64,000 bases of DNA from Stigmatella aurantiaca (GTDB taxonomy: Bacteria; Myxococcota; Myxococcia; Myxococcales; Myxococcaceae): the NCBI RefSeq assembly GCF_900109545.1, contig NZ_FOAP01000018.1:1-64000 (forward strand). Direction: 5' to 3'. Positions 1 to 64,000 of the stretch are shown one piece after another. Within the stretch, counting starts at the first letter, position 1; the number at the start of each line of letters is the position of its first letter. The notes beneath the pieces are model-generated. The model was not told where the DNA came from. It did not search any database and saw only the letters and a list, made by a program, of their open reading frames with translations. The position numbers and the translations under genes were made by a program.

Positions 1-735
1 CAGCGCGTCCTCGGGTCCTTGCGCGGGCAGTGCCCCTCTTTTTTCCAGGAGGCGCAGCACCCGGTGGCGTACCCCCCTCAGCAGCCGCTCCACCTGGCCT
101 TGCGTGGGCGGTGGCAACGGCTCGAAGCGCACGCCGCCCTCCTGCGGCACGAAGACGCCGTCCGGCGCCAGCGAGTGGAAGCGCGGAGTCACCTGCAAGG
201 CGGAGCCGAAGAACTGGATGAGCGACACGGCCCCGGCCTGCCCACTGCGCAGGCCCTGCCGCCGTGCCCTTCGGCGCTGCAGGGCAAACACCGCGCGCAG
301 GAAGACGGTGAGGATGTCCGAGAGCAGTCCCACGTCCTTGAGCAGCACCCACCGGACCCGGTGCGGAAAGGACAGCGTCCACTACCGGTAGGGCACGTGC
401 GGCAGCACCTGCTCCACCAGATGCACCGCCCTCACATGCGCCCGCTTCGCGTTGCAGGACGGGCACACCCCTCGTCCCTTGCACGAGAAGGCGACGAGCA
501 GCTCGTCCTTGCAAATCTTGCAGCGTACCCGCGCGAAGCCGTGCGCCAGCACTCCGCATTCCAGGTACCTGGCGAAGTCCCGCTCCACGTACCGGGGCAA
601 GCCGCGCCCTACCTCGCTGGCTTCCTCCAGCAATGTAGCCAGGTTCTCCCGCACCGCCTCGTACAGCACCGTCCCCTCCGGCTGCCTTCGCCGGTACGCC
701 CACCCGTGCGTTCCCACCTGCCCCTCCCCAGCCAC
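1..735 (-). pseudogene. IS91-type transposase, interrupted by an amber codon and cut by window edge
   Basis: The reading frame starts near 735 and carries the N-terminal Cys-rich zinc-binding region of IS91/IS801-type transposases: a conserved YRRRQPE...LY..VRENL segment, then paired Cys motifs (CKIC and CPSC). At 382-384 the frame meets TAG directly after VPYR. Translation past it in the same frame continues sensibly (WTLSFPHRVRW...LL) to base 1, so the stop most likely replaced a CAG (Gln) codon in the family's (V/Y)RQW-type segment. The family catalyses rolling-circle (HUH-type) transposition; its catalytic Tyr region would lie beyond the left edge. No second disruption is visible in this part. 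It is probably an inactive element unless the stop is suppressed. The exact start is uncertain; family similarity begins about 13 codons in. Confidence 0.8.
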
Positions 736-847
736 ACCTCGCTAGGGCACACGCTACCGTCCGCCTCCCACGGCCCCCGTGGAGCCCCTGCCTGCTTGTG
801 GGGATCGGGGCCTACGAGAGCAAGCTACAGCAGACCCGCGCTGGAGG

Positions 848-874
848 CGGCTGGTTCGATTCCCGCCACTTCCA
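848..874 (+). other. tRNA/tmRNA 3'-end-like fragment (possible attachment-site remnant)
   Basis: The segment contains GGTTCGATTCCCGCC followed by seven bases and TCCA. This is the layout of a T-arm, T-loop (TTCGATT), acceptor strand and start of CCA in tRNAs or at the 3' end of tmRNA. The T-stem has one mismatch, and no matching 5' acceptor strand, D-arm or anticodon arm is visible upstream. It is therefore at most a fragment, of the kind left at the end of an integrated element. It sits between the broken transposase and the next gene. Chance resemblance is possible. Confidence 0.3.
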
Positions 875-899
875 TGGGGCGTGGTGAGCCGTGGTTCGG

Positions 900-1412
900 C
901 TACCGCTGGGACACCCTGTTGTCGGTGCCCGTGGCGCTCACCTTGGGCTTCTTCCGTCCGCCCGCGGCCTTCTTCCAGGTCACGGTATTGCCCGTGCCCG
1001 TGACGTCGATCTGCTCCACGGCATCCAGCGTGACCTTGTTCGAGCTGCCCGTCACATCGACGCGCTTGCACGCTCCCGTGAACGTCAGCTCGTTCGAGGA
1101 GCCGCTGATCGACACCTCGGTCGTGCCATTGCAGGCGAGTGTTTCCTTGCGGCCCGCGCCGGTAATGTCGATCTCCGGGTTGGAGCCGTCATCGGAGTCT
1201 TCTTTGTCGTCGTCGTCCTGCTTCGTCTCGACCGTGGTGCGGGTGCCTTCACTCTCGACCTTCACGTTGCCGCCCCGAATGTCCACCTTGCTGCCACCCG
1301 AGTTGACCTTGACGTTCCCGTCCTTGCCGATCTGGACGGTGTCTTGCGCGCCTGCCGCCATCGCGAAGCAGACGGTGAACGCTACGGCCGCGGAACGAAT
1401 GATCTTCGACAT
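900..1412 (-). CDS. Secreted DUF3060-type protein
   Basis: A 170-residue protein with a signal peptide (residues 1-22, ending AAGAQ). A mature region rich in Gly, Asn, Asp and short beta-strand repeats follows: V.I.G..N.v, SGSSNELTF, TGSSNKVTL and TGTGNTVTW. This pattern fits DUF3060, a family of exported proteins of unknown function with a predicted beta-helix or beta-solenoid. A highly acidic stretch (DDDDKEDSDDGS, about 66-77) separates the N-terminal strands from the C-terminal repeats. A GGGGG ribosome-binding stretch lies upstream of the ATG. It is monocistronic; the neighbours do not suggest a role. Family assignment is by motif; function is unknown. Confidence 0.75.
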   Translation of the reverse strand: MSKIIRSAAVAFTVCFAMAAGAQDTVQIGKDGNVKVNSGGSKVDIRGGNVKVESEGTRTTVETKQDDDDKEDSDDGSNPEIDITGAGRKETLACNGTTEVSISGSSNELTFTGACKRVDVTGSSNKVTLDAVEQIDVTGTGNTVTWKKAAGGRKKPKVSATGTDNRVSQR

Positions 1413-1494
1413 GCTGGGAGCCCCCTGTAGATGATGACGGTATGACGGGGCGCTTATACCTCGGGCTCACCGTTGGAGACGCAAAACGCGAAAA

Positions 1495-1512
1495 GCCCCA
1501 GCTATTTCGGGG
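1495..1512 (-). terminator. Weak hairpin plus T-rich tract after the M23 peptidase gene
   Basis: On the minus strand CCCC-gaaatagct-GGGG is followed by CTTTT and a second TTTT, about 60 bases past the M23 peptidase stop codon. The stem is only about 4 bp, so the call rests mainly on the T-rich tail and position. Confidence 0.4.
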
Positions 1513-1568
1513 ATTTACCTACCATCACCCGTGACCCACGAGCCCATGGGCAGGCGGCCGGGAAGGCA

Positions 1569-2906
1569 TCAGTCCGCGGTATACACGCGGGGCTGTTGAC
1601 CGCCTCCCAGGTAGACGGCGTCGATCGGCCCGGAGGCCGGAGTTCCGGTCGCCATCCTCGTCCAACCGCCATTCATGACGGCGGTCTGGTACAGGTTCCC
1701 GGCTTCAGCCGTGAATACCTGCGGCCACCCTCCGCCCATGTTCAGGGCACTCAAGGTCGCACCGGGCGCAATCGCAATCCCCGTCGACATCAGCACCCAC
1801 TCCGTGCTCGTGGCCCAGATTTGATGGAGCTGCCCGTTCAGCACGGTCATCACCTGGGGTGCGCTGCCCCCCATGTACACCGCCTCGAACGCGTCGCCGA
1901 CCGGCCGTCCAGTGGACGCGATGTGCCAGCCGCCGCTGTCGGCCCACACCTGGTACAGCGTTCCACCCTGATTGATCATCGCTTGGATCGAGTTGTCCGC
2001 CATCACGACAGCGGAGACCTTGCCCGTCGTGTGGATGCCGGTCCAACCCTTCTGCCAGCCGTTCGAGCCGCCCCAGACGTGCATGAGTTTGCCATCCTCC
2101 ACCGCGAGAATCTGCGGCGACGCTTGCCCGACATGCACGGCGGACATGCTCGTGGCGTTCAATGCGAGCCCGGAGTTGAGGGTGATCCACCGTCCACCGT
2201 TCACGAACGAGTGCACGAGGTAGCCGCCGGAACTGCTGAGGATGTCACCCCATCCAGTCCCCATGTTCACGGTAGTGAAGACCCTCGACGAGATCTGCTG
2301 CGCCGTGGACATCTTCTTCCACGAAGTGCCGTGTACGGCCGTCTCGTGGATCGTCTTGGGCGTGTTGGACTGGAGCCCGGGAAAGTCCATGGGGATCGGG
2401 TAACCCCTCGTCACCATCTGGCCGCACGCGTAACCCTGGTTCGCGATGTTCGCCCCATTCCGCTTGAGCTCGAAATGCAGGTGCGCTCCGAAGGAGTTCC
2501 CGGTGTTGCCAATGAGGCCGATTGTCTGGCCCTTCGTCACGGTCTGGCTCAATGCGACGGCCGGCGCTTGCTGCATGTGCGCGTAGAGCGTCGTATAGCC
2601 AGACGCGTGTGAGAGGACGACATGATTCCCATAGCCTGTCGTGCCAAAGTTGACGACGCGAGTGGTGACGACCCCATCGTACGCGGCCACGATGGGCGTG
2701 CCCGCGGAGCCTGCGATGTCGATCCCCATGTGCGTCGGCCGGGGGTCAGAGGGGCAACCGCCGACGACATACGAGATCCTCCCCGAGGCAGGCTGGATCA
2801 TCGCCGCATCGTCGGCTTGGGCCGGCCACGCGCCGACGAGCGTTGTTGCGATAATCCCGAGCACTGCCAGGTTCGCCGTGAAGCGCCTACGTACCGCCAA
2901 GTGCAT
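1569..2906 (-). CDS. Secreted M23 family metallopeptidase with lectin-like beta-propeller repeats
   Basis: The ATG at 2906 has GGGAG six bases upstream; a GTG four codons earlier is less well placed. The 445-residue product has a signal peptide (about 1-32, ending PAQA). An M23 (LytM/lysostaphin-type) endopeptidase domain follows at about 35-155, with zinc ligands H59 and D63 (HMGID) and H144, and the partner histidines H110 (YAH) and H142 (HLH). All motifs are intact, so a zinc-dependent peptidoglycan cross-bridge hydrolase is expected. The C-terminal about 260 residues consist of roughly 45-residue repeats with recurring W, MGGG.PQV and G.LYQ elements, as in PLL-type fucose-binding lectins and related propellers. 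This suggests a wall- or glycan-targeting module. Function in predation or wall turnover is inference. A weak terminator lies downstream. Confidence 0.85.
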   Translation of the reverse strand: MHLAVRRRFTANLAVLGIIATTLVGAWPAQADDAAMIQPASGRISYVVGGCPSDPRPTHMGIDIAGSAGTPIVAAYDGVVTTRVVNFGTTGYGNHVVLSHASGYTTLYAHMQQAPAVALSQTVTKGQTIGLIGNTGNSFGAHLHFELKRNGANIANQGYACGQMVTRGYPIPMDFPGLQSNTPKTIHETAVHGTSWKKMSTAQQISSRVFTTVNMGTGWGDILSSSGGYLVHSFVNGGRWITLNSGLALNATSMSAVHVGQASPQILAVEDGKLMHVWGGSNGWQKGWTGIHTTGKVSAVVMADNSIQAMINQGGTLYQVWADSGGWHIASTGRPVGDAFEAVYMGGSAPQVMTVLNGQLHQIWATSTEWVLMSTGIAIAPGATLSALNMGGGWPQVFTAEAGNLYQTAVMNGGWTRMATGTPASGPIDAVYLGGGQQPRVYTAD

Positions 2907-3104
2907 ACGAGCTCCCACTTCATCCCATGCGAGGAACTCTCCGCTCGACGTTCTGAGACGCCTCGTGAGAGCGGAGTCACAACTGCTCCTCGGGACACTA
3001 TCGAGAGCCTGCGAGCAAAAAAATGTTTAATGCGCTAGACGCGTTTTTCCGGGCATGCCCTCGGACGCCACCACGGCCCGTCACGGGTTGAGCCTGTGCT
3101 CCAC

Positions 3105-5006
3105 TCACTGCACCGGTTCCACCGAGAAGTGGGACATGAGGATGGAGCGCCTGCCGAGGTGGTAGGTGAGCGCGAAGTCCGCGAAGTCGTACGCACCGGG
3201 CCGCGGGAGCTGAAAGCTCCGGGCCGCGGAGAGCTGCGCGCACGAGGCCACCAGCGCCATGTGCGTGAAAGCCTGCGGGAAGTTGCCCAGCGCCTCGCCC
3301 GTCCCAGGCACCGCCTCCTCCGCGTAGAGGCCCACGTCATTGGCCATCCGCAGCAGGTGCCGCAGCAGCGCCTCCGCCTCCTGCGTCTTCCCCGAGTGCA
3401 CCAGCACGTCATGCAACCAGAAGGAGCACAGGAGGAAAGCCCCCTCCCCCCCGCCCACACCATCCGGAGCGTGGTAGCGATAGAGGAGCCCCTCCTTCTC
3501 CAGCCGCTGGCGCACCCTCTCCACCGTGCGGCTCATCAGCGGGTGGGCGGCCGGGAGGAAGCCCAGCGCGGGCATCTGCAGAACCGAGGCATCCGCCCTC
3601 TCCGAGCCCACCGCCTGGGGGAACCACCCCGTGCGCCGGCCCTCCCGCAGGAGATACTCCCTGACCCGCTCACGCTCGCGAACCCAGCGTCCCACAGGAG
3701 CAGGAAACCGCCGCGCCCGCGCGACGCGCACCGCCCGATCCAACGCCACCCAGCACAGCAGCTTCGAGTGAATGAAGTGCCGGGGCTCGTCGCGTATCTC
3801 CCACAGTCCCTGGTCCGGCTCGTGCCACCGCTGGCACACGTGCTCCACCAGCTTGCACAGGAAGTCCCAGGTCTTCACCGAGACCGGCCCGCCCATCTTC
3901 GAGTACAGCCACACCGCCTCCAGCATCTCCCCGAAGACGTCGAGCTGAAGCTGCTTCACCGCCCCGTTGCCGATGCGCACCGGCCGCGAGCCTCGGTGGC
4001 CCTCGAGGTGGGCCAACTCCATTTCTGGCAGCAGCCGGTGGCCCCGGATGTCGTACATGATCTGAATGTCCTCGACGCGCCCCGCGCTGGTGCGCGCCAA
4101 CCAGTGCCGGAAAGCGAGCGCTTCCTCCTGGTACCCCAGCAACATCAGCGAGATGAGCGTGAGCGTCGTGTCCCTCAGCCAGGTGTAGCGGTAGTCCCAG
4201 TTGCGCACGCCTCCGGGCTCCTCGGGCAGGGAGGTCGTGGGGGCCGCGATGATGGCCCCCGAGGGCACATACGTGAGCGCCTTCAGCACCAGCGCCGAGC
4301 GGCGCACCTGCGGTGCGTACTCGCCCTCGTAGGCGCAGTGGGAGATCCACTCGCGCCAGTAGGCCACCGTGTCCTCCAGCCGCTGCCGCAGCGTGGCGAG
4401 GTCCGGCATCGCCTCTGGGCGGCGCTCCACGAGCGAGGAGGTCCAGGCCGCCTCCACCCAGGCCTCGTCCCCCGCACACAGGCGCCATCGGGCGCGCAGG
4501 GCACGCTCGTACGCCACCAGCGGGCGCGTGGCCGTCACCCACAGCGCGTCCGCGCCCCCCACCAATTCCGCCGTATGCGCCGAGGTCAGACGGATGTTTG
4601 GGACGAAGGCCCCGTACTCAAAGCGGGGGGCCACCACCACGCGCGTCTCCACTTCGCCACCGGCGCAACGCAGCCTCCGCAGCAACGCGTACCTCGTCCC
4701 GACACCGGGGCCTCGCTCCCTGCCGAAGCGGACGGGCATGCAGTCCGTCACCTCCAACACGCCGGACGGCGTGGTGAAGGTGGTGACAAGAACGTTGGTG
4801 TCATCGATGTACCGGCGCGTGGACTGGAAGGGGCGCTCGGGACAGACCTGGAAGGAGCCCCCGCGACGCACATCGAGGATGCGACAGAACACCGCGGGCG
4901 AGTCGAACCGGGGGAAACACGCCCAGTCAATGGATCCGTCGCGACCGACGAGCGCCGCGGAGTGGCAATCGCCCAGCAATGCATAGTCGTCAATCCGCTG
5001 CCGCAT
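3105..5006 (-). CDS. Glycoside hydrolase family 15 protein (glucoamylase/trehalase-like)
   Basis: The 633 residues open with the diagnostic GH15 N-terminus (DYALLGDCHSAALVGRDGSI), the super-beta-sandwich, and go on to an (alpha/alpha)6 barrel. Near residue 267 is the RNWDYRY.WLRD substrate-binding motif. The general acid is the Glu in LWEIR (about 401) and the general base the Glu in GGGEGAF (about 521). Length matches bacterial GH15 glucan 1,4-alpha-glucosidases and GH15 trehalases. No signal peptide is seen, so it is cytosolic and probably acts on glycogen/maltooligosaccharide or trehalose; sequence alone does not decide. GGGAGGCGGG precedes the ATG. It is divergent from the RCC1 lipoprotein, with no co-transcribed partner. 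Confidence 0.88.
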   Translation of the reverse strand: MRQRIDDYALLGDCHSAALVGRDGSIDWACFPRFDSPAVFCRILDVRRGGSFQVCPERPFQSTRRYIDDTNVLVTTFTTPSGVLEVTDCMPVRFGRERGPGVGTRYALLRRLRCAGGEVETRVVVAPRFEYGAFVPNIRLTSAHTAELVGGADALWVTATRPLVAYERALRARWRLCAGDEAWVEAAWTSSLVERRPEAMPDLATLRQRLEDTVAYWREWISHCAYEGEYAPQVRRSALVLKALTYVPSGAIIAAPTTSLPEEPGGVRNWDYRYTWLRDTTLTLISLMLLGYQEEALAFRHWLARTSAGRVEDIQIMYDIRGHRLLPEMELAHLEGHRGSRPVRIGNGAVKQLQLDVFGEMLEAVWLYSKMGGPVSVKTWDFLCKLVEHVCQRWHEPDQGLWEIRDEPRHFIHSKLLCWVALDRAVRVARARRFPAPVGRWVRERERVREYLLREGRRTGWFPQAVGSERADASVLQMPALGFLPAAHPLMSRTVERVRQRLEKEGLLYRYHAPDGVGGGEGAFLLCSFWLHDVLVHSGKTQEAEALLRHLLRMANDVGLYAEEAVPGTGEALGNFPQAFTHMALVASCAQLSAARSFQLPRPGAYDFADFALTYHLGRRSILMSHFSVEPVQ

Positions 5007-5308
5007 CCCGCCTCCCGGGATCGCTCCAGTACGGGGCGTCTCCCTCCGTCATGAGGACGGAAGGAAGCCGTTGCAACCCAAGGCGGGGGCTTGAGCGAGA
5101 GGACGGCCTGTCCCCTCCTGCCAAGAAGCACGCGGCCATGAGGAGGAGCCAGCCCGCCTGTCTGAGCCACGGCCTTCCAAGATCCGGCGTGCGGTTCACT
5201 GCGGTCTGAATAAGGCGCGCAAGGTGCTCGGCCTGTGGGCCTTGCGTATCAGGCTTGACCTGCTCGCTCCCTCCTTCCAACAATCACCGCACGGAGAGGG
5301 GGAAACAC
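5007..5308. other. Divergent intergenic region between GH15 gene and RCC1 gene
   Basis: About 300 bases without a supported gene; both flanking genes read outward, so both promoters should lie here. I see the RCC1 ribosome-binding site near the right end (GGAGAGGGGG from 5293) but no convincing operator, hairpin or sigma-factor box. Confidence 0.4.
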
Positions 5309-7513
5309 ATGAAAAGTGAGGGTAGGCGCCAAAGGCTTGGGTTGTGGGCGATGTTTCTGGGACTCGTGCTGGCGACGGGCTGCAGCGAGCCCGCGAGCCC
5401 GTTGGAAACACCTTCCACTCAAGCCGCGCCCGTCGTTCGGCTGAAGCCCAGGGGGCGGCTGGCCGCGGGTGTGGCTCATTCGCTGGTGATTCGCGCGGAT
5501 GGCACCGTGTGGGGGAGCGGAAGGAACCTCGACGGTCAGCTCGGAAATGGAACCACCCAGGGCGGCCCGGTGCCCGTCCAGGCGTCGGGGCTGACCGGGG
5601 CGACGGCCGTCTCAGCCGGCCTGCAGCACTCGCTGGCCATCCGCTCGGGCGGCACGGTGTGGGCGTGGGGGAGGAACAGCTCGGGGGAGCTTGGCACAGG
5701 GGGACCGCAGATCAGCCTCGTGCCCGTCCAGGTGCCAGGCCTGACGGGAATCGTGTCCATCGCTGCGGGCTGGGGCCATTCGCTGGCCGTCAAGTCGGAC
5801 GGCACCGTGTGGGCCTGGGGATACAACGGCTACGGACAGCTCGGCAATGGAACGATGACCCACTCGACGACCCCCGTGCAGGTGCAAGGGCTGACCGGCG
5901 CCGTGGCTGTGGTGACGGGCATGTATTTCTCAGTGGCGCTGCGCCATGACGGCACCGTCTGGGCATGGGGCGCCAACGACGAGGCACAGCTTGGCAATGG
6001 CACCACCGCCGGGAGCCCCCTGCCCGTCCAGGTACAGGGCCTGGCAGGCATCGTGGCCATCTCCGCGGGCTACACGCACGTGGCCGCGGTGAAGCCCGAC
6101 GGAACGGTCTGGACCTGGGGCACGGACGGTATTTCCGTCGAGCGGCAGACCACGCCCCGGCGCCTCGCAGGACTGACGGGCGTGAGCGATGTGGCCTGCA
6201 GCGCCTACTTCTGCCTGGCGCTCATGGCCAACGGCTCCACCTGGGCATGGGGCAACGATACCTCCGGAGCCATGGGGCACGACACCCGGGAGCCGAGCGC
6301 GGTTCCGCTCCCCGTCCAGGGACTCACCGGGGTGACGGCCATCGCCGCAGGCAGCAGCCATTCCCTGGCGCTCAAGTCCGACGGCACGCTCTGGTCCTCG
6401 GGCTTCAACAGATTCGGACAGCGCGGCGTCACGACGCCCCTGTATCAGGCCGCTCCCGTGCCCGTCGAAGGGGGCCTGTCCTGGGTCATCGCGGTGGCGG
6501 CGGGGCCTGGCCATTCCGTGGCCCTGCTCCATGACGGCACGGTCTGGGCCTGGGGCAGCAATAATTTCGGCCAGCTCGGGGACGGCACGACGAAGCGCCG
6601 TCCCCAGCCCATCCAGGTCCAAGGGCTCGACGGCGTCATCGCCATCGCGGCCGGGTGGAACTCCACCCTGGCGCTGAGGTTTGACGGCACCGTCTGGACC
6701 TGGGGCGGCTTCTCCGAGCAGCTCTTCCCCGCTCAAGTCCCAGGGTTGGCCGGCGTCGTGAGTATCGCGACGACGTCTGCTCACGCGCTGGCGGTGCGCG
6801 ACGATGGCACCGTCTGGGCCTGGGGCAGCAACATGTACGGTCAGCTCGGGGATGGCACCACGACGAATCGTGACACGCCCGTTCAGGTGCTGGGGCTCAG
6901 TGGCATGACCAGCGTGGCCGCCGGCGAAGCCCATTCCCTGGGAGTGCGCGATGATGGAACCGTGTGGGCGTGGGGCATGAACGTCTATGGCGGCCTTGGC
7001 GACGGCACGACCCTCAACCGGCTCACGCCCGTCCAGGTTCCGGGGCTGACGGGCGTCGCCAGCGTCGCGGCGGGTGCGTTCCACTCCATGGCCGTGCTCC
7101 ATGACGGCACGGGCTGGGCCTGGGGCACGGGTGATGACTGCGCGCTGCTGAGCAGCACCAGCTCGAGCCCCACCACCACCGTTCCCATTCCCATGGCCGT
7201 CACGGGACTGGTGAACGTCGCTGCGCATTATAACAATTCGCTCGCCATGACGGCCGGAGGCCTTGTGTGGTCGGGCGGGGACAATGAGCAGGGGCAACTT
7301 GGCAACGGCACTGTCGACACGAGTTGGAGCCCCGTGCAGGTACAGGTTCCCCTGAACTCCATCGTGTCCGGCATCGAGGTGGGCGGAAGCCACTCCCTGG
7401 CCCTGCTTTCGGATGGCTCGGTATGGTCCTGGGGTGGCAACTCGGAGGGCCAGCTCGGCCATGGCTCCCCTGCGGATGCGCTCGTTCCCGAGCTCTCCCT
7501 GCTGTTGCCTTGA
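5309..7513 (+). CDS. RCC1-repeat lipoprotein
   Basis: The start is the ATG at 5309, preceded by GGAGAGGGGG; the in-frame codons further upstream lack this. The 734-residue product has a lipoprotein signal with lipobox LATGC and Cys25 as the lipidated residue. The rest is 14 recognisable RCC1 repeats (HSLA..DGTVWAWG.N..GQLG(D/N)GT; about 50 residues each), enough for two seven-bladed propellers. Eukaryotic RCC1 is a nucleotide exchange factor, but bacterial secreted RCC1 proteins have no established activity. Surface adhesion or protein binding is a guess. Several blades are degenerate (for instance the fifth and ninth). A hairpin terminator follows. Monocistronic. Confidence 0.85.
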   Translation: MKSEGRRQRLGLWAMFLGLVLATGCSEPASPLETPSTQAAPVVRLKPRGRLAAGVAHSLVIRADGTVWGSGRNLDGQLGNGTTQGGPVPVQASGLTGATAVSAGLQHSLAIRSGGTVWAWGRNSSGELGTGGPQISLVPVQVPGLTGIVSIAAGWGHSLAVKSDGTVWAWGYNGYGQLGNGTMTHSTTPVQVQGLTGAVAVVTGMYFSVALRHDGTVWAWGANDEAQLGNGTTAGSPLPVQVQGLAGIVAISAGYTHVAAVKPDGTVWTWGTDGISVERQTTPRRLAGLTGVSDVACSAYFCLALMANGSTWAWGNDTSGAMGHDTREPSAVPLPVQGLTGVTAIAAGSSHSLALKSDGTLWSSGFNRFGQRGVTTPLYQAAPVPVEGGLSWVIAVAAGPGHSVALLHDGTVWAWGSNNFGQLGDGTTKRRPQPIQVQGLDGVIAIAAGWNSTLALRFDGTVWTWGGFSEQLFPAQVPGLAGVVSIATTSAHALAVRDDGTVWAWGSNMYGQLGDGTTTNRDTPVQVLGLSGMTSVAAGEAHSLGVRDDGTVWAWGMNVYGGLGDGTTLNRLTPVQVPGLTGVASVAAGAFHSMAVLHDGTGWAWGTGDDCALLSSTSSSPTTTVPIPMAVTGLVNVAAHYNNSLAMTAGGLVWSGGDNEQGQLGNGTVDTSWSPVQVQVPLNSIVSGIEVGGSHSLALLSDGSVWSWGGNSEGQLGHGSPADALVPELSLLLP

Positions 7514-7532
7514 ACCCGCGTGTTTCATGAAA

Positions 7533-7564
7533 CGAGGCCCCGGGCTCGCATGGGCTCGGGGCCT
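7533..7564. terminator. Bidirectional hairpin between convergent genes
   Basis: GAGGCCCCG (7533-7541) pairs perfectly with CGGGGCCTC (7556-7564) around a 14-base loop. It lies between the ends of the RCC1 gene and the MmyB-type regulator gene, so it can serve both strands. There is no long T-tract. Confidence 0.6.
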
Positions 7565-7571
7565 CTCGGCG

Positions 7572-8375
7572 CTACTTGGCAAGCTCGCGGATCAGCTGTT
7601 CGACCCCACGCGCGGAGGCATCGTCCACCGGGGAGAGGACAAACATGCTGAGACCGCCGCTGTCATCGACGGAAAACACCGACGTCTCGAACACGAGCTC
7701 GCCGACATTCGGCCGGACAAGCCGCCTGTACCGCACGCCGTGCGTACGCAGCTCATTCTCGGCCCACAGCCGTCGAAACTCCTCGCTCGTCTCCATCAAC
7801 TCGTCGACGAGCGCGGCAGCTTCTTCCGATGCTCCAGCCCGTGCGATGTCGACGCGAAACGCGGCGAGGCACGTGCGGCGCATGTCATCGGCATGCGGCA
7901 GGAACGTGGCGGCATCGGGATGAAAGACCCGGCGCAGCATGTTGCGGCCGTGCTCGGGAATCGCGGCGTAATCGCCGATCACCGCCACGGCGGCGCGATT
8001 CCACGCGACAATCTGAAACGCCGGTGTCTTCACGAACGCGGGCACGTGCAGGTTGTCGAGCACGCGCTGCAGCGCCGGCGTGACCTCTGTGGGCGGCTTG
8101 ATGCGGCGCGGTGGCGGGCGCTCGTGAGCGAGCAGGAACAGCATCTCGCGATTCGTATCGTCGAGTTCGAGTGCGCGAGCGAGGCGTTCGAGCACGTCGT
8201 CGGATGGCACGCCGCCGCGGCCTTGTTCGAGCCACGTGTACCAGGTGACGCTCACCCCGGCGCGTGCCGCGACCTCCTCGCGCCGAAGTCCGGGAGTGCG
8301 GCGCCGCCCAGCCACTTCGGGGTGAAGCCGCTCGCGGCGAGCGCGGAGAAATTCGGGGAGGGTGGTAGTCGCCAT
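7572..8375 (-). CDS. Helix-turn-helix regulator with MmyB-like ligand-binding domain
   Basis: 267 residues. An XRE-type helix-turn-helix lies at about 10-70 (RTPGLRREEVAARAGVS, then WYTWLEQGR), the signature of the MmyB/Streptomyces-type subfamily. A PAS-like MmyB ligand-binding domain follows from about 100 onward (PAFVKT..FQIVAWN), a region known to bind fatty acids in related proteins. Such regulators usually control a divergent oxidoreductase or stress gene. Here the divergent neighbour, about 100 bases away, is a glutathione S-transferase, so that is the likely target (inference). A 12-bp palindrome overlaps the start codon and may allow autoregulation. Confidence 0.85.
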   Translation of the reverse strand: MATTTLPEFLRARRERLHPEVAGRRRTPGLRREEVAARAGVSVTWYTWLEQGRGGVPSDDVLERLARALELDDTNREMLFLLAHERPPPRRIKPPTEVTPALQRVLDNLHVPAFVKTPAFQIVAWNRAAVAVIGDYAAIPEHGRNMLRRVFHPDAATFLPHADDMRRTCLAAFRVDIARAGASEEAAALVDELMETSEEFRRLWAENELRTHGVRYRRLVRPNVGELVFETSVFSVDDSGGLSMFVLSPVDDASARGVEQLIRELAK

Positions 8376-8384
8376 ACCGGTATG
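8373..8384. promoter_or_regulatory. Palindrome overlapping regulator start codon (candidate operator)
   Basis: CATACCGGTATG is a perfect 12-bp palindrome covering the MmyB-type regulator's start codon and facing the divergent GST gene. Placement suits an autorepression site, but binding is not shown. Confidence 0.4.
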
Positions 8385-8476
8385 CGGGCACGCCTTTTCC
8401 AGCTGACTCGCGCAGCTTACGGTTCGCGCATGACCCGGACAATGCTTCGGGCAAGAGAGCTCAGAACGGAGTTCAT

Positions 8477-9130
8477 ATGCTGACGGTGCATCATCTCGGA
8501 CGTTCGCAATCGGAGCGGATCGTCTGGCTCTGTGAGGAACTCGGGCTCGACTATGAGCTGAAGCGCTATCAGCGCCGGGCCGACAACCGGCTGGCCCCGC
8601 CGGAATACAAGGCGCTTCACCCGATGGGCACGGCGCCGATCCTCACCGACGGCGGCCTCGTCCTCGGGGAGTCCGGGGCGATCTGCGAGTATCTCATCCA
8701 GACCTATGGCGATGGCCGGCTCGCCGTGAAGCGCGGCGAACCCGGTTTCGTCGGCTATCTCTACTGGTTCCACTTCGCCAACGGGACGCTGCAACCGGCC
8801 GTCTTGCAGGTGAGGTATCTGGAGCGCGCCGATCCTTCGGACAAAAACGCGCTGCTGCAGGCGGCCAAGGACCGGTTCGGGCTGGTCTTCTCGACCTTGG
8901 AGAAGCGGCTGGGGGAGGAGCCCTATCTGGCCGGCGAAGAGCTGACGGCGGCGGATATCATGACCGTGTTCTCGTTGACCACGATGCGGCTGTTCAAGCC
9001 GTATGATCTCTCGCCCTGGCCGAACATCCTGGCCTATCTGCAACGCATCGGGGCGCGGCCTGCTTATCGCCGGGCGATGCAGAAGGCCGATCCGGATTTG
9101 ACGCCGTTACTGGGGGCCGTCCCGGAGTAA
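8477..9130 (+). CDS. Glutathione S-transferase family protein
   Basis: 217 residues with an N-terminal thioredoxin-like domain (about 1-80; start MLTVHHLGRSQSERIVWLCE, then the conserved ESGAI glutathione-binding turn at about 66-70). An all-helical C-terminal domain (about 90-205) carries the N-capping-type segment LTAADIM. It would conjugate or reduce electrophiles using glutathione or a related thiol in the cytosol. GGAG precedes the ATG. It lies divergent to the MmyB-type regulator, its probable controller. Third-position GC looks somewhat lower than in neighbours, and the sequence resembles proteobacterial GSTs, so transfer is possible. Substrate unknown. Confidence 0.87.
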   Translation: MLTVHHLGRSQSERIVWLCEELGLDYELKRYQRRADNRLAPPEYKALHPMGTAPILTDGGLVLGESGAICEYLIQTYGDGRLAVKRGEPGFVGYLYWFHFANGTLQPAVLQVRYLERADPSDKNALLQAAKDRFGLVFSTLEKRLGEEPYLAGEELTAADIMTVFSLTTMRLFKPYDLSPWPNILAYLQRIGARPAYRRAMQKADPDLTPLLGAVPE

Positions 9131-9219
9131 GCCGATGCCCTCCTCCCCCCTCCAGGACTCACCGGCCTCCCTGCAGCGAAGGCTGTTCCCGCTGGATCAG
9201 CGCGGAGAGAGGGTGGGCC

Positions 9220-9246
9220 GCCGAGCACCCATGCGGGCTGCTCGGC
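9220..9246. terminator. Strong hairpin between convergent genes
   Basis: GCCGAGCA pairs with TGCTCGGC, with an inner CCC-atgc-GGG stem: about 11 bp in total with one unpaired base. It sits between the ends of the GST gene and the expansin-like gene. Confidence 0.6.
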
Positions 9247-9273
9247 AACCAGCGGCTTCAACCCGCGTAGGAA

Positions 9274-10296
9274 TCAGTTGCAGCCACTGCCCTTGGTCGG
9301 ACCGAGGTCCGCCCACTGGATTCTGCCGTCGGGGACGCCCCAGCGCGCGTTGGTATAGCTCTCGAGGTCGATCAGCGCGTCGGCGTCTCCCTTGTTCCGG
9401 GTGCAGCAACCACTGCAGTCCGAGTCAGCGCACGTGTCGAGCACGGTGACCACGATGGTCTTCGAGCCGGACTTCAAGCAAAGGTCATGGAGCTTGTACG
9501 CGTTCATGTTGGGGAACACCGCGGCGATGTTATGCGCCGCCACCCACGATTCCGGCTTCTTTCCCGAGCACGCCGCGAACTGCCCTGCCCACGTGCAGCC
9601 GTTGTACTCGGTGCACTCCTCGCTGCCCGGATCCGGATACGACGTGTAGTTGGTCTTGTTGGCCGTCTTCCAGACGAGGCCAGGAGCGTCACAGCCCGTA
9701 CCAGTAGGAGGCGGCGTCGTGCCTCCGGACAAGCCAGAGATCGTGAACTGTTCCCACGAGTCGAGCGCGGCGCCATACGCGAACACCGTGCTGCCGCCCC
9801 CGTTCTCCGCGGACACCCAGTGGCCCGTCGTCACCGTCTGCAGGCCAACGATGTCCCCGTTGACGATCGTCCCGCTGCCGTTCTTCCGGACGATGCGGAA
9901 CGTCTCCCAGCCCTGGCGATTCCAGCTCGCGGCGTTCAGCGTGGAGCCCCCGCCGTTGGCGGCCTGGAAGTACTGTCCCGTGCCCGCGGTGATGAAGACC
10001 GTGTCCCCGCTCACGAGCGACCCGCCGTTGATGTCGTCGATCGTGAACTTCTCCCACGCCTGCGCGGCCGTCGCCGTCGCGGTGACGGCGCCGCCGCCGT
10101 TGTTCTGCGCCCCCACGTACCGGCCGCCGAGCACCGTCTTGAAGCTCACGCCCGAGAAGAGCAACGGGCTCGTGGCGGTCTCCGTGACGTCGTCCTGCCC
10201 GTCAGGAGCACTGTCCACCGGGGCGCACGCGCCCGCGAGCAACAGCGCCGAACACGAGACACGAAGGAACTGCTTGGAACGTTTGAACTGGAGCAT
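9274..10296 (-). CDS. Lipoprotein with beta-trefoil-like repeats and expansin-like C-terminal domain
   Basis: 340 residues. A lipoprotein signal ends LLLAGAC with the Cys near residue 25. Three repeats follow at about 50-195, each with a (G)(R/Q/H)(Y/W)(V/F)..(Q/E)NGGG and (W)E.F.I pattern. This is typical of fascin-like or ricin-like beta-trefoil carbohydrate-binding modules. After a TPPPTGTG linker, the C-terminal region (about 205-340) is Cys-rich, with VTVLDTC and CSGCC and a final (Q)WADLG. It resembles the double-psi beta-barrel of expansins and GH45-like proteins. A surface protein that binds and loosens polysaccharide is the best inference; catalytic residues cannot be assigned. AGGATTC precedes the ATG. 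It is monocistronic, and the 200 bases upstream are relatively AT-rich. Confidence 0.65.
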   Translation of the reverse strand: MLQFKRSKQFLRVSCSALLLAGACAPVDSAPDGQDDVTETATSPLLFSGVSFKTVLGGRYVGAQNNGGGAVTATATAAQAWEKFTIDDINGGSLVSGDTVFITAGTGQYFQAANGGGSTLNAASWNRQGWETFRIVRKNGSGTIVNGDIVGLQTVTTGHWVSAENGGGSTVFAYGAALDSWEQFTISGLSGGTTPPPTGTGCDAPGLVWKTANKTNYTSYPDPGSEECTEYNGCTWAGQFAACSGKKPESWVAAHNIAAVFPNMNAYKLHDLCLKSGSKTIVVTVLDTCADSDCSGCCTRNKGDADALIDLESYTNARWGVPDGRIQWADLGPTKGSGCN

Positions 10297-10500
10297 GAAT
10301 CCTGCCTTGTCGAGAGGGCGGAGGGTGACGTCGGTCCTAGCGCCTACAGAGACCCGAGTGGCTGAATTCGGGTCATGGGAATCGGCAGGCTACTCTCAGT
10401 CTTCGGCAAATACCGGATTTTAAACTTCACCTTGACTTCATCGTTTTCCAACTTGCCCTGATATGTAGGTCTCTATCCCCCTAGATCATCGGGCGTTGCT

Positions 10501-11019
10501 TCAGCTTGGCTGCACCTCGCGCAGGTGATTTCTCAGATGCAGATAATGGGCAGTGTCGTACTGGGACTTGCTCAGCTCCCCGTAAGCAAAATGCGGGGCC
10601 AGCTCCCCCTGCCAATCCATGAATTGCTTCAGTTCGCTCGTCAGTTCTGCCAGCGCGGCCTCGTTCGGCAGTCCACTGACCAGTGCTGGCGCGCCGGGGA
10701 TGGCCTCATCCAGGGGATGGTGCATCTCCCCTGCTGCAGAAAACACATTGAGGGCTGCCGCACCGGCTGTGTTCTGAAACAAGGCAGACCTGGCCAGTGG
10801 GTAGCCAACGCGTGAGAAGCGGATGCTCTGGGTACAATGCTGAAAAATCTCGCTGACGTTCCAGCGTCCTGTGCTGCGCAGTGTGTCTGCGGGCAGGCCT
10901 TGCAGTTGAGCCAGCAATTCTGACAGCGGGCCATGACGGGCCATGGCTGCGGTTTTGACCCCCAGAGCCAAAACCACGGGTGTCGCGATGGCTGTGTACA
11001 GAAGCGTTCTGCGGTTCAT
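10501..11019 (-). CDS. DUF1569 (DinB-like) protein with N-terminal signal or anchor
   Basis: 172 residues: a hydrophobic N-terminus (MNRRTLLYTAIATPVVLALG) suggesting export or membrane anchoring, then a DUF1569 domain of DinB-like four-helix fold. Candidate metal-ligand histidines occur in IFQHC (about 60) and near the C-terminus (AHYLHLRNH, about 157-164). DinB-like proteins include metal-dependent thiol transferases, but DUF1569 has no settled function. Codon use is less GC-biased than in neighbours, hinting at transfer. CGGAGATGCC precedes the ATG. It lies downstream of, and on the same strand as, the decayed serine hydrolase gene, with 38 bases between. Confidence 0.75.
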   Translation of the reverse strand: MNRRTLLYTAIATPVVLALGVKTAAMARHGPLSELLAQLQGLPADTLRSTGRWNVSEIFQHCTQSIRFSRVGYPLARSALFQNTAGAAALNVFSAAGEMHHPLDEAIPGAPALVSGLPNEAALAELTSELKQFMDWQGELAPHFAYGELSKSQYDTAHYLHLRNHLREVQPS

Positions 11020-11057
11020 GGCATCTCCGGGCCAAGGGAAGTCAGTTTACACCACCC

Positions 11058-12207
11058 CTACGCGCGCGGCAGCCTGGCGCCAATGAACTCCGCGACGTTG
11101 GCCGCGTGCGGATGCCCACGGTTGGCCAGCACGATCACCGTGTATCCCGAGTGGGGGTAGATGGCGAAGTCCGCGTTCACGCCCGGTGCGCTGCCACCGT
11201 GGCCGTAATCCTCAGCGCCATGCCGAAGCGATGCAGATCATCGATCGTCGAGTAGCCGCCACCCGCATGCAGCCCGGCGTAGAAGGGCAGCGGCCTGAGC
11301 CCTGTTCGCGCGGCTCCGGTACAGGGCGACGCCGTGGCACTGGCTGATGCCGCAGCAGAAGTCGCCGGCATGCCCGCGGGGAGGAAGACACTCCGTTCCA
11401 GAGAGGCCTCCCAGTTCAGCCCCGACACCTGCTCGATGATCGCGCCGAGGAGGATGAAGCCGAAGTTGCTGTAGCCCCAGCGCGAGCCAGGTGGGAAAGC
11501 GGCCTCCCGTGCCCCGAACAGCCGGATGAAACCGGCCAGCGTCTGGAGCTCCGCCGCATGCGCATCGTAAAGCCGCGCGAGTGCCGTGTCCGGGTAGGAG
11601 GGCAAAAGCGAAGCCACCGTGTCGGTCAGGCAAAGCCGTCCGTCCTGAACGAGCTGCAGGATGGCAACGGCCGTGAACATCTTGCCCATCGAGCCGATGC
11701 AGAAGCGCGTGGCGGGCGTCACAGCGAACTCCTTCCCGGCATCCTGTGAGCCGTAGGCCGCTCGAAACAGAACCGTCTCCTCTTTCGCGACCAACACCGC
11801 ACCGGAGAAGCGGCTGGCAGCCACCTCCTCCTCTAGCTTTTGGTGAAGCTGCGTCACCGCGCCGTGCTCGCTCAGCCGCTGAATGGCGAAGCCGGCGGGC
11901 GGAGGCGCACCGAGGAACGACAGGTCATCGATATGCGTCCGTCGCGGATCGACAACACGGCTTTGGAGAAGCGCTCCCAGTTGCGATCCTGGAGCCACGC
12001 GGTGAGCTGCCCCGGTGCGGTCTGCTCGCGGAGCCCGAGATCGTCATCCAGATACGGAATCAGGGCAGGAATGTACGCCTTCACGAAGTCCGGATAAGCC
12101 GACGCGCGTTCATCCCCCCGCGCGTCCGGCCGCACCGGATGCCCGGACCGTGGGGCACAGGCAAGTACCAGCGAAGCGGCCACGAGTTCGCGGCGCGACA
12201 CCCTCAT
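11058..12207 (-). pseudogene. Decayed serine hydrolase of beta-lactamase fold (class C/PBP4*-like)
   Basis: Coding similarity runs through three frames. The N-terminus starts at 12207 (MRVSRRELV..., with a lipobox-like LVLAC) and reads to about 11945 (LSIRDGRI). The frame then shifts to one containing FSGAVL, the active-site SxxK (SMGK) and the YSN motif, and on to GGGYSTIDDLHRFGMALR near 11215. There it jumps again to GHGGSAPGVNADFAIYPHSGY, the family's third motif (HGG), and ends at 11058. The stretch normally lying between the last two blocks (roughly 50 residues) is missing, so the second lesion is a deletion with frameshift. The intact relative would be an exported serine hydrolase or esterase. 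Its ATG overlaps the MarR gene stop (ATGA), implying former translational coupling. Confidence 0.8.
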
Positions 12208-12692
12208 CGATTGCCTCGAGGCTCGGCAGCGGCGGTGATCCGGTCGAAGAGAGACCGCCGCGCCAAGGCCACCTCCAATCGATCGAGGGCAGCGCTGAGG
12301 CCACCGGCCTCCGTGTCGAGCGCGAGGGAGGCCTGCTCGAATGCCGCCCACAGGGGCGCCAGCCGGGCGGCGAAGGCTTTGCCCGAAGTGCTCAGGGACA
12401 AAAGGCGCCGGCGGGCATCCGAGGCGTCGGGCTCCTGCCAGATGAGCCCCGCCCTCTCCAGGGAGACTCGCGTCTGGCTGACGGAGACATGGGTGATACC
12501 CAGCGCCTCCGCCAGGGCGCCGACGCTCATCGGCCCCTTCAGCGCAAGCTGGTTCAACACGCCAAACCAGCGTTGCTCGAACTCAACCCCCTGGGCTGCG
12601 TAAACGCGCGCCGCATCCGTGTCGAGCCGCTCGGAAAGCCGGCGCAGACGTGCACCGAGCGCCGCGCCCGCTTTCGCTCCCACCTCGTCCAT
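12204..12692 (-). CDS. MarR family transcriptional regulator
   Basis: 162 residues. The winged helix-turn-helix spans about 45-115: MSVGALAEALGITHVSVSQT as recognition region, then the wing around DARRR. Flanking helices for dimerisation are as in MarR proteins. ATG at 12692 is preferred over GTG at 12698, because AGGAGAGG then has normal spacing. The gene ends with TGA overlapping the ATG of the downstream serine hydrolase pseudogene, so the two formed one operon. A perfect 24-bp palindrome lies just upstream of the start, a likely autoregulatory operator. MarR proteins usually release DNA on binding phenolics or oxidants; the effector here is unknown. With its partner decayed, remaining targets may lie elsewhere. 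Confidence 0.88.
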   Translation of the reverse strand: MDEVGAKAGAALGARLRRLSERLDTDAARVYAAQGVEFEQRWFGVLNQLALKGPMSVGALAEALGITHVSVSQTRVSLERAGLIWQEPDASDARRRLLSLSTSGKAFAARLAPLWAAFEQASLALDTEAGGLSAALDRLEVALARRSLFDRITAAAEPRGNR

Positions 12693-12704
12693 GCTCACCT
12701 CTCC

Positions 12705-12728
12705 TGATACGTAGGCGCCTACGTATCA
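12705..12728. promoter_or_regulatory. Perfect 24-bp palindrome, candidate MarR operator
   Basis: TGATACGTAGGC followed directly by its reverse complement GCCTACGTATCA, with no mismatch or spacer. It begins 12 bases upstream of the MarR ATG, next to its ribosome-binding site. Length and symmetry fit a MarR dimer site (usually about 20 bp), placed to block transcription of its own operon. Confidence 0.75.
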
Positions 12729-12856
12729 GATGGATGGCTTCGGTCAACGGACAGGGCCCAGCAACCGTTCAACCGTCGCAGACGCCTTGCTGGGGGCCTC
12801 CTGGTGGAGGCGCCCTCCTGGTAAAATGAGCCCCTCTGAAGCGAAGGGGGTCTGTC

Positions 12857-13429
12857 ATGCGGATGTTCAAGCTGCTTCTCGGTGGGACCGCGCTCGTAGG
12901 GGCGGCTCTGGGGCCAGGGTCCGCGGAAGCCGCAGCCAAGGTGATCGGCCCTGGGTTTGGCCGCATCTGCTACGAGTACGCCCGGGCCGGACACGCCTCG
13001 GACGTGGGCCTGGAGGCCTGCAACCAGGCGCTCGCCGAGCAGAACCTGGCTCCGGGAGATCGCGCCGCGACCCTCGTCAACCGCGGGATTCTCCACATGT
13101 ATGCCAAGGCGCACGCGCTCGCACTCGCCAGCTACGAGCAGGCACTGCGGGTGGATCCGGCTCAGGCCGAGGCCTATGTGAACCAGGGCATCGCGCTGGT
13201 GAACCTGGGCCGGGACGCCGAGGCGGTAGCGGCGGTCAACCGGGCGCTGGAGCTGAACACCGCACGGCCCGAGCTCGCCTACTACACGCGCGCCATCGCC
13301 CACGAGATGCTCGGCAACGACCGCGCCGCCTTCAACGACTACCGCCAGGCCGCGGCGCTCAAGCCCGGGTGGCAGGAGCCGCACACGCAGCTTCGGCGCT
13401 TCTCGGTCCTCCCCAAGGGCCAGGGCTGA
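12857..13429 (+). CDS. Exported TPR-repeat protein
   Basis: 190 residues with a signal peptide (about 1-25, ending SAEAA). About three tetratricopeptide repeats follow, the clearest at A.ASYEQALRVDP..AEAYVNQG and A..AVNRALELN...ELAYYTRA. TPR arrays form helical scaffolds for protein-protein contacts; the partner is unknown. Two Cys residues at the start of the mature part (near 38 and 55) might form a disulfide. GGGGG lies eight or so bases before the ATG. It stands alone, divergent from the MarR operon. Confidence 0.75.
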   Translation: MRMFKLLLGGTALVGAALGPGSAEAAAKVIGPGFGRICYEYARAGHASDVGLEACNQALAEQNLAPGDRAATLVNRGILHMYAKAHALALASYEQALRVDPAQAEAYVNQGIALVNLGRDAEAVAAVNRALELNTARPELAYYTRAIAHEMLGNDRAAFNDYRQAAALKPGWQEPHTQLRRFSVLPKGQG

Positions 13430-13558
13430 GGCCCACTTCATCCCCCCGGCCACCAGGCCTGGGTCACGGCCCGGCAGCTCCCCGCGCTTCCTGGGCCCGG
13501 AGCGCATGGGCCAGCAGGCGGGCAGGCACGGAGAGCTCCTTCGGAGGAGCCATGGGCA

Positions 13559-14500
13559 TCATGATGATGGCGGTCTGGAGCCTGTTGAGCACCGCCAATG
13601 AGACCCTGAGCCCCCAAGCTCGTCGACCATGAGATCGATGAAGCGCCTGACGCGTGGCTCCAGGAGACGCCGGGTCGGGTAGATGGCCAGGATTTCGACG
13701 TCGCCTGCATCAAGCTTGGGCAGCACCTGCCGCAAACGTCCCGCGGCCACGTCCTCCGCCACCAGGAAGTCCGGAAGGAACGCGATGCCGAGCCCGGCCA
13801 CGGCGGCATCGCGGAGCGCCTCTCCGCTGTCCATCCTCAAGCGGCTCCGCCCTTGTGCCTTGACCCAGGAACCGTCGCCGGCGCGGAACCGCCAGCTCTG
13901 CCTGCGGGTGCGGCTGCTGAAGATCAGGCAGTCATGGGCTGCCAGCGCATCGACATTGCGCGGCTCCCCCCGCGCGGCGAGATAGGACGGCGCGGCACAC
14001 AGCAGCGCCTTGAACCGGGCAACGACCCGCGACACCAGACGGGTATCCTCGCTCATGCCGCCAATCCGGACCGCCAGGTCGAAGCCTTCCTCGATGATGT
14101 CGGCCCGGCGATCCGTGAAGCTCACCTCGACCTGAACGCCGGGCCAGGCCGCGAGATACTTCTTCAGAATGGGAAGCACCATGAGCCGCCCGAAGGCATC
14201 CGGAACGGTGAGCCGCAGCAGTCCGCGCGGGGTGCTGGCGGGCCCCGCCACGCTGGCCTCGGCGTCGTCGACCGCCGCGAGGACCTGCAAGCCGCGCTCA
14301 TAGAGCACCCGGCCTTCGTCCGTGAGGCTCAACGTCCGCGTCGTGCGGTTCAGGAGGCGCGCGCCGAGCCTGTCCTCCAGGCGCGCAACGGCCTTACCTG
14401 CGGCCGACCGGGTCAGCCCCAGCGCCTGGCCTCCGGCCACGAAGCTTCCTGCATCCACGACCGCCATGAAGGCGAGAATGTCGTTCAATTTCGTGCGCAT
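13559..14500 (-). CDS. LysR family transcriptional regulator
   Basis: 313 residues. The N-terminal winged helix-turn-helix covers about 1-62 (FMAVVDAGSFVAGGQALGLT, then AVARLEDRLGARLLNRTTR). A periplasmic-binding-like effector domain follows at about 90-290. This is the common CrgA/DsdC-like LysR layout (RGLLRLTVPDAFGR at the hinge). The last about 20 residues (GSGSHWRCSTGSRPPSS) look unlike the family and may come from a small 3' frameshift. It is divergent from ridA about 160 bases away, the expected regulatory target. The effector is unknown. Confidence 0.87.
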   Translation of the reverse strand: MRTKLNDILAFMAVVDAGSFVAGGQALGLTRSAAGKAVARLEDRLGARLLNRTTRTLSLTDEGRVLYERGLQVLAAVDDAEASVAGPASTPRGLLRLTVPDAFGRLMVLPILKKYLAAWPGVQVEVSFTDRRADIIEEGFDLAVRIGGMSEDTRLVSRVVARFKALLCAAPSYLAARGEPRNVDALAAHDCLIFSSRTRRQSWRFRAGDGSWVKAQGRSRLRMDSGEALRDAAVAGLGIAFLPDFLVAEDVAAGRLRQVLPKLDAGDVEILAIYPTRRLLEPRVRRFIDLMVDELGGSGSHWRCSTGSRPPSS

Positions 14501-14659
14501 GGGTCAGGGACCGTAAGGGGACCGCTCCCGGACTATAGCCAGGAACACGGCGGCCCGGCGCAGAGGCGCGTCTGTGTAGAAAACCGTTCGTCAATCGGCC
14601 CGCTATCGTTCCACAGCACCTCGCCGGAATCGCGCGGGGAACCATCCTCAGGAACGCAC

Positions 14660-15055
14660 ATGACAAGCAAGGCCACCACGTACACGCACGGCGTCTCATG
14701 GGAAGAGGGCTTCGGCGTCAGCCAGGGCTACAGCATCAACGGCACCATCTACATCTCGGGGCAGTTCTCCCACGACATGACGGGCGCCTTCGTGGGAGAA
14801 GGTGATTTCGAGGCCCAGGCGAAGCAGACGTTGGAGAACCTCGATCGCGTGCTCGCAGGCTTTGGCGCCACGCGTGACCACCTCGCGGAGGTGGTCGCCT
14901 ACCTGACGAACCCCAAGGAACACTTCGAGCCCTTCGCCCCCCTGTACAAGGCGTATGTGGGGAAGCACCGGCCCGCGGCGACGCTCATCGGCGTCACAGG
15001 CCTGGCATTTCCCCACCAGCTGATCGAAATCCGCGCGGTCGCCCACACTGGCTGA
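14660..15055 (+). CDS. RidA family protein (enamine/imine deaminase or relative)
   Basis: 131 residues spanning one whole YjgF/YER057c/RidA domain: Y.HGV.WEEGFGVSQGYSINGTIYISGQ at the start, QA.QTLENLDRVL in the middle, AATLIGVTGLAFP..LIEI.A.A at the end. Canonical members hydrolyse reactive enamines/imines such as 2-aminoacrylate in the cytosol as trimers. The usual catalytic Arg of the RidA subfamily is not clearly placed, so it may belong to a Rid subgroup with other substrates. The ATG at 14660 follows CTCAGGAACGCAC, giving AGGA good spacing. Probably controlled by the divergent LysR regulator. Confidence 0.85.
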   Translation: MTSKATTYTHGVSWEEGFGVSQGYSINGTIYISGQFSHDMTGAFVGEGDFEAQAKQTLENLDRVLAGFGATRDHLAEVVAYLTNPKEHFEPFAPLYKAYVGKHRPAATLIGVTGLAFPHQLIEIRAVAHTG

Positions 15056-15084
15056 CGCCGCCTCGGCAACCGGCGGCAACCGGC

Positions 15085-16326
15085 TCACGGCAGCGGCGGA
15101 AGCGTCAGCACCCCGTTGCACTGGCTGGGATTGGGAACGCCGGTGCCGCCCCACGGCGCGCCCGTGTTGACGATCACGCTGGTGCTGGGCGGAGCCGGGC
15201 AGCCAAAGCCCGCCGCCTGCCGCACGGTGAGGTTGGCGTAGGGGGGCAGGTTGAAGATGACGTCCGTGCCGCCGTCCGTGCACAGGTTGCGCGTCTGGGT
15301 GCCGCCGCCAGGAATGGCAATCTCGACATCCAGACAAATGGGCAGCGCGGTGCCGGGCGGCAGCGCGGCGGCGTTCAACTCGACGCGCAGGCAGGCGGGG
15401 TTGGTCTTCTCGATGTCCGCGTTGATAAAGCCAATTTGATTGGTGTTGCCCACGTACCGGCCCTGGGAGGGTTGAGCACACGCATCCGCGTCACAGGAGA
15501 CCACTTCCTTGACCGCGCACCGGACAGGGTTGCTCGTCTTCGAGGCCGCCCCTGGCTGCTGGCTCCACTGATTGGCGCCCACGGGCATGGACCACAGCGC
15601 GATGCTCTGCGGCGCGGACATGCTTCCAGCGATGGGGATGAACACCTGCGCCGCCGTGCCAGGGGCAAGCTGGAGCTGGGTGCCCCGCGCATCACGGACC
15701 TCCGCATAGATGGCGCCACGCGTCTCCAGGAAAACGGGCTGGCCGGCCAGGTTGACGGCGCCGTCGGCTCCCGGCATCGCCAGCAGGCCCGTGTCAATGA
15801 AGCGCACGCCTACCGTGAAGGGTTTGACGGGTGTCGTCCCGTTGAGGGTTCGCAGCGTCGCGAGATCCACACGGATGGCCGCGCCGCTGCGGGGATCCGT
15901 GACGGTGGGAATCCCTTCCGAAAAGGTCTGCCGGTGCAAGGTGTGCAGCACGAAGCGGGCTCCCATCACATTGCGCGTGATGGCGCCGACATGCGGCATA
16001 TAGCCCTGCGCGGTGAGGGTCAGCGGCGCGCCCGGCTTCAGCGAAGCGACGGAGACGGAGAACGAGCCGTCCGCGGCCGTCGCCGTCCGCACTCCCTGGA
16101 AGACCACCTCCGCTCCACCAATGGCCGCGCCCGCCGTGTTGACGGCCACGCCGCAGACGGTGGTGGCGCCCTGGACGGGAGCACAGGTGGCGAGCGGGGA
16201 GCGCTGCTGCTCGCGCGGTTCGATCTCGGCCTCGGGCATGCCACAGGCGCCCCCCCACATCGAGGTGCCACCCAACATGCCGCACAACACCAACCATTTC
16301 CTCGCCGCGCTCTTGGACAGGGACAT
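15085..16326 (-). CDS. Lipoprotein with carboxypeptidase-regulatory-like beta-sandwich
   Basis: ATG at 16326 has GGAGG six bases upstream; earlier in-frame codons do not. The 413-residue product starts with a basic, hydrophobic signal and a lipobox-like WGGAC (Cys about 28). Residues about 50-120 resemble the carboxypeptidase-regulatory/CnaB beta-sandwich (VCGVAVNTAGAAIGGAEVVFQGV...T.ADGSFS), common in secreted proteins. The rest is beta-rich with an INADIEKTNPACLRVEL segment and a conserved-looking Cys pair near the end; no enzyme motif is seen. Of a type often found among myxobacterial lipoproteins. Function unknown. Confidence 0.65.
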   Translation of the reverse strand: MSLSKSAARKWLVLCGMLGGTSMWGGACGMPEAEIEPREQQRSPLATCAPVQGATTVCGVAVNTAGAAIGGAEVVFQGVRTATAADGSFSVSVASLKPGAPLTLTAQGYMPHVGAITRNVMGARFVLHTLHRQTFSEGIPTVTDPRSGAAIRVDLATLRTLNGTTPVKPFTVGVRFIDTGLLAMPGADGAVNLAGQPVFLETRGAIYAEVRDARGTQLQLAPGTAAQVFIPIAGSMSAPQSIALWSMPVGANQWSQQPGAASKTSNPVRCAVKEVVSCDADACAQPSQGRYVGNTNQIGFINADIEKTNPACLRVELNAAALPPGTALPICLDVEIAIPGGGTQTRNLCTDGGTDVIFNLPPYANLTVRQAAGFGCPAPPSTSVIVNTGAPWGGTGVPNPSQCNGVLTLPPLP

Positions 16327-16585
16327 CACATGCCTCCAGGTTGAGGGAAATGGGCTCCAGGCATTCGGGGACATGTGCCTGAGACCCGGCTGGGCGCGGT
16401 GCACCCCTCATGCCACGGCACCCCATGGTGGAAGCGCTTCCCTCAAGCAATGCAACGCCTTCCCCAGAGGCCGTCTCATGAAGCCTTCCAGGTTACGAAT
16501 TCCTGTCAGCCGTAGCGTCCCACGTCACACGGCCCTGCTAGCCTTCCTTCGCGCCGCAAAGCGCGTCGTCCTTCCAGGAGTCCGC

Positions 16586-17692
16586 ATGAAACCCTCTGTT
16601 GGAATTGTCCCGGCGGTACTGCTCTCTCTGCCCATGGCCCTCCCGGCCCAGGCCCAATCCACCCCTAACCTGGTGGTGAATGGCGGCTTCGAAGCACCCG
16701 CGCTGGGACGCGGCTCCGTGCAGTACTTCCCGTCCATCCCGGGTTGGTTGATGCAGAGCGGCTGCAGCATCGAGATCCAGAACCATGTGGCCGGCTCGCC
16801 GATGGAAGGCGCGCAGCACCTGGAGCTCGACTCTTTCTGCCCCACCACCCTCTTCCAGAACTTCAATACCCAGGCAGGCCACTCCTACCTGCTCTCCTTT
16901 GGTTATTCCCCCCGGCCCGGCGTCAGCGACAACCTGATTCGCGTGTACTGGGATGGGCTGCTGGTCGCGGAACTGAACGCCAGCGGTTCAGGCAGGACGG
17001 ATACGCACTGGCAGCATGTCACCCTGCCGGTGACGGCGCAGGGAAGCAGCACCCGCCTCACCTTCGCGGATGCCAGCCTCAACGACTCCGTGGGTGGGTA
17101 CATCGATGCGGTGAGCGTCACCGAGGCCGGGGGTTCGTGCTCGGAAGCGCCGGGAGTGCCCTCGCTGACGCTCCAAGGCCCCAGCGAGATGACCCTGGAG
17201 TGCGGCGTGGACACCTGGGTGGACCCCGGCGCACAGGCCGCGGACGCGTGCGGCCCCCTGGAGGTGCTCAAGTACAACTCCGGAGATGACGACGGAGACG
17301 GCGTGCCGGGCGCCCAGGATCCGGATGACTACGGGCCCGGCCCCAACACGGCGGCGGAGGGCACGTACTCGGTGCAGTACGCCGCGAGGACCTCGGTGGG
17401 AGACCTGGTGAGCGCCATCCGCTCGGTGCACGTGGAGGACCGGCTTCCCCCGGCGCTGAAGCTCAAGGGGGCCGCCCAGCTCACCCACACGTGCGGCACC
17501 GGGTGGGTGGACCCCGGCGTGGAAGCCACGGACGCGTGCTACGGCAACGTGGCGGCCGACGTGAAGGTCTCGGGGTATGTCAACGGGTGGAGCGCGGGCT
17601 CCTACACGCTGACCTACACGCTGACGGACAGCGGGAACAACGCCGCGGTGCCGGTGACCCGCACCGTGGATGTCGTCAACTGCCCCTGGTAG
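16586..17692 (+). CDS. Secreted protein with DUF642-like and Ig-like (HYR/DUF5011-type) domains
   Basis: ATG at 16586 with AGGAG six bases upstream. 368 residues: a signal peptide (ending ALPAQAQ, about 24), then a beta-sandwich at about 27-175 opening NLVVNGGFEAP and closing GYIDAVSVTEA. This is the jelly-roll pattern of DUF642/carbohydrate-binding-like domains. Two Ig-like repeats follow (about 185-280 and 290-368), each with LTLECG/LTHTCG, WVDPG..A.DACG and a closing beta strand. These resemble bacterial HYR or DUF5011 modules. The first repeat carries an Asp-rich insert (GDDDGDGVPGAQDPDD) that could bind calcium. Likely an adhesive or matrix protein; the ligand is unknown. Confidence 0.68.
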   Translation: MKPSVGIVPAVLLSLPMALPAQAQSTPNLVVNGGFEAPALGRGSVQYFPSIPGWLMQSGCSIEIQNHVAGSPMEGAQHLELDSFCPTTLFQNFNTQAGHSYLLSFGYSPRPGVSDNLIRVYWDGLLVAELNASGSGRTDTHWQHVTLPVTAQGSSTRLTFADASLNDSVGGYIDAVSVTEAGGSCSEAPGVPSLTLQGPSEMTLECGVDTWVDPGAQAADACGPLEVLKYNSGDDDGDGVPGAQDPDDYGPGPNTAAEGTYSVQYAARTSVGDLVSAIRSVHVEDRLPPALKLKGAAQLTHTCGTGWVDPGVEATDACYGNVAADVKVSGYVNGWSAGSYTLTYTLTDSGNNAAVPVTRTVDVVNCPW

Positions 17693-17711
17693 GAGCACGG
17701 AGCCGCAGCGC

Positions 17712-18917
17712 TTAGGGGCCACCCGCGGGGTGCAGCACCACGGGCAGACTCGCGGGCCCCCGGACCACCAGTGTGCGGTGCCAGCGCACGGGCTCCGGTC
17801 CCCGCTCCAGCCGGGCACACCGGTCCAGCAGCGCCTCCAGCGCCAGCCGCCCTTCCATCCGCGCCAGCTGCGCGCCCAGGCAGAAGTGGATGCCATGCCC
17901 GAAGGGCAGGTTCTGGGGGCCGGGCCGGTCCATGTCGAAGCGGTCCGCCTGGGGAAACTGGGCCTCGTCATGGCAGGCGGAGCCCAGCAGCACGAGCAGC
18001 GGCGTGCCCGCGGGCAGGCGCACCCCGCCCAGCTCCACCTCCGCGGTGGTCAACCTTGGGGCGGCCTGCACCGGAGGCTCGTAGCGCAGCACCTCCTCGA
18101 TGAAGGCGGGGATGGCGGAGCGGTCCTCGCGCAGCCGGGTCCAGAGCGCGGGCTGCTCCAGCAGGACCACCAGGGAGACGGCCAGCATGTTCACCGCCGT
18201 CTCGATGCCGCCCACCAGCAGCAGCGCGCAGAAGGCCATCAGCTCGGAGGGTGTCAGGGCCTCGCCCTCCACGCGCGCCCGGAGCAGCTCGCTCAGCAGG
18301 TCCTCGCCAGGCGCCTGCCGGCGCTTCTCCAGCAGCTCGCCGAAGGCGCCCTTCAGCTCCGCCACGGCGTCCCGGGCCAACTGTTTGCGCTCCTCCTCCT
18401 CGGGACGCACGGTGGTGACGCCGCCGGTGATGAGGTCCGCCCAGCGCTTGAGCCGCACATGCAGCGCGGGGTCCACCCCCAGCATGTCCCCGATGACGAA
18501 GGCCGGAATCCGCAGGGCATAGGGGGCCATGACGTCCACGGGCGCTCCCAGGGGGAGCTCGGCCACGGCGCGCGCCGCGAACGCCCGCACGCGCGGCTCC
18601 AGCCGCTCCATGGCGGCGCGGCCAAACGCGCGGGTGATGAGCGTCCGCAGCCGCCCATGCTCGGGCGGATCCATCGCCAGCATCGACTCGGAGAAGGGAT
18701 TGCCGCCCAGCCACGGCGGGTTGGTGGCCACCCCGAAGCCCCGGGAGGAGAACAGTCCCGGGTCCTTCAGCACGCGCATCACATCGGCATAGCGGGACAC
18801 GGCCCACATGCCGCCGGGGTCCACCTGGCACACGGGCGAGTGATGGCGCATCTCCGCGTACGTGGGATAGGGATTGGCTTTCACTTCGGGCGACAGCAAA
18901 TCGTACCGGGTCTTCAT
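17712..18917 (-). CDS. Cytochrome P450
   Basis: 401 residues, a typical soluble bacterial P450 length. Landmarks: the I-helix LLVGGIETAVN (GGIET in place of the usual AG.ET, so the second conserved position is Ile), the K-helix EEVLRYEPP giving ExxR, and the haem loop FGHGIHFCLGAQLAR with Cys about 346 as the axial ligand. It should catalyse NAD(P)H-driven monooxygenation through a ferredoxin and reductase encoded elsewhere, as none is adjacent. It is close tail-to-tail with the preceding secreted protein gene (19 bases). The substrate cannot be read from sequence; a solitary P450 in a myxobacterium is often tied to secondary metabolism, but no cluster surrounds it. Confidence 0.92.
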   Translation of the reverse strand: MKTRYDLLSPEVKANPYPTYAEMRHHSPVCQVDPGGMWAVSRYADVMRVLKDPGLFSSRGFGVATNPPWLGGNPFSESMLAMDPPEHGRLRTLITRAFGRAAMERLEPRVRAFAARAVAELPLGAPVDVMAPYALRIPAFVIGDMLGVDPALHVRLKRWADLITGGVTTVRPEEEERKQLARDAVAELKGAFGELLEKRRQAPGEDLLSELLRARVEGEALTPSELMAFCALLLVGGIETAVNMLAVSLVVLLEQPALWTRLREDRSAIPAFIEEVLRYEPPVQAAPRLTTAEVELGGVRLPAGTPLLVLLGSACHDEAQFPQADRFDMDRPGPQNLPFGHGIHFCLGAQLARMEGRLALEALLDRCARLERGPEPVRWHRTLVVRGPASLPVVLHPAGGP

Positions 18918-19095
18918 CCCAGGGCCTCCGGAGCTCGGCGGAGTCTACGTCGATGCACTCGCGGTGGAAGGTGTTGAGCTCCTGACATTCCTGGCAGCCC
19001 GTGCCCGGGGGGACGTCCGGAGGCCCTTTCCCGGGCGGCTAGCTTGCTCCGCCTTTTCACCCCCTGTGCTGGAGCCTTTGCCCGTGGAGAGTCCT

Positions 19096-20376
19096 GTGCT
19101 TCGCCCCCTGCCCGTTTCCCGGCGTTCCGCCTTCCGTTCCCTGTCCCCCGTGGTGTGGCTGCTGGCCTCGGGGTTGCTGCTGTTTCCCGTCCGCCCGGCG
19201 CAAGGCGCGACGCCGCTGGAGGACAACGGCCTCATCATCGAGGGCTACATCCAGCTCGCCAACGAGATGCAGTCCTTGCTGGATCCGGCCTTCCAGCCCG
19301 GTGGCAGCAGCCAGGTGCGGCCCACGTGGTATGGCTTCGCACCCCATGCCGCGCACGCGGGCGGCAAGGGCATGCTCGGCGCCGCCATCGCGCTGCACAT
19401 CATCGAGGCGGCCCAGACGTGGCCCTCGTTCACGGTAGGCCATGCCCTGGACCGGGCGGGCATCACGGGGCCCACGCGCGCGCCCATCTTGAGCCTCGCC
19501 CAGGAGCTCACCCTGCAGGGGCTCCCCACCGACGTGGCCGCCTCCTTCGCGGTGCTGCTGTCGGCCGTGAACGTGCAGGTGATGGCCGATCCCCGGGTGC
19601 TGATGTCCACCGCCTCCCGCTTCGTGTGGATTTATTGGAACGCGCCCGGGTTCTGGCCGCTCGACAAGGCCAAGGCCATCATCCGCACCCTGGAGCGCAC
19701 CCTGCACGAGAGCAACCTGGCCATCTTCTCGGACATCGGTGGCGCGGGCCGGCTCTACCTCACGTGGCGCCAGGCACAGACCGGCGCGGTGACGGCCGAG
19801 CGCGTGCTGACCCACTTCTCGATTCCCGGCGCGAACGCGGCGGAGGCCCGGCTCGCCTACACCTATGCGCGCGCCCACGCGCACGACACGCCCCGCCCCT
19901 CCCAGATGGACCAGCTCTTCCCGGGCATGGGCTGGAAGAGCCTGCTGCTGGCGGCCTTCGCCCTCTACGAGGACGCCCGGGTGGCCCCCACGCCCGCGGA
20001 CCGGGACGCGCTCATCGCCATGGGCACCAACTACATCGCCTGGCGAGAGCAGCACGACCAGGCCAACCCCGTCTTCAACCCGGCGAGCCCCCGGGCCGAT
20101 GAGTCCTCCCGCGCCAAGCTGCTGGAGGTCATCACCCCCGCGCTGCGCACGGAGTTCGGCACCTCCGTGTGGACCTACGCGGCGTTCGCGGACACCCAGC
20201 CGGACCGGGATGGCAACCCCTTCACCGCGCCCGCCACGGAGTACAGCTGGGCGCACTTCCCGGACCGCTGGGCGGGCATCATGCACGCCTTCAACGGCGT
20301 GTACCTCCAGCCCGCCTCGGTGTGGAAGCTGCCCGAGCCCCTGAAGGACCCCACCGCCGGCCTCCGGGCCCGCTGA
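19096..20376 (+). CDS. Exported protein of unknown function
   Basis: The frame opens upstream, overlapping the divergent P450 gene's 5' end. The most plausible start is GTG at 19096, just after GGAGAGTCCT. It gives 426 residues with a good signal peptide (VVWLLASGLLLFPVRPAQGA). The mature part is largely helical, with Gly/Ala-rich amphipathic segments (GGKGMLGAAIALHIIEAA; LTLQGLPTDVAASFAVLL) and a Trp-rich C-terminal third (TYAAFADTQPDRDGNP.TAP). I recognise no domain or catalytic motif. It lies 45 bases before the M14 carboxypeptidase gene on the same strand, so co-transcription is likely. Confidence 0.6.
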   Translation: MLRPLPVSRRSAFRSLSPVVWLLASGLLLFPVRPAQGATPLEDNGLIIEGYIQLANEMQSLLDPAFQPGGSSQVRPTWYGFAPHAAHAGGKGMLGAAIALHIIEAAQTWPSFTVGHALDRAGITGPTRAPILSLAQELTLQGLPTDVAASFAVLLSAVNVQVMADPRVLMSTASRFVWIYWNAPGFWPLDKAKAIIRTLERTLHESNLAIFSDIGGAGRLYLTWRQAQTGAVTAERVLTHFSIPGANAAEARLAYTYARAHAHDTPRPSQMDQLFPGMGWKSLLLAAFALYEDARVAPTPADRDALIAMGTNYIAWREQHDQANPVFNPASPRADESSRAKLLEVITPALRTEFGTSVWTYAAFADTQPDRDGNPFTAPATEYSWAHFPDRWAGIMHAFNGVYLQPASVWKLPEPLKDPTAGLRAR

Positions 20377-20421
20377 GCAAAGGCTTGACGCTGCCCGGGG
20401 GGAGCGCTCGGATGCAGGCCC

Positions 20422-22080
20422 ATGACCGAGCTGCTCACCCGGGCTGAAGCCTCGAACTATACGGAAACCTCCCGCCACGCCGACGTGGTGGCCTTCGTGG
20501 ATGAACTGTGCCGCCGCACGAAGCTCGCGCGGCGGGTGGACTTCGGTCGGAGCGGCGAGGGCCAGCCCATGGTGGCGCTCGTCCTCAGTGACCGGAACTG
20601 CTTCACGCCCGAGCTCGCGCGCAAGCAGAAGAAGACCGTGGTGATGGTGGAGGCCAACATCCACGCCGGCGAGGTGGAGGGCAAGGAGGCCGTGCTGGCG
20701 CTCGCGCGCGACCTGACGCTCACCTCGCTCGGCAAGAAGCTGCTCGACAAACTCTGCCTCGTGCTGATTCCGGACTTCAACCCGGACGGCAACGACCGCA
20801 TCAGCACCTCCAACCGCCGGCTGGACCTGAAGAACCTCGAGGGCCAGCTCAACCCCGCGGGGGGCGTAGGCACGCGCTACACGGGCGAGGGCTGGAACCT
20901 CAACCGGGACAACACGAAGCAGGAGGCCCCCGAGACGCGCTGCCTCGCCTCGCTCTACCAGACGTGGTGGCCGCACCTCTTCATCGACTGCCACACCACC
21001 GATGGCAGCATCCACGCGTTTGATCTCACCTTCGACACCTCCCACTCCAACGAGCCGCTCTTCGCGGAGCTGCGCCACTTCAACCGGGAGCTGCTGGAGC
21101 GCGTGGCCCAGGCGGTGAAGAAGCGCCATGGCTTCGACAGCTTCTGGTACGGCAACTACCGCACCGAGGGCGAGCCCCGCTCGGGCTGGCACACCTACCC
21201 CGCCCTGCCCCGCTTCGGCAGCCACTACCGGGGCCTGCTCGGCCGACTCGACGTGCTGCTGGAGACCTACAGCTACATCAGCTTTCCGCGCCGCTGCGAG
21301 GTGATGCGGGCGTGGCTGCTGGAGCTGCTCCGGGACGCGGCGAAGAACGCCTCCGCCTACCGCGCCCTCACCGAGGCCGAGCAGGAGCGCATCATCGCGC
21401 GGGGCCGCACGCCGGACGTGGAGACGCTCGTGGGCATCAACTACGGGGTGGCCACGCGCACGGACAAGGGCGCTCTCGCCTTCGAGTACCCCGCCCACGC
21501 GAGGCCGGGGGACCAGGCGCACCTCCTGTCCTTCGACGAGGCCAGCATCACCGCCCGTCACTACCCGGGAAAGCGCAGGCGCGAGTACCGGGCCCCACAC
21601 TACCGCACGTTCGTCCCCACCCAGGCGGTGAGCACGCCCCTGGCGTACCTCGTGCCGGAGGAATTGGCGCCCCGGCTGGAGGGCCACGGCATCCGCTTCG
21701 AGCGCCTGAGCGCCCCGCGGCGCCTCACGGTGGACAGCTACCGGGTGGCCCAGCGCGAGGAGACCTTCAGCCCCGATGTGGCCGCGAACGTGCCGTCGCC
21801 GGGCGAGGCCGAGGTGCCGCTCAGCCAGAAGCCCAAGCCCGTGCGCTTCGAGACGGTGCTCACGGTGGCCCCGGAGCGCGCCACGCGCGAGTTCCCAGCG
21901 GGCCTGCTGTACGTGCCCACGGCGCAGCGCGCGGGCACGCTGGCGGTGTACCTGCTCGAGCCGCACTCGGATGACGGCTTCTGCCGCTGGCAGTTCCTCG
22001 ACGGCCTCATCCGGGTGGGCGAGCTCTACCCCGTCCACCGTGTGGTGAACGCCGGGGACGTGCCCAAGAAGGCCGAGTAA
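20422..22080 (+). CDS. M14 family zinc carboxypeptidase
   Basis: 552 residues. The M14 catalytic domain is N-terminal: zinc ligands H81 and E84 (IHAGEVEGKEA) and H191 (DCHTTDG), and the IPDFNPDGNDR substrate-binding motif near 114-124. The general-base Glu may be in LLETYSY (about 280). The last about 200 residues form a beta-rich C-terminal extension. There is no signal peptide, unlike most secreted M14 enzymes, so a cytosolic role is possible. It would cleave C-terminal residues from peptides or act on a peptidoglycan-type amide; specificity is not readable. Probably co-transcribed with the exported unknown protein upstream. Confidence 0.85.
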   Translation: MTELLTRAEASNYTETSRHADVVAFVDELCRRTKLARRVDFGRSGEGQPMVALVLSDRNCFTPELARKQKKTVVMVEANIHAGEVEGKEAVLALARDLTLTSLGKKLLDKLCLVLIPDFNPDGNDRISTSNRRLDLKNLEGQLNPAGGVGTRYTGEGWNLNRDNTKQEAPETRCLASLYQTWWPHLFIDCHTTDGSIHAFDLTFDTSHSNEPLFAELRHFNRELLERVAQAVKKRHGFDSFWYGNYRTEGEPRSGWHTYPALPRFGSHYRGLLGRLDVLLETYSYISFPRRCEVMRAWLLELLRDAAKNASAYRALTEAEQERIIARGRTPDVETLVGINYGVATRTDKGALAFEYPAHARPGDQAHLLSFDEASITARHYPGKRRREYRAPHYRTFVPTQAVSTPLAYLVPEELAPRLEGHGIRFERLSAPRRLTVDSYRVAQREETFSPDVAANVPSPGEAEVPLSQKPKPVRFETVLTVAPERATREFPAGLLYVPTAQRAGTLAVYLLEPHSDDGFCRWQFLDGLIRVGELYPVHRVVNAGDVPKKAE

Positions 22081-22123
22081 GCCCGCGAATTCCAAAAAAA
22101 TAAGAAACCCGGACGCAACTTCT

Positions 22124-22152
22124 TCCTGGTCCCCAAGAGAATGGGTCCAGGA
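22124..22152 (+). promoter_or_regulatory. Hairpin that could hide the ribosome-binding site of the LysM gene
   Basis: TCCTGG (22124-22129) pairs with CCAGGA (22147-22152), helped by an inner CCC/GGG pairing. The right arm contains most of the AGGAG Shine-Dalgarno sequence (22149-22153) for the ATG at 22162. Folding would block initiation. Confidence 0.4.
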
Positions 22153-22161
22153 GATTTTTAC

Positions 22162-22812
22162 ATGTCCAACTACCGCATTCGTCCGGGTGACACCCTTTCC
22201 GCGCTGGCGGGCCGCTTCAACACCAGCGTGTCCGCGCTGGCGCGCGCCAACAACATCGCCAACCCGAACCTCATCATCGCGGGCAAGAACCTGCGCATTC
22301 CCGGCCGGACCGACAGCTTCGAGCCCGCCAAGGGCGGTGGCACGCGCGGCGGCGGCAGCACGGGCGGTACGAAGGGCGGCGGCAAGGTCGAGGGCGGCGC
22401 GGGAGCCGGGGCCCCCGGCGGGGCAACGCCCGCGATGCGCAAGCTGGCCAACGCGGGCCGCGCCGCGGCGATGGGCATGGGCGGGTACAACAGCCAGGGT
22501 CTGTGCGCCACCGGCGTGAGCCGGGCCATCCAGAACGCCTTCGGCTTCAAGGTCTGGGGCAACGGCAACCAGATCGACAACAACCTGCCGCGCGACAAGT
22601 TCAAGCAGGTGAACATGCCGCTGTCCGAGGCCCTGAAGATTCCGGGCCTCGTGCTCACCTGGGAGAAGACCTCCTCGCGCCTGGGCAGCATCTACGGCCA
22701 CACCGCCATCACCACCGGCGACGGCCGCTCGTCCGTGAGCGACTTCATCGAGCGCAACACGCTGGGCGCCGGGGGCCGCTCCGGGCTGAAGATCTTCATG
22801 CCTACGATGTAG
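22162..22812 (+). CDS. LysM protein with CHAP/NlpC-like amidase domain
   Basis: ATG at 22162 follows AGGAG; the frame's earlier ATG lacks one. 216 residues: a LysM peptidoglycan/chitin-binding domain at 1-48 (YRIRPGDTLSALAGRFN..., NLIIAGKNLRIP). A Gly/Lys-rich linker spans about 55-90. The C-terminal domain (about 92-216) has Cys in LCATGVSRAI and His in GHTAIT, the spacing and context of a CHAP- or NlpC-like Cys/His hydrolase. It would cut peptidoglycan stem peptides or amide bonds. No signal peptide is seen, so export would need another route (lysis, type VI or phage-tail-like delivery). This is inference; the third catalytic residue is not clear. Possible translational control by the upstream hairpin. 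Confidence 0.75.
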   Translation: MSNYRIRPGDTLSALAGRFNTSVSALARANNIANPNLIIAGKNLRIPGRTDSFEPAKGGGTRGGGSTGGTKGGGKVEGGAGAGAPGGATPAMRKLANAGRAAAMGMGGYNSQGLCATGVSRAIQNAFGFKVWGNGNQIDNNLPRDKFKQVNMPLSEALKIPGLVLTWEKTSSRLGSIYGHTAITTGDGRSSVSDFIERNTLGAGGRSGLKIFMPTM

Positions 22813-22881
22813 TTCCCGCCACACGGCGGAAAACCGCCCAGACCAGTTTACCTCGTTTTCCGGGTTTGATACACGCTCTGG

Positions 22882-22912
22882 ACCGGTCCCGCAGCGACTC
22901 CTGCGGACCGGT
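22882..22912 (+). promoter_or_regulatory. Long inverted repeat upstream of secreted glycosidase-like gene
   Basis: ACCGGTCC(C)GCAG pairs with CTGCGGACCGGT, giving 12 bp with one bulge and a 6-base loop. It lies 70 bases past the LysM gene stop and 26 before the next ATG. It may be a terminator, an operator or a 5'-leader structure. Confidence 0.45.
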
Positions 22913-22937
22913 TCAAGTTCCTCCCCGAGGTGACATC

Positions 22938-25736
22938 ATGGCTGGGCACCACCGGGCGCTGCTGCGCCGCGCCGGTATCCTCTTCGCGTGCTGTGGATTG
23001 GCCGCGCTGTCCTCCCCCCTCCCCGCCCAGGCCGCCACGCGGGCCGGTGAGGAGCAAATCATTCCCGTGGTGGGCGCGGGCTCCGCGGCCGAGGGCTCGT
23101 GGTTCCCGCTGGAGGATGCGTTCGACGATCAGCCCACGCTCTCCCCGCCCACCCAGGAGCGCTACCTGAGCACCGATGGCGGCCGGGTGGTGTCCCTCGT
23201 CGGCGGACGTCAGGCGTATATCGATTTCGGGCCAGGCTTCGCCAACCTCCAGATCACCGGCACCTGGACGCTCTGGAATCAGTGGGGCCGGACCGCGCAG
23301 ACGCCGCTGACCTACTGGTGGTCCAGCACCAAGGACCCTCTCTTCAACAACGACGACGTGGCCGAGACCACGCCCGGCTTCGGCTTCGTCACGAAGCTGC
23401 CCCCCACCAACCCCTCCAGCGACCCCCTCTGGCACCGCGACTACACCGGCACGGGCCTCACGCCGAAGCGGCGCTACCTCATCGTCTCGGCCGCCTCGGC
23501 CAACACCAACGGCGCCGTGGAGTTCGCCTTCACCGGCCGGGTCAACGCCCCGGAGCCGCGCGTGGTGCCGGCGCCCGCCTTTGGCGCGCTCACCCTCATC
23601 GACGAGGTGAACTGCGGCGATCCGAATGATCCGCACGCCTTCCAGCAGTTCCCGGCCAACATCAGCCGCATCGAGACCGTGCTGGGCCGTCCCGTCCGCG
23701 TGCTCCCCAACGACGTGCCGGGCCGCAAGTACTTCGCCTACCGGCTCGGCTACGGCAAGGAGCTCGCCGCGGGCAAGGCCTACGTCCTGTCCGTGGAGTA
23801 CCCGGACGACGTGCCGCGCACGATGATCATCTCCAACAACGGCGCGGAGTACACCCGGGCCTTCCACACGGGCAACACCGTGGGCGATGCGCTGCTCCCG
23901 CCCTACGTCAACCCGAACGCCGAGTCGCTCGAGCTGCCGCAGACGGGCGAATTCCAGACGTGGCAGTCGCTCTTCCACCTGCATGACCGCTATCCACTCA
24001 TCAAGCGGCCGAGGGACAAGGAGTTCCCCCGCGACCAGGGGCCGTCCGACGGCTTCTGGGTGGCCATCGCGCAGTTCCGCCCGGAGGACGGGCCGCTGTC
24101 CCGCGGCGCGGCGGCCGCGAAGATCCGCCTCTACGAAGCCCCCGCCTCGCCGGCCTACTACGCTCAGGTCCGCTTGCCCCCCGCGGGGCTGCCGCAGCGC
24201 CACCTCTTCTTCCGCGAGGAGATGGCGGACGGGGTCATCAACCAAGATGCCGGTCCGTACCTGGGGGTGAGCAACCGGGTGAGCTGGTACGAGTACAAGG
24301 CGCGGCTGATGAAGTTCCTCGGGATGAACACCTTCTCGAAGGACCTGCTGGAGTTCGGCCACAACCAGGGCTGGGACTCGACTGCCCATGGCGGCAACAA
24401 CTGGGTGTACCAGAGCCGCTACCCGGGGCTCTGGGGCGAGACCCTCACCATGCTCGAACGGTATGACCTCAACGTCCTGCCGTACTACGAGTATGCAGGC
24501 AGCATCGGCTACGCCGGCCTGGGCAATCAGAAGCGCGCCCTGCCGCTCACGCGCACGGATGCGTACACGCACATCTCCTGGACCGAAGGCACCCGGGCCG
24601 ACCTGACGGACCCCGACACGCTGGCGGACTTCAAGAAGATGCTGGACCTCACGGTGGTCCAATACGCGGGGCGCAAGAAGTTCACGGGCGTGTGGCTGCG
24701 GCCGCGCTCGAGCCACCTGCCGATCGGCTTCGCCGACGCCACGCTCGCGCGCTTCGCGGCCGAGGCCAATGGAGGCACGGCCATCACCCGGGCCCAGCTC
24801 CAGGCGGACAGCGCGCTGCGGCAGCGCTACTACACCTGGTGGATGGGCAAGCGGCGCGCCTTCATCGACAGCGTCACGGATTACCTGCGCGCCAAGGGGG
24901 TGGGCAATGACGTGGTGACGCTCTTCACCTCCGACGCCACCGAGGCCGGGCGGAGCCACCCGGTGAACGGGGACGCCATGACCGCGGAGAATCCGGCACC
25001 GTGGCTCGCCCTGGGCAAGTCCGTGCTGAGCCTCGACCGTGCGCTCAGTGAGAGCCGCCAACTCAACACGCTCGTGCAGCCGCGCAGCACGTGGGGAGGG
25101 TGGGAGTGGCAGCACGCCGACCCCTGGAGCGATCCCCAGAACTACGTCTCCGATACGAAGGGGGCCCTGACGTACACCTTCAACCACGCCTACACCGTGG
25201 GACGGCCGGACGCGCTGAACGCCTTCCGCAGCGGCGCGGGGCTCGCCATGGTGCGTCACTACGCGCTGAACGAGGACACGATGACGGAGAACAACGACCC
25301 GCTGCTCGGGTACTTCGTCACCGACACTGAGCGCGCCGGGCCGTACACCATGCTGGCGGAGGCGCGGGCCGTGGCGCATGGGGATCCACGCTTCATCGGC
25401 TACCTGTCCAGCGCGAGCTTCAACCGGGGCTTCCCCGAGTACGTGCGCGCTTTCAACCAGGCGTTCCTGGCCCTGCCGGCGCTGCCGAGCCAGGTGGTCC
25501 CGAACGCCGCGTCGAATGGCGCGGTGGTGGTCCGCGCCATCCCCACCCCGTCGAGCGGAACCTACCTGGCCGTCGTGAACACGGGCGTGCGGCAGGTGGA
25601 CGATGTCACCGTCACGCTTCCAGCCACGGGCAGCGTGACGGATGCGGCCACGGGGGCGGCGGTGCCGGTGGTCAACGGCAAGCTCACCCTGTCCATGTAC
25701 CCCGCCCAGCTGCGCGCCTTCCGCGTGGGTCCGTAG
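22938..25736 (+). CDS. Large secreted glycoside-hydrolase-like protein
   Basis: ATG at 22938 follows CGAGGTGACATC. 932 residues with a signal peptide (about 1-32, ending PAQAA). The N-terminal half (about 40-410) is beta-rich with several Trp-bearing strands. From about 440 the sequence looks like a TIM barrel of glycosidase type: KARLMKFLGMNTF, LNVLPYYEYAGSIG, FTGVWLRPRSSHLPIGF, then FADATLARFAAE. A C-terminal beta domain ends MYPAQLRAFRVGP, as in many GH13/GH42-type enzymes. Candidate acidic residues exist (for example YYEYAG) but I cannot assign the catalytic pair or a GH family. Probable extracellular polysaccharide hydrolase. It is followed by a very strong terminator. Confidence 0.6.
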   Translation: MAGHHRALLRRAGILFACCGLAALSSPLPAQAATRAGEEQIIPVVGAGSAAEGSWFPLEDAFDDQPTLSPPTQERYLSTDGGRVVSLVGGRQAYIDFGPGFANLQITGTWTLWNQWGRTAQTPLTYWWSSTKDPLFNNDDVAETTPGFGFVTKLPPTNPSSDPLWHRDYTGTGLTPKRRYLIVSAASANTNGAVEFAFTGRVNAPEPRVVPAPAFGALTLIDEVNCGDPNDPHAFQQFPANISRIETVLGRPVRVLPNDVPGRKYFAYRLGYGKELAAGKAYVLSVEYPDDVPRTMIISNNGAEYTRAFHTGNTVGDALLPPYVNPNAESLELPQTGEFQTWQSLFHLHDRYPLIKRPRDKEFPRDQGPSDGFWVAIAQFRPEDGPLSRGAAAAKIRLYEAPASPAYYAQVRLPPAGLPQRHLFFREEMADGVINQDAGPYLGVSNRVSWYEYKARLMKFLGMNTFSKDLLEFGHNQGWDSTAHGGNNWVYQSRYPGLWGETLTMLERYDLNVLPYYEYAGSIGYAGLGNQKRALPLTRTDAYTHISWTEGTRADLTDPDTLADFKKMLDLTVVQYAGRKKFTGVWLRPRSSHLPIGFADATLARFAAEANGGTAITRAQLQADSALRQRYYTWWMGKRRAFIDSVTDYLRAKGVGNDVVTLFTSDATEAGRSHPVNGDAMTAENPAPWLALGKSVLSLDRALSESRQLNTLVQPRSTWGGWEWQHADPWSDPQNYVSDTKGALTYTFNHAYTVGRPDALNAFRSGAGLAMVRHYALNEDTMTENNDPLLGYFVTDTERAGPYTMLAEARAVAHGDPRFIGYLSSASFNRGFPEYVRAFNQAFLALPALPSQVVPNAASNGAVVVRAIPTPSSGTYLAVVNTGVRQVDDVTVTLPATGSVTDAATGAAVPVVNGKLTLSMYPAQLRAFRVGP

Positions 25737-25745
25737 TACCCCATG

Positions 25746-25781
25746 TGAGGCATTGAGCCGCTCGCCCGGCTCAATGCCTCA
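25746..25781 (+). terminator. Perfect 15-bp hairpin terminator
   Basis: TGAGGCATTGAGCCG and its exact complement CGGCTCAATGCCTCA enclose a 6-base loop, followed by TCTTT. It begins nine bases past the stop of the secreted glycosidase-like gene. Confidence 0.85.
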
Positions 25782-25848
25782 TCTTTAACACTCCTATCAG
25801 AAAGGCTATCGTCCGCCGGCCTCATTCCCATCCCCCATCCCATCCCTC

Positions 25849-28152
25849 ATGAAACCAGGACCTTCCTTCCTGCTGCTGGCGCTCGCGCTGGCGCTGGTCT
25901 CCGGCTGTTCTCCTTCCGCATCCTCTGACACCGGCTCGGCGCAGATTACCGTCTCGGTGCCCCAGGGCCTCGCCGCCACCATCACGCGGGTCACCGTCGC
26001 CGCCAGCGCCTCCGACTTCGAGCCCCTCTCCCTGGAGCTCACCGCCACCGGCGGTACCTGGAGTGGCACCCTCGGCAACATCCCGGCGGGCGCCCTGCGC
26101 ACCTTCCGCGCCCAGGCCTTCGGCAACGATGGCACCCTGCTCTTCGAGGGCTCCGTCTCGGGCATCACCATCACCGCCAACCAGACCGCGCTCGTCGCCA
26201 TCCTGCTGCAGGAGGTCAACCCTGTTCCTCCCTTCCAGAACGAGGCGCCCCTCATCGACTCGCTGGTGGCCTCCACCACCACCGTCCTCGTGGGCGGCTC
26301 GCTGACGCTGACCGTCACGGCCCATGATCCCAACGCCGGGGACACGCTCACCTATGCCTGGACCGCCACCGGGGGCACCTTCTCCGCGGCCTCCGCGGCC
26401 TCCACGTCCTGGACGGCCCCCGCCTCCAGCGGCATCCAGACGCTCACCCTCACCGTGACGGACTCCGGCGGCCTGTCGTCCACCGCCGCCGTGGCCATCC
26501 ACGTCATGCAGGACGAGCAGCAGGGCAGCGCGCAGTTATCCGTCACCTTCAACCGCTTCCCGTCTGTCACCGCCATGGCCGCCTCGCCCACGCTGCTCGC
26601 CGTGGGGCAGGCCACCTCGGTCTCCGCCACCGCCTCGGATCCGGATTCGGACGCCCTCACCTACGCGTGGACCGCCTCGTGCGCGGGGACGTGGACCACG
26701 CCCTCCGCGGCCTCTGCCCAGTTCAAGCCCTCGGTCCTGCCCACGGGCACTTGCAACAACTGCCGCCTCACGGTCGCCGTGGCGGATGGGCGCGGCGGCA
26801 GCACCACGGGCAGCGTGAACCTGTGCGTGAGCAACGCCCCGCGCATCAACCACTTCCCTCCCCGCATCGCCAGCGCCTACCAGTCCTCGGAGACGGCCAC
26901 CACGGGCCAGGTGCTCACCTTCGAGGTGGCCGCCACCGATCCGGAGGCCAGCACGCTCACCTTCGCCTGGAGCGCCAGCACCGGCACCCTGGGCTCGCCC
27001 GTCACCGGCCCCACCCAGAGCCGCATCCCCTGGACCGCGCCCGCTTGTGCCGTCACGGGGACGCCCACCGTCATCACCGCCACCGTCACGAATGCCTTTC
27101 AGCTGACGGCCACCCGGAACCTCACGGTCACCGGACTGCCGGTCTGCCCCTCGGGCTGGGCCTCGACGGGCAACCTGGCCACGGCGCGCGCCTACCACAC
27201 CTCCGTGCTGCTGCCCAACGGCAGGGTTCTCTCCTCCGGGGGGAACACCGGGGGCACCTACAACTCGACGATGGAAGTGTACAACCCAGCTTCGGGGACC
27301 ACGAGCAGTGCCAGCAACATGAACGCAAGCCGCGCCAACCACACGGCGACGCTGTTGCCCAACGGCAAGGTGCTCATCGCGGGAGGGAGCAATACGACGG
27401 GCGAGCTCGCGTCGGCGGAGCTGTGCGACTCCACAAGCACCTCGGCCCTGACCGGCTCCATGGCCTCGCGGCGCGGCAGCCATCAGGCGGTGCTGTTGCC
27501 CAACGGCAAGGTGCTCGTCGCGGGAGGCTTGGGCGCCAATGGCAGCATCCTCGCGACGGCGGAGGTGTACGACCCGGCCACGGGAACCTGGAGCGCGACC
27601 GGCTCCATGGCCGAGGAGCGCATGGGCCATACGATGGCCGTGCTGCCCAGTGGCAAGGTGCTCGTCACGGGAGGCATCGCCCCCCCGGAGAAGTACCTCG
27701 CGACGGCGGAGCTCTACGACCCGGCCACGGGAAGCTGGAGCCCGGCGGGCGCCATGGCCCAGGCGCACAGCAACCACACGATGACGGTGCTGCCCAATGG
27801 CCAGGTGCTCGTCACAGGCGGGGCCGTCTCGTGGAGCACCCACCTCGCGACGGCGGAGGTGTATGACCCAGCCACGGGAAGCTGGAGCCCGGCGGGCACC
27901 ATGGCCCGGACCCGCTTCGGACACACGGCGACGCTGTTGTCCAACGGCAAGGTGTTCGTCACGGGGGGAACCACCACCGCCCTGGCGGCGGAGGTGTATG
28001 ATCCCAGCACGGGGACCTGGAGCGCCGCCAGCATCCCCAGCACGGCCCGCTTGGAGCACACGGCGGTGCGGCTGACCAATGGCAAAGTGTTCGTTGCCGG
28101 GGGTTTGACCGGGAGCAGCACGCTCACCTCGGCGGAGGTGTACACCCCCTGA
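25849..28152 (+). CDS. Lipoprotein with Ig-like/PKD-type modules and a seven-bladed kelch propeller
   Basis: 767 residues. Lipobox LVSGC with Cys20. Three Ig-like (PKD/cadherin-type) modules at about 140-430, each with PTL.AVG....V.A.DPD.D.LTYAWTA. The C-terminal 330 residues hold seven kelch motifs: HT..LLPNGKVLV.GG, then A.VYDPATG.WS..G.M. Seven is the number for a closed propeller. Adjacent blades are nearly identical at DNA level (about 27540-27910), so the array is subject to recent duplication or conversion. Bacterial kelch lipoproteins are surface-binding proteins with no fixed function. It is flanked by strong hairpin terminators on both sides and is monocistronic. Confidence 0.8.
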   Translation: MKPGPSFLLLALALALVSGCSPSASSDTGSAQITVSVPQGLAATITRVTVAASASDFEPLSLELTATGGTWSGTLGNIPAGALRTFRAQAFGNDGTLLFEGSVSGITITANQTALVAILLQEVNPVPPFQNEAPLIDSLVASTTTVLVGGSLTLTVTAHDPNAGDTLTYAWTATGGTFSAASAASTSWTAPASSGIQTLTLTVTDSGGLSSTAAVAIHVMQDEQQGSAQLSVTFNRFPSVTAMAASPTLLAVGQATSVSATASDPDSDALTYAWTASCAGTWTTPSAASAQFKPSVLPTGTCNNCRLTVAVADGRGGSTTGSVNLCVSNAPRINHFPPRIASAYQSSETATTGQVLTFEVAATDPEASTLTFAWSASTGTLGSPVTGPTQSRIPWTAPACAVTGTPTVITATVTNAFQLTATRNLTVTGLPVCPSGWASTGNLATARAYHTSVLLPNGRVLSSGGNTGGTYNSTMEVYNPASGTTSSASNMNASRANHTATLLPNGKVLIAGGSNTTGELASAELCDSTSTSALTGSMASRRGSHQAVLLPNGKVLVAGGLGANGSILATAEVYDPATGTWSATGSMAEERMGHTMAVLPSGKVLVTGGIAPPEKYLATAELYDPATGSWSPAGAMAQAHSNHTMTVLPNGQVLVTGGAVSWSTHLATAEVYDPATGSWSPAGTMARTRFGHTATLLSNGKVFVTGGTTTALAAEVYDPSTGTWSAASIPSTARLEHTAVRLTNGKVFVAGGLTGSSTLTSAEVYTP
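27540..27910 (+). repeat. Near-identical tandem kelch-blade DNA repeats (about 147-150-base period)
   Basis: The block CGACGGCGGAGGTGTA followed by GACCCGGCCACGGGAA recurs at about 27554, 27701 and 27847 with few differences. Each unit encodes one propeller blade of the kelch lipoprotein. Confidence 0.7.
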
Positions 28153-28177
28153 GCCTGGACGGGCGCCCGGCTCAGGG
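28147..28177 (+). terminator. Hairpin overlapping the kelch gene stop codon
   Basis: CCCTGAGCC (containing the TGA stop) pairs with GGCTCAGGG around a 13-base GC-rich loop, a perfect 9-bp stem. It is a likely terminator, though without a T-tract. Confidence 0.55.
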
Positions 28178-28321
28178 CGCCGCGTCTCCCGCGCGCACCG
28201 CCCAGGGGCGGACCTCGCGGACGAGGATGTCGCTGAACGGCAGGGGCTTGCCAGGCGCACCGTAAGGCGCCAGCGCGTTCAGCCGCCTGCGCTCCTCCGT
28301 GGCCGCCGCGGCCCTTCCGCT
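28172..28321 (-). pseudogene. Orphan C-terminal coding remnant
   Basis: Between the kelch gene and the GH76 gene the minus strand holds about 50 open codons just after a stop and ending in TGA. They read as a natural protein tail: [20 protein letters not shown] and FSDILVREVRPWAVRAGDAAP. There is no start codon or ribosome-binding site, so this looks like the 3' end of a gene whose body was deleted. I cannot name the family. Confidence 0.35.
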
Positions 28322-28343
28322 TCAGGACCGCGGCGGCCAGGGC

Positions 28344-29438
28344 TCAGTAGGGAATCTGCGTGACCGCGAGGCCGGGGCTCGACTCCCAGGACGTGACGTA
28401 GTTGTCCGGGGTCCGCCGCCACCACTGGCCCCACATCAGCCCGGAGGAGTTCCGGTAACTCCACGCGGTGTTGGAGTTGGTCACCAGCCAGCTCTTGATG
28501 GACGCGTCGTTGGCCACCCCGGCCCACTTGCTCGCCCAGCGGACGAAGACGCCCTTGAAACCGGCGGTGTCGCCATGGCCGCCGCCCGAGTCGTACTCGT
28601 CGTTGAGGATGCCGGGGAGGTGCTGGCCCGTCAGGTTGTTGCGGGTCCAGTTCACCGCCAGGCCGCCCGCGTTGAGGTAGCTCGCGTTGCCGGTCGCCTG
28701 GTAGAGCAGGGCCGACGCGCCCGCGAAGGTCCCCTGGTTGTAGGTGAACGCCCACCAGACCTTCTCTCCGTTGAGCTTGATGTGGTCGGCGACCTGGCCG
28801 TTCGAGGCGTTGTACAGGGTGGAGCGGAGCCAGTTGTAGATCTGATCAGCCTGCGCCCGGTAGCCCGTGTTGACGGTGTTGCGGGCCAGCAGCATCGCGG
28901 CGATGGTGGCTGGGCCCGCCACGCACGCGTTCTTGGTCTGCTTGTCCGCGCGCCACCAGAAGCCGCCGCCGAGCTGGTTGTCCCACGCGCGGCTCCAGAC
29001 GGCGTTGAACTGCCACTGCGCCTGATCGAGGAACGGCCGGTGGCCGGTGATTTCGTAACCACGGGTCAGGGCGATGACCGCCCACATGACGTCATCGTTG
29101 TACTCGTTCCACGAGGCGAAGTCCGTGGTCCGGCTGATGACGTTGTTCAGCCCGTTGAGCAGGGAGAACACGATGTCCCGGTGGGCCGGGTTCCGGGTCC
29201 GCTCGTAGGCGTCCTCGGCCGCCTCGATCTGCTCGCAGACCCGCCAGAAGTCGATCCGCCCCGGCGCGGCGCGGTTCGTGTCGAGCGCGTAATAGCCGTT
29301 GCCGCCGTTCGCGACGTAGAAGGCATTGTTGTAGGAGTCGAACGCCAGGTTCTTCTCCGTGGGGGTGAGGGCGGAGGCACTGGGGGCGAACGCCAGGACC
29401 AGGGGAACGGCCAGCAACGGCAGGAGCCGCGGGTTCAT
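28344..29438 (-). CDS. Secreted GH76 family alpha-1,6-mannanase
   Basis: 364 residues with a signal peptide (1-23, ending SASA). The mature protein is an (alpha/alpha)6 barrel with GH76 landmarks: the catalytic Asp pair D115-D116 in [20 protein letters not shown] (about 151-160) and [13 protein letters not shown]76 enzymes are endo-acting alpha-1,6-mannanases that cut fungal or yeast mannan backbones, consistent with a predatory or saprophytic life. Length and motifs are complete. It is monocistronic and leftward, with the upstream 100 bases separating it from a co-oriented sensor kinase gene. Substrate is inferred from the family. Confidence 0.88.
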
Positions 29439-29548
29439 GAAAGCTCTCTCCTTCGAAATCCGATTTTACGGCTTTGGGTGTTCTCTCCCATTGAGCCATA
29501 TTTTCTTGAAATAAAAATCGGAAATGTGGAAGGCGCCGTCCGCCCGCG

Positions 29549-30814
29549 TCAGCCAGGCGGCATCGTGGGGAGGTGCAGGCGGAAGGTGGTCCCCGCCTCC
29601 TCCGTGCTCTCCACGGAGACGCTTCCCCCATGCGCCTCGGCGACGCCTCTCACGAGCGTCAGCCCGATGCCCCAGCCCTTCTTGCCGCTGGCCTCCGCGC
29701 TCCTCGTGCGGCGGAAGGACTGGAAGAGGTGCGCCTGCTCCGCGGGGGAAATGGGCATGCCCCAGTTGTGGACGGCCAGTTCCACCCTGCCGCCCTCCTG
29801 TTTCAAGCTCACGGTCACCTGCTGCACCGGGTCTCCGTACTTGATGGCATTGCCACAGAGGTTCTCGACGGCCCGGCACAGGGCCCGCGCATCCCAGGTG
29901 CCCTGGACCCGCGCCTCTCCCCGGAGGAGGAACCGCTCCCCGTGAAGGGTCGAGAGCTCCTGCAGCGTGCCGGCCACCACCTGCCGGAGCTCCATGGGGG
30001 CCCGCTCGATGGGCAGTCCCAGGCCGGCCCGGATGCGGTTCACATCCAGGAGGTCGGTGATCATCTGGTCCGCCCGGTCGATCGGATGCCCCAGGAGCCG
30101 GTCCGCCTCCCCATTGGAGTAGAGGATGCGCCCCGACGGAGCCTCCGCGAGGGTGAAACCCGCGGGCATCTGCTGCACGATCATCTCCAGGGTCCTGCGC
30201 TCGAACTGGACCGTGTTGGCCAAGTGCGCGTTCTCCAGGGCCACGCCAGCCAGGCCCCTCAGGGCCTTGAGGAGCTCCAGATCCTCCTGGGTGAAGGGCT
30301 GGTGGTCCTTCTTGTCGTGGAGCTCGAAGCATCCCAGCAATTCCCCGGAGCGGGCAAAGAGCGGCAGGTCGATGAGGTTGTAGAACCCCCGGCTCTTCTG
30401 GAGATGCGACAGGACATGCACATCCCGGGCGGCATCGTTCGAGATGTAGGGCTCCCGGGTGACCATCACATGGCCGGGAACCCCCTCGTTGGGCGCGAAG
30501 ACGACGTGGCGGGGTTCAATGGCCTTCCCCTCGCGCCACAGGGATTCCACGATGACCATGCGCCCGTCGATCAGCCGTCCCCAGACGCCTTCGGCCGCAT
30601 CCACCAGCTCCATGGCCAGCCAGACGAGCCTCCGCATGATGTCCAGGTTCTGACGGCTTGAGTTGAGTTCTCTCGCGGCGAGCGCCAGGAGCTCGAGTTG
30701 CCGGTTCCGGCGAGCAAGCTGCGCCTGGGTCCGCTGGAGTTCCGCCTCGAGCCGTGAGAGCCGGCGCTCGGGTTCCTCCTGATCTGTTCCTGCCGGAGTT
30801 TCCTGGGAGGCCAT
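29549..30814 (-). CDS. GAF/PAS sensor kinase-like protein lacking the phospho-acceptor H-box
   Basis: About 421 residues from ATG at 30814 (weak ribosome-binding site, so the start is uncertain). An N-terminal coiled coil lies at about 10-50, then a GAF domain at about 50-210 ([37 protein letters not shown]). The beginning of a PAS domain follows ([29 protein letters not shown]). The text then jumps straight to [19 protein letters not shown], the second helix of a HisKA domain. The rest of PAS and the helix with the phosphorylatable His (normally SHDL(R/K)(N/T)PL) are absent, in frame. The HATPase domain is intact (N-box [12 protein letters not shown]2 GWGIGLTLV). It cannot autophosphorylate in the usual way. 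It may bind ATP and regulate a partner, or be a relic. It is divergent from the next sensor kinase. Confidence 0.8.
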
Positions 30815-31033
30815 ACTCCATGGGGATAAGCCTGCTGGCGGGCGGGGACCAGCCCTGAGACGGCCGGCCTCGTGCGTGACCAGCCAACCGGGCAAGGGCC
30901 TCCCACTCCATCTGCACGGCGGGCTGGATGGTAGGCTTCGGCCCATGTGCCCGTTTGACCGAGAGCCTTTCCAACAGGAGCATCACCGCGCGCGCGGCAT
31001 CCTTCCGCGGCGCGAAGCAGGCCTCTGCTCGTG

Positions 31034-32845
31034 ATGAAGGGACCGGAAGAACCCCTGGTGAGCCGCTCCCGGCCATTGCGCTGGCACCTCGCCCTGCTGA
31101 CCGCGGGCGCGGTGCTCCCCGTCGTGGCGTTCTCCGGGCTCGTCGTGATGCAGCGGGCCAGCCAGATGCAGGAGGTGGCCGAGCGCAGCCTGCAGCGCTC
31201 GGCGCAGATGATCACCTTTGCCTTCGAGCGCGAGATGTCCGCGAGCCTCCGCACGCTCCAGGCACTGTCCCAGTCCGCGGCGCTCGACCACGGTGACATC
31301 GAGGGCTTTCGTGCCGAGGCCCAGCGCGTGGCGCGGACGCAGCCGTCCTGGCTGACGGTGATCCTGCTGACGCCGCAGGGAGAGCAGCTCGTCAACCTGA
31401 GGCGCCCGAAAGGAACGCCTCCGCTCCGCGCAACCGAGCCCGAGAGCCTCCGGCGCACCCTGGAGACGCGCCAGCCCACCGCCGGAGCCCTCGCGCCCGG
31501 TCAATCCACGGGGCAATGGGCCTTCCCGCTCCGGATCCCCGTCACGCGAGACGAGCAGCTTCGCTATGTGCTCACGGCCGTCATCACCCCCCAGGCCCTT
31601 CAGGAGGCCGTGACCCATCAGAACCCCGTGGAGGACGACGAGTTCACCCGCACCCTCGTCGATCACCAGGGCCGCATCGTCTTCCGCACGAAGAGCCCCG
31701 AGCGCTTCGTCGGAACCCGGGCCCACGCCGGCTTCCTTTCCATCACGGAGGCCCGGATCGAAGGCGTGTTCCGCCTCGACACGATGGAGGGCCAGCCCGC
31801 GTACGTGGCCTTCAGCCGCTCCGCCACCTGGGACTGGATCTCCGCGGTGGCCGTCCCCATCGAGGCCATCGACGGTCCCTTCCGGCGCTCGCTCCTGGCC
31901 GTGGGGGCCTCCGGAGTGCTGGCCCTGTTGCTGAGCGCGGCCGGGGCCATCACCTTCTCCCGCCGCTTCGCCCGGGACATCCACGCCGCGGCCACGGCCG
32001 CCGAGGCCCTGGCCTCGGGTGGCCAGCCCCAGCTCGGGCCCTCCTCCATCGCGGAGGTCCACCGGCTGGGCGAGTCGCTCGCCATCTCGGCCGGGCGCCT
32101 GCGCCAGCACGCGCAGGAAGAGCAATCCGCCCGGCAGGAGCTGGAGCAGGCCATCCGGGCGCGGGACGAGTTTCTCTCCCTGGCCTCCCACGAGCTGAAG
32201 ACGCCGCTCACCTCGTTGATGCTCCAGACCCAGGTGCTTCAGCGCAAGCTCCAGCGGGAGCAGGCCCTGACGCCCGAGGCCGCGGGCAAGCTGTTGGACC
32301 AGACCGCCCGGCAGACCCAGCGCCTGGCGCGGCTGATCAACGACATGCTCGACATCTCGCGCATCACCACCGGCAAGCTCGAACTCGAGAAGGAGACATT
32401 CGACCTGGCGGCGCTGGCCAGCGAGGTCGTGGCGAAGCTGGCGCTCCAATTGGCCGAGGCACGCTGCGAGGTGTCGGTGCAAGCCGAGGGGCCCGTCGTC
32501 GGGACGTGGGACCGGCACCGGCTCGAGCAGGTTCTCACCAACCTGCTCACGAACGCGGCGCGCTACGGGGCGGGAACCCCGGTCGAGGTCAGCGTGCGCC
32601 GGCGGGAGCACCAGGCCGAGCTGCGGGTGAAAGACCATGGCCGTGGCATCGCCCCGGCCGACCAGGAGCGCATCTTTCACAAATTCGAGCGGGCCGTGAA
32701 CGGCAACGAGGTGAGCGGGCTTGGGCTGGGTCTGTTCATCGTGCGCGAGCTTGTCGACATGCACGGAGGCTCCGTGCACGTCATGAGCACGCCCGGGCAG
32801 GGCGCCACCTTCACCGTCGTCCTGTCCTCCCTCTCACTCCGCTGA
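31034..32845 (+). CDS. Membrane sensor histidine kinase with extracytoplasmic sensor domain
   Basis: About 603 residues. TM helix 1 at about 19-39 (LALLTAGAVLPVVAFSGLVV), an extracytoplasmic Cache-like sensor to about 280, TM helix 2 at about 285-307 (SLLAVGASGVLALLLSAAGA), then a short coiled coil. The HisKA domain has the phospho-acceptor His at about 386 (ASHELKTPLTS). The HATPase domain has N-box NLLTNAARYG, G1 DHGRGIA and G2 GLGLGLFIV. All catalytic motifs are intact. No response regulator is adjacent, so it is an orphan kinase. GTG (31031) or ATG (31034) could start it. It is divergent from the H-box-less kinase, and pairing between the two is possible but unproven. Confidence 0.88.
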   Translation: MKGPEEPLVSRSRPLRWHLALLTAGAVLPVVAFSGLVVMQRASQMQEVAERSLQRSAQMITFAFEREMSASLRTLQALSQSAALDHGDIEGFRAEAQRVARTQPSWLTVILLTPQGEQLVNLRRPKGTPPLRATEPESLRRTLETRQPTAGALAPGQSTGQWAFPLRIPVTRDEQLRYVLTAVITPQALQEAVTHQNPVEDDEFTRTLVDHQGRIVFRTKSPERFVGTRAHAGFLSITEARIEGVFRLDTMEGQPAYVAFSRSATWDWISAVAVPIEAIDGPFRRSLLAVGASGVLALLLSAAGAITFSRRFARDIHAAATAAEALASGGQPQLGPSSIAEVHRLGESLAISAGRLRQHAQEEQSARQELEQAIRARDEFLSLASHELKTPLTSLMLQTQVLQRKLQREQALTPEAAGKLLDQTARQTQRLARLINDMLDISRITTGKLELEKETFDLAALASEVVAKLALQLAEARCEVSVQAEGPVVGTWDRHRLEQVLTNLLTNAARYGAGTPVEVSVRRREHQAELRVKDHGRGIAPADQERIFHKFERAVNGNEVSGLGLGLFIVRELVDMHGGSVHVMSTPGQGATFTVVLSSLSLR

Positions 32846-32891
32846 ACGGGAACACCTTCCAAGCCACGTGTCCACGTCCCGAGCGGGCCCG

Positions 32892-33524
32892 TCAGCCCCG
32901 GTAGGCAGGCAGGGCGAGTCCCTTCGCGATGGCCAGCGCCCGAAGGACGAAGCCTGCCGTGGCCGCGACTCCCGCTGCGAGTGACTCGGGAGCTCCCAGT
33001 GCACGGAGGCCCACGAACAGCGCGGCGGCCAGCGCCGCGGCGGTGACGTAGATCTCCGGCCGCAAGAGGATCGACGGCTCGCCGGCCAGCACGTCGCGGA
33101 TGACGCCGCCCACGCATCCGGTCACCACGCCCATCACCGTGGCGGGCAACGCCGGAATGCCGAAGCTCTGCGCCTTGGCGGCCCCATAGACGGCATAGGC
33201 GGCCAGTCCGATCGCATCGAACCAGTCGAGCGCCTTGCCCCGCCAGAACCGCGCGGGCGTGACCCAGACGAGGAGCGCCACGCTGAGGCTGACGGCGATC
33301 ACCCGCGAGTCCCGCATCCAGAAGACCGGGGCACCAATGAGCAGATCCCGCACGGTGCCACCGCCCGTGCTGGTCACCGCGGCGAAGAAGCAGAAGGTGA
33401 CGAGGTTCAGCTTCCGGCGCGCCGCCGCGAGCGCCCCGGAGGCCGCGAACACCGCGATGCCGAGGACATCGAGCCAGACGATGGCATGGGCGAGTTCGAA
33501 GATGGGAAGGCTCATGTTCCGCAT
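32892..33524 (-). CDS. UPF0126/TRIC-like trimeric intracellular cation channel family membrane protein
   Basis: 210 residues, nearly all hydrophobic, about seven TM segments arranged as two related halves of three plus one. The family signature appears twice: TSTGGGTVRDLLIG (about 47-60) and TGCVGGVIRDVLAGEPSILL (about 135-154). Each carries a Gly-rich kink and a conserved R-D pair as in bacterial TRIC channels. Members have been reported as K+ channels or glycine-related transporters. ATG at 33524 or 33515 could start. It lies 20 bases downstream of the LysR gene on the same strand, so it may be read from the same transcript. Confidence 0.88.
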   Translation of the reverse strand: MRNMSLPIFELAHAIVWLDVLGIAVFAASGALAAARRKLNLVTFCFFAAVTSTGGGTVRDLLIGAPVFWMRDSRVIAVSLSVALLVWVTPARFWRGKALDWFDAIGLAAYAVYGAAKAQSFGIPALPATVMGVVTGCVGGVIRDVLAGEPSILLRPEIYVTAAALAAALFVGLRALGAPESLAAGVAATAGFVLRALAIAKGLALPAYRG

Positions 33525-33544
33525 GGCGCGGCGCAGGTTACCCG

Positions 33545-34441
33545 TTACATGGGACCGCGCACATGTTCGGCGAGGTGGTCAATCAACGCGGCCACCGGAA
33601 GCGGCAGCCCCCGGCGCCGGGTGAAGACGAGGTGAACCATCCCATCCGGCCCGTGCCAGTCCGGCAACACCTGGACGAGCTGGCCAGAGCGCAGGGCCAC
33701 CTCGCAGGAGTGGGCGGGCAACAGCGCCACCCCCAGCCCGGCGATCGCCGCCTCCCGCACGGCGTGAAAGTCCCCGCACGCCAGCCGGGGCACATGGCGA
33801 AAGGTGTCCATCCGCGCCCCCGGCCCCTGGAGCTCCCAGACGTCCTCGCCCGCCTGTTCGGCGGAGCTCAGCGTCGGCACCTCGCGGAGGGCCTCCAGGG
33901 CCGTCGCGGACTTCAAGTGATTTGCCCACGGGGGGCCCGCCACGAGGATGCGGCGGCTCCGGGTGAGCGTGCGCACGGTGAACGCCGCGTCGGTGTCGAG
34001 CGAGGTGCGCACCCGGAGCGCCACGTCGATGCGCTCGGCGATGAGGTCCACCGGCCGGTTGGTGGCCACCACCTGCAGGTTCACCCGGGGGTAGCGCGCC
34101 ATGAACCGCGCCAGAATGGCCGCCAGCGGCTCCATCATGCCCAGCGGGCTGCTGAACCGGACCGTCCCGTGGGGCTCGCCCTGGGTCGCCGCTACCGCCT
34201 CCTCCGCCCGCCGCACCTCGGCCATCACGTTCTGGCAGTGCTCGTAGAAGGCCTGCCCCACGTCGGTGACGCGGAAGCGCCGCGAGGAGCGTTCGATGAG
34301 CCGGACGCCCAGCCGCTCCTCGAGCTGTGCGACCCGGCGGCTGAGCTTCGACTTGGGTTGCCGCAGCGCCCGGCCGGCCGGGGCGAACCCCCCGTTCGCG
34401 ACGACCTCGGAGAAGAAGAACAAGTCGTTCAGGTCGTGCAT
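33545..34441 (-). CDS. LysR family transcriptional regulator
   Basis: 298 residues. The winged helix-turn-helix is at about 1-62 ([20 protein letters not shown], then [21 protein letters not shown]). The effector-binding domain is at about 90-290 ([19 protein letters not shown] at the hinge). It is most like the LysR regulators that sit divergent to a short-chain dehydrogenase and control it, exactly as here. The intergenic region to the SDR gene has an inverted repeat with CGTTC/GAACG arms, a plausible site. The effector is unknown; UPF0126 follows closely downstream. Confidence 0.9.
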
Positions 34442-34452
34442 GGCCCCCTCAT

Positions 34453-34470
34453 CGTTCTGAAATCGGAACG
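34453..34470. promoter_or_regulatory. Inverted repeat in LysR/SDR intergenic region (candidate LysR site)
   Basis: CGTTC-tgaaatcg-GAACG, 5-bp arms with 8-base spacing, lies just upstream of the LysR start and in front of the divergent SDR gene. A further GTTCC/CGTTCC element lies downstream. Size and placement fit a LysR dimer site. Confidence 0.4.
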
Positions 34471-34569
34471 CAGGTTCCTGAAAAGCCCATCTACCGGGCT
34501 CAGCGTTCCAAATCTAGATCTGCCTCCATGGACGGCGAACTCCTTCGCCGCGCAACAGGGAGCAGCACC

Positions 34570-35322
34570 ATGGGCAACACACTTCAGGGCAAGGTGGCGG
34601 TGGTGACGGGGGGAACATCAGGGATTGGCCTGGCCACGGCCAAGCGGTTCGCCGCCGAGGGCGCCACCGTCTTCATCACGGGCCGCCGCCAGGCGGAGCT
34701 GGACGCGGCGGTGAAGGCCGCGGGCCCGAACGTCACGGGCGTCCGGGCCGACATGTCGAACCTGGCCGACATCGACCGCCTCTACGAGGTGGTGAAGCAG
34801 CGGCAGGCCCCCATCGACATCCTCTTCGCCAACGCGGGCGGCGGCGAGTTCGCCCCGCTGGGCACCATCACCGAGAAGCACTTCGACGACACCTTCGCCA
34901 CCAACGTCAAGGGCGTGCTGTTCACGGTGCAGAAGGCCCTGCCGCTGCTGCGCGACGGTGCCTCCATCCTCCTCACCAGCTCGACGGCGGGCATCCAGGG
35001 CAGCGCGGCCTTCAGCGTCTACGGGGCGAGCAAAGCCGCCATCCGGAACTTCGCCCGGAGCTGGGTGCTGGACCTGAAGGACCGCCACATCCGCGTCAAC
35101 GCGATCAGCCCCGGCCCCATCAAGACGCCCGGCCTGCACGGCCTCGCCAAGAGCGAGGAGGAGGCCCGGGCGATGTTCAGCCACATGGCCTCCACCATTC
35201 CCCTGGGCCGGCTGGGAGACCCGGACGAGGTCGCCAAGGCCGCGGTGTTCCTCGCCTCGGACGCCAGCAGCTTCGTCAACGGGGCCGAGCTCTTCGTCGA
35301 CGGGGGCGCGGCCCAGATTTGA
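34570..35322 (+). CDS. Short-chain dehydrogenase/reductase (classical SDR)
   Basis: ATG at 34570 with GGGAG seven bases upstream; an in-frame ATG 14 codons earlier lacks one. 250 residues with the full classical SDR set. The Rossmann TGGTSGIG motif is near 12-19 with R/R next to it, favouring NADP(H). Also present: NAG (about 86-88), catalytic Ser in LLTSS (about 137-139), YGASK (Tyr and Lys about 152/156), and the C-terminal [11 protein letters not shown] loop. It catalyses NAD(P)-dependent carbonyl/alcohol redox; the substrate is unknown. Probably controlled by the divergent LysR. Confidence 0.9.
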
Positions 35323-35328
35323 GCCGCG

Positions 35329-36342
35329 TCAGAACCCTTCCAGGACAACCTTGCCGCGCGCCTTGTTGCTCTCGATCAGCGCATGGGCGCGCAAGAGGTT
35401 CTTGGCGTTGAGCGTTCCGAAGTGCTCCGAGAATGTCGTCTTGATCGTCCCCGCATCGACCAGGTCCGCCACCCGGTTGAGCAGGTCGTGCTGCCGCTTC
35501 ATGTCCGCCGTCTGGTACATCGACCGCGTGAACATCAGCTCCCAGTGCAGCGACGCGCTCTTGCGCTTGAGCTGGCGCACGTCAATGGACTCGGGGTCAT
35601 CGATCAGCACCACCTTGCCCTGGGGCGCGAGGGCCTCGACGATCTGCGCGAAGTGCTGATGGGTGTGGGTGAGGCCGGCCACGTAGGGCACCTCGCCCAG
35701 TCCCGCGCGCTTGAGCTCCTCCGCGAGCGGCTTGCCATGGTCGATGACGTGGTGCGCGCCGAGGCTCCGCACCCACTCGCCCGTCTCGGGGCGCGAGGCC
35801 GTGCCAATCACCGTGAGCCCGGTGAGCTGCCGCGCGAGCTGGACGAGGATGGAGCCCACCCCACCGGCCGCGCCAATCACCAGCAGCCCATTGTTCTGCG
35901 TGGGGTCGGCATCCTGCACGCGCAGCCGGTCGAAGAGCATCTCCCAGGCGGTGATGGCCGTCAGGGGCAGGGCGGCGGCGTGGGCAAAGTCCAGGCTCTT
36001 GGGCATGCGGCCGGTGATGCGCTCATCCACCAGGTGGCGCTCGCTGTAGCTGCCCGGCCGGGTGAGGTCGCCCGCGTACCACACACGGTCCCCCGCCTTG
36101 AACAGGGTGACCTGGCTGCCCACCGCGCGGACGATGCCCGCCGCATCCCAGCCCGGCACCCGCGCCTCGCCCGCCTTCGGGGTGGCGCCCCGGCGAATCT
36201 TGGTGTCGACCGGGTTGACCGAGACGGCCCGGACCTCGACCAGCAGGTCATGCGGCCCCGGCACCGGCTCGGGAAGCTCGAGGTCCAGCAGCGCCTCGGG
36301 GTGGTCAACGGGCAGCGGCTTGTAGAACCCAATGGCTTTCAT
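35329..36342 (-). CDS. Zinc-binding-type alcohol dehydrogenase/quinone oxidoreductase (MDR superfamily)
   Basis: ATG at 36342, with GGAG upstream, gives 337 residues. A GroES-like N-terminal domain (VSVNPVDTKIRRG; PGWDAAGIV) is followed by a Rossmann domain with LLVIGAAGGVGSILVQLARQL near 150-170. The structural and catalytic zinc-ligand Cys/His clusters of true alcohol dehydrogenases are missing. It therefore belongs to the zinc-free quinone-oxidoreductase-like subgroup (often named zinc-binding alcohol dehydrogenase family only by homology) and should use NADPH to reduce quinones or activated alkenes. Its end meets the convergent SDR gene within six bases. It is separated from the upstream hmgA gene by a hairpin terminator. 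Confidence 0.88.
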   Translation of the reverse strand: MKAIGFYKPLPVDHPEALLDLELPEPVPGPHDLLVEVRAVSVNPVDTKIRRGATPKAGEARVPGWDAAGIVRAVGSQVTLFKAGDRVWYAGDLTRPGSYSERHLVDERITGRMPKSLDFAHAAALPLTAITAWEMLFDRLRVQDADPTQNNGLLVIGAAGGVGSILVQLARQLTGLTVIGTASRPETGEWVRSLGAHHVIDHGKPLAEELKRAGLGEVPYVAGLTHTHQHFAQIVEALAPQGKVVLIDDPESIDVRQLKRKSASLHWELMFTRSMYQTADMKRQHDLLNRVADLVDAGTIKTTFSEHFGTLNAKNLLRAHALIESNKARGKVVLEGF

Positions 36343-36441
36343 GGCATGTGCTCCAGGGAAGAAGTGTTCCCATGATGGCCCCTCCCCCCGCGGGGAAAAA
36401 CAGGCCCGGAGCGCAAACACTTTCCCCTGAAAAGCGAAGAT

Positions 36442-36469
36442 GCCCCCCCTCCGGGTGCGAAGGGGGGGC
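36442..36469 (-). terminator. Hairpin terminator after hmgA
   Basis: GCCCCCCCT and AGGGGGGGC form a perfect 9-bp stem with a 10-base loop, four bases past the hmgA stop codon. A TTTT run follows at some distance. It closes the homogentisate operon. Confidence 0.7.
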
Positions 36470-36473
36470 CGCC

Positions 36474-37634
36474 TCAGGGAATGAAGCTGTCCTGGTAGCC
36501 GGGATCCTCGATGTTGAGCGCCGCGGCCGTGGGATGCAGCGGCAGCACCGTGTCGAGCATCACCGCCAGCTCCTCCGTGGTGCGGTGGCCGATGCTGGCC
36601 TCGTAGGCGCCCGGGTGCGGCCCGTGCGTCATGCCGATGGGGTGGTGGCTGATGCTGCCGGGCCCCACCCCGCGCCGGCTGATGAAGTTCCCCCGGCAGT
36701 AGAAGAGGAACTCGTCACAGTCGACCGAGGTGTGCGGATAGGGGCACGGAATGGCTTCCGGGTGGAAGTCCACCACGCGCGGCACGAACGAGCAGATGAG
36801 CGCCCCGCGCGCCGCGAAGGTGCCGTGCCACGTGGGCGGCAGGTGCACCAGCCCCGCGCGCGGCTGGAAGTTGAGGATGGGGAACGCCCACGGGTACACC
36901 GTGCCGTCCCACCCCACCACGTCCAGCGGCGAGTGCTGGTGGGCAAAGCCATGGAACGCCTCGCCCCGCTTCACCACCATCTCCCGCAGCCCCTCGTCCT
37001 GGGGCCCGGTGAACTCCACGCACCGGAAGTCCCGGTGGGAGTACGGCGCGTCCATGCGCAGCTGCCCCACCTCGTTGCGCCACTGCCTCGGCAGGTGCAG
37101 GCCGCCCTTCAGCTCCATGGAGAGCCAGTACTGCGCCACGCCCGCATCCGGCAGGATGCGGTGCACCATGCCCCGGGGGATGAAGACGTAGTCCTCCGCG
37201 TTGAAGCGCAGGTCCCCCAGCGGCGAGCGCACCCGCCCGCTGCCCTCGTGGATGTAGAAGAGCTCGTCCCCGTCCGCGTTGCTGAAGTAGACGGGGTCCG
37301 GCTCCGTGGGGTGCAGCACCCCGAGCGTCACGTCGGCGTTGAAGAGCAAGGGCACGCGCGCATCGATCGGCGCGCCCCCCACCCGCTTCATCTCCTGGGA
37401 CTTGTAGTGCCGCTTGGCCAGGTGCCGTCCGGGGACGGCCTCCGGCACCTTCCACCCGTGCGCCACCGCCGCCAGGCGCTGCGTGTGCGGCGCCTTCTGG
37501 TGGTAGGCGATGGTGTACGGCCCCTCGAACCCGTCGCGCGTGAAGCACTCCTCGAACAGGAGCGCCCCCTGCTCATCCCGGAACTGGATGTGGTGCTTGC
37601 GGGGCACCTTCCCAGCAACGCGGCGCTCGAACAT
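36474..37634 (-). CDS. hmgA: Homogentisate 1,2-dioxygenase
   Basis: 386 residues of the shorter bacterial homogentisate dioxygenase type. It opens the ring of homogentisate with O2 to give 4-maleylacetoacetate, using Fe(II). Likely iron ligands are the His and Glu in PYPHTSVDCDEF (about 302-313) and the His in THGPHPGAYE (about 342-349). The N-terminal beta-sandwich is present too (DGDELFYIHEGSG at about 121-133, VFIPRGMVHR). Its ATG lies three bases past the hppD stop, so it is translated from the same transcript. Last gene of the operon. Confidence 0.95.
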   Translation of the reverse strand: MFERRVAGKVPRKHHIQFRDEQGALLFEECFTRDGFEGPYTIAYHQKAPHTQRLAAVAHGWKVPEAVPGRHLAKRHYKSQEMKRVGGAPIDARVPLLFNADVTLGVLHPTEPDPVYFSNADGDELFYIHEGSGRVRSPLGDLRFNAEDYVFIPRGMVHRILPDAGVAQYWLSMELKGGLHLPRQWRNEVGQLRMDAPYSHRDFRCVEFTGPQDEGLREMVVKRGEAFHGFAHQHSPLDVVGWDGTVYPWAFPILNFQPRAGLVHLPPTWHGTFAARGALICSFVPRVVDFHPEAIPCPYPHTSVDCDEFLFYCRGNFISRRGVGPGSISHHPIGMTHGPHPGAYEASIGHRTTEELAVMLDTVLPLHPTAAALNIEDPGYQDSFIP

Positions 37635-37637
37635 GGC

Positions 37638-38798
<1,161 letters not shown>

Positions 38799-38829
38799 GG
38801 TCGGCTCCTTGGAAGAGAAGAAGAGAACG

Positions 38830-39477
38830 TCAGGCAGGTACCGCGTCGGGCTGCCGGTCTGCATGGGCCGCCTGAAAGGCGGGAAGGTGTCCGCACGCCG
38901 CCTCGATGCGGGTCAGCGTGGGGTACGGCGAGAGATCTACCCCATAACGGCGCGAGCCGTAGAGTTGCGGCACGAGGAAGAGATCGGCCAACGACACTTG
39001 CTCACCGATGCAATAAGTCCCCGCCGTCTCCTTCACCAGCTCCTCCAGGGCCGTCAGCCCCCGGACATTCCAGTGCGCCGCGAAGGCCCGCTCATCCGCC
39101 TTCAGCTCGCCTTTGACGAACTGCATCACCGCCGTGTTCTGCAGGGGCTGGATGCCCGAATTCACGCTCTCGGCCAGCATCCGGCAGCGGGCCCGGGCCC
39201 AGGGCTCCTGGGGCAACAGCGCGGGCGTGGGGTAGCGCTCCTCCAGGTATTCGAGGATGGCCATGGACTGGGCCAGCCTTCGCACCTGCCCGTCCTCCTG
39301 GAGCTCGAGCGTGGGCACCGTGCGCAAGGGGTTCACGGCGCGGTACGCCTCCGTGTGCTGCTGGCCCCCGTCCTTGAGCAGGTGGACCGCCTCGTAGGTG
39401 TAGGGCAGCCCCTTGAAGTTCAGGGCGATGCGCACCCGCCACGAGCAGGACGAGCGCCAGTAGCCGTAGAGCTTCAC
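38830..39477 (-). CDS. maiA: Maleylacetoacetate isomerase (zeta-class GST)
   Basis: Starts at GTG 39477, overlapping the fahA stop codon (GTGA), so translational coupling is expected. 215 residues. The zeta-class signature SSCSWRVRIALN at about 8-19 carries the Ser and Cys that contact glutathione. VNPLRTVPTLEL and QSMAILEYLEERYP follow in the N-terminal domain, and YCIGEQVSLADLFLVPQ in the helical domain. It isomerises maleylacetoacetate to fumarylacetoacetate with glutathione as cofactor. Operon context makes the assignment firm. Confidence 0.94.
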   Translation of the reverse strand: MKLYGYWRSSCSWRVRIALNFKGLPYTYEAVHLLKDGGQQHTEAYRAVNPLRTVPTLELQEDGQVRRLAQSMAILEYLEERYPTPALLPQEPWARARCRMLAESVNSGIQPLQNTAVMQFVKGELKADERAFAAHWNVRGLTALEELVKETAGTYCIGEQVSLADLFLVPQLYGSRRYGVDLSPYPTLTRIEAACGHLPAFQAAHADRQPDAVPA

Positions 39478-40448
39478 CGCTTCACCACCTTCTGCGAGAT
39501 GCGGCCAAAGAGGCTCTGGCCCTCCGCGTTCAGCATCTCGATGTCGATGGTGTCCCCGGGCTTCATGAAGGGCGTGCGGGGCTTGCCCTCGTCGATGGCT
39601 TCGATCATCCGGCGCTCGGCCAGGCAGGAGATGCCCCGGGCCCGGTCCTCGTTGGACACCGTGCCGCTGCCCAGGATGGTGCCCGCGGTGAAGCCCCGCG
39701 TCTTGCACAGGTGCTGGATGAGCTCGTGGAAGGAGAAGTGCATCTCCCCCGCCTCGGTGTCGCCCACGAGCTGGCCGTTGAGCGTGGAGCGCAGGCGCAG
39801 GTGCACCCGGCCCTCCTTCCACGCGGGCCCCAGCTCATCCGGCGTGAGGGCGAAGGGGCCGAACGCCGTGGCGGGCTTGCTCTGGACGAAGCCAAAGCCC
39901 TTGGCCAGCTCGTCCGGGATGAGGTTGCGCAGCGAGACGTCGTTGCAGATCATCAGCAGCCGGATGTGCCGGCCCGCCTGCGCCGCCTTCGTCCCCTGCG
40001 GCGTGTCCCCGAGGATGACGCAGACCTCGCTCTCGAAATCCATGCCCCAGGCCTCGTCCGCCAGGGGGATGTCCGCGGTGGGCGCCAGGAACTCCCCCGA
40101 GCCGCCCTGGTACACGAGCGGATCCGTCTTCAGCGTGGCCGGGGGCTCGGCGCCGCGCGCCTTGCGCACGAGGATGACGTGGTTGAGGAACGCGCTGCCA
40201 TCCAGCCACTCGTAGGCCCGGGGCAGCGGCGCCAGCAGCGCGCGGACGTCCAAGGGGTGGCTCTCCACCGTGCCCGCCTCGAGCCGCGCGGCCAGCTCGC
40301 GCAGCTGCGGCTCCCGGGCCTCCCAGTCATCGAGCGCGGCCTGGAGCGTGGGGGCCACGTGGGTGGCCAGCGCATACACCGAGTTGTCCCGTTTGACGGC
40401 GATGAGCCGTCCGTCACGGGTTCCATCCTTGAGGGTCGCGAGCTTCAC
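39474..40448 (-). CDS. fahA: Fumarylacetoacetate hydrolase
   Basis: GTG at 40448 with GGGAG seven bases upstream gives 324 residues; the frame stays open further upstream but without coding character. It has an FAH N-terminal domain and a C-terminal FAA-hydrolase domain. The latter's metal ligands lie in the MDFESEVCVILGD segment (about 145-157), and further conserved motifs are KPATAFGPFALTPDEL and GTILGSGTVSNED. It cleaves fumarylacetoacetate to fumarate and acetoacetate, the last step of tyrosine catabolism. First gene of the operon. Confidence 0.92.
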   Translation of the reverse strand: MKLATLKDGTRDGRLIAVKRDNSVYALATHVAPTLQAALDDWEAREPQLRELAARLEAGTVESHPLDVRALLAPLPRAYEWLDGSAFLNHVILVRKARGAEPPATLKTDPLVYQGGSGEFLAPTADIPLADEAWGMDFESEVCVILGDTPQGTKAAQAGRHIRLLMICNDVSLRNLIPDELAKGFGFVQSKPATAFGPFALTPDELGPAWKEGRVHLRLRSTLNGQLVGDTEAGEMHFSFHELIQHLCKTRGFTAGTILGSGTVSNEDRARGISCLAERRMIEAIDEGKPRTPFMKPGDTIDIEMLNAEGQSLFGRISQKVVKR

Positions 40449-40823
40449 TCTCAGGCTCCCGGGCGGCGGGGAAGGAAAACAGCGGGCCACCTTGGGCCGG
40501 GCTTTTCGGACGGGGCCCCCAAGGGTGTCAAGCCGCCTGCTTGTCCCACGTCCGCAATTCCCTCCATGCATTGCGCGTTTGGCCCGGCGGACGCATCTTT
40601 TCCTCCGCACGCGCCGCGTCATGCCTGCCTGCAAGCCTGCTGCCCAGCCAGCCCATGGGGCGATGTGCGCAGGAATGGGAGTCAGCCCCCCTGGCATTGT
40701 TGAAGGCCAGAGCAGCCGGTCCCTGAAGCGGCCGCTGCCCCCTTGGCAGGGCCTGTCCTGGAACCAAGCTTACGGCATGACCGCTTTGCTCCCGGCAGGG
40801 CGGAGGGAGGGCGAGGGCACTAC
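40449..40823. other. Divergent intergenic region between fahA operon and large kinase gene
   Basis: 375 bases without a supported gene; both neighbours read outward, so the homogentisate operon promoter and the kinase promoter must lie here. I see the kinase ribosome-binding site (GAGGG at the right end) and local GC-rich runs, but no clear operator or hairpin. Open frames across it have no start signals. Confidence 0.4.
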
Positions 40824-43800
40824 ATGGCAGAGGGCTTCCCACAGGCCGGCGCCGTCCCCGGAGAGCCCCTCCCGGGCAGGCGCCTGGGCAATCGCTTCGA
40901 GCTGCTGCGGCGATTGAAGACGGGCCGGGGTGTGTCCACCTGGCTGGGCAATGATCACCGGACCGGCGAGCAGGTTGTCATCAAGATGACATCCCGGGCC
41001 TCGCTCGTCTCCACCGCCCGGGTGCGGCTGGAGCACGAGTCCGCCGTGCTGAGCGAGCTGCACAGCCCCTTTCTCCCCCCCGTGCTGCACCTGGGCTCCT
41101 CTGGAGACCTCATCTACCGGGTGACGCCCTACCTTCCCGGCGAGACGCTCCAGGAGCGGCTCGAGCACGGCAGCCTCACGCCCGCGGAGGTGCTCACGCT
41201 GGGCCAGTGTCTGCTCGCGGGGCTCGCCGAGGCGCACCGCCACGGGGTGATTCACCGGGACGTGAAGCCCTCCAACATCATCGTCGAGGGCAGCCCCCTG
41301 GACCGCGCCACGCTGGTGGACTTTGGCCTGGCGCGCAGCGAGCGGTTGGACCCGTCGCTGAGGGACTTGCCCGTGGGCACCGCGCGCTACCTCTCGCCGG
41401 AGCAGGCCGGGCTGCTCAACCGCTCGGTGGAGACCACTTCTGACCTGTACTCCGTGGGCATCGTCCTCTTCGAGGCGCTCTCGGGCCGCCCGGCGTTCGA
41501 CGGCACGTCCGTGGGCGACGTGCTGCGCCAGCACCTGGGCGCGCGCCCCAAGCTGCGCAGCGGCGGGGTGGAGGTGCCGCGCGCGCTGGAGGAGCTGGTG
41601 GGGCGGCTGCTCCAGACGGACCCCTCGGACCGCTACCAGTCCGCCGAGTCCGCGCTGGCGGACCTGCGCGCGCTGGATGAGGCGCTCTCGCAGGGCGAGG
41701 CGGAGCCCGAGCTCGTCACCGGCGTCCACGACCAACGCCGCAGCCTCACCGAGCCCTCCTTCGTGGGCCGCCACGAGGAGCTGGCGGTGCTGGAGCGCGA
41801 GCTGGAGCGCACGCGCGCGGAGCCCGGGCGGCTGGTCATCGTCGAGGCCGAGTCCGGCGGCGGCAAGAGCTGGCTGCTGGAGGAGTTCGCCGCGCGCGCC
41901 GTGAACCACCGGGCCTGGGTCCTCCAGGGCCAGGCGGTGGACCAGTCCGCCATGCACCCCTTCCAGCTCTTCTCGGGGGTGGCGGCGGGCATCGCCGCGG
42001 CGGCCCAGGAGCGCCCCGCGCTGGTGAGCGCCCTGCGCCAGCGGCTCGCGGGCCAGGAGGCCGCGCTGCGCACCGCCCTGCCCCAGCTCGAGCCCCTCCT
42101 GGGCCCTCAAGTCCAACAGAACCTGGGCCCGGCTTCGTTCGGCGAGAGCCGCGGCATCCGCGCCCTCACCTCGCTGCTGGGCGCGCTGGGCACCGCGGAC
42201 GAGCCCGCGCTCGTGCTGCTCGACGATGCGCAGTGGGCCGATGAGCTGACCCTGCGCGCGCTCGACAGCTGGCAGCAGTCGCTCCCGCAGAACCGCAGCC
42301 ACATCCTGCTCGTGGTGTCCTTCCGGAGCGAGGAGGTGGACGCGGGCCACGTGCTGCGGCGCCTCAAGCCCAGTGCCCACCTGCGCCTGGCCACCTTCGG
42401 CGCCGCCGAGGTGACGCACATGGCGGAGTCCATGGCGGGGGCCCTGCCACCGGAGGCCACCGAGCTGGTGGCCCGGCTGTCCGAGGGCAACCCGTTCATG
42501 GCCTCCGCGGTGCTCCACGGGCTGGTGGAGGACGGCGCGCTCGTGGCGGGCCCCGAGGGCTGGCAGGTGAACCCGGACGCCATGGCGCACGTGCGCTCCT
42601 CGCGCCAGGCCGCCGCGTTCCTGGTGCGCCGGCTGAAGCTCCTGCCGGAGGAGTCCCTGCGCCTGCTGTCGGTGGGCGCGGTGCTGGGCAAGAGCTTCGG
42701 CCTGGACCGGCTGGAGGCGCTGTCGGGCTCGGCGCGCGAGCAGATCACCGCCGCGCTGGACGAGCCCCGGCGCCGGCACATGCTCTGGGAGGAGAACCGG
42801 GGCAGGTACACCTTCGTCCACGACAAGCTGCGCGAGGCGCTGCTGGGGCTGCTGGGCCCCGAGGAGCGCCAGGCGCTGCACCGGCTGACGGCGCGCACCA
42901 TCGCCGCCAGCGAGCAGGCCGACCCGTTCGAGCTGGCCTACCACTTCGATGCCGCGGGCGAGAGCGCCCTGGCCCTGCCCCACGCGCTGGTGGCCGCCGA
43001 GCGCGCCCGGCAGCAGTTCGCCCTGGAGGCCGCGGAGATCAACTACCGCATCGCCGAGCGCGGCGCGGAGGGCGCCGGCGCGGACACCCGCTACCGCATC
43101 GCCTCCGGGCTGGGCGACGTGATGATGCTGCGCGGCCGGTATGACGCCGCCCAGCAGCAGCTGGAGCGGGCCCAGCAGCTGGCCGGCGAGCCCGTGGAGC
43201 AGGCCCGCATGTGGTCCAAGCTGGGCGAGCTCGCCTTCAAGCGGGGCATCACCGACGAGGGCAACGCGGCCCTGGAGAAGGGCCTGCGGCTGCTGGGGCG
43301 GTGGGTGCCCGAAAGCGAGGCCATGCTGGGCCTGGGCGCGGCGTGGGAGCTGGGCGTCCAGGCGGGACACACCCTCGTGCCCGGGCTGTGGCTGGCCCGC
43401 CGCCCGCTGGAGGACACCGCCAGCGCCAAGGACCTGCTCGCCGTCCACATCTACAGCCGCATGGCCTACGGCTACTGGTACCAGCGCGGGCGCATGGCGG
43501 TGCTCTGGGCGCACCTGCGCGGGCTGAACATCGCCGAGCGCTACCCGCCCACGCCCGAGCTGGCCCAGGCCTACTCCGAGCACTCGCCCGTGGCCACGGT
43601 GCTGCCCTGGTTCCGCCGTGCCATCGCCTACGTGGACAAGTCCCTGCGCATGCGCCAGCAGATGGGCGATGTGTGGGGCCAGGGCCAGTCCCTGCACTTC
43701 TACGGCCTGGCCTTCTACTGCTCCGGCCGCTTCGAGGAGTGCATCGAGCGGTGCAGCGAGGCCATCCGCCTGCTGGAGCGCACCGGGGACCGGTGGGAGG

Positions 43801-45812
43801 TGAACAACGCCCACTTCCAGGTGGCCATGGCGCTCTACCGGCTGGGCCGGATGAAGGAGGCGCTCAGCTCCGCCCAGCAGCTCCACCGGGCGGCCCAGTC
43901 CATCGGGGACCGGTACGCGGTGCGGCTCGCCCTGGAGGCCTGGAGCAAGGCCGCGGGGGGCCGAATCCCCCGCGGTGTGCTGGAGGAGGAGCTGCTCAAC
44001 CCCAGCGCGGACCCTCAGTCGCGCGCGGGCACCCTCATGGCCGAGGCCCTGCGCCAGCTCCACGAGGGCGACGCGGAGGGCGCGGTGATGACCCTGGAGC
44101 AGGCCAGCCGGGTCGTCGAGAACGCCCACCTGCGCTCGGAGTACGTGGCCCCCGTGCCGGGGCTGCTGGCCACCGCGCTGCGAAAGCACGTGGAGAGCCT
44201 CTCCGCCTTCGCCCCCCAGCGGCGCGCCTCGCTGCTGCGCTACGCCGGGCGCGTGGCCCGGCACGCCCACACGCTCGCGCGCACCTACCGCAACAACCTG
44301 CCCCACGCCCTGCGCGAGCGCGCCCTGCTCGCGGCCATGGCCGGCGAGCCCCAGCGCGCCCGGAAGTGGTTCGAGCAGAGCCTGGAGGTGGCCCGGGAGC
44401 TGAAGATGCGCCACGAGCGCGCGCAGACGCTGCTGGCGCGGGGCCAGGTGGGCAAGGCCCTGGGCTGGCCGAGCGCCACCGAGGACCTCAAGCTCGCCAC
44501 GCGGGAGCTCCAGGAGCTGGAGCAGGGGCTCACGGAGGAGGCGCTCACCCCGGGCGCCGCCCCCGAGCGTCCGGAGACGCTGTCGCTCGTGGACCGCTTC
44601 CCGCGCGTGCTGGAGGCGGGCCGGCGCATCGCCTCCGCGCTCACGCGCGAGGCGGTGTTCGAGGCGGTGCGCCAGTCCATGCTGGAGCTGCTGCGCGCCG
44701 AGCACTGCGTGGTGTTGGACCCGACCGCCGTGCTGCCCGAGGACGTGCGGCTCACCGCGGGCGTGAGCCGCACCGCCATTGCCCGGGCCCTGGAGACGGG
44801 CCGCCCCGCCGTCCTCGACCAGGGGCTGCCGGGCGGCGTGAGCGAGAGCATGGAGCTCTTGGGCGTGCGCTCGCTCATCTGCGCCCCCTTGCAGATTCGC
44901 GGCAAGACGGTGGCGTGCGTGTGCGCCAGCCACCGGCGGGTGGGCGAGCTCTTCGGCGAGGACGAGGAGCGGCTCACGGGCTTCATCACCACGCTGGCCA
45001 GCGTGGCGCTGGAGAACGCGGAGGGCTTCGAGCGCATGGCGGCCCTCTCCGAGGAGCGGGGCCGGCTCTACCTCGAGGAGCAGGAGGCCGTGCGGCGCCG
45101 GGATGACTTCCTGTCCATCGCCGCCCACGAGCTGAAGACGCCGCTCACCTCGCTCCAGCTCCACCTCCAGGGGATGATGATTCAGCTGCGCCAGGGCACC
45201 GCGCAGATGTCCCCGGAGCGGCTGGGCACCAAGCTGGAGTCGGCCAACCTGCAGACCCAGCGCATGGGCCGGCTCGTGAACGAGCTGCTCGACATCTCGC
45301 GCGTGGCCCAGGGGCAGCTGCTCGGCAAGGTCGAGGACGTGGACCTGGTCTCCCTGGTGCGCGGGGTGCTGGAGCGCTCGCGCGAGGCGCTGACCCGCGC
45401 GGAGTGTCCCGTGGAGCTGCGCGCCGTGGACCGGCTGGTGGGCCATTGGGACGCGATGCGGCTGGAGCAGGTGGTGGGCAACCTGCTCACCAACGCCATG
45501 AAGTACGGGGCGGGCAAGCCCATCGAGGTGGTGCTCGAGGAGCACGAGGGCCAGGCGGTGCTCAAGGTCCGGGACGAGGGCATCGGCATCGCCCCCGAGG
45601 ACGCGCACCGCATCTTCGAGCGCTTCGAGCGCGCCGTCTCGGTGCGCCACTACGGCGGGTTCGGCATTGGCCTGTGGCTGGTGCGGGAAATCGTCCAGGC
45701 GCTCGGCGGGCGCGTGGAGGTGCGGAGCGTCCCCGGTGAGGGCGCCACCTTCACCGTGACGCTCCCCCGGCGCCCCCCGGAGCTCAGCGCCGGTCCAGCG
45801 TCAGGTAAATGA
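40824..45812 (+). CDS. Ser/Thr protein kinase - AAA ATPase - GAF - sensor histidine kinase fusion
   Basis: 1662 residues from ATG 40824 (GAGGG upstream). The Ser/Thr kinase domain is at about 18-290: Lys in VVIKM, HRDVKPSN near 144-151, DFGLA. The Gly-rich loop is poor (KTGRGVS). An AAA/STAND-type ATPase follows with P-loop ESGGGKSWLL (about 343-352) and Walker B LVLLDDAQWAD (about 463-473). A long helical TPR-like region runs to about 1240, then a GAF domain at about 1260-1400. The HisKA domain has phospho-His about 1434 (AAHELKTPLTS), and the HATPase domain (about 1540-1655) has NLLTNAMKYG, DEGIGIA and GFGIGLWLV. It joins Ser/Thr and His/Asp signalling in one cytosolic chain; its stimulus and response regulator are unknown. 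Known in myxobacteria and cyanobacteria. Its last 29 bases overlap the convergent methyltransferase gene. Confidence 0.93.
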   Translation: MAEGFPQAGAVPGEPLPGRRLGNRFELLRRLKTGRGVSTWLGNDHRTGEQVVIKMTSRASLVSTARVRLEHESAVLSELHSPFLPPVLHLGSSGDLIYRVTPYLPGETLQERLEHGSLTPAEVLTLGQCLLAGLAEAHRHGVIHRDVKPSNIIVEGSPLDRATLVDFGLARSERLDPSLRDLPVGTARYLSPEQAGLLNRSVETTSDLYSVGIVLFEALSGRPAFDGTSVGDVLRQHLGARPKLRSGGVEVPRALEELVGRLLQTDPSDRYQSAESALADLRALDEALSQGEAEPELVTGVHDQRRSLTEPSFVGRHEELAVLERELERTRAEPGRLVIVEAESGGGKSWLLEEFAARAVNHRAWVLQGQAVDQSAMHPFQLFSGVAAGIAAAAQERPALVSALRQRLAGQEAALRTALPQLEPLLGPQVQQNLGPASFGESRGIRALTSLLGALGTADEPALVLLDDAQWADELTLRALDSWQQSLPQNRSHILLVVSFRSEEVDAGHVLRRLKPSAHLRLATFGAAEVTHMAESMAGALPPEATELVARLSEGNPFMASAVLHGLVEDGALVAGPEGWQVNPDAMAHVRSSRQAAAFLVRRLKLLPEESLRLLSVGAVLGKSFGLDRLEALSGSAREQITAALDEPRRRHMLWEENRGRYTFVHDKLREALLGLLGPEERQALHRLTARTIAASEQADPFELAYHFDAAGESALALPHALVAAERARQQFALEAAEINYRIAERGAEGAGADTRYRIASGLGDVMMLRGRYDAAQQQLERAQQLAGEPVEQARMWSKLGELAFKRGITDEGNAALEKGLRLLGRWVPESEAMLGLGAAWELGVQAGHTLVPGLWLARRPLEDTASAKDLLAVHIYSRMAYGYWYQRGRMAVLWAHLRGLNIAERYPPTPELAQAYSEHSPVATVLPWFRRAIAYVDKSLRMRQQMGDVWGQGQSLHFYGLAFYCSGRFEECIERCSEAIRLLERTGDRWEVNNAHFQVAMALYRLGRMKEALSSAQQLHRAAQSIGDRYAVRLALEAWSKAAGGRIPRGVLEEELLNPSADPQSRAGTLMAEALRQLHEGDAEGAVMTLEQASRVVENAHLRSEYVAPVPGLLATALRKHVESLSAFAPQRRASLLRYAGRVARHAHTLARTYRNNLPHALRERALLAAMAGEPQRARKWFEQSLEVARELKMRHERAQTLLARGQVGKALGWPSATEDLKLATRELQELEQGLTEEALTPGAAPERPETLSLVDRFPRVLEAGRRIASALTREAVFEAVRQSMLELLRAEHCVVLDPTAVLPEDVRLTAGVSRTAIARALETGRPAVLDQGLPGGVSESMELLGVRSLICAPLQIRGKTVACVCASHRRVGELFGEDEERLTGFITTLASVALENAEGFERMAALSEERGRLYLEEQEAVRRRDDFLSIAAHELKTPLTSLQLHLQGMMIQLRQGTAQMSPERLGTKLESANLQTQRMGRLVNELLDISRVAQGQLLGKVEDVDLVSLVRGVLERSREALTRAECPVELRAVDRLVGHWDAMRLEQVVGNLLTNAMKYGAGKPIEVVLEEHEGQAVLKVRDEGIGIAPEDAHRIFERFERAVSVRHYGGFGIGLWLVREIVQALGGRVEVRSVPGEGATFTVTLPRRPPELSAGPASGK

Positions 45813-46806
45813 CGTTCTGCTCGCTGTCACGGAACATGTTCGTGGCGGCGATCTCGTTGGGATCGATGTCCAGGGTGAGGGCCTGCATCTGGTCCTCATC
45901 GCGGTAGATGAGCCACCAGTCCATGAAGGCCTCCAGGTAGCCAGCCTCGGGGCAGGTGGCGAAGTTGGCCACCATCAGGCGCCCGCCCGGGTTGAGCATG
46001 TTGAAGAGGATCTGCGTGAGGCGCCGGGCGGTGTTGTCCGACAGGTAGTCATACAGGCCTGCCGAGTAGGCGAGGTCCAGGTGGCCGAACACCGTGCGCC
46101 CCGTCAGCAGCGCGCGCACCGAGCCGCAGACGGGCCGGATGGCGTTGTTGGGGTGCTGGCGCGTCACCTCCGTCAGGCTCATCGGATCCTGATCGAAGGC
46201 GATGAAGTCCCCGATGTGGTGCTCCTTCACGGCGTGTGACAGCTCGGACTCCCGCAGGTGTCCGCAGGCCACCGAGAGGAGGCGGGGCATGTGCGTGCGC
46301 GTGGCCGCCGCGTCGATCTCCCGTGCCAGCAACACGCGCCGCTCCCGGACGCTCCGGGGGCTCGGCTGCTGGTACATGAAGCGGTAGATGTGGCCGCCCG
46401 GCTGCATGTGCCCTTCGGCCCCCACGCACTCCGCGTAGAGGTAGTCGATCAACGCCGCGTCGCCTGCATAGCCTCGCGGGCGCTCATAACCGTGGCGGGT
46501 GAAGGGACATTGGTGCAGCAGCTCGCGCAGGGGGTGAATCGGCGCGTGCTCCAGGCAAAAGTGGCGCCAGTCTTTCCGGCTCCATTGGCGGCGCAGGAGG
46601 AAGAGCCCTCGATGCAACGTCTGCATCGCCACATGCACATCGCCACCGTGGGTGAGCTGCCGGTGGATGCCATCCAGCCATGAGGTGGCCTGGTGGAACA
46701 CATCCGCCAGCGAATGTCCGTCGTAGGGGGGCGCGATCACGGTGTTGCGCTCCACCGCGCGGACGGCATCGGACGTCTTCACGAAAAGAAGGGAGGGGTC
46801 ATGCAT
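45784..46806 (-). CDS. Class I SAM-dependent methyltransferase-like protein
   Basis: About 340 residues from ATG 46806; an alternative ATG 14 codons upstream (46848) cannot be excluded. The N-terminal half is helical and contains RPRGYAGDAALIDYLY (about 109-124). This motif is seen in a group of methyltransferase-like proteins that includes enzymes annotated for fatty-acid methyl-ester signal synthesis. The C-terminal half is a Rossmann methyltransferase with degenerate motif I LLSVACGHLRE, then FIAFDQDPMSL, DLAYSAGLYDYLS and LNPGGRLMVANF. The substrate is unknown; production of a lipid methyl ester signal is only a possibility. It overlaps the end of the large kinase gene by 29 bases, tail to tail. 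Confidence 0.75.
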   Translation of the reverse strand: MHDPSLLFVKTSDAVRAVERNTVIAPPYDGHSLADVFHQATSWLDGIHRQLTHGGDVHVAMQTLHRGLFLLRRQWSRKDWRHFCLEHAPIHPLRELLHQCPFTRHGYERPRGYAGDAALIDYLYAECVGAEGHMQPGGHIYRFMYQQPSPRSVRERRVLLAREIDAAATRTHMPRLLSVACGHLRESELSHAVKEHHIGDFIAFDQDPMSLTEVTRQHPNNAIRPVCGSVRALLTGRTVFGHLDLAYSAGLYDYLSDNTARRLTQILFNMLNPGGRLMVANFATCPEAGYLEAFMDWWLIYRDEDQMQALTLDIDPNEIAATNMFRDSEQNVIYLTLDRR

Positions 46807-46909
46807 CAACAGGCACAACCCCAGGACCCAGGTGTAGGCATTCCGCAAGAAAGGCGGCAGGAGAGTGCGCGCTCCCTGGGCAACCGGTGGACTCGCACCG
46901 GTTGCATCT

Positions 46910-47776
46910 TCACGGCTGCCATGCTTCCACCAGGGGGCCCTTCCGGGGGGGCCGCACCGTGGCGCGCTCCTTCGCGGAAATGTCCACCAGGAAACGGTGG
47001 AGCACCTGGTTCACCTGCTCCGGCTGCTCCAGGTTCGACATGTGGCCCACGTGGGGCAGCCGCACGAGCCGCGAGCCGGCGATGCGGGCGTGCAGTGACT
47101 CGGCGCGCTCGGGCGTCGTCACCACGTCGTCCTCCCCCACGAGGATGAGCGTGGGGGTGCGGATGCGCTCCAGCTCGCTGGTGACGGCGCGCCGGGTAAT
47201 CACCCCCTGCATCGCCCGCCACACGTCCCGGGGGTTGCTCGCCAGCTGACGGCGCAGCGCCTCGCGCTCGGCGGCCCGGGCCGGGTCCTTCAGGAAGTCC
47301 TGTCCGAAGTAGATGGACATGATGCGGTCCACCACGGGCCGCAGCCCCAGCCAGTGCGTGGCCGCCGTCAGCAGCCAGTAGCGCGACAGGTTCCACAGCG
47401 TCTCGGCATCTGCGGACGTGTCCATCAGGATGAGCGAGCGCAGCAGCTCCGGGTGGCGCGCGGCGACGCGCAGCCCCACGAAGCCCCCCATGGACAGCCC
47501 CACGAAGTGGCACGGCCCCACGCCCAGCGCCTGGATGAGCGCCACCGCATCCTCGTAGACCGTCCTCAGCTCGATGCCCTTGCCGGGCGGCGCCAGGCTG
47601 CGCCCCTGGCCCCGGTGGTCATAGGCAATGCAGCGGTAGCGGTCCTTCAAGGAAGCAATCTGCTGGGCATAGAGCTTCGAGTCCCAGAGCAACCCGTGGC
47701 TGAAGACGATGGGCTCGCCGGGTCCTCCCGAGTCCTCGTAGTAGAGCTGAGCACCGCGAATGGGCAGATAGGGCAT
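46910..47776 (-). CDS. Alpha/beta hydrolase
   Basis: 288 residues from ATG 47776. A complete alpha/beta-hydrolase fold: oxyanion-region HGLLWDS (about 27-33), nucleophile Ser in GLSMGG (about 94-99), acid Asp in LVGEDDVVT (about 215) and His in PHVGHMSN (about 243-246). It opens PYLPIRGAQLYYEDSG, as in epoxide-hydrolase, haloperoxidase and 3-oxoadipate-lactonase-like members. A cap domain sits at about 125-195. Substrate not identifiable. It precedes the methyltransferase gene by about 100 bases on the same strand and could be co-transcribed. Confidence 0.87.
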   Translation of the reverse strand: MPYLPIRGAQLYYEDSGGPGEPIVFSHGLLWDSKLYAQQIASLKDRYRCIAYDHRGQGRSLAPPGKGIELRTVYEDAVALIQALGVGPCHFVGLSMGGFVGLRVAARHPELLRSLILMDTSADAETLWNLSRYWLLTAATHWLGLRPVVDRIMSIYFGQDFLKDPARAAEREALRRQLASNPRDVWRAMQGVITRRAVTSELERIRTPTLILVGEDDVVTTPERAESLHARIAGSRLVRLPHVGHMSNLEQPEQVNQVLHRFLVDISAKERATVRPPRKGPLVEAWQP

Positions 47777-47926
47777 GGTCGTCGAGGGCAGAGGGTCAAG
47801 CAGCAAGCGGAACGTCACAGCCGGGGCGGATGCTTCCCTGGCCTCCCATGCTGCCCCACCGCCTTGACAGTCAGGTCCCCGGTGGCCCGTCCCACCGTAG
47901 GCAGACCAGGCGAGTACCAGCGCGGG

Positions 47927-48442
47927 TCAGCGTCCGGGGGACAGGGAGGGACGGAACTCCTCCTCGGGAGGCAGTTCGATGGGCTCCAGGTGGCGTCCCC
48001 CGAGAACGCCGTGGCGCCGCAAGGTCCGCTCGATGTCCTCGGCCATCGCCAGCACGGGCACGACGGTGAGGCCGGTGACGAAGGACGCCTCGTCGAGCAG
48101 CTGAAGGTTCTCGGGCTGGTGCGTCGCCAGATACACCGAGCCCCGGGCCCCCACCTGCTCGAAGCGCAGGGGCACCACCCGCAGCCGGGCGAGCACGTCG
48201 GCCCGCAGCTTGCGCACGGTGGCCGCGGGCACCTTGTCGATCTGCTCCGGACGGATGAACGCCACCTTCAGGTGGCCGGCCAGCAAGCGCAGAAACGGCT
48301 CGCGCGGCATCATGTTCAGCTCCAGGACCGCCTGGCCGAACTTGCACTTCCAGCGGGCTTGATAGGCGAGCGCGGTCTCCACCTGCTCGGGCGTCAACGC
48401 CCCGTGGTGAACCAGCCACTCTCCCAGCCTCATCCTTCCCAC
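47927..48442 (-). CDS. Stand-alone MshEN (GspE N-terminal-like) domain protein
   Basis: 171 residues. Start at GTG 48442, with GGAGG upstream; ATG at 48433 is possible. The whole chain is an MshEN domain: RLGEWLVHHGALTPEQVETAL, FGQAVLELNMMP, then A....R....VPLRFEQ...VYLATHQPENLQLLDE...T. This domain normally forms the N-terminus of type II secretion and type IV pilus ATPases, where it can bind c-di-GMP. No ATPase domain is attached or adjacent. A regulatory or c-di-GMP-sensing adaptor is plausible; the key Arg/Gln-Leu ligand motifs should be compared before claiming binding. Confidence 0.78.
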   Translation of the reverse strand: MGRMRLGEWLVHHGALTPEQVETALAYQARWKCKFGQAVLELNMMPREPFLRLLAGHLKVAFIRPEQIDKVPAATVRKLRADVLARLRVVPLRFEQVGARGSVYLATHQPENLQLLDEASFVTGLTVVPVLAMAEDIERTLRRHGVLGGRHLEPIELPPEEEFRPSLSPGR

Positions 48443-48597
48443 GCTGTCCTCCCGCTCACGGCCTCATCGGCCTGGGAGGAGGTATTGCGTCTGGCGTGCC
48501 ACACGCCCGGTCCAGACATCTCATGGGGTTGCGGCGCACCCTCCCCCAGCGGGGAGAAGGATTTTCCAGATCGGGGCTGCCGAAATTACCGGGCGGC

Positions 48598-48858
48598 TCA
48601 CGCCCTCAGCAGGTTGACCGCTGGGGGGCACTCCCAGTACGTGTACTCACAGGTGGCAGTGCCGGTGTCGCACGGCACTTGGATGAAGGTGATCACCTGG
48701 CAGGGGTGCTTGAGGGCCCGGGGCACCTCGGGCTGGGGCAGGGCCGGGGAAGGCGCTCCCGCGCCACGGTGCTCCCGGCCGGCCTCCGGCACACCCACCT
48801 CCGGTGGCGCGCGTCCCAGCAGGAGGCCCAGCACCAGGACGGACAGCTTCGTTCGCAT
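48598..48858 (-). CDS. Small secreted Cys-containing protein
   Basis: ATG at 48858 follows GGGGGGG. The frame extends upstream but without coding character. 86 residues: a signal peptide (MRTKLSVLVLGLLLG, cut near 17-20), a Pro/Glu/Gly-rich mature stretch, and a C-terminal Cys cluster HPCQVITFIQVPCDTGTATC with one more Cys in YWECP. The four cysteines probably form disulfides outside the cytosol. No family recognised; short exported proteins of this kind are common in myxobacteria. Confidence 0.6.
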   Translation of the reverse strand: MRTKLSVLVLGLLLGRAPPEVGVPEAGREHRGAGAPSPALPQPEVPRALKHPCQVITFIQVPCDTGTATCEYTYWECPPAVNLLRA

Positions 48859-48984
48859 GAAACCCCCCCGTACCGGCCGGGTCTGACATTTTCGGGCCAG
48901 AGAGTGAATTGCCCGCCAGAGCAGGGCTAGGATGCGCCGCCAACACGGCCACCCGTCCCCACCGTGCCCCGGAGCCGTCACCGC

Positions 48985-49359
48985 ATGCCCTTCCAGATTC
49001 ACGTCCACCAGCCCGAGCGCATCCTCGAAGTCATCTACCCGCCCCAACCCACCCAGCAGGACGTGGACGAGTACTTGTCGCGCGTGCGGGAGATCATCGA
49101 GGGGCTCGGCGAGTGGAGCGCGCTGGTGGATCAATCCCAGCTCCGGGTCATGTCCGCCGCGATGGTGGCGGTGATGGCGAAGCTCAACGCGTTCGCCCAG
49201 CTCAAGGGCATGAAGCGCTCGGCGCGCATCGTGTCCACCGCGGCCTCGGGCCTCCAGGCCTGGAGGATGACGAAACAGGCCATGCTCAACATTCCGGCGC
49301 GCACGTTCGAGTCGCGCGATGAAGCGTTGGCCTGGCTAAAGAATCCAGACGACGAGTAA
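48985..49359 (+). CDS. STAS/SpoIIAA-like domain protein
   Basis: 124 residues from ATG 48985 (GGAG nine bases upstream). An alternating beta/alpha chain opens MPFQIHVHQPERILEVIYPPQPTQQDVDEY and continues EWSALVDQSQLRVMSAAMV. It ends ARTFESRDEALAWLKNPD, the typical closing helix of STAS- or CRAL-TRIO-like SpoIIAA family proteins. These act as phospho-regulated or lipid-binding switches; no phospho-acceptor Ser is evident at the usual place. It is monocistronic, divergent from the small secreted protein gene. Confidence 0.65.
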   Translation: MPFQIHVHQPERILEVIYPPQPTQQDVDEYLSRVREIIEGLGEWSALVDQSQLRVMSAAMVAVMAKLNAFAQLKGMKRSARIVSTAASGLQAWRMTKQAMLNIPARTFESRDEALAWLKNPDDE

Positions 49360-49432
49360 CCCCTCCGTCCGGTTCCTGGCGTCTCATCCGGGAACTTCGA
49401 GACGTCTGGCGGGGGATGGGGAGACAAGAAAA

Positions 49433-49472
49433 GGGACTTTATGCATGGTGAAGTCCCCGCCCGTCACCGGGC
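49433..49472 (+). promoter_or_regulatory. Two consecutive stem-loops in the leader of the serine protease gene
   Basis: GGGACTT (49433-49439) pairs with AAGTCCC (49451-49457). One base later GCCCG pairs with CGGGC (49459-49463/49468-49472). The Shine-Dalgarno GGAG lies about 20 bases further on. This may be a structured 5' leader or a terminator for the upstream STAS-like gene. Confidence 0.4.
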
Positions 49473-49503
49473 AGGTCATCCCTCGTTGCTGGAGATATCC
49501 CCC

Positions 49504-51153
<1,650 letters not shown>

Positions 51154-51292
51154 GCCCCCCTGCACCTCCGGCCGGCTCCCACCCAGCCGGCCAGCGGCGA
51201 CTCCTGGACACTTCGCCCAGCCGTGTTCGCTGCTGGGCAGCCGCTGGCGGAGAACACACCTAATTTCATGTTTCCCCACAGGAGGGGGAGCA

Positions 51293-52918
51293 GTGCGCGA
51301 GGAAGCCCCCGAGGCCATCCACCCCAAGAGCCACGTCCTGCCGGGCATGAGCGCGGCCCTGGTCTTCCTCTTGGGGGGCACGGTGCTTCTGGGGTGGCTG
51401 GTGGGCTGGAACGGGCTCAACCGCTTGTTCCCTGGCTTGCCCGCGATGGTGCCCGCGACGGCCGCCAGCCTCTTGCTGGCGGCGGGAATCCTGGAGAGCT
51501 TCCGGCGTGCTCCCGGAGGGCGCACGCCCCGCCGGTTCGCCACCGTCCTGCTCCTGGGGGTGAACGCCCTGGAGCTGGCCAGCCATACCCAGCTCGTGCC
51601 CTGGCCGGAGGCGGGGCTCTGGAGCCTTCAGAGCTCTCCTCAGACCGCCGTCACCCTCCTGCTGCTGGGTGGCGGGCTCTTGTGCGCGAATGCCCAGGGC
51701 CGCGCCAACGCCTGGGGCCCCGGCTTCGTGCTGGGTGCCTTCATTCCGTGTCTCATCGCCCTGGCGGGCTACGTCTTCCAGGAGCCGCGCCTCTATGGCA
51801 CCCAGGGCCCGCTGGGCATGGCCCCGCACACCCTGGGGGCCCTGCTCCTGCTGGCCGTGGGGGCGCTGGCCCTTCAGCCGCACCGGGCCCCCGTGCGCCT
51901 CCTCACCTCCCCGGCGGCCGGCGGCGTGATGGCGCGCCGGATGATGCCCGCCCTGCTGCTTCCGCTGGTGAGCGGCGCCCTGTTCGGGTGGGCGGCCCAG
52001 GCGGGGCTCATCGACTTCCGCCTGGCCCCGCCCCTGTTCATCGTGACGATGGTGGTGGCGCTCGCCGCCATCATCTGGCGCAACGCCCTGACCCTCAACC
52101 GCCTCCACGAGGAGCAGGTCCGCGCCGAGCAGCAGGCCCGGGCGGATGCCGAGCGGCAGCGGCTCCTGGCCTCGGACAACGAGCGCCTCTACGAGGCGGC
52201 CCAGCAGGCCGCGGCCGGGCGCGAGGAGGTGCTGGCCATCGTCTCGCACGATCTCAAGAACCCCCTGTCCACCATCCGTTTGAGCACCACCATGATGACC
52301 GCCCGGATGGCCCAGCACCCGGAGCTGAAGCGGCTGGACCGGCAGGTGGGGGCCATCAACCGGGCGGTGGCGCAGATGCTCACCCTCATCCACCAACTGC
52401 TGGACGCGGCCCGGCTCGATGGGGGCCAGGCGCTCGCCATCGAGCGGCACCCGGAGCCGGTGGATGCCCTCGTGGAGGAGGCGCTCGCCCTCATCGAGTC
52501 CCAGGCCCTGCGCAAGTCGCTCCGGCTGGAGAAGCGGCTCGCCACGGGGCTCACCGTGCCGTGCGACCGGGACCGCATCCAGCAGGTGCTGACCAACCTC
52601 CTGGGCAACGCGGTGAAGTTCACCCCCGAGGGGGGCACGCTCACCCTCGAGACCCGGCCCCAGGGGGACACCGTCCTCGTCACGGTGCGGGACACCGGCC
52701 CCGGCATCCCCCGGGAGGCCCAGCCTCACCTCTTCGAGCGGCACTGGCAGGCCGAGAAGACCGCCCGCCAGGGCAGCGGCTTGGGGCTCTACATCGCCCG
52801 GGGCATCATCCAGGCCCACGGCGGACGCCTCTGGGTGGAGAGTGCGCCCGGCCAGGGCAGCGCCTTCACCTTCTGCCTGCCTACACGGCTGCCGCAAGAG
52901 GACTCAGGCGAAGCTTGA
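51293..52918 (+). CDS. Multi-span membrane sensor histidine kinase
   Basis: GTG at 51293 follows GGAGGGGGAGCA; 541 residues. The N-terminal 265 residues hold about seven to eight TM helices (ALVFLLGGTVLLGWLVGW; ALLLLAVGALAL; FIVTMVVALAAIIW), with only short loops, like MASE-type sensors. A cytosolic coiled coil at about 270-310 follows. HisKA has phospho-His about 319 (AIVSHDLKNPLST), and HATPase has NLLGNAVKFT, DTGPGIP and GSGLGLYIA. It is a complete orphan kinase with no response regulator nearby. It lies 34 bases upstream of serA on the same strand, so read-through is possible. Confidence 0.88.
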   Translation: MREEAPEAIHPKSHVLPGMSAALVFLLGGTVLLGWLVGWNGLNRLFPGLPAMVPATAASLLLAAGILESFRRAPGGRTPRRFATVLLLGVNALELASHTQLVPWPEAGLWSLQSSPQTAVTLLLLGGGLLCANAQGRANAWGPGFVLGAFIPCLIALAGYVFQEPRLYGTQGPLGMAPHTLGALLLLAVGALALQPHRAPVRLLTSPAAGGVMARRMMPALLLPLVSGALFGWAAQAGLIDFRLAPPLFIVTMVVALAAIIWRNALTLNRLHEEQVRAEQQARADAERQRLLASDNERLYEAAQQAAAGREEVLAIVSHDLKNPLSTIRLSTTMMTARMAQHPELKRLDRQVGAINRAVAQMLTLIHQLLDAARLDGGQALAIERHPEPVDALVEEALALIESQALRKSLRLEKRLATGLTVPCDRDRIQQVLTNLLGNAVKFTPEGGTLTLETRPQGDTVLVTVRDTGPGIPREAQPHLFERHWQAEKTARQGSGLGLYIARGIIQAHGGRLWVESAPGQGSAFTFCLPTRLPQEDSGEA

Positions 52919-52951
52919 AAGCCCCGGGGCCGGCGTCTAAAGCGGAGGTCC

Positions 52952-54202
52952 ATGAGCACTGCCCGCTTCCCCAACCCCTCCGCGCCCATCAGCCTCCAGG
53001 AGCCCATCCAGGTCCTGCTGCTGGAGAACATCCACGCCTCGGCCGAGAAGCTGCTGGCGGCCGAGGGGTTCGTGGTGGAGCGCCTGGCCGGCGCGCTCAA
53101 GCCCCAGGAGCTGGCCGAGCGGCTGCGGGGCGTTCACCTGCTGGGCATCCGCAGCAAGACGACCGTGCCCGAGGAGGCGCTCGCCCACGCCGGGGGCCTG
53201 CTGGCCATCGGGGCCTTCTGCATCGGCACCAACCAGATCGACCTGCCGGCCAGCAACCGGCACGGCATTCCGTGCTTCAACGCCCCCTTCAGCAACACGC
53301 GCAGCGTGGCGGAGATGGTCATCGCGGAGATCATCGTCCTCACCCGCCAGCTCTTCGACCGCAGCCGTGAGGTGCACACCGGGCAGTGGCGCAAGGTGGC
53401 CACCGGCAGCCACGAGGTGCGCGGCAAGACGCTGGGCATCATCGGCTATGGCCACATCGGCTCGCAGCTCGGCGTGCTGGCCGAGTCGCTGGGCATGCGC
53501 GTCATCTATTACGACACCATGACGAAGCTGCCGCTGGGCAACTCGCGCTCCGCGGCCTCGCTCGGAGAGCTGCTCGCCGAGTCGGACTTCGTCACCCTGC
53601 ACGTGCCCGCCACGGCCTCCACCCACATGATGATGGGCACCGCGGAGTTCGCGCAGATGAAGAAGGGCGCCTGCCTCATCAACGCGAGCCGGGGCACGGT
53701 GGTGGACATCGGCGCGCTGGCGCAGGCGCTGCGCTCCAAGCACCTGGGCGGCGCCGCGGTGGACGTGTACCCCGAGGAGCCGGAGACCAACAGCGACGGC
53801 TTCCTCACCGAGCTGCAGAACCTGCCCAACGTGGTGCTCACCCCGCACATCGGCGGCTCCACGGAGGAGGCCCAGGAGTCCATCGGCCGCGAGGTGGCCA
53901 CCTCCCTCATCAAGTTCGTGCGCTCCGGGGCCACCACCGGCGCGGTGAACTTCCCGCAGGTGGAGGCGCCCCTCATCCCCGGCACGCACCGCATCCTCAA
54001 CGTGCACCGCAACATCCCCGGCGTGCTGCGCGACATCAACCGCATCGTCTCGGACCTGAACGCCAACATCCACGCGCAGGTGCTGAGCACGGACGCCAAC
54101 ATCGGCTACCTGGTGATGGACCTGGACCAGGACGTGTCCGCCCCGGTCTGCGACGCCATCGCCGGCCTCAACTCGGACATCAAGACGCGCATCGTGTCCT
54201 GA
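52952..54202 (+). CDS. serA: D-3-phosphoglycerate dehydrogenase
   Basis: 416 residues, the E. coli-type length with a C-terminal ACT domain. N-terminal substrate domain (IRSKTTVPEEAL; Arg binds phosphoglycerate), the Rossmann motif GIIGYGHIGSQLGV (about 158-171), then catalytic Arg in NASRGTVVD, Glu in YPEEP and His in TPHIGGST. The ACT domain at about 340-416 (RILNVHRNIPGVLRDINRIV) gives serine feedback inhibition in relatives. It oxidises 3-phosphoglycerate to 3-phosphohydroxypyruvate, the first step of serine synthesis. No other ser genes are near. Confidence 0.95.
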   Translation: MSTARFPNPSAPISLQEPIQVLLLENIHASAEKLLAAEGFVVERLAGALKPQELAERLRGVHLLGIRSKTTVPEEALAHAGGLLAIGAFCIGTNQIDLPASNRHGIPCFNAPFSNTRSVAEMVIAEIIVLTRQLFDRSREVHTGQWRKVATGSHEVRGKTLGIIGYGHIGSQLGVLAESLGMRVIYYDTMTKLPLGNSRSAASLGELLAESDFVTLHVPATASTHMMMGTAEFAQMKKGACLINASRGTVVDIGALAQALRSKHLGGAAVDVYPEEPETNSDGFLTELQNLPNVVLTPHIGGSTEEAQESIGREVATSLIKFVRSGATTGAVNFPQVEAPLIPGTHRILNVHRNIPGVLRDINRIVSDLNANIHAQVLSTDANIGYLVMDLDQDVSAPVCDAIAGLNSDIKTRIVS

Positions 54203-54213
54203 GCCCCCGGGCC

Positions 54214-55290
54214 TCAGCCCCGGGACAGCTTCGCCAGGGCCTCCTCCGCGAGCACCCGCGTCAGCTCCCCCGCGGGCAGCTCCCGCGCCAGCCGCGCCGC
54301 CTGCCCCGACCACAGGGGCATGAAGTCGGGCGAGCCCTGGGGCTCGGTCTGGTTGCGCAGCGGGGTGAGCGGTCCGCCCGCGAGCGGAAAGTCCGGGGCA
54401 TGGGGAGACAGCGGGCCCAGCTCGCGCATCAGCCGGTTGACGATGCCGCGCGCGGGCCGGCCCGTGAAGACGTTGGTGACGGCGGTGCCATCGTCCGGCG
54501 CCGTCTTCAGCGCCTGGCGGTGGGCGGGCGCCACCTTGGCCTCGGGGCAGAAGAGGTAGGCGGTGCCGAGCTGCACCGCGGCGGCGCCGAGCGCGAACGC
54601 CGCGACGATGCCGCGGGCATCCGCGACGCCGCCGGCGGCGATGACCGGGACCTTCACCGCATCCACCACCTGGGGCACCAGGGCGAAGGTCCCCACCTGG
54701 GTGGCCATGTCGTCCGTGAGGAAGCTCCCGCGATGGCCTCCCGCCTCCCACCCCATGGCGATGATCGCGTCACACCCGCGCGCCTCCAGCCACCGGGCCT
54801 CGGCCACCGTCGTCGCCGAGGCGATGACCTTGGCGCCCGCCGCCTTCACCCGGCCGAGCAGCGCCTGCTCGGGAAGGCCGAAGTGGAAGCTGACCACCTG
54901 GGGCCGGTACGCCTCGACGAGCCCGCAGAAGTCGCTGTCGAACGGCCTGCGGTTGGACGCGGGCACGGGGGCCTCGGGGTCCAGGCCCAGCTCGACGTAA
55001 TAAGGCGCCAGCCGCGCCCGCCAGGCCAGCGCGCGCACGGCATCGGCGGGCGGCGGGGCGTGGCAGAAGAAGTTGAGGTTGATGGGCCGGGAGGTGCCCT
55101 GGCGGATGACGTCCAGCGCCTCGCGGGCCTGGGCCAGGCTCAGCATGGCGCACGGCAGCGCGCCCAGGCCCCCGGCCTCGCTGACGGCTACCACCATCTG
55201 CGGCGTCACCACGCCCGCCATGGGCGCCTGGAGGATGGGCAGCGGGATGCCGAAGAGTTCCTGGATGCGTGTGTCGGGCCACGTCTTCAT
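54214..55290 (-). CDS. NAD(P)H-dependent flavin oxidoreductase / nitronate monooxygenase-like
   Basis: ATG at 55290 follows GAGGAGATTGACC; 358 residues. FMN TIM barrel with the family's N-terminal PILQAPMAGVVTPQMVVAVS, SEAGGLGALP, then GCDAIIAMGWEAGGH (FMN/phosphate loop), PVIAAGGVADARGI and GAAAVQLGTAYLFC. These are all landmarks of the 2-nitropropane dioxygenase/enoyl reductase II family. Likely a class-I nitronate monooxygenase protecting against propionate 3-nitronate, but such proteins also serve in polyketide or fatty-acid pathways. Convergent with serA, 11 bases apart. Confidence 0.88.
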   Translation of the reverse strand: MKTWPDTRIQELFGIPLPILQAPMAGVVTPQMVVAVSEAGGLGALPCAMLSLAQAREALDVIRQGTSRPINLNFFCHAPPPADAVRALAWRARLAPYYVELGLDPEAPVPASNRRPFDSDFCGLVEAYRPQVVSFHFGLPEQALLGRVKAAGAKVIASATTVAEARWLEARGCDAIIAMGWEAGGHRGSFLTDDMATQVGTFALVPQVVDAVKVPVIAAGGVADARGIVAAFALGAAAVQLGTAYLFCPEAKVAPAHRQALKTAPDDGTAVTNVFTGRPARGIVNRLMRELGPLSPHAPDFPLAGGPLTPLRNQTEPQGSPDFMPLWSGQAARLARELPAGELTRVLAEEALAKLSRG

Positions 55291-55327
55291 GGTCAATCTC
55301 CTCGGACGCCATCCTCTCCGGCGCCGC

Positions 55328-56395
55328 TCAGGGCTGCACGGACTTCCACTCCGCATCGCTCGCGGTGTGCATCTGCTGGAGCCAGTCCAGCAGGCCCACA
55401 TCCTGGGAGCGCTGCGCCGCGGGCTGGGTCAGCAGGGTGTGGCCCGCCCCCGGGGTGAGGAAGGTGCGGGTGCGCGGCAGCGGGGCAATCACCGTGGTGG
55501 CGAGGTCTCTCAGCGCGGCCTCGAAGACCTCCGGCGTCAGCTGGAAGTAGTCACGGATGGTCTCGTCCCGCAGCGAGGACAGGAGCGCCATGCGGTCCTC
55601 GGGGAACTTGCGTGCGAGCACCGGGTAGAGCGCCGAGAAGTCCTCCTTCACCGCGGGGTCGATGGCTTCGAGCGTCGCATCAGTGTCCCAAGCCTGGGCC
55701 CAGGCGGCCCGGAGCGCCGGGGACAGGGCGTCGTTCTTGAGCAGCGGACCGGCGTCATCCACCAGGAAGACCTTGGCGCGGGGGAAGGCCTGGCGGATGA
55801 GCGTGTAGTTGAGCGCCGCGCCGAAGCCTCCCGCGCTCGAGCCCGTCACCAGCACCTGCTCGGGCTCGGGCACCGTGGCGGCGATGCGCGCGAGGAACGC
55901 CTGGGTGTTCTTCAGGCCCCGGTGGCGAATCGTCTTCGTCACGGCGCCTGACGTGTACACCTGGTCCGCGTCCCCGATGTGCAGGTCTCCCGTGCAGTAC
56001 GGAATGAAGAACAGGTTCCAGTCCTGGTACGGGTTGCGGGCAAGCGTCTTGTCCAGGATGGAGCCCTTGAAGGAGGCGCCCTTCACGATGTTGAAGACAA
56101 ACTCGGTGAAGGGCCCATGCAGGGAGCTGTTCGTCTCCAGGCACGTGGTGGCATCCCAGCACGCGCCGCCCCCGCTGAAGTAGATGACCAGGTTCTTGCT
56201 GTCCGCGGCGAGGTTGCTGCCCAGCCCCGTGGGGGTTCCCTCGTCACAGGTAGACTCAGGCACCGCCGTCCAGCCCCAGGTGCTGGGCGCCGTGTCGATG
56301 GGCTCCTCCTTCTTCTCGTCCCCACAGCCCACGGCCAGCGCCGCCACCACGGCGAGTCCCCACCTCCAGCTCCTTGCCTCACGTTGGCTGCGCAT
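55328..56395 (-). CDS. Pectinacetylesterase-family lipoprotein (serine hydrolase)
   Basis: ATG at 56395; 355 residues. Lipobox LAVGC (Cys about 24). The mature protein matches the pectinacetylesterase/NOTUM-like family: LVIYFSGGGACWDATTC (about 69-85) for the oxyanion region, IPYCTGDLHIGDA (about 130-142), the nucleophile Ser in TGSSAGGFGA (about 183-192). The Asp is near LVDDAGP and the His in PGAGHTLL (about 325-331). It would deacetylate polysaccharides or act as a related carboxylesterase at the cell surface. It lies 37 bases upstream of the flavin oxidoreductase gene on the same strand. Confidence 0.82.
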   Translation of the reverse strand: MRSQREARSWRWGLAVVAALAVGCGDEKKEEPIDTAPSTWGWTAVPESTCDEGTPTGLGSNLAADSKNLVIYFSGGGACWDATTCLETNSSLHGPFTEFVFNIVKGASFKGSILDKTLARNPYQDWNLFFIPYCTGDLHIGDADQVYTSGAVTKTIRHRGLKNTQAFLARIAATVPEPEQVLVTGSSAGGFGAALNYTLIRQAFPRAKVFLVDDAGPLLKNDALSPALRAAWAQAWDTDATLEAIDPAVKEDFSALYPVLARKFPEDRMALLSSLRDETIRDYFQLTPEVFEAALRDLATTVIAPLPRTRTFLTPGAGHTLLTQPAAQRSQDVGLLDWLQQMHTASDAEWKSVQP

Positions 56396-56512
56396 GGTCC
56401 CGTCCTCGGTCCGGAAAAGGGCCATGATAGGCATGCGCCACGGGACGCGGTTCCCCCTTGTCTCCGAGCGTCCAGAGGCACACAGGGCCCCTTGAGATAG
56501 AGTTCAAGGCCC

Positions 56513-57424
56513 ATGAAGTCCTCCTCCGGACGCTCCCGGCCCCGGCCCTTTCCCCATTACATGCCGATCCTGCTCGGCACCGCGGTCCTCTTCACGGGCA
56601 TTCACTGGTTCAACTGGACCGCCCAGGAGGCACGGGGGGTCCTGCTTGCCGACGGGCTGCTGCTCTTGGCGGCCCTCGCCGATATCTGGCACTGGAGGCA
56701 GCGGCAGCGTCTCTTTCAACAGCATCCGGAAGAGCCGTGGCGCTGGGAGACCTCCTGGAAGCTGCTGCTGCGCCCCCGGGTGAGCTGGGGGGATTATGTG
56801 GGCCCGCTCCTCGCCGTCCTCTTCCTCCTGCTGGTGACCACCGCCGTCTTGGAGTCCCTGTACCGGATCCTGGGCCTCGCCTTCATGCTGCTCGCCCTGC
56901 TGGGGCTGCTCGCCTTGGCGGGCCACCAGTGGGTGCGCCATGAGTCTACCCTGTTGAAGAGGATGCGCCGGGAGCTGCGTCCGGGCCAGCCGAGCCTGCG
57001 CCTGGAGTCGATTCCGCTGGCGCTCGGCGCCCCGTGCCAGGTGCATGTGGTGTCACGGCCGGGGCTGCCCCCCGTGGACACGGTGACGGTCCGGCTGACG
57101 CGCACCCGGGAGCGGCGAGAGACGGTCCGGTTCGGGGGCAAGTCGAAGACCCAGGTTCACCGGACCGTGGAATATGAGCACTCGCAGAAGGTGGACGCGA
57201 AAGCCCTGCGCGAGCACAGGGACCTCGGCCTCCTGCTGGAGTTGCCCAAGGCACGGAGGGAGAACGCCACGGTGTGGCATGGCAACAACCGCTGCTTCTG
57301 GGACCTGGAGGTCTCCTTCGACGGGAGCGGCTTGCGCCCGCGCTACCGGCTCCCCGTCTATTCCACCCAAGTGGAGAAGCCGGGCGCGGACCGTCCTCAA
57401 CGGGCCGCTGCCGCCTCCCGATAA
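56513..57424 (+). CDS. Four-TM membrane protein with cytosolic or extracytoplasmic beta domain, function unknown
   Basis: 303 residues. TM helices at about 16-35, 41-58, 96-112 and 117-134 (LLGTAVLFTGIHWF; LLLLAALADIW; LLAVLFLLLVTTAVL; LGLAFMLLALLGLLALAG). A C-terminal beta-rich domain of about 150 residues follows (LGAPCQVHVVSRPGLPPVDTVTVRL...LEVSFDGSGLRPRYRLPV), resembling an Ig-like or arrestin-like fold. The architecture recalls DUF3592-type membrane proteins, but I do not recognise a family firmly. It is upstream of and co-oriented with the Ser/Thr kinase gene. Confidence 0.6.
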   Translation: MKSSSGRSRPRPFPHYMPILLGTAVLFTGIHWFNWTAQEARGVLLADGLLLLAALADIWHWRQRQRLFQQHPEEPWRWETSWKLLLRPRVSWGDYVGPLLAVLFLLLVTTAVLESLYRILGLAFMLLALLGLLALAGHQWVRHESTLLKRMRRELRPGQPSLRLESIPLALGAPCQVHVVSRPGLPPVDTVTVRLTRTRERRETVRFGGKSKTQVHRTVEYEHSQKVDAKALREHRDLGLLLELPKARRENATVWHGNNRCFWDLEVSFDGSGLRPRYRLPVYSTQVEKPGADRPQRAAAASR

Positions 57425-57554
57425 GCTCCCGGAAGTTCCAGGGCCTCTCGCGGGAGTCATTCCTGGAGTCCCACCTGAAGAGAGGGGCTGACGCGGCGTG
57501 ACCTCATGGGTAGGATGTGGGAAGGCCCGTTGATTGCCTTCCTGGAGGTCCACC

Positions 57555-58913
57555 CTGGATACGCTGTCCCCCGAGGCGCTCCCGGACGGGACCCGGCTGG
57601 GCCCTTGGCAGGTGGAAGGCCGCGCGGGGTACGGCACCTATGGCGCAGTTTACCGGGTGCGCCGAACGCGGCGGATCCTTCCTCAGCTCGTAGCCCTCAA
57701 GCTGGCGCGTTACCCGAATGACCTGCGGTTCGAGCGTGAGGCGGAGCTACTCACCCGCATCCGGCACCCCAGCGTCCCGCGCCTGCTGGGACAGGGCACC
57801 TGGAAGGCGAGCCCCCACGGGGACATGCATCCCTATGTGGTGATGCAGTGGGTGGAGGGCCTCCGGCTGTATGACTGGGCGGAGGAGCGGCCGTTCACGT
57901 CCCGCCAGGCGCTGCGGCTGCTGGCCCAGGTGGCACGGGCGCTGGAGGCCACCCACGCCCGCCAAGGACTCCACCGGGACGTCAAAGGCGATAACATCCT
58001 GGTAAGCCCTGAGGGGAAGGCCTTCCTCATGGACTTCGGGTGCGGCACCTGGGCCGGGGCACCGCCACTCACCGAGGGACTGCTGGCCCCTGGCACAAAG
58101 CCTTACCGCAGCCCCGAGGCCCTGCGCTTCCAGTGGGAGCACCGCCGCGAAGCTCACACCCCCTACCGCGCCACGCCCGAGGATGACGTGTACGCGCTGG
58201 GGGTGACAGCCTACCGCCTGTGCACGGGAATTTACCCTCCCCCGGCGACGGACCCATCGCTGGTGGGCGATGATGCAAGGGAGACCCTGGAGGTGATGAG
58301 ACCTCCAGGCCAGCTCAAGCCGCTGGCGCCCTCACTGGAGTCGATCATCCTCCGCATGCTCTCCGAGAACTCCCAGGACCGAGGCAGCGCCGGTGAACTG
58401 GCCGCAGCCCTGGAGACAGCAGCGGCGACCGCCGGGCCAGAGGCCGATAAGCCGCTGCGTCCGAGTGGTTCGCGTGTGGCCGCAGAGGGCATCAAGCGAC
58501 AAACCTCCGAGCCCCGAAATGGATGCCTTCCCATAGTGCTACCGCCCTTAGCGGCTTGGCTCATCATCCTACTCGCGGGGAACTTGAATATGGCGGAACA
58601 CATCGCGCCTCCCTCTAGCCTGGAAGACCGAAAGGCAGTGAGCGTGGCGGATGCGGCCGTAGAGGATTCACCGGTCTCTAGCGTTGCGCACGAACCTGAG
58701 CCAAGCGGATTGACCCTTGAGATGCCCAAGGAGCCTTTACCACGCCAAAGCCGCCCTCCCTGTCCTACCAATCAAGTCAATATCCGCGGAGGCTGTTGGT
58801 TTGAGGTTCCTCAAGCTCCCCCACCTTGCGGAGAAACCTATTACGAATGGAAAAGCTCCTGCTATTTCCCAGTGATTGTGCCACCAAGGCCCCGCACTTC
58901 CGACCAGCCTTAG
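57555..58913 (+). CDS. Membrane-anchored Ser/Thr protein kinase, probable CTG start
   Basis: The protein should begin DTLSPEALPDGTRLG. The codon before that is CTG (57555), exactly six bases past GGAGG (57544-57548). The only other in-frame option is TTG at 57534. About 452 residues. Kinase domain about 15-285: Gly-rich loop GRAGYGTYGAVY, Lys in VALKLAR, HRDVKGDN (about 143-150), DFGCG in place of DFGLA, and activation loop GTKPYRSPEAL. One TM helix lies at about 332-350 (IVLPPLAAWLIILLAGN). The outer C-terminal region is Pro-rich with four Cys (CPTNQVNIRGGCWFEVP, then two more). The C-terminal third is visibly lower in GC than the kinase domain. Confidence 0.87.
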   Translation: MDTLSPEALPDGTRLGPWQVEGRAGYGTYGAVYRVRRTRRILPQLVALKLARYPNDLRFEREAELLTRIRHPSVPRLLGQGTWKASPHGDMHPYVVMQWVEGLRLYDWAEERPFTSRQALRLLAQVARALEATHARQGLHRDVKGDNILVSPEGKAFLMDFGCGTWAGAPPLTEGLLAPGTKPYRSPEALRFQWEHRREAHTPYRATPEDDVYALGVTAYRLCTGIYPPPATDPSLVGDDARETLEVMRPPGQLKPLAPSLESIILRMLSENSQDRGSAGELAAALETAAATAGPEADKPLRPSGSRVAAEGIKRQTSEPRNGCLPIVLPPLAAWLIILLAGNLNMAEHIAPPSSLEDRKAVSVADAAVEDSPVSSVAHEPEPSGLTLEMPKEPLPRQSRPPCPTNQVNIRGGCWFEVPQAPPPCGETYYEWKSSCYFPVIVPPRPRTSDQP

Positions 58914-58951
58914 CTCATTTAATTGCAGAGCCAACCCGGCAATATGTTGTC

Positions 58952-59152
58952 ATGAACACTAATCAAGGAACTCAAGTTAACAATATGCGCGAGAACCTGA
59001 CGAATGAAGATGCCCGTCGCCTTGTTCTTGACGGTGGCGGAGTACAACTCTGGCGCATAGCAGCCGCACTTGACCGATCTGGGCCACCGTTTCCCGAAAA
59101 TTTATCAGCCTCCCTACTTGCGGATGTGCTCGAAGTAGGTGAAGTCCAATAA
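58952..59152 (+). CDS. Possible small protein in low-GC patch
   Basis: 66 codons from ATG 58952: an N-terminal polar tail, then NLTNEDARRLVLDGGGVQLW, a helix RIAAALDRSG and LSASLLADVLEVGE. It looks soluble and protein-like, but no good Shine-Dalgarno sequence precedes it; ATG at 58985 is an alternative. No family recognised. It follows the kinase gene within 40 bases. Confidence 0.35.
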   Translation: MNTNQGTQVNNMRENLTNEDARRLVLDGGGVQLWRIAAALDRSGPPFPENLSASLLADVLEVGEVQ

Positions 59153-59271
59153 TCAATCATATCTGAGGGTATCCTCAGCGGGAGAAACCCGCCGTAAATC
59201 CTCTGATTCCCCAAAGGCACTTATCGGGGAAAAGAAGCCAACTGGAAGCCGACAAAAGCACATAACCAATG

Positions 59272-59835
59272 CTAGACTTCCTCGAACCTCATACCTACGG
59301 CATTCATGTCCTCCAAGACGTTCTTGAGTTCCTCTGACACGATGAGGATTCCCTCCCAACCTGCCGGGCGAAATACCTTGGCGTCACCGACTCTCGCAGG
59401 ATCGACTCGCATATTGCGCACAGATTTGTACTGCCCAACCTTGTGAGGCACACCATCCTCATGAGTCCACAGTCTTCTCCGTGAGGCTTTCTCATCGACA
59501 CATGAAATGAGCCGTGTAGCCACAAGAATGAGGTACTGCTCAGGATGGCCGTCAATCCGCGAGGGAATGAACTGCACATCATGGGGCGCCAGCTCTTGAA
59601 AAAGCGATGCCACGTTGAAATGAACAATGGGTATCCCCAGGTTTGTCTCGGAGAAATCCAATGGCCTGCCCGCTTGCTCGATAGGAATTCTCAAGGGTCC
59701 CTCGATGCTCACAGGATGCCCACTCTTGAAAGACCAGTCATCCAACTGGTGATTTTGGCTATCGACAGGATCATCCAAGAGCCAACGCCCCGGGATGTCT
59801 ACCGCGTCACAAAGCATGAAGAATCGTGAAGCCAT
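59272..59835 (-). CDS. Imm11-family (DUF1629-type) immunity protein
   Basis: 187 residues. It opens MASRFFMLCDAVDIPGRWLLDDPVDSQ and continues SIEGPLRIPIEQAGRPLDFS, FQELAPHDVQFIPSRIDG and YLILVATRLISCVDEKAS. The end is DPARVGDAKVFRPAGW.GILIVSEELKNVLE...G.RFEEV. This is the pattern of the myxobacterial Imm11 proteins that accompany polymorphic toxins and protect kin cells. AGGGGATAGGC precedes the ATG. It starts nine bases after a short Cys-containing ORF, the place where the cognate toxin is expected, but no full-length toxin is present. GC content is clearly below the neighbours', a usual sign of mobile toxin-immunity cassettes. Confidence 0.7.
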   Translation of the reverse strand: MASRFFMLCDAVDIPGRWLLDDPVDSQNHQLDDWSFKSGHPVSIEGPLRIPIEQAGRPLDFSETNLGIPIVHFNVASLFQELAPHDVQFIPSRIDGHPEQYLILVATRLISCVDEKASRRRLWTHEDGVPHKVGQYKSVRNMRVDPARVGDAKVFRPAGWEGILIVSEELKNVLEDMNAVGMRFEEV

Positions 59836-59844
59836 GCCTATCCC

Positions 59845-60162
59845 CTACTGAAACCGGCTGCCGGTGACGAGCTGGTTGAGCTCTGAGCCCGACGTAGCAA
59901 TTTCCTGACTCAAGTCCTTGAGAACGCTGAGCAGCGCTGCACGGCACTGCGCAACGGTACGGTCCCCCCCCTTGGCTGTTGTCCCCTCCATGGATGACTC
60001 CCGAGGTGCTGCCACACCCGACAGCCAGCGCATAGGCTCTCCACAGAACCATGTGTCACTCCTGCAAGTGCAGTAGCCGTTATAGTCTGTTCCGGATTGA
60101 GGTTGTTTCGCGTCCTTTCCGGAACCGGAGCAGTGACCTGGCCTCTCTGCGCCGGTGAACAT
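59845..60162 (-). CDS. Short Cys-rich ORF upstream of immunity gene (possible toxin remnant)
   Basis: 105 codons, directly upstream of the Imm11 gene with a nine-base gap. The N-terminal half has five Cys (GHCSG, YCTC, WFCGEP...), the C-terminal half is helical (VAQCRAALLSVLKDLSQEIA). There is no signal peptide. A stop codon two codons before the ATG limits it, and the start lies only 13 bases from the divergent GST start. It may be the rump of a larger secreted toxin, a small effector, or not expressed as such. Confidence 0.4.
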   Translation of the reverse strand: MFTGAERPGHCSGSGKDAKQPQSGTDYNGYCTCRSDTWFCGEPMRWLSGVAAPRESSMEGTTAKGGDRTVAQCRAALLSVLKDLSQEIATSGSELNQLVTGSRFQ

Positions 60163-60175
60163 AGGCTACCTGTCC

Positions 60176-60796
60176 ATGATCAAGCTCCATCAGTTCCAGC
60201 CCTCTGGGAATTGCTACAAGGTCCGCCTGCTGCTGCATCAGCTCTCGATTCCCTTCGAGGTTCGGGAGGTCGACCTCCTGGCGGGCGAGGCGCGCACGCC
60301 GGAGTTCAAGGCCATCAACCCCATTGCCAAGACCCCCACCGTGGAGCTGGAGCCCGGTGTCTTCCTCGCCGAGTCCAATGCCATCCTCTGGTACTTCGCC
60401 GAGGGCACGCCCTTCATTCCCTCGGACCGGCTGGAGCGGGCGCGGATGCTCCAGTGGATGTTCTTCGAGCAGTACAGCCACGAGCCCTACGTCGCGGTGG
60501 CGCGGGCATGGGTCAGCCTCTTTGGTGTTCCTCCCGGAAAAGAGAAGGAGCTGGAGGAGCGCATCCAGAAGGGCTACGTCGCGCTCGACGTCATGGAAGG
60601 TGAGCTGCGCAAGCGGCCTTTCTTCGCGGGCGCGCACTACAGCCTCGCCGACATCGCGCTCTATGCGTACACGCACGTGGCCGAGGAGGGCCGCTTCGAC
60701 CTGAGCCGCTACCCCGCCATCCGCTCCTGGTTCGAGCGGGTGCAGGCCCAGCCCCGCCACCTGCGCATCACCGACACCGTCACCGGGCTCGGATGA
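60176..60796 (+). CDS. Glutathione S-transferase family protein
   Basis: ATG at 60176; 206 residues (a GTG seven codons earlier is possible). The thioredoxin-like N-terminal domain is MIKLHQFQPSGNCYKVRLLLHQ (catalytic-region Ser/Cys about 11-13), with NPIAKTPTVEL as the cis-Pro motif and ESNAILWYF for glutathione binding. The helical domain has FFAGAHYSLADIALYAYTHV. GSTs of this type are common in proteobacteria for detoxification; substrate unknown. It borders the low-GC patch and returns to normal myxobacterial codon bias. Confidence 0.88.
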   Translation: MIKLHQFQPSGNCYKVRLLLHQLSIPFEVREVDLLAGEARTPEFKAINPIAKTPTVELEPGVFLAESNAILWYFAEGTPFIPSDRLERARMLQWMFFEQYSHEPYVAVARAWVSLFGVPPGKEKELEERIQKGYVALDVMEGELRKRPFFAGAHYSLADIALYAYTHVAEEGRFDLSRYPAIRSWFERVQAQPRHLRITDTVTGLG

Positions 60797-60859
60797 CCGT
60801 CCCCTGAAGCCCATGACCGGCTGTCCGAGGTCCATGCGGAGAGCACTCCCTCGCACCAC

Positions 60860-62038
60860 TCACCGGGAAAGGCCCAGCTCATGGCTGGCGTACGCGAGCA
60901 TGGCCTGATCCCAGTTGACGTCAATGTGAGACGTCATGCTCTGGAGATCCCTCCAGTGCCGCTGGAGGGGGTTGCTCTCGAACCCCGATGACGCGCCCAG
61001 GTGCAGCACCAGGCGCTGGACCGCGTTGACGCACAGCCGCGCCAGGTAAGCGCGATCGCGCTTGAGCGTGAGCCACTCCCCCGGGGACAGCCCCCGCCGG
61101 GCCTCCCCTGCTTCGTGCAAGGTGTGAAGCAGCGAGTCGTAGAGGAGCCGCGCGCACGTGAGCTCGGCCGCGCTCTCCGCGAGCCGCTCCTGCACCGTGC
61201 CTGGGGGGACGCTGGCCCCCGCGCCGCTCCTCTGACGCAGGGCCGTCACGTATTCCTGGTAGGCCCCCTCCGCGCAGCCCAGGATGGGCCCGATGATCGA
61301 GCTGGTCGCATAGGGGATGAAGGGCACCTCGAAGAGGTAGGCGCCCGGATGGACCTCGGCCCCCTCGGGCCTCGCGCCGAAGCACTCCGGCAAGGCCACT
61401 CCCCAGCCGTCCGGGACGAACAGGTGGTCGAACACGACGTCCTTCGAGCCCGTTCCCCGCATACCGGTGACATGCCACGTGTCTTCGACCCGGACCTGGG
61501 AGGGCCGCACCGCCAGCAGGAAGCGGTTGGGCTCCGGCGGTGCCGGGTGGTTCTCACACGGCCCGGTGACGATGAGCCAGGTGGCGTGATCAATCCCCGA
61601 GCTGAAGCGCCAGGTTCCGCTGACCCGGAAGCCGCCGTCCTCCTTCCGGATGGTTCCCGTCGCCGTCACCGACGCGGTGGAGAAGAGCTGCCGGGGCCCC
61701 TCGGCGAACATCTCCTCCTGGCAGGCCCGCGAGAACCGGCACGCGATGCCCGCATGCCCCCCCACGACGCTCATCACCCAGGCCGTGGAAGCACAAGCCC
61801 GCGCGGCGATGCGGGAGGCCGCGACCATCGTTGGCCAGCCGAGTCCCAGCCCGCCGTAACGTGTTGGCACGAGGATCTGCAGGAGGCCGGCGTCGAAGAG
61901 CTCCGCGAGGGTCTCCCGGGAAAGGCTGCGCGCCCGCTCCGTCTCACCGGCACGGGCCCGCCACCTTTCGCTCAGCGCCTCGGCGCGAGCGCACACCTCC
62001 TCATGCCCGGCCCCCGCCGGGGCGCCCCGCGCTGACAT
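60860..62038 (-). CDS. Acyl-CoA-dehydrogenase-fold flavin monooxygenase (HsaA/HpaB-C-like group D)
   Basis: ATG at 62038 has GGGGG suitably upstream; an in-frame GTG at 62056 overlaps the stop of the upstream gene. 392 residues. Acyl-CoA-dehydrogenase layout: N-terminal helices (LSRETLAELFDAGLLQILVPTRYGGLGL), the middle beta domain (GFRVSGTWRFSSGIDHATWLIV) and the C-terminal helical bundle. It ends RHWRDLQSMTSHIDVNWDQAMLAYASHELGL, the ending of two-component FMNH2-dependent hydroxylases rather than of dehydrogenases. The dehydrogenase catalytic Glu is not apparent. It probably hydroxylates an aromatic or carrier-bound intermediate with an external flavin reductase. Coupled to the ligase-methyltransferase gene upstream. 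Confidence 0.82.
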   Translation of the reverse strand: MSARGAPAGAGHEEVCARAEALSERWRARAGETERARSLSRETLAELFDAGLLQILVPTRYGGLGLGWPTMVAASRIAARACASTAWVMSVVGGHAGIACRFSRACQEEMFAEGPRQLFSTASVTATGTIRKEDGGFRVSGTWRFSSGIDHATWLIVTGPCENHPAPPEPNRFLLAVRPSQVRVEDTWHVTGMRGTGSKDVVFDHLFVPDGWGVALPECFGARPEGAEVHPGAYLFEVPFIPYATSSIIGPILGCAEGAYQEYVTALRQRSGAGASVPPGTVQERLAESAAELTCARLLYDSLLHTLHEAGEARRGLSPGEWLTLKRDRAYLARLCVNAVQRLVLHLGASSGFESNPLQRHWRDLQSMTSHIDVNWDQAMLAYASHELGLSR

Positions 62039-62052
62039 GGTGGCGTCCCCCT

Positions 62053-64000
62053 TCACCCGCGGGCGCCCGAGACCTTGCGCATGGCCGGCTTGTCGAAACA
62101 GAACTCGTCGGGAATGACCGGCGGGCCGATCAAGGCGACGAACCGTTCGATGGCGTCCCGGTCGTTCGACGCGACGAACTCATAGAAGTTCGTGCTGTTC
62201 CACAGCAGGTACACGTGCTGGAAGTGCCTTCCGAGCGAGGCCACCAGCGTCTCGTAGTCCACCTGCCCGTTCTCCATCTGCGCCAGCATCTGCTGCTTCT
62301 TCCAGGCGATCTCCTCGGGCGTGAAATAGAAGCTCTTGTGCCGCTCGTCCTTGGCCCGCTCGCGGCGCTCGTATTCCTCGGCGTCCGGATGGTTGAGCTT
62401 CTCCAGGAAGAAGGCCAGGCCCTCGGGCTTGAGCAGCTTCGCGACATGGCCAATCTGGCGATCCCGATCCGTGCCGTAGAACTGGAACGCAGCGGTCTCA
62501 TAGAGATAGTCGACGCCCTCGGCGAACGCGCGGTACTCCGGCTGGCTGGCGAGGACGCTCGCGTCCACCTCCAGGCACGACTTGCCTATGAACTGGGAGA
62601 GCCGGTGGTCCGCGTATTGGTTGAAGGGCTCCTGGTTGGCCTTGTTGGGAGAGCTCGTGAGCGTGCGGATCCGCCCGCCGGAGAAGACCGCGAGCGTGCG
62701 CCCATTCGAGCCGTCGAACGCATCCGCCTCATAGAAGGAGAAGGTTCGATCGCTCCCCTGGGCACGCTCCTCCGAGAAGCGCGTCAGGGCGGCGCCCACG
62801 CGCGACATCTCCTCCAGAATGCAGGGCACGCTCGCGAGGAAGTGAGAGAACAGAGGCCCTGTCTTCCCCACGAGCAGGTCATGGTAGGCCAGCACGCGGG
62901 GGTCCGGGATGCTGCCGCGGAACCGCGTCACGACGGGTTGCCGGGGGACCTGGGTCTGTCCCGTCGCCAATGCATGGAAATGGCCTGCCATCCGGATCAT
63001 CGCGGACTGGGAGAGATACTCCTGGACGTCCGTGGGCTTCGGGCTCTCTGCCGAATCATCCTTGTTCATCTCAAACCTCTTGGAAGTCTTTCCCGTCAAG
63101 GTTCTGGGGAGCGCATCGGTGAACACCACGCTCGTGGGCACCATGTGCCAGTCCAGGGAGGCGGCGCAATGCTGAATCAGCGCCTCGGCGCTGAGCGTGG
63201 CGCCCGCGCGGAGCACGACGTGCGCCCTGGGGACATGGCCCACGGCCTCCTCCGCCACGGGCACCACCACCGCCTCGGCGACGGCCTCGTGTGCCATGAG
63301 CACGGTCTCGATTTCCCGGGGGTTGACCTTGAAACCTCCCCGGGAGAACACGTCGTCCTTCCGGCACACGTAATAGAGATATCCGTCCGCATCGGTCCGG
63401 AACAGATCGCCGGTGAAGAGCACCCGCTCCTCTCCGAAGAGATGCTCCTTGAGCACCTGCGACGTCTGCTCCGGCCGGTTCCAGTACCGCAGCATCACCA
63501 GGTCTCCGGCGACGGCGAGCTGCCCGGTCCGGCCTCGCTCCATGAGCGTCTGGCCGTCGTCATCGACCAGATAGGTCCGGACGCCCGGAATCGCCTTGCC
63601 CACGGAGCCGGGTCGCTGGTCGATCTCCGAGGGGGGCAGGTAGGCCACACGCTTGCACTCCGTCAGTCCGTAGTTGGAGAAGATCCGAAGCTGTGGGAAC
63701 GCGCTCCTCAGCCGGCGGATGTGCTTGAGCGGCAAGGGTTGCCCGCTGCTGGAGATGTAGCGCAGAGGACCGATACTCCCAGGCTCGAGCGTCTCAGCCT
63801 GGCACAGGCGGAACACCGCCGGCGGGAAGACCTGCATGCCCGTCACGTCCTCCCGGCGGATCACCTCCAACATCTGTTCTCCCCGCGCGGGGATTTCCTT
63901 CTCCACCACCGCCGTGCCCCCGAAGAGCAGCGGCATCAGGATGTTGTAGAAGCCGTAGTCCGAGGCCAGCGTCGAGTAGCTCAGGATGGTGTCGCGGGGC
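62053..64000 (-). CDS. Acyl-AMP ligase fused to a methyltransferase-like domain (5' end outside window)
   Basis: At least 648 codons, open to the right edge, so the N-terminus is missing. Residues from the edge read ILSYSTLASDYGFYN..MPLLFGG. Then come the adenylation core motifs YISSSGQPLP, NYGLTECKR, the ATP-binding Asp in LFTGDLFRTDADGYLYYVCRKDD and the C-terminal catalytic Lys in LTGKTSKR. This places it among acyl-CoA synthetases/AMP ligases. After position about 63070 a further 330 residues form a separate region. It has FSFYEADAFDGSNGRTLAVF and GHVAKLLKPEGLAFFLEKL, the latter like post-core motifs of class I methyltransferases, but no clear Gly-rich SAM motif I. No carrier-protein Ser motif is seen. 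It would activate a carboxylic acid, with tailoring by the flavin enzyme next door. Confidence 0.8.
   Translation of the reverse strand, partial: PRDTILSYSTLASDYGFYNILMPLLFGGTAVVEKEIPARGEQMLEVIRREDVTGMQVFPPAVFRLCQAETLEPGSIGPLRYISSSGQPLPLKHIRRLRSAFPQLRIFSNYGLTECKRVAYLPPSEIDQRPGSVGKAIPGVRTYLVDDDGQTLMERGRTGQLAVAGDLVMLRYWNRPEQTSQVLKEHLFGEERVLFTGDLFRTDADGYLYYVCRKDDVFSRGGFKVNPREIETVLMAHEAVAEAVVVPVAEEAVGHVPRAHVVLRAGATLSAEALIQHCAASLDWHMVPTSVVFTDALPRTLTGKTSKRFEMNKDDSAESPKPTDVQEYLSQSAMIRMAGHFHALATGQTQVPRQPVVTRFRGSIPDPRVLAYHDLLVGKTGPLFSHFLASVPCILEEMSRVGAALTRFSEERAQGSDRTFSFYEADAFDGSNGRTLAVFSGGRIRTLTSSPNKANQEPFNQYADHRLSQFIGKSCLEVDASVLASQPEYRAFAEGVDYLYETAAFQFYGTDRDRQIGHVAKLLKPEGLAFFLEKLNHPDAEEYERRERAKDERHKSFYFTPEEIAWKKQQMLAQMENGQVDYETLVASLGRHFQHVYLLWNSTNFYEFVASNDRDAIERFVALIGPPVIPDEFCFDKPAMRKVSGARG

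Follow-up and report, generated by a model that had tools for sequence, protein, structure and literature searches.

The right end of the window, the whole 64,000-nucleotide stretch of DNA that was analysed, holds part of a five-gene, patchily distributed cassette that, on balance, is likely to make and export one small amino-acid-derived metabolite; the window shows it truncated. Four enzymes are conserved as a unit, to which an MFS exporter usually belongs. The product is probably a small molecule related to the stress protectant ectoine, and the cassette is best read as a self-contained pathway that leads to a cyclic-amidine amino acid. Its genes and domains, all on the minus strand, are as follows.

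60860..62056, minus strand: group D type flavin monooxygenase with the acyl-CoA-dehydrogenase fold (398 aa, GTG start; Pfam Acyl-CoA_dh_2/_N)
62053..63060, minus strand: SAM-fold domain, the C-terminal residues 504-838 of the fused ligase (AlphaFold2, VIA-align, relatives)
63070..64000 and on to contig position 64569, minus strand: VinN-like amino-acid adenylation domain, residues 1-500 (Pfam AMP-binding, AMP-binding_C; VinN match)
contig 64566-65816, minus strand, outside the window: MFS exporter (Pfam MFS_1, 1.5e-33)
contig 65840-66226, minus strand, outside the window: EctC-like cupin (Ectoine_synth and NF009806, over cut-off)

The window end cuts the fused ligase gene, which on the whole contig spans 62053-64569 and encodes 838 aa. 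It overlaps the monooxygenase gene by 4 bases, in keeping with an earlier sequence-only reading that had placed the end of the one within a few bases of the start of the other. The same reading expected an uncharacterised biosynthetic cluster continuing to the right. The cluster is borne out, and it does continue, but by two genes only, the MFS exporter and the EctC-like cupin. Beyond them lies a trehalase/alpha-glucosidase-type gene whose homologue sits elsewhere in a congener. In this congener (G005), the homologues of the flanking glucosidase and GST genes are far from the cassette, and both genes are therefore placed outside it. PKS/NRPS or transport genes had been proposed as a check on the neighbourhood: transport is represented by the MFS exporter, and none of the nine annotated proteins around the cassette (60155 to 72591) is a PKS or NRPS. 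The annotated cassette proteins include no EctA or EctB, and Pfam and NCBIfam scans of the cassette proteins detected neither a carrier protein nor a PLP decarboxylase.

The four core genes (ligase, SAM-fold protein, monooxygenase and EctC-like cupin) were found together in all 21 loci examined with the extension, that is, 16 compared loci and five more genomes (L036, L037, L039, L040 and L066). Hosts of the cassette include the window's genus, Pseudomonas, Burkholderia, Variovorax, rhizobia, Streptomyces and Nocardiopsis relatives. An MFS gene accompanies the core genes in 19 of the 21 loci, the other two (L017 and L037) having no match to four reference MFS proteins. Ligase, SAM-fold and monooxygenase distances correlate pairwise (r 0.89-0.90, 120 pairs); EctC distances correlate with those of the other three genes at r 0.50-0.65, a weaker correlation that allows for independent exchange of EctC. 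The distribution is patchy: the cassette occurs in 3 of 39 genomes searched, window genome counted, all from one genus, and the SAM-fold protein in 2 of 246 genomes of a Streptomyces sample (centre G042 included) and 3 of 249 of a Burkholderiaceae sample (centre G051 included). A Pseudomonas sample yielded it in 11 of 249 genomes, always with an EctC no more than about 3 kb away; this is not an unbiased rate, since three of these genomes (G044, G045 and G048) were known carriers beforehand.

By its gene list, the cassette corresponds to the 'Ectoine-like 1' BGC of Pseudomonas Ps663, recorded in a Pseudomonas pan-genome paper (PMC8719888). This BGC comprises an AMP-dependent ligase, a hypothetical protein, a dehydrogenase, an ectoine synthase and an MFS transporter, and is given no function in the passage that lists it. 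Its gene order is that of loci L010, L011 and L015; BGC and cassette are equated by gene list, not by sequence. In the present analysis, by contrast, a fold is assigned to the hypothetical protein, a substrate class is predicted for the ligase, and the gene set turns up far outside Pseudomonas. Literature searches on the cassette and on EctC, with most subscription papers outside their reach, returned no paper giving the function of the cassette enzymes.

Pfam recognises AMP-binding (residues 8-363) and AMP-binding_C (419-494) in the ligase and, as previously stated, no carrier domain. The enzyme had been called an acyl-AMP ligase, which it probably is not. In a search of PDB sequences, VinN is its best single-domain match (281.9 bits), outranked by the gramicidin synthetase LgrA only through the latter's two domains (193 and 217.5 bits). 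The VinN residues Asp230, Ser299 and Arg331, to which PMC7756342 assigns substrate-reading roles, align in the window ligase with D204, S275 and R307 (by our own count, the chain numbering is offset by 16). Across the cassette ligases, the Asp and the Arg, the latter within the motif ECKR, are present in 16 of 16, and the Ser299 column holds Ser or Thr. With this triad retained, the substrate of the ligase is probably an aspartate-like amino acid, activated at its beta-carboxyl. A fatty-acid or aryl ligase was set aside in favour of an amino-acid-adenylating enzyme, which is probably the better description given the rank of VinN; the NCBIfam ranking, headed by TIGR03098 and long-chain acyl-CoA ligase models, all below cut-off, counts the other way. 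The likeness to VinN and its relatives, which adenylate the beta-carboxyl of 3-methylaspartate or aspartate, thus lies in the PDB match, the three positions and the ECKR motif, whereas the cassette differs in having no carrier protein or PLP decarboxylase and a ligase here fused to a SAM-fold domain. That fusion, part of the earlier description, holds for this locus; it is a local feature, as ligase and extension are two genes in most relatives. It arose at least twice independently (the fusion-bearing branches force 2 changes).

The C-terminal extension was already seen to be long and methyltransferase-like. It comprises 335 residues, in which Pfam detects nothing; a search of PDB sequences with these residues alone gave nothing convincing (best E 0.02). 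It is no annotation accident, because 14 of the 15 loci from a genome-contig scan encode a relative (40-63% identity over nearly the whole length); the 15th, L019, has a 37-residue match and does not share the neighbours. The structure prediction that had been proposed for it (AlphaFold2, pLDDT 91.4) gives a class I methyltransferase (Rossmann-like) fold, which VIA-align places at Z 20.0 to YecO (2.5 A, 215 residues), CmoA (2.8 A, 219 residues) and CysG. The absence of a normal SAM motif I was also correctly read. At its position, 9 of 9 cassette rows have DAFDG, where all six plasmid relatives compared have G-x-(G/A)-x-G, and the Asp at the end of beta2 in CmoA is replaced by Thr135. Judged by these alignments, the SAM site is rewritten, with GxGxG turned into DAFDG and the acid after strand 2 gone, and since both features are replaced, SAM binding by the extension is doubtful. 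The family appears in three settings: the cassette, rhizobial plasmids, where its genes are LuxR-linked, and plasmids of enterobacteria. Six peptide patterns retrieved no relative from viral contigs. With the carboxy-SAM synthase CmoA the extension shares the fold and a distant sequence kinship (E 8.6e-4 with a family profile), but it has the two replacements and an extra N-terminal part. The CmoA model TIGR00740 scores the E. coli plasmid relative at 26.1 bits, below its cut-off of 193.3, and the stand-alone SAM-fold protein of L010 has no NCBIfam match at all at E 0.001.

An ordinary methyltransferase acting on the ligase product, for example by esterification or N-methylation, with the rest of the pathway unchanged, is a serious alternative to which we give somewhat less than an even chance. 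It would fit the confidently predicted fold, the class I SAM-dependent methyltransferase annotation of several plasmid relatives, and the presence of the natural-product carboxyl methyltransferases CysG and BelI among the close structural neighbours. However, a common fold alone shows no function, and the uniform DAFDG and the Thr in place of the acid are not what this role would lead one to expect.

The cupin scores 128.9 bits with PF06339 (Ectoine_synth, cut-off 27) and 161.1 bits with NF009806 (cut-off 128). Residues with iron-binding or ligand roles in EctC, as given in PMC6344544, are largely kept: the iron triad Glu57, Tyr84 and His92 is invariant in 15 of 15 cassette rows, as are S23, R25, T40 and Y52. 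Two positions deviate. Column 38, Asn in PlEctC, is Cys in 15 of 15 cassette rows, and the substrate residue Trp21 has its counterpart displaced to position 18, so that the substrate may differ from a diaminobutyrate-like compound. The residue at column 38 is not strictly fixed, since EctC proteins beside EctB (L055, L063-L065) have His38 by our own count. Family score, iron triad and most ligand residues are thus shared with ectoine synthase and with solitary EctC proteins as described in PMC5924519 and PMC6344544, whereas Cys38, the shifted Trp, the lack of ectA/ectB and the ligase, SAM-fold and monooxygenase neighbours set the cassette protein apart.

The extension might also use SAM without being a methyltransferase, through 3-amino-3-carboxypropyl transfer or through SAM cyclisation as in azetidine-carboxylate (AZE) synthases, giving a four-carbon diamino unit for EctC-type closure. 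We consider this unlikely. In its favour, the EctC-like pocket is mostly kept although 7 of the 16 cassette genomes, that of the window among them, have no match to the diaminobutyrate transaminase TIGR00709 at E 1e-90; CmoA, the distant relative, remodels SAM itself; and the E. coli plasmid relative adjoins a LysE exporter gene. In the other 9 of the 16, however, a transaminase-family match is present, and SAM binding is doubtful. The AZE synthases AzeJ and VioH (PMC11794875) resemble the extension in their class I methyltransferase fold, unusual motif I and natural-product setting, but their signatures PFNxxGN and RxxYYxxC (PMC11794875) were not seen, by eye, in the SAM-fold family alignment, and phmmer with the extension found no AzeJ/VioH chain. 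An AZE synthase identity was dropped because the signatures are absent; AzeJ is also missing from the best 50 structural matches, which carries no weight either way.

It is improbable that the cassette is a decayed ectoine operon or a route to plain ectoine or to an osmolyte. The EctC-like protein exceeds the family cut-offs, and, according to PMC5924519, an H. elongata ectC mutant regained ectoine synthesis with a solitary EctC of P. syringae. Yet neither EctA nor EctB turned up among the cassette genes; three of the cassette's enzymes, namely ligase, SAM-fold protein and monooxygenase, play no part in ectoine synthesis but are conserved with EctC throughout the 21 loci; and the five actinobacterial genomes searched have a separate, higher-scoring EctC, each beside a transaminase-family match. 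It is barely credible that ligase and monooxygenase lie side by side by chance and serve no common pathway, as nothing was found to support it and the two are collinear with the SAM-fold gene in 16 of 16 loci from at least two phyla.

In the preferred pathway to a cyclic-amidine amino acid, the ligase would adenylate L-aspartate, or a close analogue of it, at the beta-carboxyl. As the cassette has no carrier protein, the adenylate would then react with a small amine to form an amide, which the EctC-like cupin would close to a cyclic amidine, much as ectoine synthase acts on N-gamma-acetyl-diaminobutyrate. The cyclised amine would have to come from the other partner, because attack of the alpha-amine on a beta-aspartyl amide needs a strained four-membered ring. 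The SAM-fold domain, coupled to the ligase through fusion or gene adjacency, may supply or modify a building block; the monooxygenase would oxidise an intermediate, and the MFS protein would export the product. Counting against this pathway are the replaced motif I and beta2 acid, Cys38 with the shifted Trp, the NCBIfam acyl-CoA ligase ranking and the weaker EctC correlation. A more specific version is speculative and rather improbable: an EctA/EctB-free second route to ectoine-type cyclic amidines, in which the SAM-fold enzyme with its rebuilt nucleotide site would take 3-amino-3-carboxypropyl from SAM, the VinN-like ligase would join this unit to beta-activated aspartate, and the EctC-type cupin would close the ring, yielding a 2-substituted ectoine-like amino acid oxidised by the group D monooxygenase. 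If true, it would explain what one class of orphan EctC proteins does.

The monooxygenase is of group D type, as first proposed, with the acyl-CoA-dehydrogenase fold and kinship to HsaA and HpaH. Its best PDB matches are 3-HSA hydroxylase and HPA hydroxylase C2. Fold family and best solved relatives are thus shared with HsaA and HpaH-C2, but its NCBIfam scores (HsaA 223.6 bits, cut-off 450; HpaH 180 bits, cut-off 650) are well under the equivalog cut-offs, and no flavin reductase was identified within the cassette.

A review from 2018 and a structural study from 2019 (PMC5924519, PMC6344544) describe the function of orphan EctC as unresolved. The cassette links one class of these proteins to a fixed set of genes and a predicted class of substrate, which makes the question testable with five genes in a laboratory host; it also draws attention to a SAM-fold family whose nucleotide site is unusual. 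As an explanation of all orphan EctC it was ruled out by surveys of Pseudomonas and Burkholderiaceae. The 249 Pseudomonas genomes gave 18 EctC matches in 17 genomes, 11 of them cassette EctC, and the cassette holds 11 of the 12 full-length non-canonical EctC genes in this sample. The other matches are one canonical EctC beside EctB (G133), an EctC paired with an MFS gene and accompanied by a fragment of a monooxygenase (G127), a truncated EctC with no cassette genes in 13 kb (G232) and 4 fragments (G218, G186 with two, and G113). Among 249 Burkholderiaceae genomes, 20 have an EctC match (18 over cut-off), and cassette EctC is a minority. Of 17 EctC places inspected, in addition to the reference L055, 4 adjoin EctB (three Burkholderiaceae and G133) and 9 belong to other orphan types, the stretch around them showing no EctB and no cassette genes. 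The EctC of G622 lies near a weak ligase match (29%); G784 and, on a contig of 3.2 kb, G790 have an EctC of cassette type without other cassette genes; and the G635 place is a full cassette.

The right end of the window (C18:1-64000, C18 being contig NZ_FOAP01000018.1 of a 9.37 Mb genome) cuts into a cassette of four core genes, encoding a ligase, a SAM-fold protein (here fused to the ligase as residues 504-838), a group D type flavin monooxygenase and an EctC-like cupin, usually with an MFS exporter. The cassette and its flanks read:

60155-60796, orientation opposite to the cassette: GST gene, on the other flank
60860-62056, minus strand: group D type flavin monooxygenase
up to 64569, past the window end, minus strand: ligase
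64566-65816, beyond the window: MFS exporter, overlapping the ligase gene by 4 bases
65840-66226, counted from the likely ATG: EctC-like cupin, the gene before the MFS exporter
66347-68035: alpha-glucosidase/trehalase-type gene, next after the EctC-like cupin

The monooxygenase and ligase genes also overlap by 4 bases. The GST and glucosidase genes are not cassette members, since on one contig of congener G005 the cassette lies at 6.52 Mb and their homologues at 1.41 and 4.56 Mb, respectively. Near the cassette, phage-tail-like genes (TIGR02242 and the baseplate model TIGR02243) lie to the right of the window at C18 69519-72591 (L002:9519-12591); they may belong to a tail island or a contractile injection system. 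Inside the window, the ORF at 57534-58913 resembles, by eye, a Ser/Thr protein kinase with a membrane stretch at its C-terminus.

When genome_contigs (84,980 species) was scanned once for the SAM-fold protein, it yielded 15 loci, 14 of them with full-length relatives (40-63% identity); L019 was left out as a cassette locus, its match covering 37 residues only. Together with the locus in the window and a cassette carried by an Agrobacterium vitis plasmid, these 14 form a 16-locus set. All four core genes were present in 16/16 loci, with the ligase, SAM-fold gene and monooxygenase collinear in each, a co-occurrence conditional on the SAM-fold protein by which the loci were picked, not on the ligase or monooxygenase. 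Five more genomes hold the four core genes, giving 21 loci, and an MFS gene from one of two sequence groups adjoins the cassette in 19; at L017 and L037, no MFS gene was matched by the reference MFS proteins used. The position of the EctC-like gene varies: it leads the gene order in the window's genus, in actinobacteria, in Variovorax and Burkholderia and in one Pseudomonas (L037), is divergently oriented in Bradyrhizobium and Agrobacterium, and stands fourth at L010, L011, L015 and L017. Pairwise distances of the ligase, SAM-fold protein and monooxygenase are strongly correlated (r 0.89-0.90), those of EctC with the other core proteins more weakly (r 0.50-0.65). At most loci the ligase and SAM-fold protein come from two genes; the fused form is seen in Streptomyces sp. 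CB02400 and in three genomes from the window's genus, and the tree requires this fusion to have arisen twice.

Judging from the gene list in PMC8719888, 'Ectoine-like 1' of Pseudomonas Ps663 is apparently this cassette. Because of that listing, and because no functional work on the cassette was found in the literature searched, we regard it as already known as a gene list in one genus. As far as that literature shows, novelty lies in the cassette's occurrence across two or more named phyla, in the fold assigned to the 'hypothetical protein' and its altered site, in the substrate class predicted for the ligase, and in the ligase/SAM-fold fusion.

Residues 504-838 matched no Pfam family, and no PDB chain matched them convincingly by sequence. 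An AlphaFold2 model built from a 16-sequence alignment (mean pLDDT 91.4, pTM 0.91) matches class I methyltransferases in its predicted structure. VIA-align gave a three-way tie at Z 20.0 between YecO (2.5 Å, 215 residues), CmoA (2.8 Å, 219) and CysG (2.4 Å, 209), and Foldseek retrieved CysG (E 4e-10) and CmoA (E 1e-9). CmoA chains were also reached by sequence with a profile including plasmid relatives (E 8.6e-4 and 9e-4), and hhalign against E. coli CmoA gave a probability of 90.7%. The sequence-only reading had seen no obvious motif I in this extension, and the alignment bears it out: 9/9 cassette rows have DAFDG, whereas 6/6 plasmid relatives keep G-x-(G/A)-x-G. Likewise, the Asp after beta2 in CmoA is replaced by Thr in the cassette domain.

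In a profile search of solved structures with the ligase, the best single-domain match (281.9 bits) was 3wvn/3wv4, which we take to be VinN (the record title reads 'Non-ribosomal peptide synthetase'); it also ranked first when the query was a short segment of the ligase in the window. VinN Asp230, Ser299 and Arg331 (chain positions 246, 315 and 347, an offset of 16 by our count) align to D204, S275 and R307, inside the common ECKR motif. Across the 16 cassette ligases D and R are invariant and the remaining triad position is Ser or Thr. From the VinN match and the kept triad residues, we infer that the ligase would activate an aspartate-like amino acid. Among NCBIfam models, acyl-CoA ligases came out on top, all under cut-off.

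The EctC-like cupin scores above family cut-offs. Using the residue roles in ectoine synthase as given in PMC6344544, the iron triad and Ser23, Arg25, Thr40 and Tyr52 are kept in 15/15 rows, but the Trp is shifted and column 38 holds Cys. A match at E 1e-90 to TIGR00709, the model for diaminobutyrate transaminase, was present in 9/16 cassette genomes, including five actinobacteria in which it adjoins a separate, higher-scoring EctC, and none at that threshold in 7/16, the window's own among them. These missing matches suggest that some hosts would need another source of a diaminobutyrate-like unit, perhaps SAM. It is because of this possible need that we raise, as a reading of low probability, an EctA/EctB-free route to ectoine-type cyclic amidines, in which SAM would supply the four-carbon unit and the EctC-type cupin would close the ring.

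The distribution of the cassette is patchy: carriers numbered 3/39 around the window's own genome, 11/249 in Pseudomonas, 2/246 in Streptomyces and 3/249 in Burkholderiaceae, each sample containing carriers known beforehand. PMC5924519 and PMC6344544 both treat the function of solitary EctC proteins as unresolved. Among the Pseudomonas genomes sampled, each of the 11 that carry the SAM-fold protein has an EctC no more than about 3 kb away. Of the other EctC matches, one is canonical, one belongs to a cassette remnant that keeps a fragment of the monooxygenase, one is truncated and four are fragments, and the cassette therefore holds 11/12 full-length non-canonical EctC genes. Nine EctC places opened in Burkholderiaceae (L051, L052, L054, L056, L057, L058, L059, L061 and L062) are other orphan types, with neither EctB nor cassette genes in the 10-11 kb searched at each. 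Given these nine and the 3/249 carriers there, the cassette is the setting of one orphan EctC class, not of all. A decayed cassette in one Pseudomonas (L035:6707-8851) retains EctC, MFS and a monooxygenase fragment, and cassette-type EctC genes stand without partners in two Burkholderiaceae genomes (L049:4641-5027 and L050:266-649), one on a 3.2 kb contig.

SAM-fold relatives occur in 199 plasmid records. Five rhizobial/agrobacterial plasmids were opened for distant relatives, which share 30-34% identity with the SAM-fold domain; a LuxR regulator precedes the gene in 4/5, and nearby lie a protein of 396-468 residues that matches no Pfam family (5/5) and GNAT (3/5) and MFS (2/5) genes. This locus is possibly a quorum-regulated, small-molecule one. 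The rhizobial/agrobacterial stretches are L024:6079-9463, L025:5880-9865, L028:6093-12442, L030:5856-9893 and L029:3055-7945. On E. coli plasmids, a relative adjoins a LysE exporter (L027:7019-8548; L026:4610-5560). The LuxR/GNAT/MFS and LysE settings would suit a small exported molecule. The SAM-fold/LysE pair was matched in 24/5426 E. coli genomes, 19 of them over at least 80% of the pair, and all 30 places are plasmid-borne.
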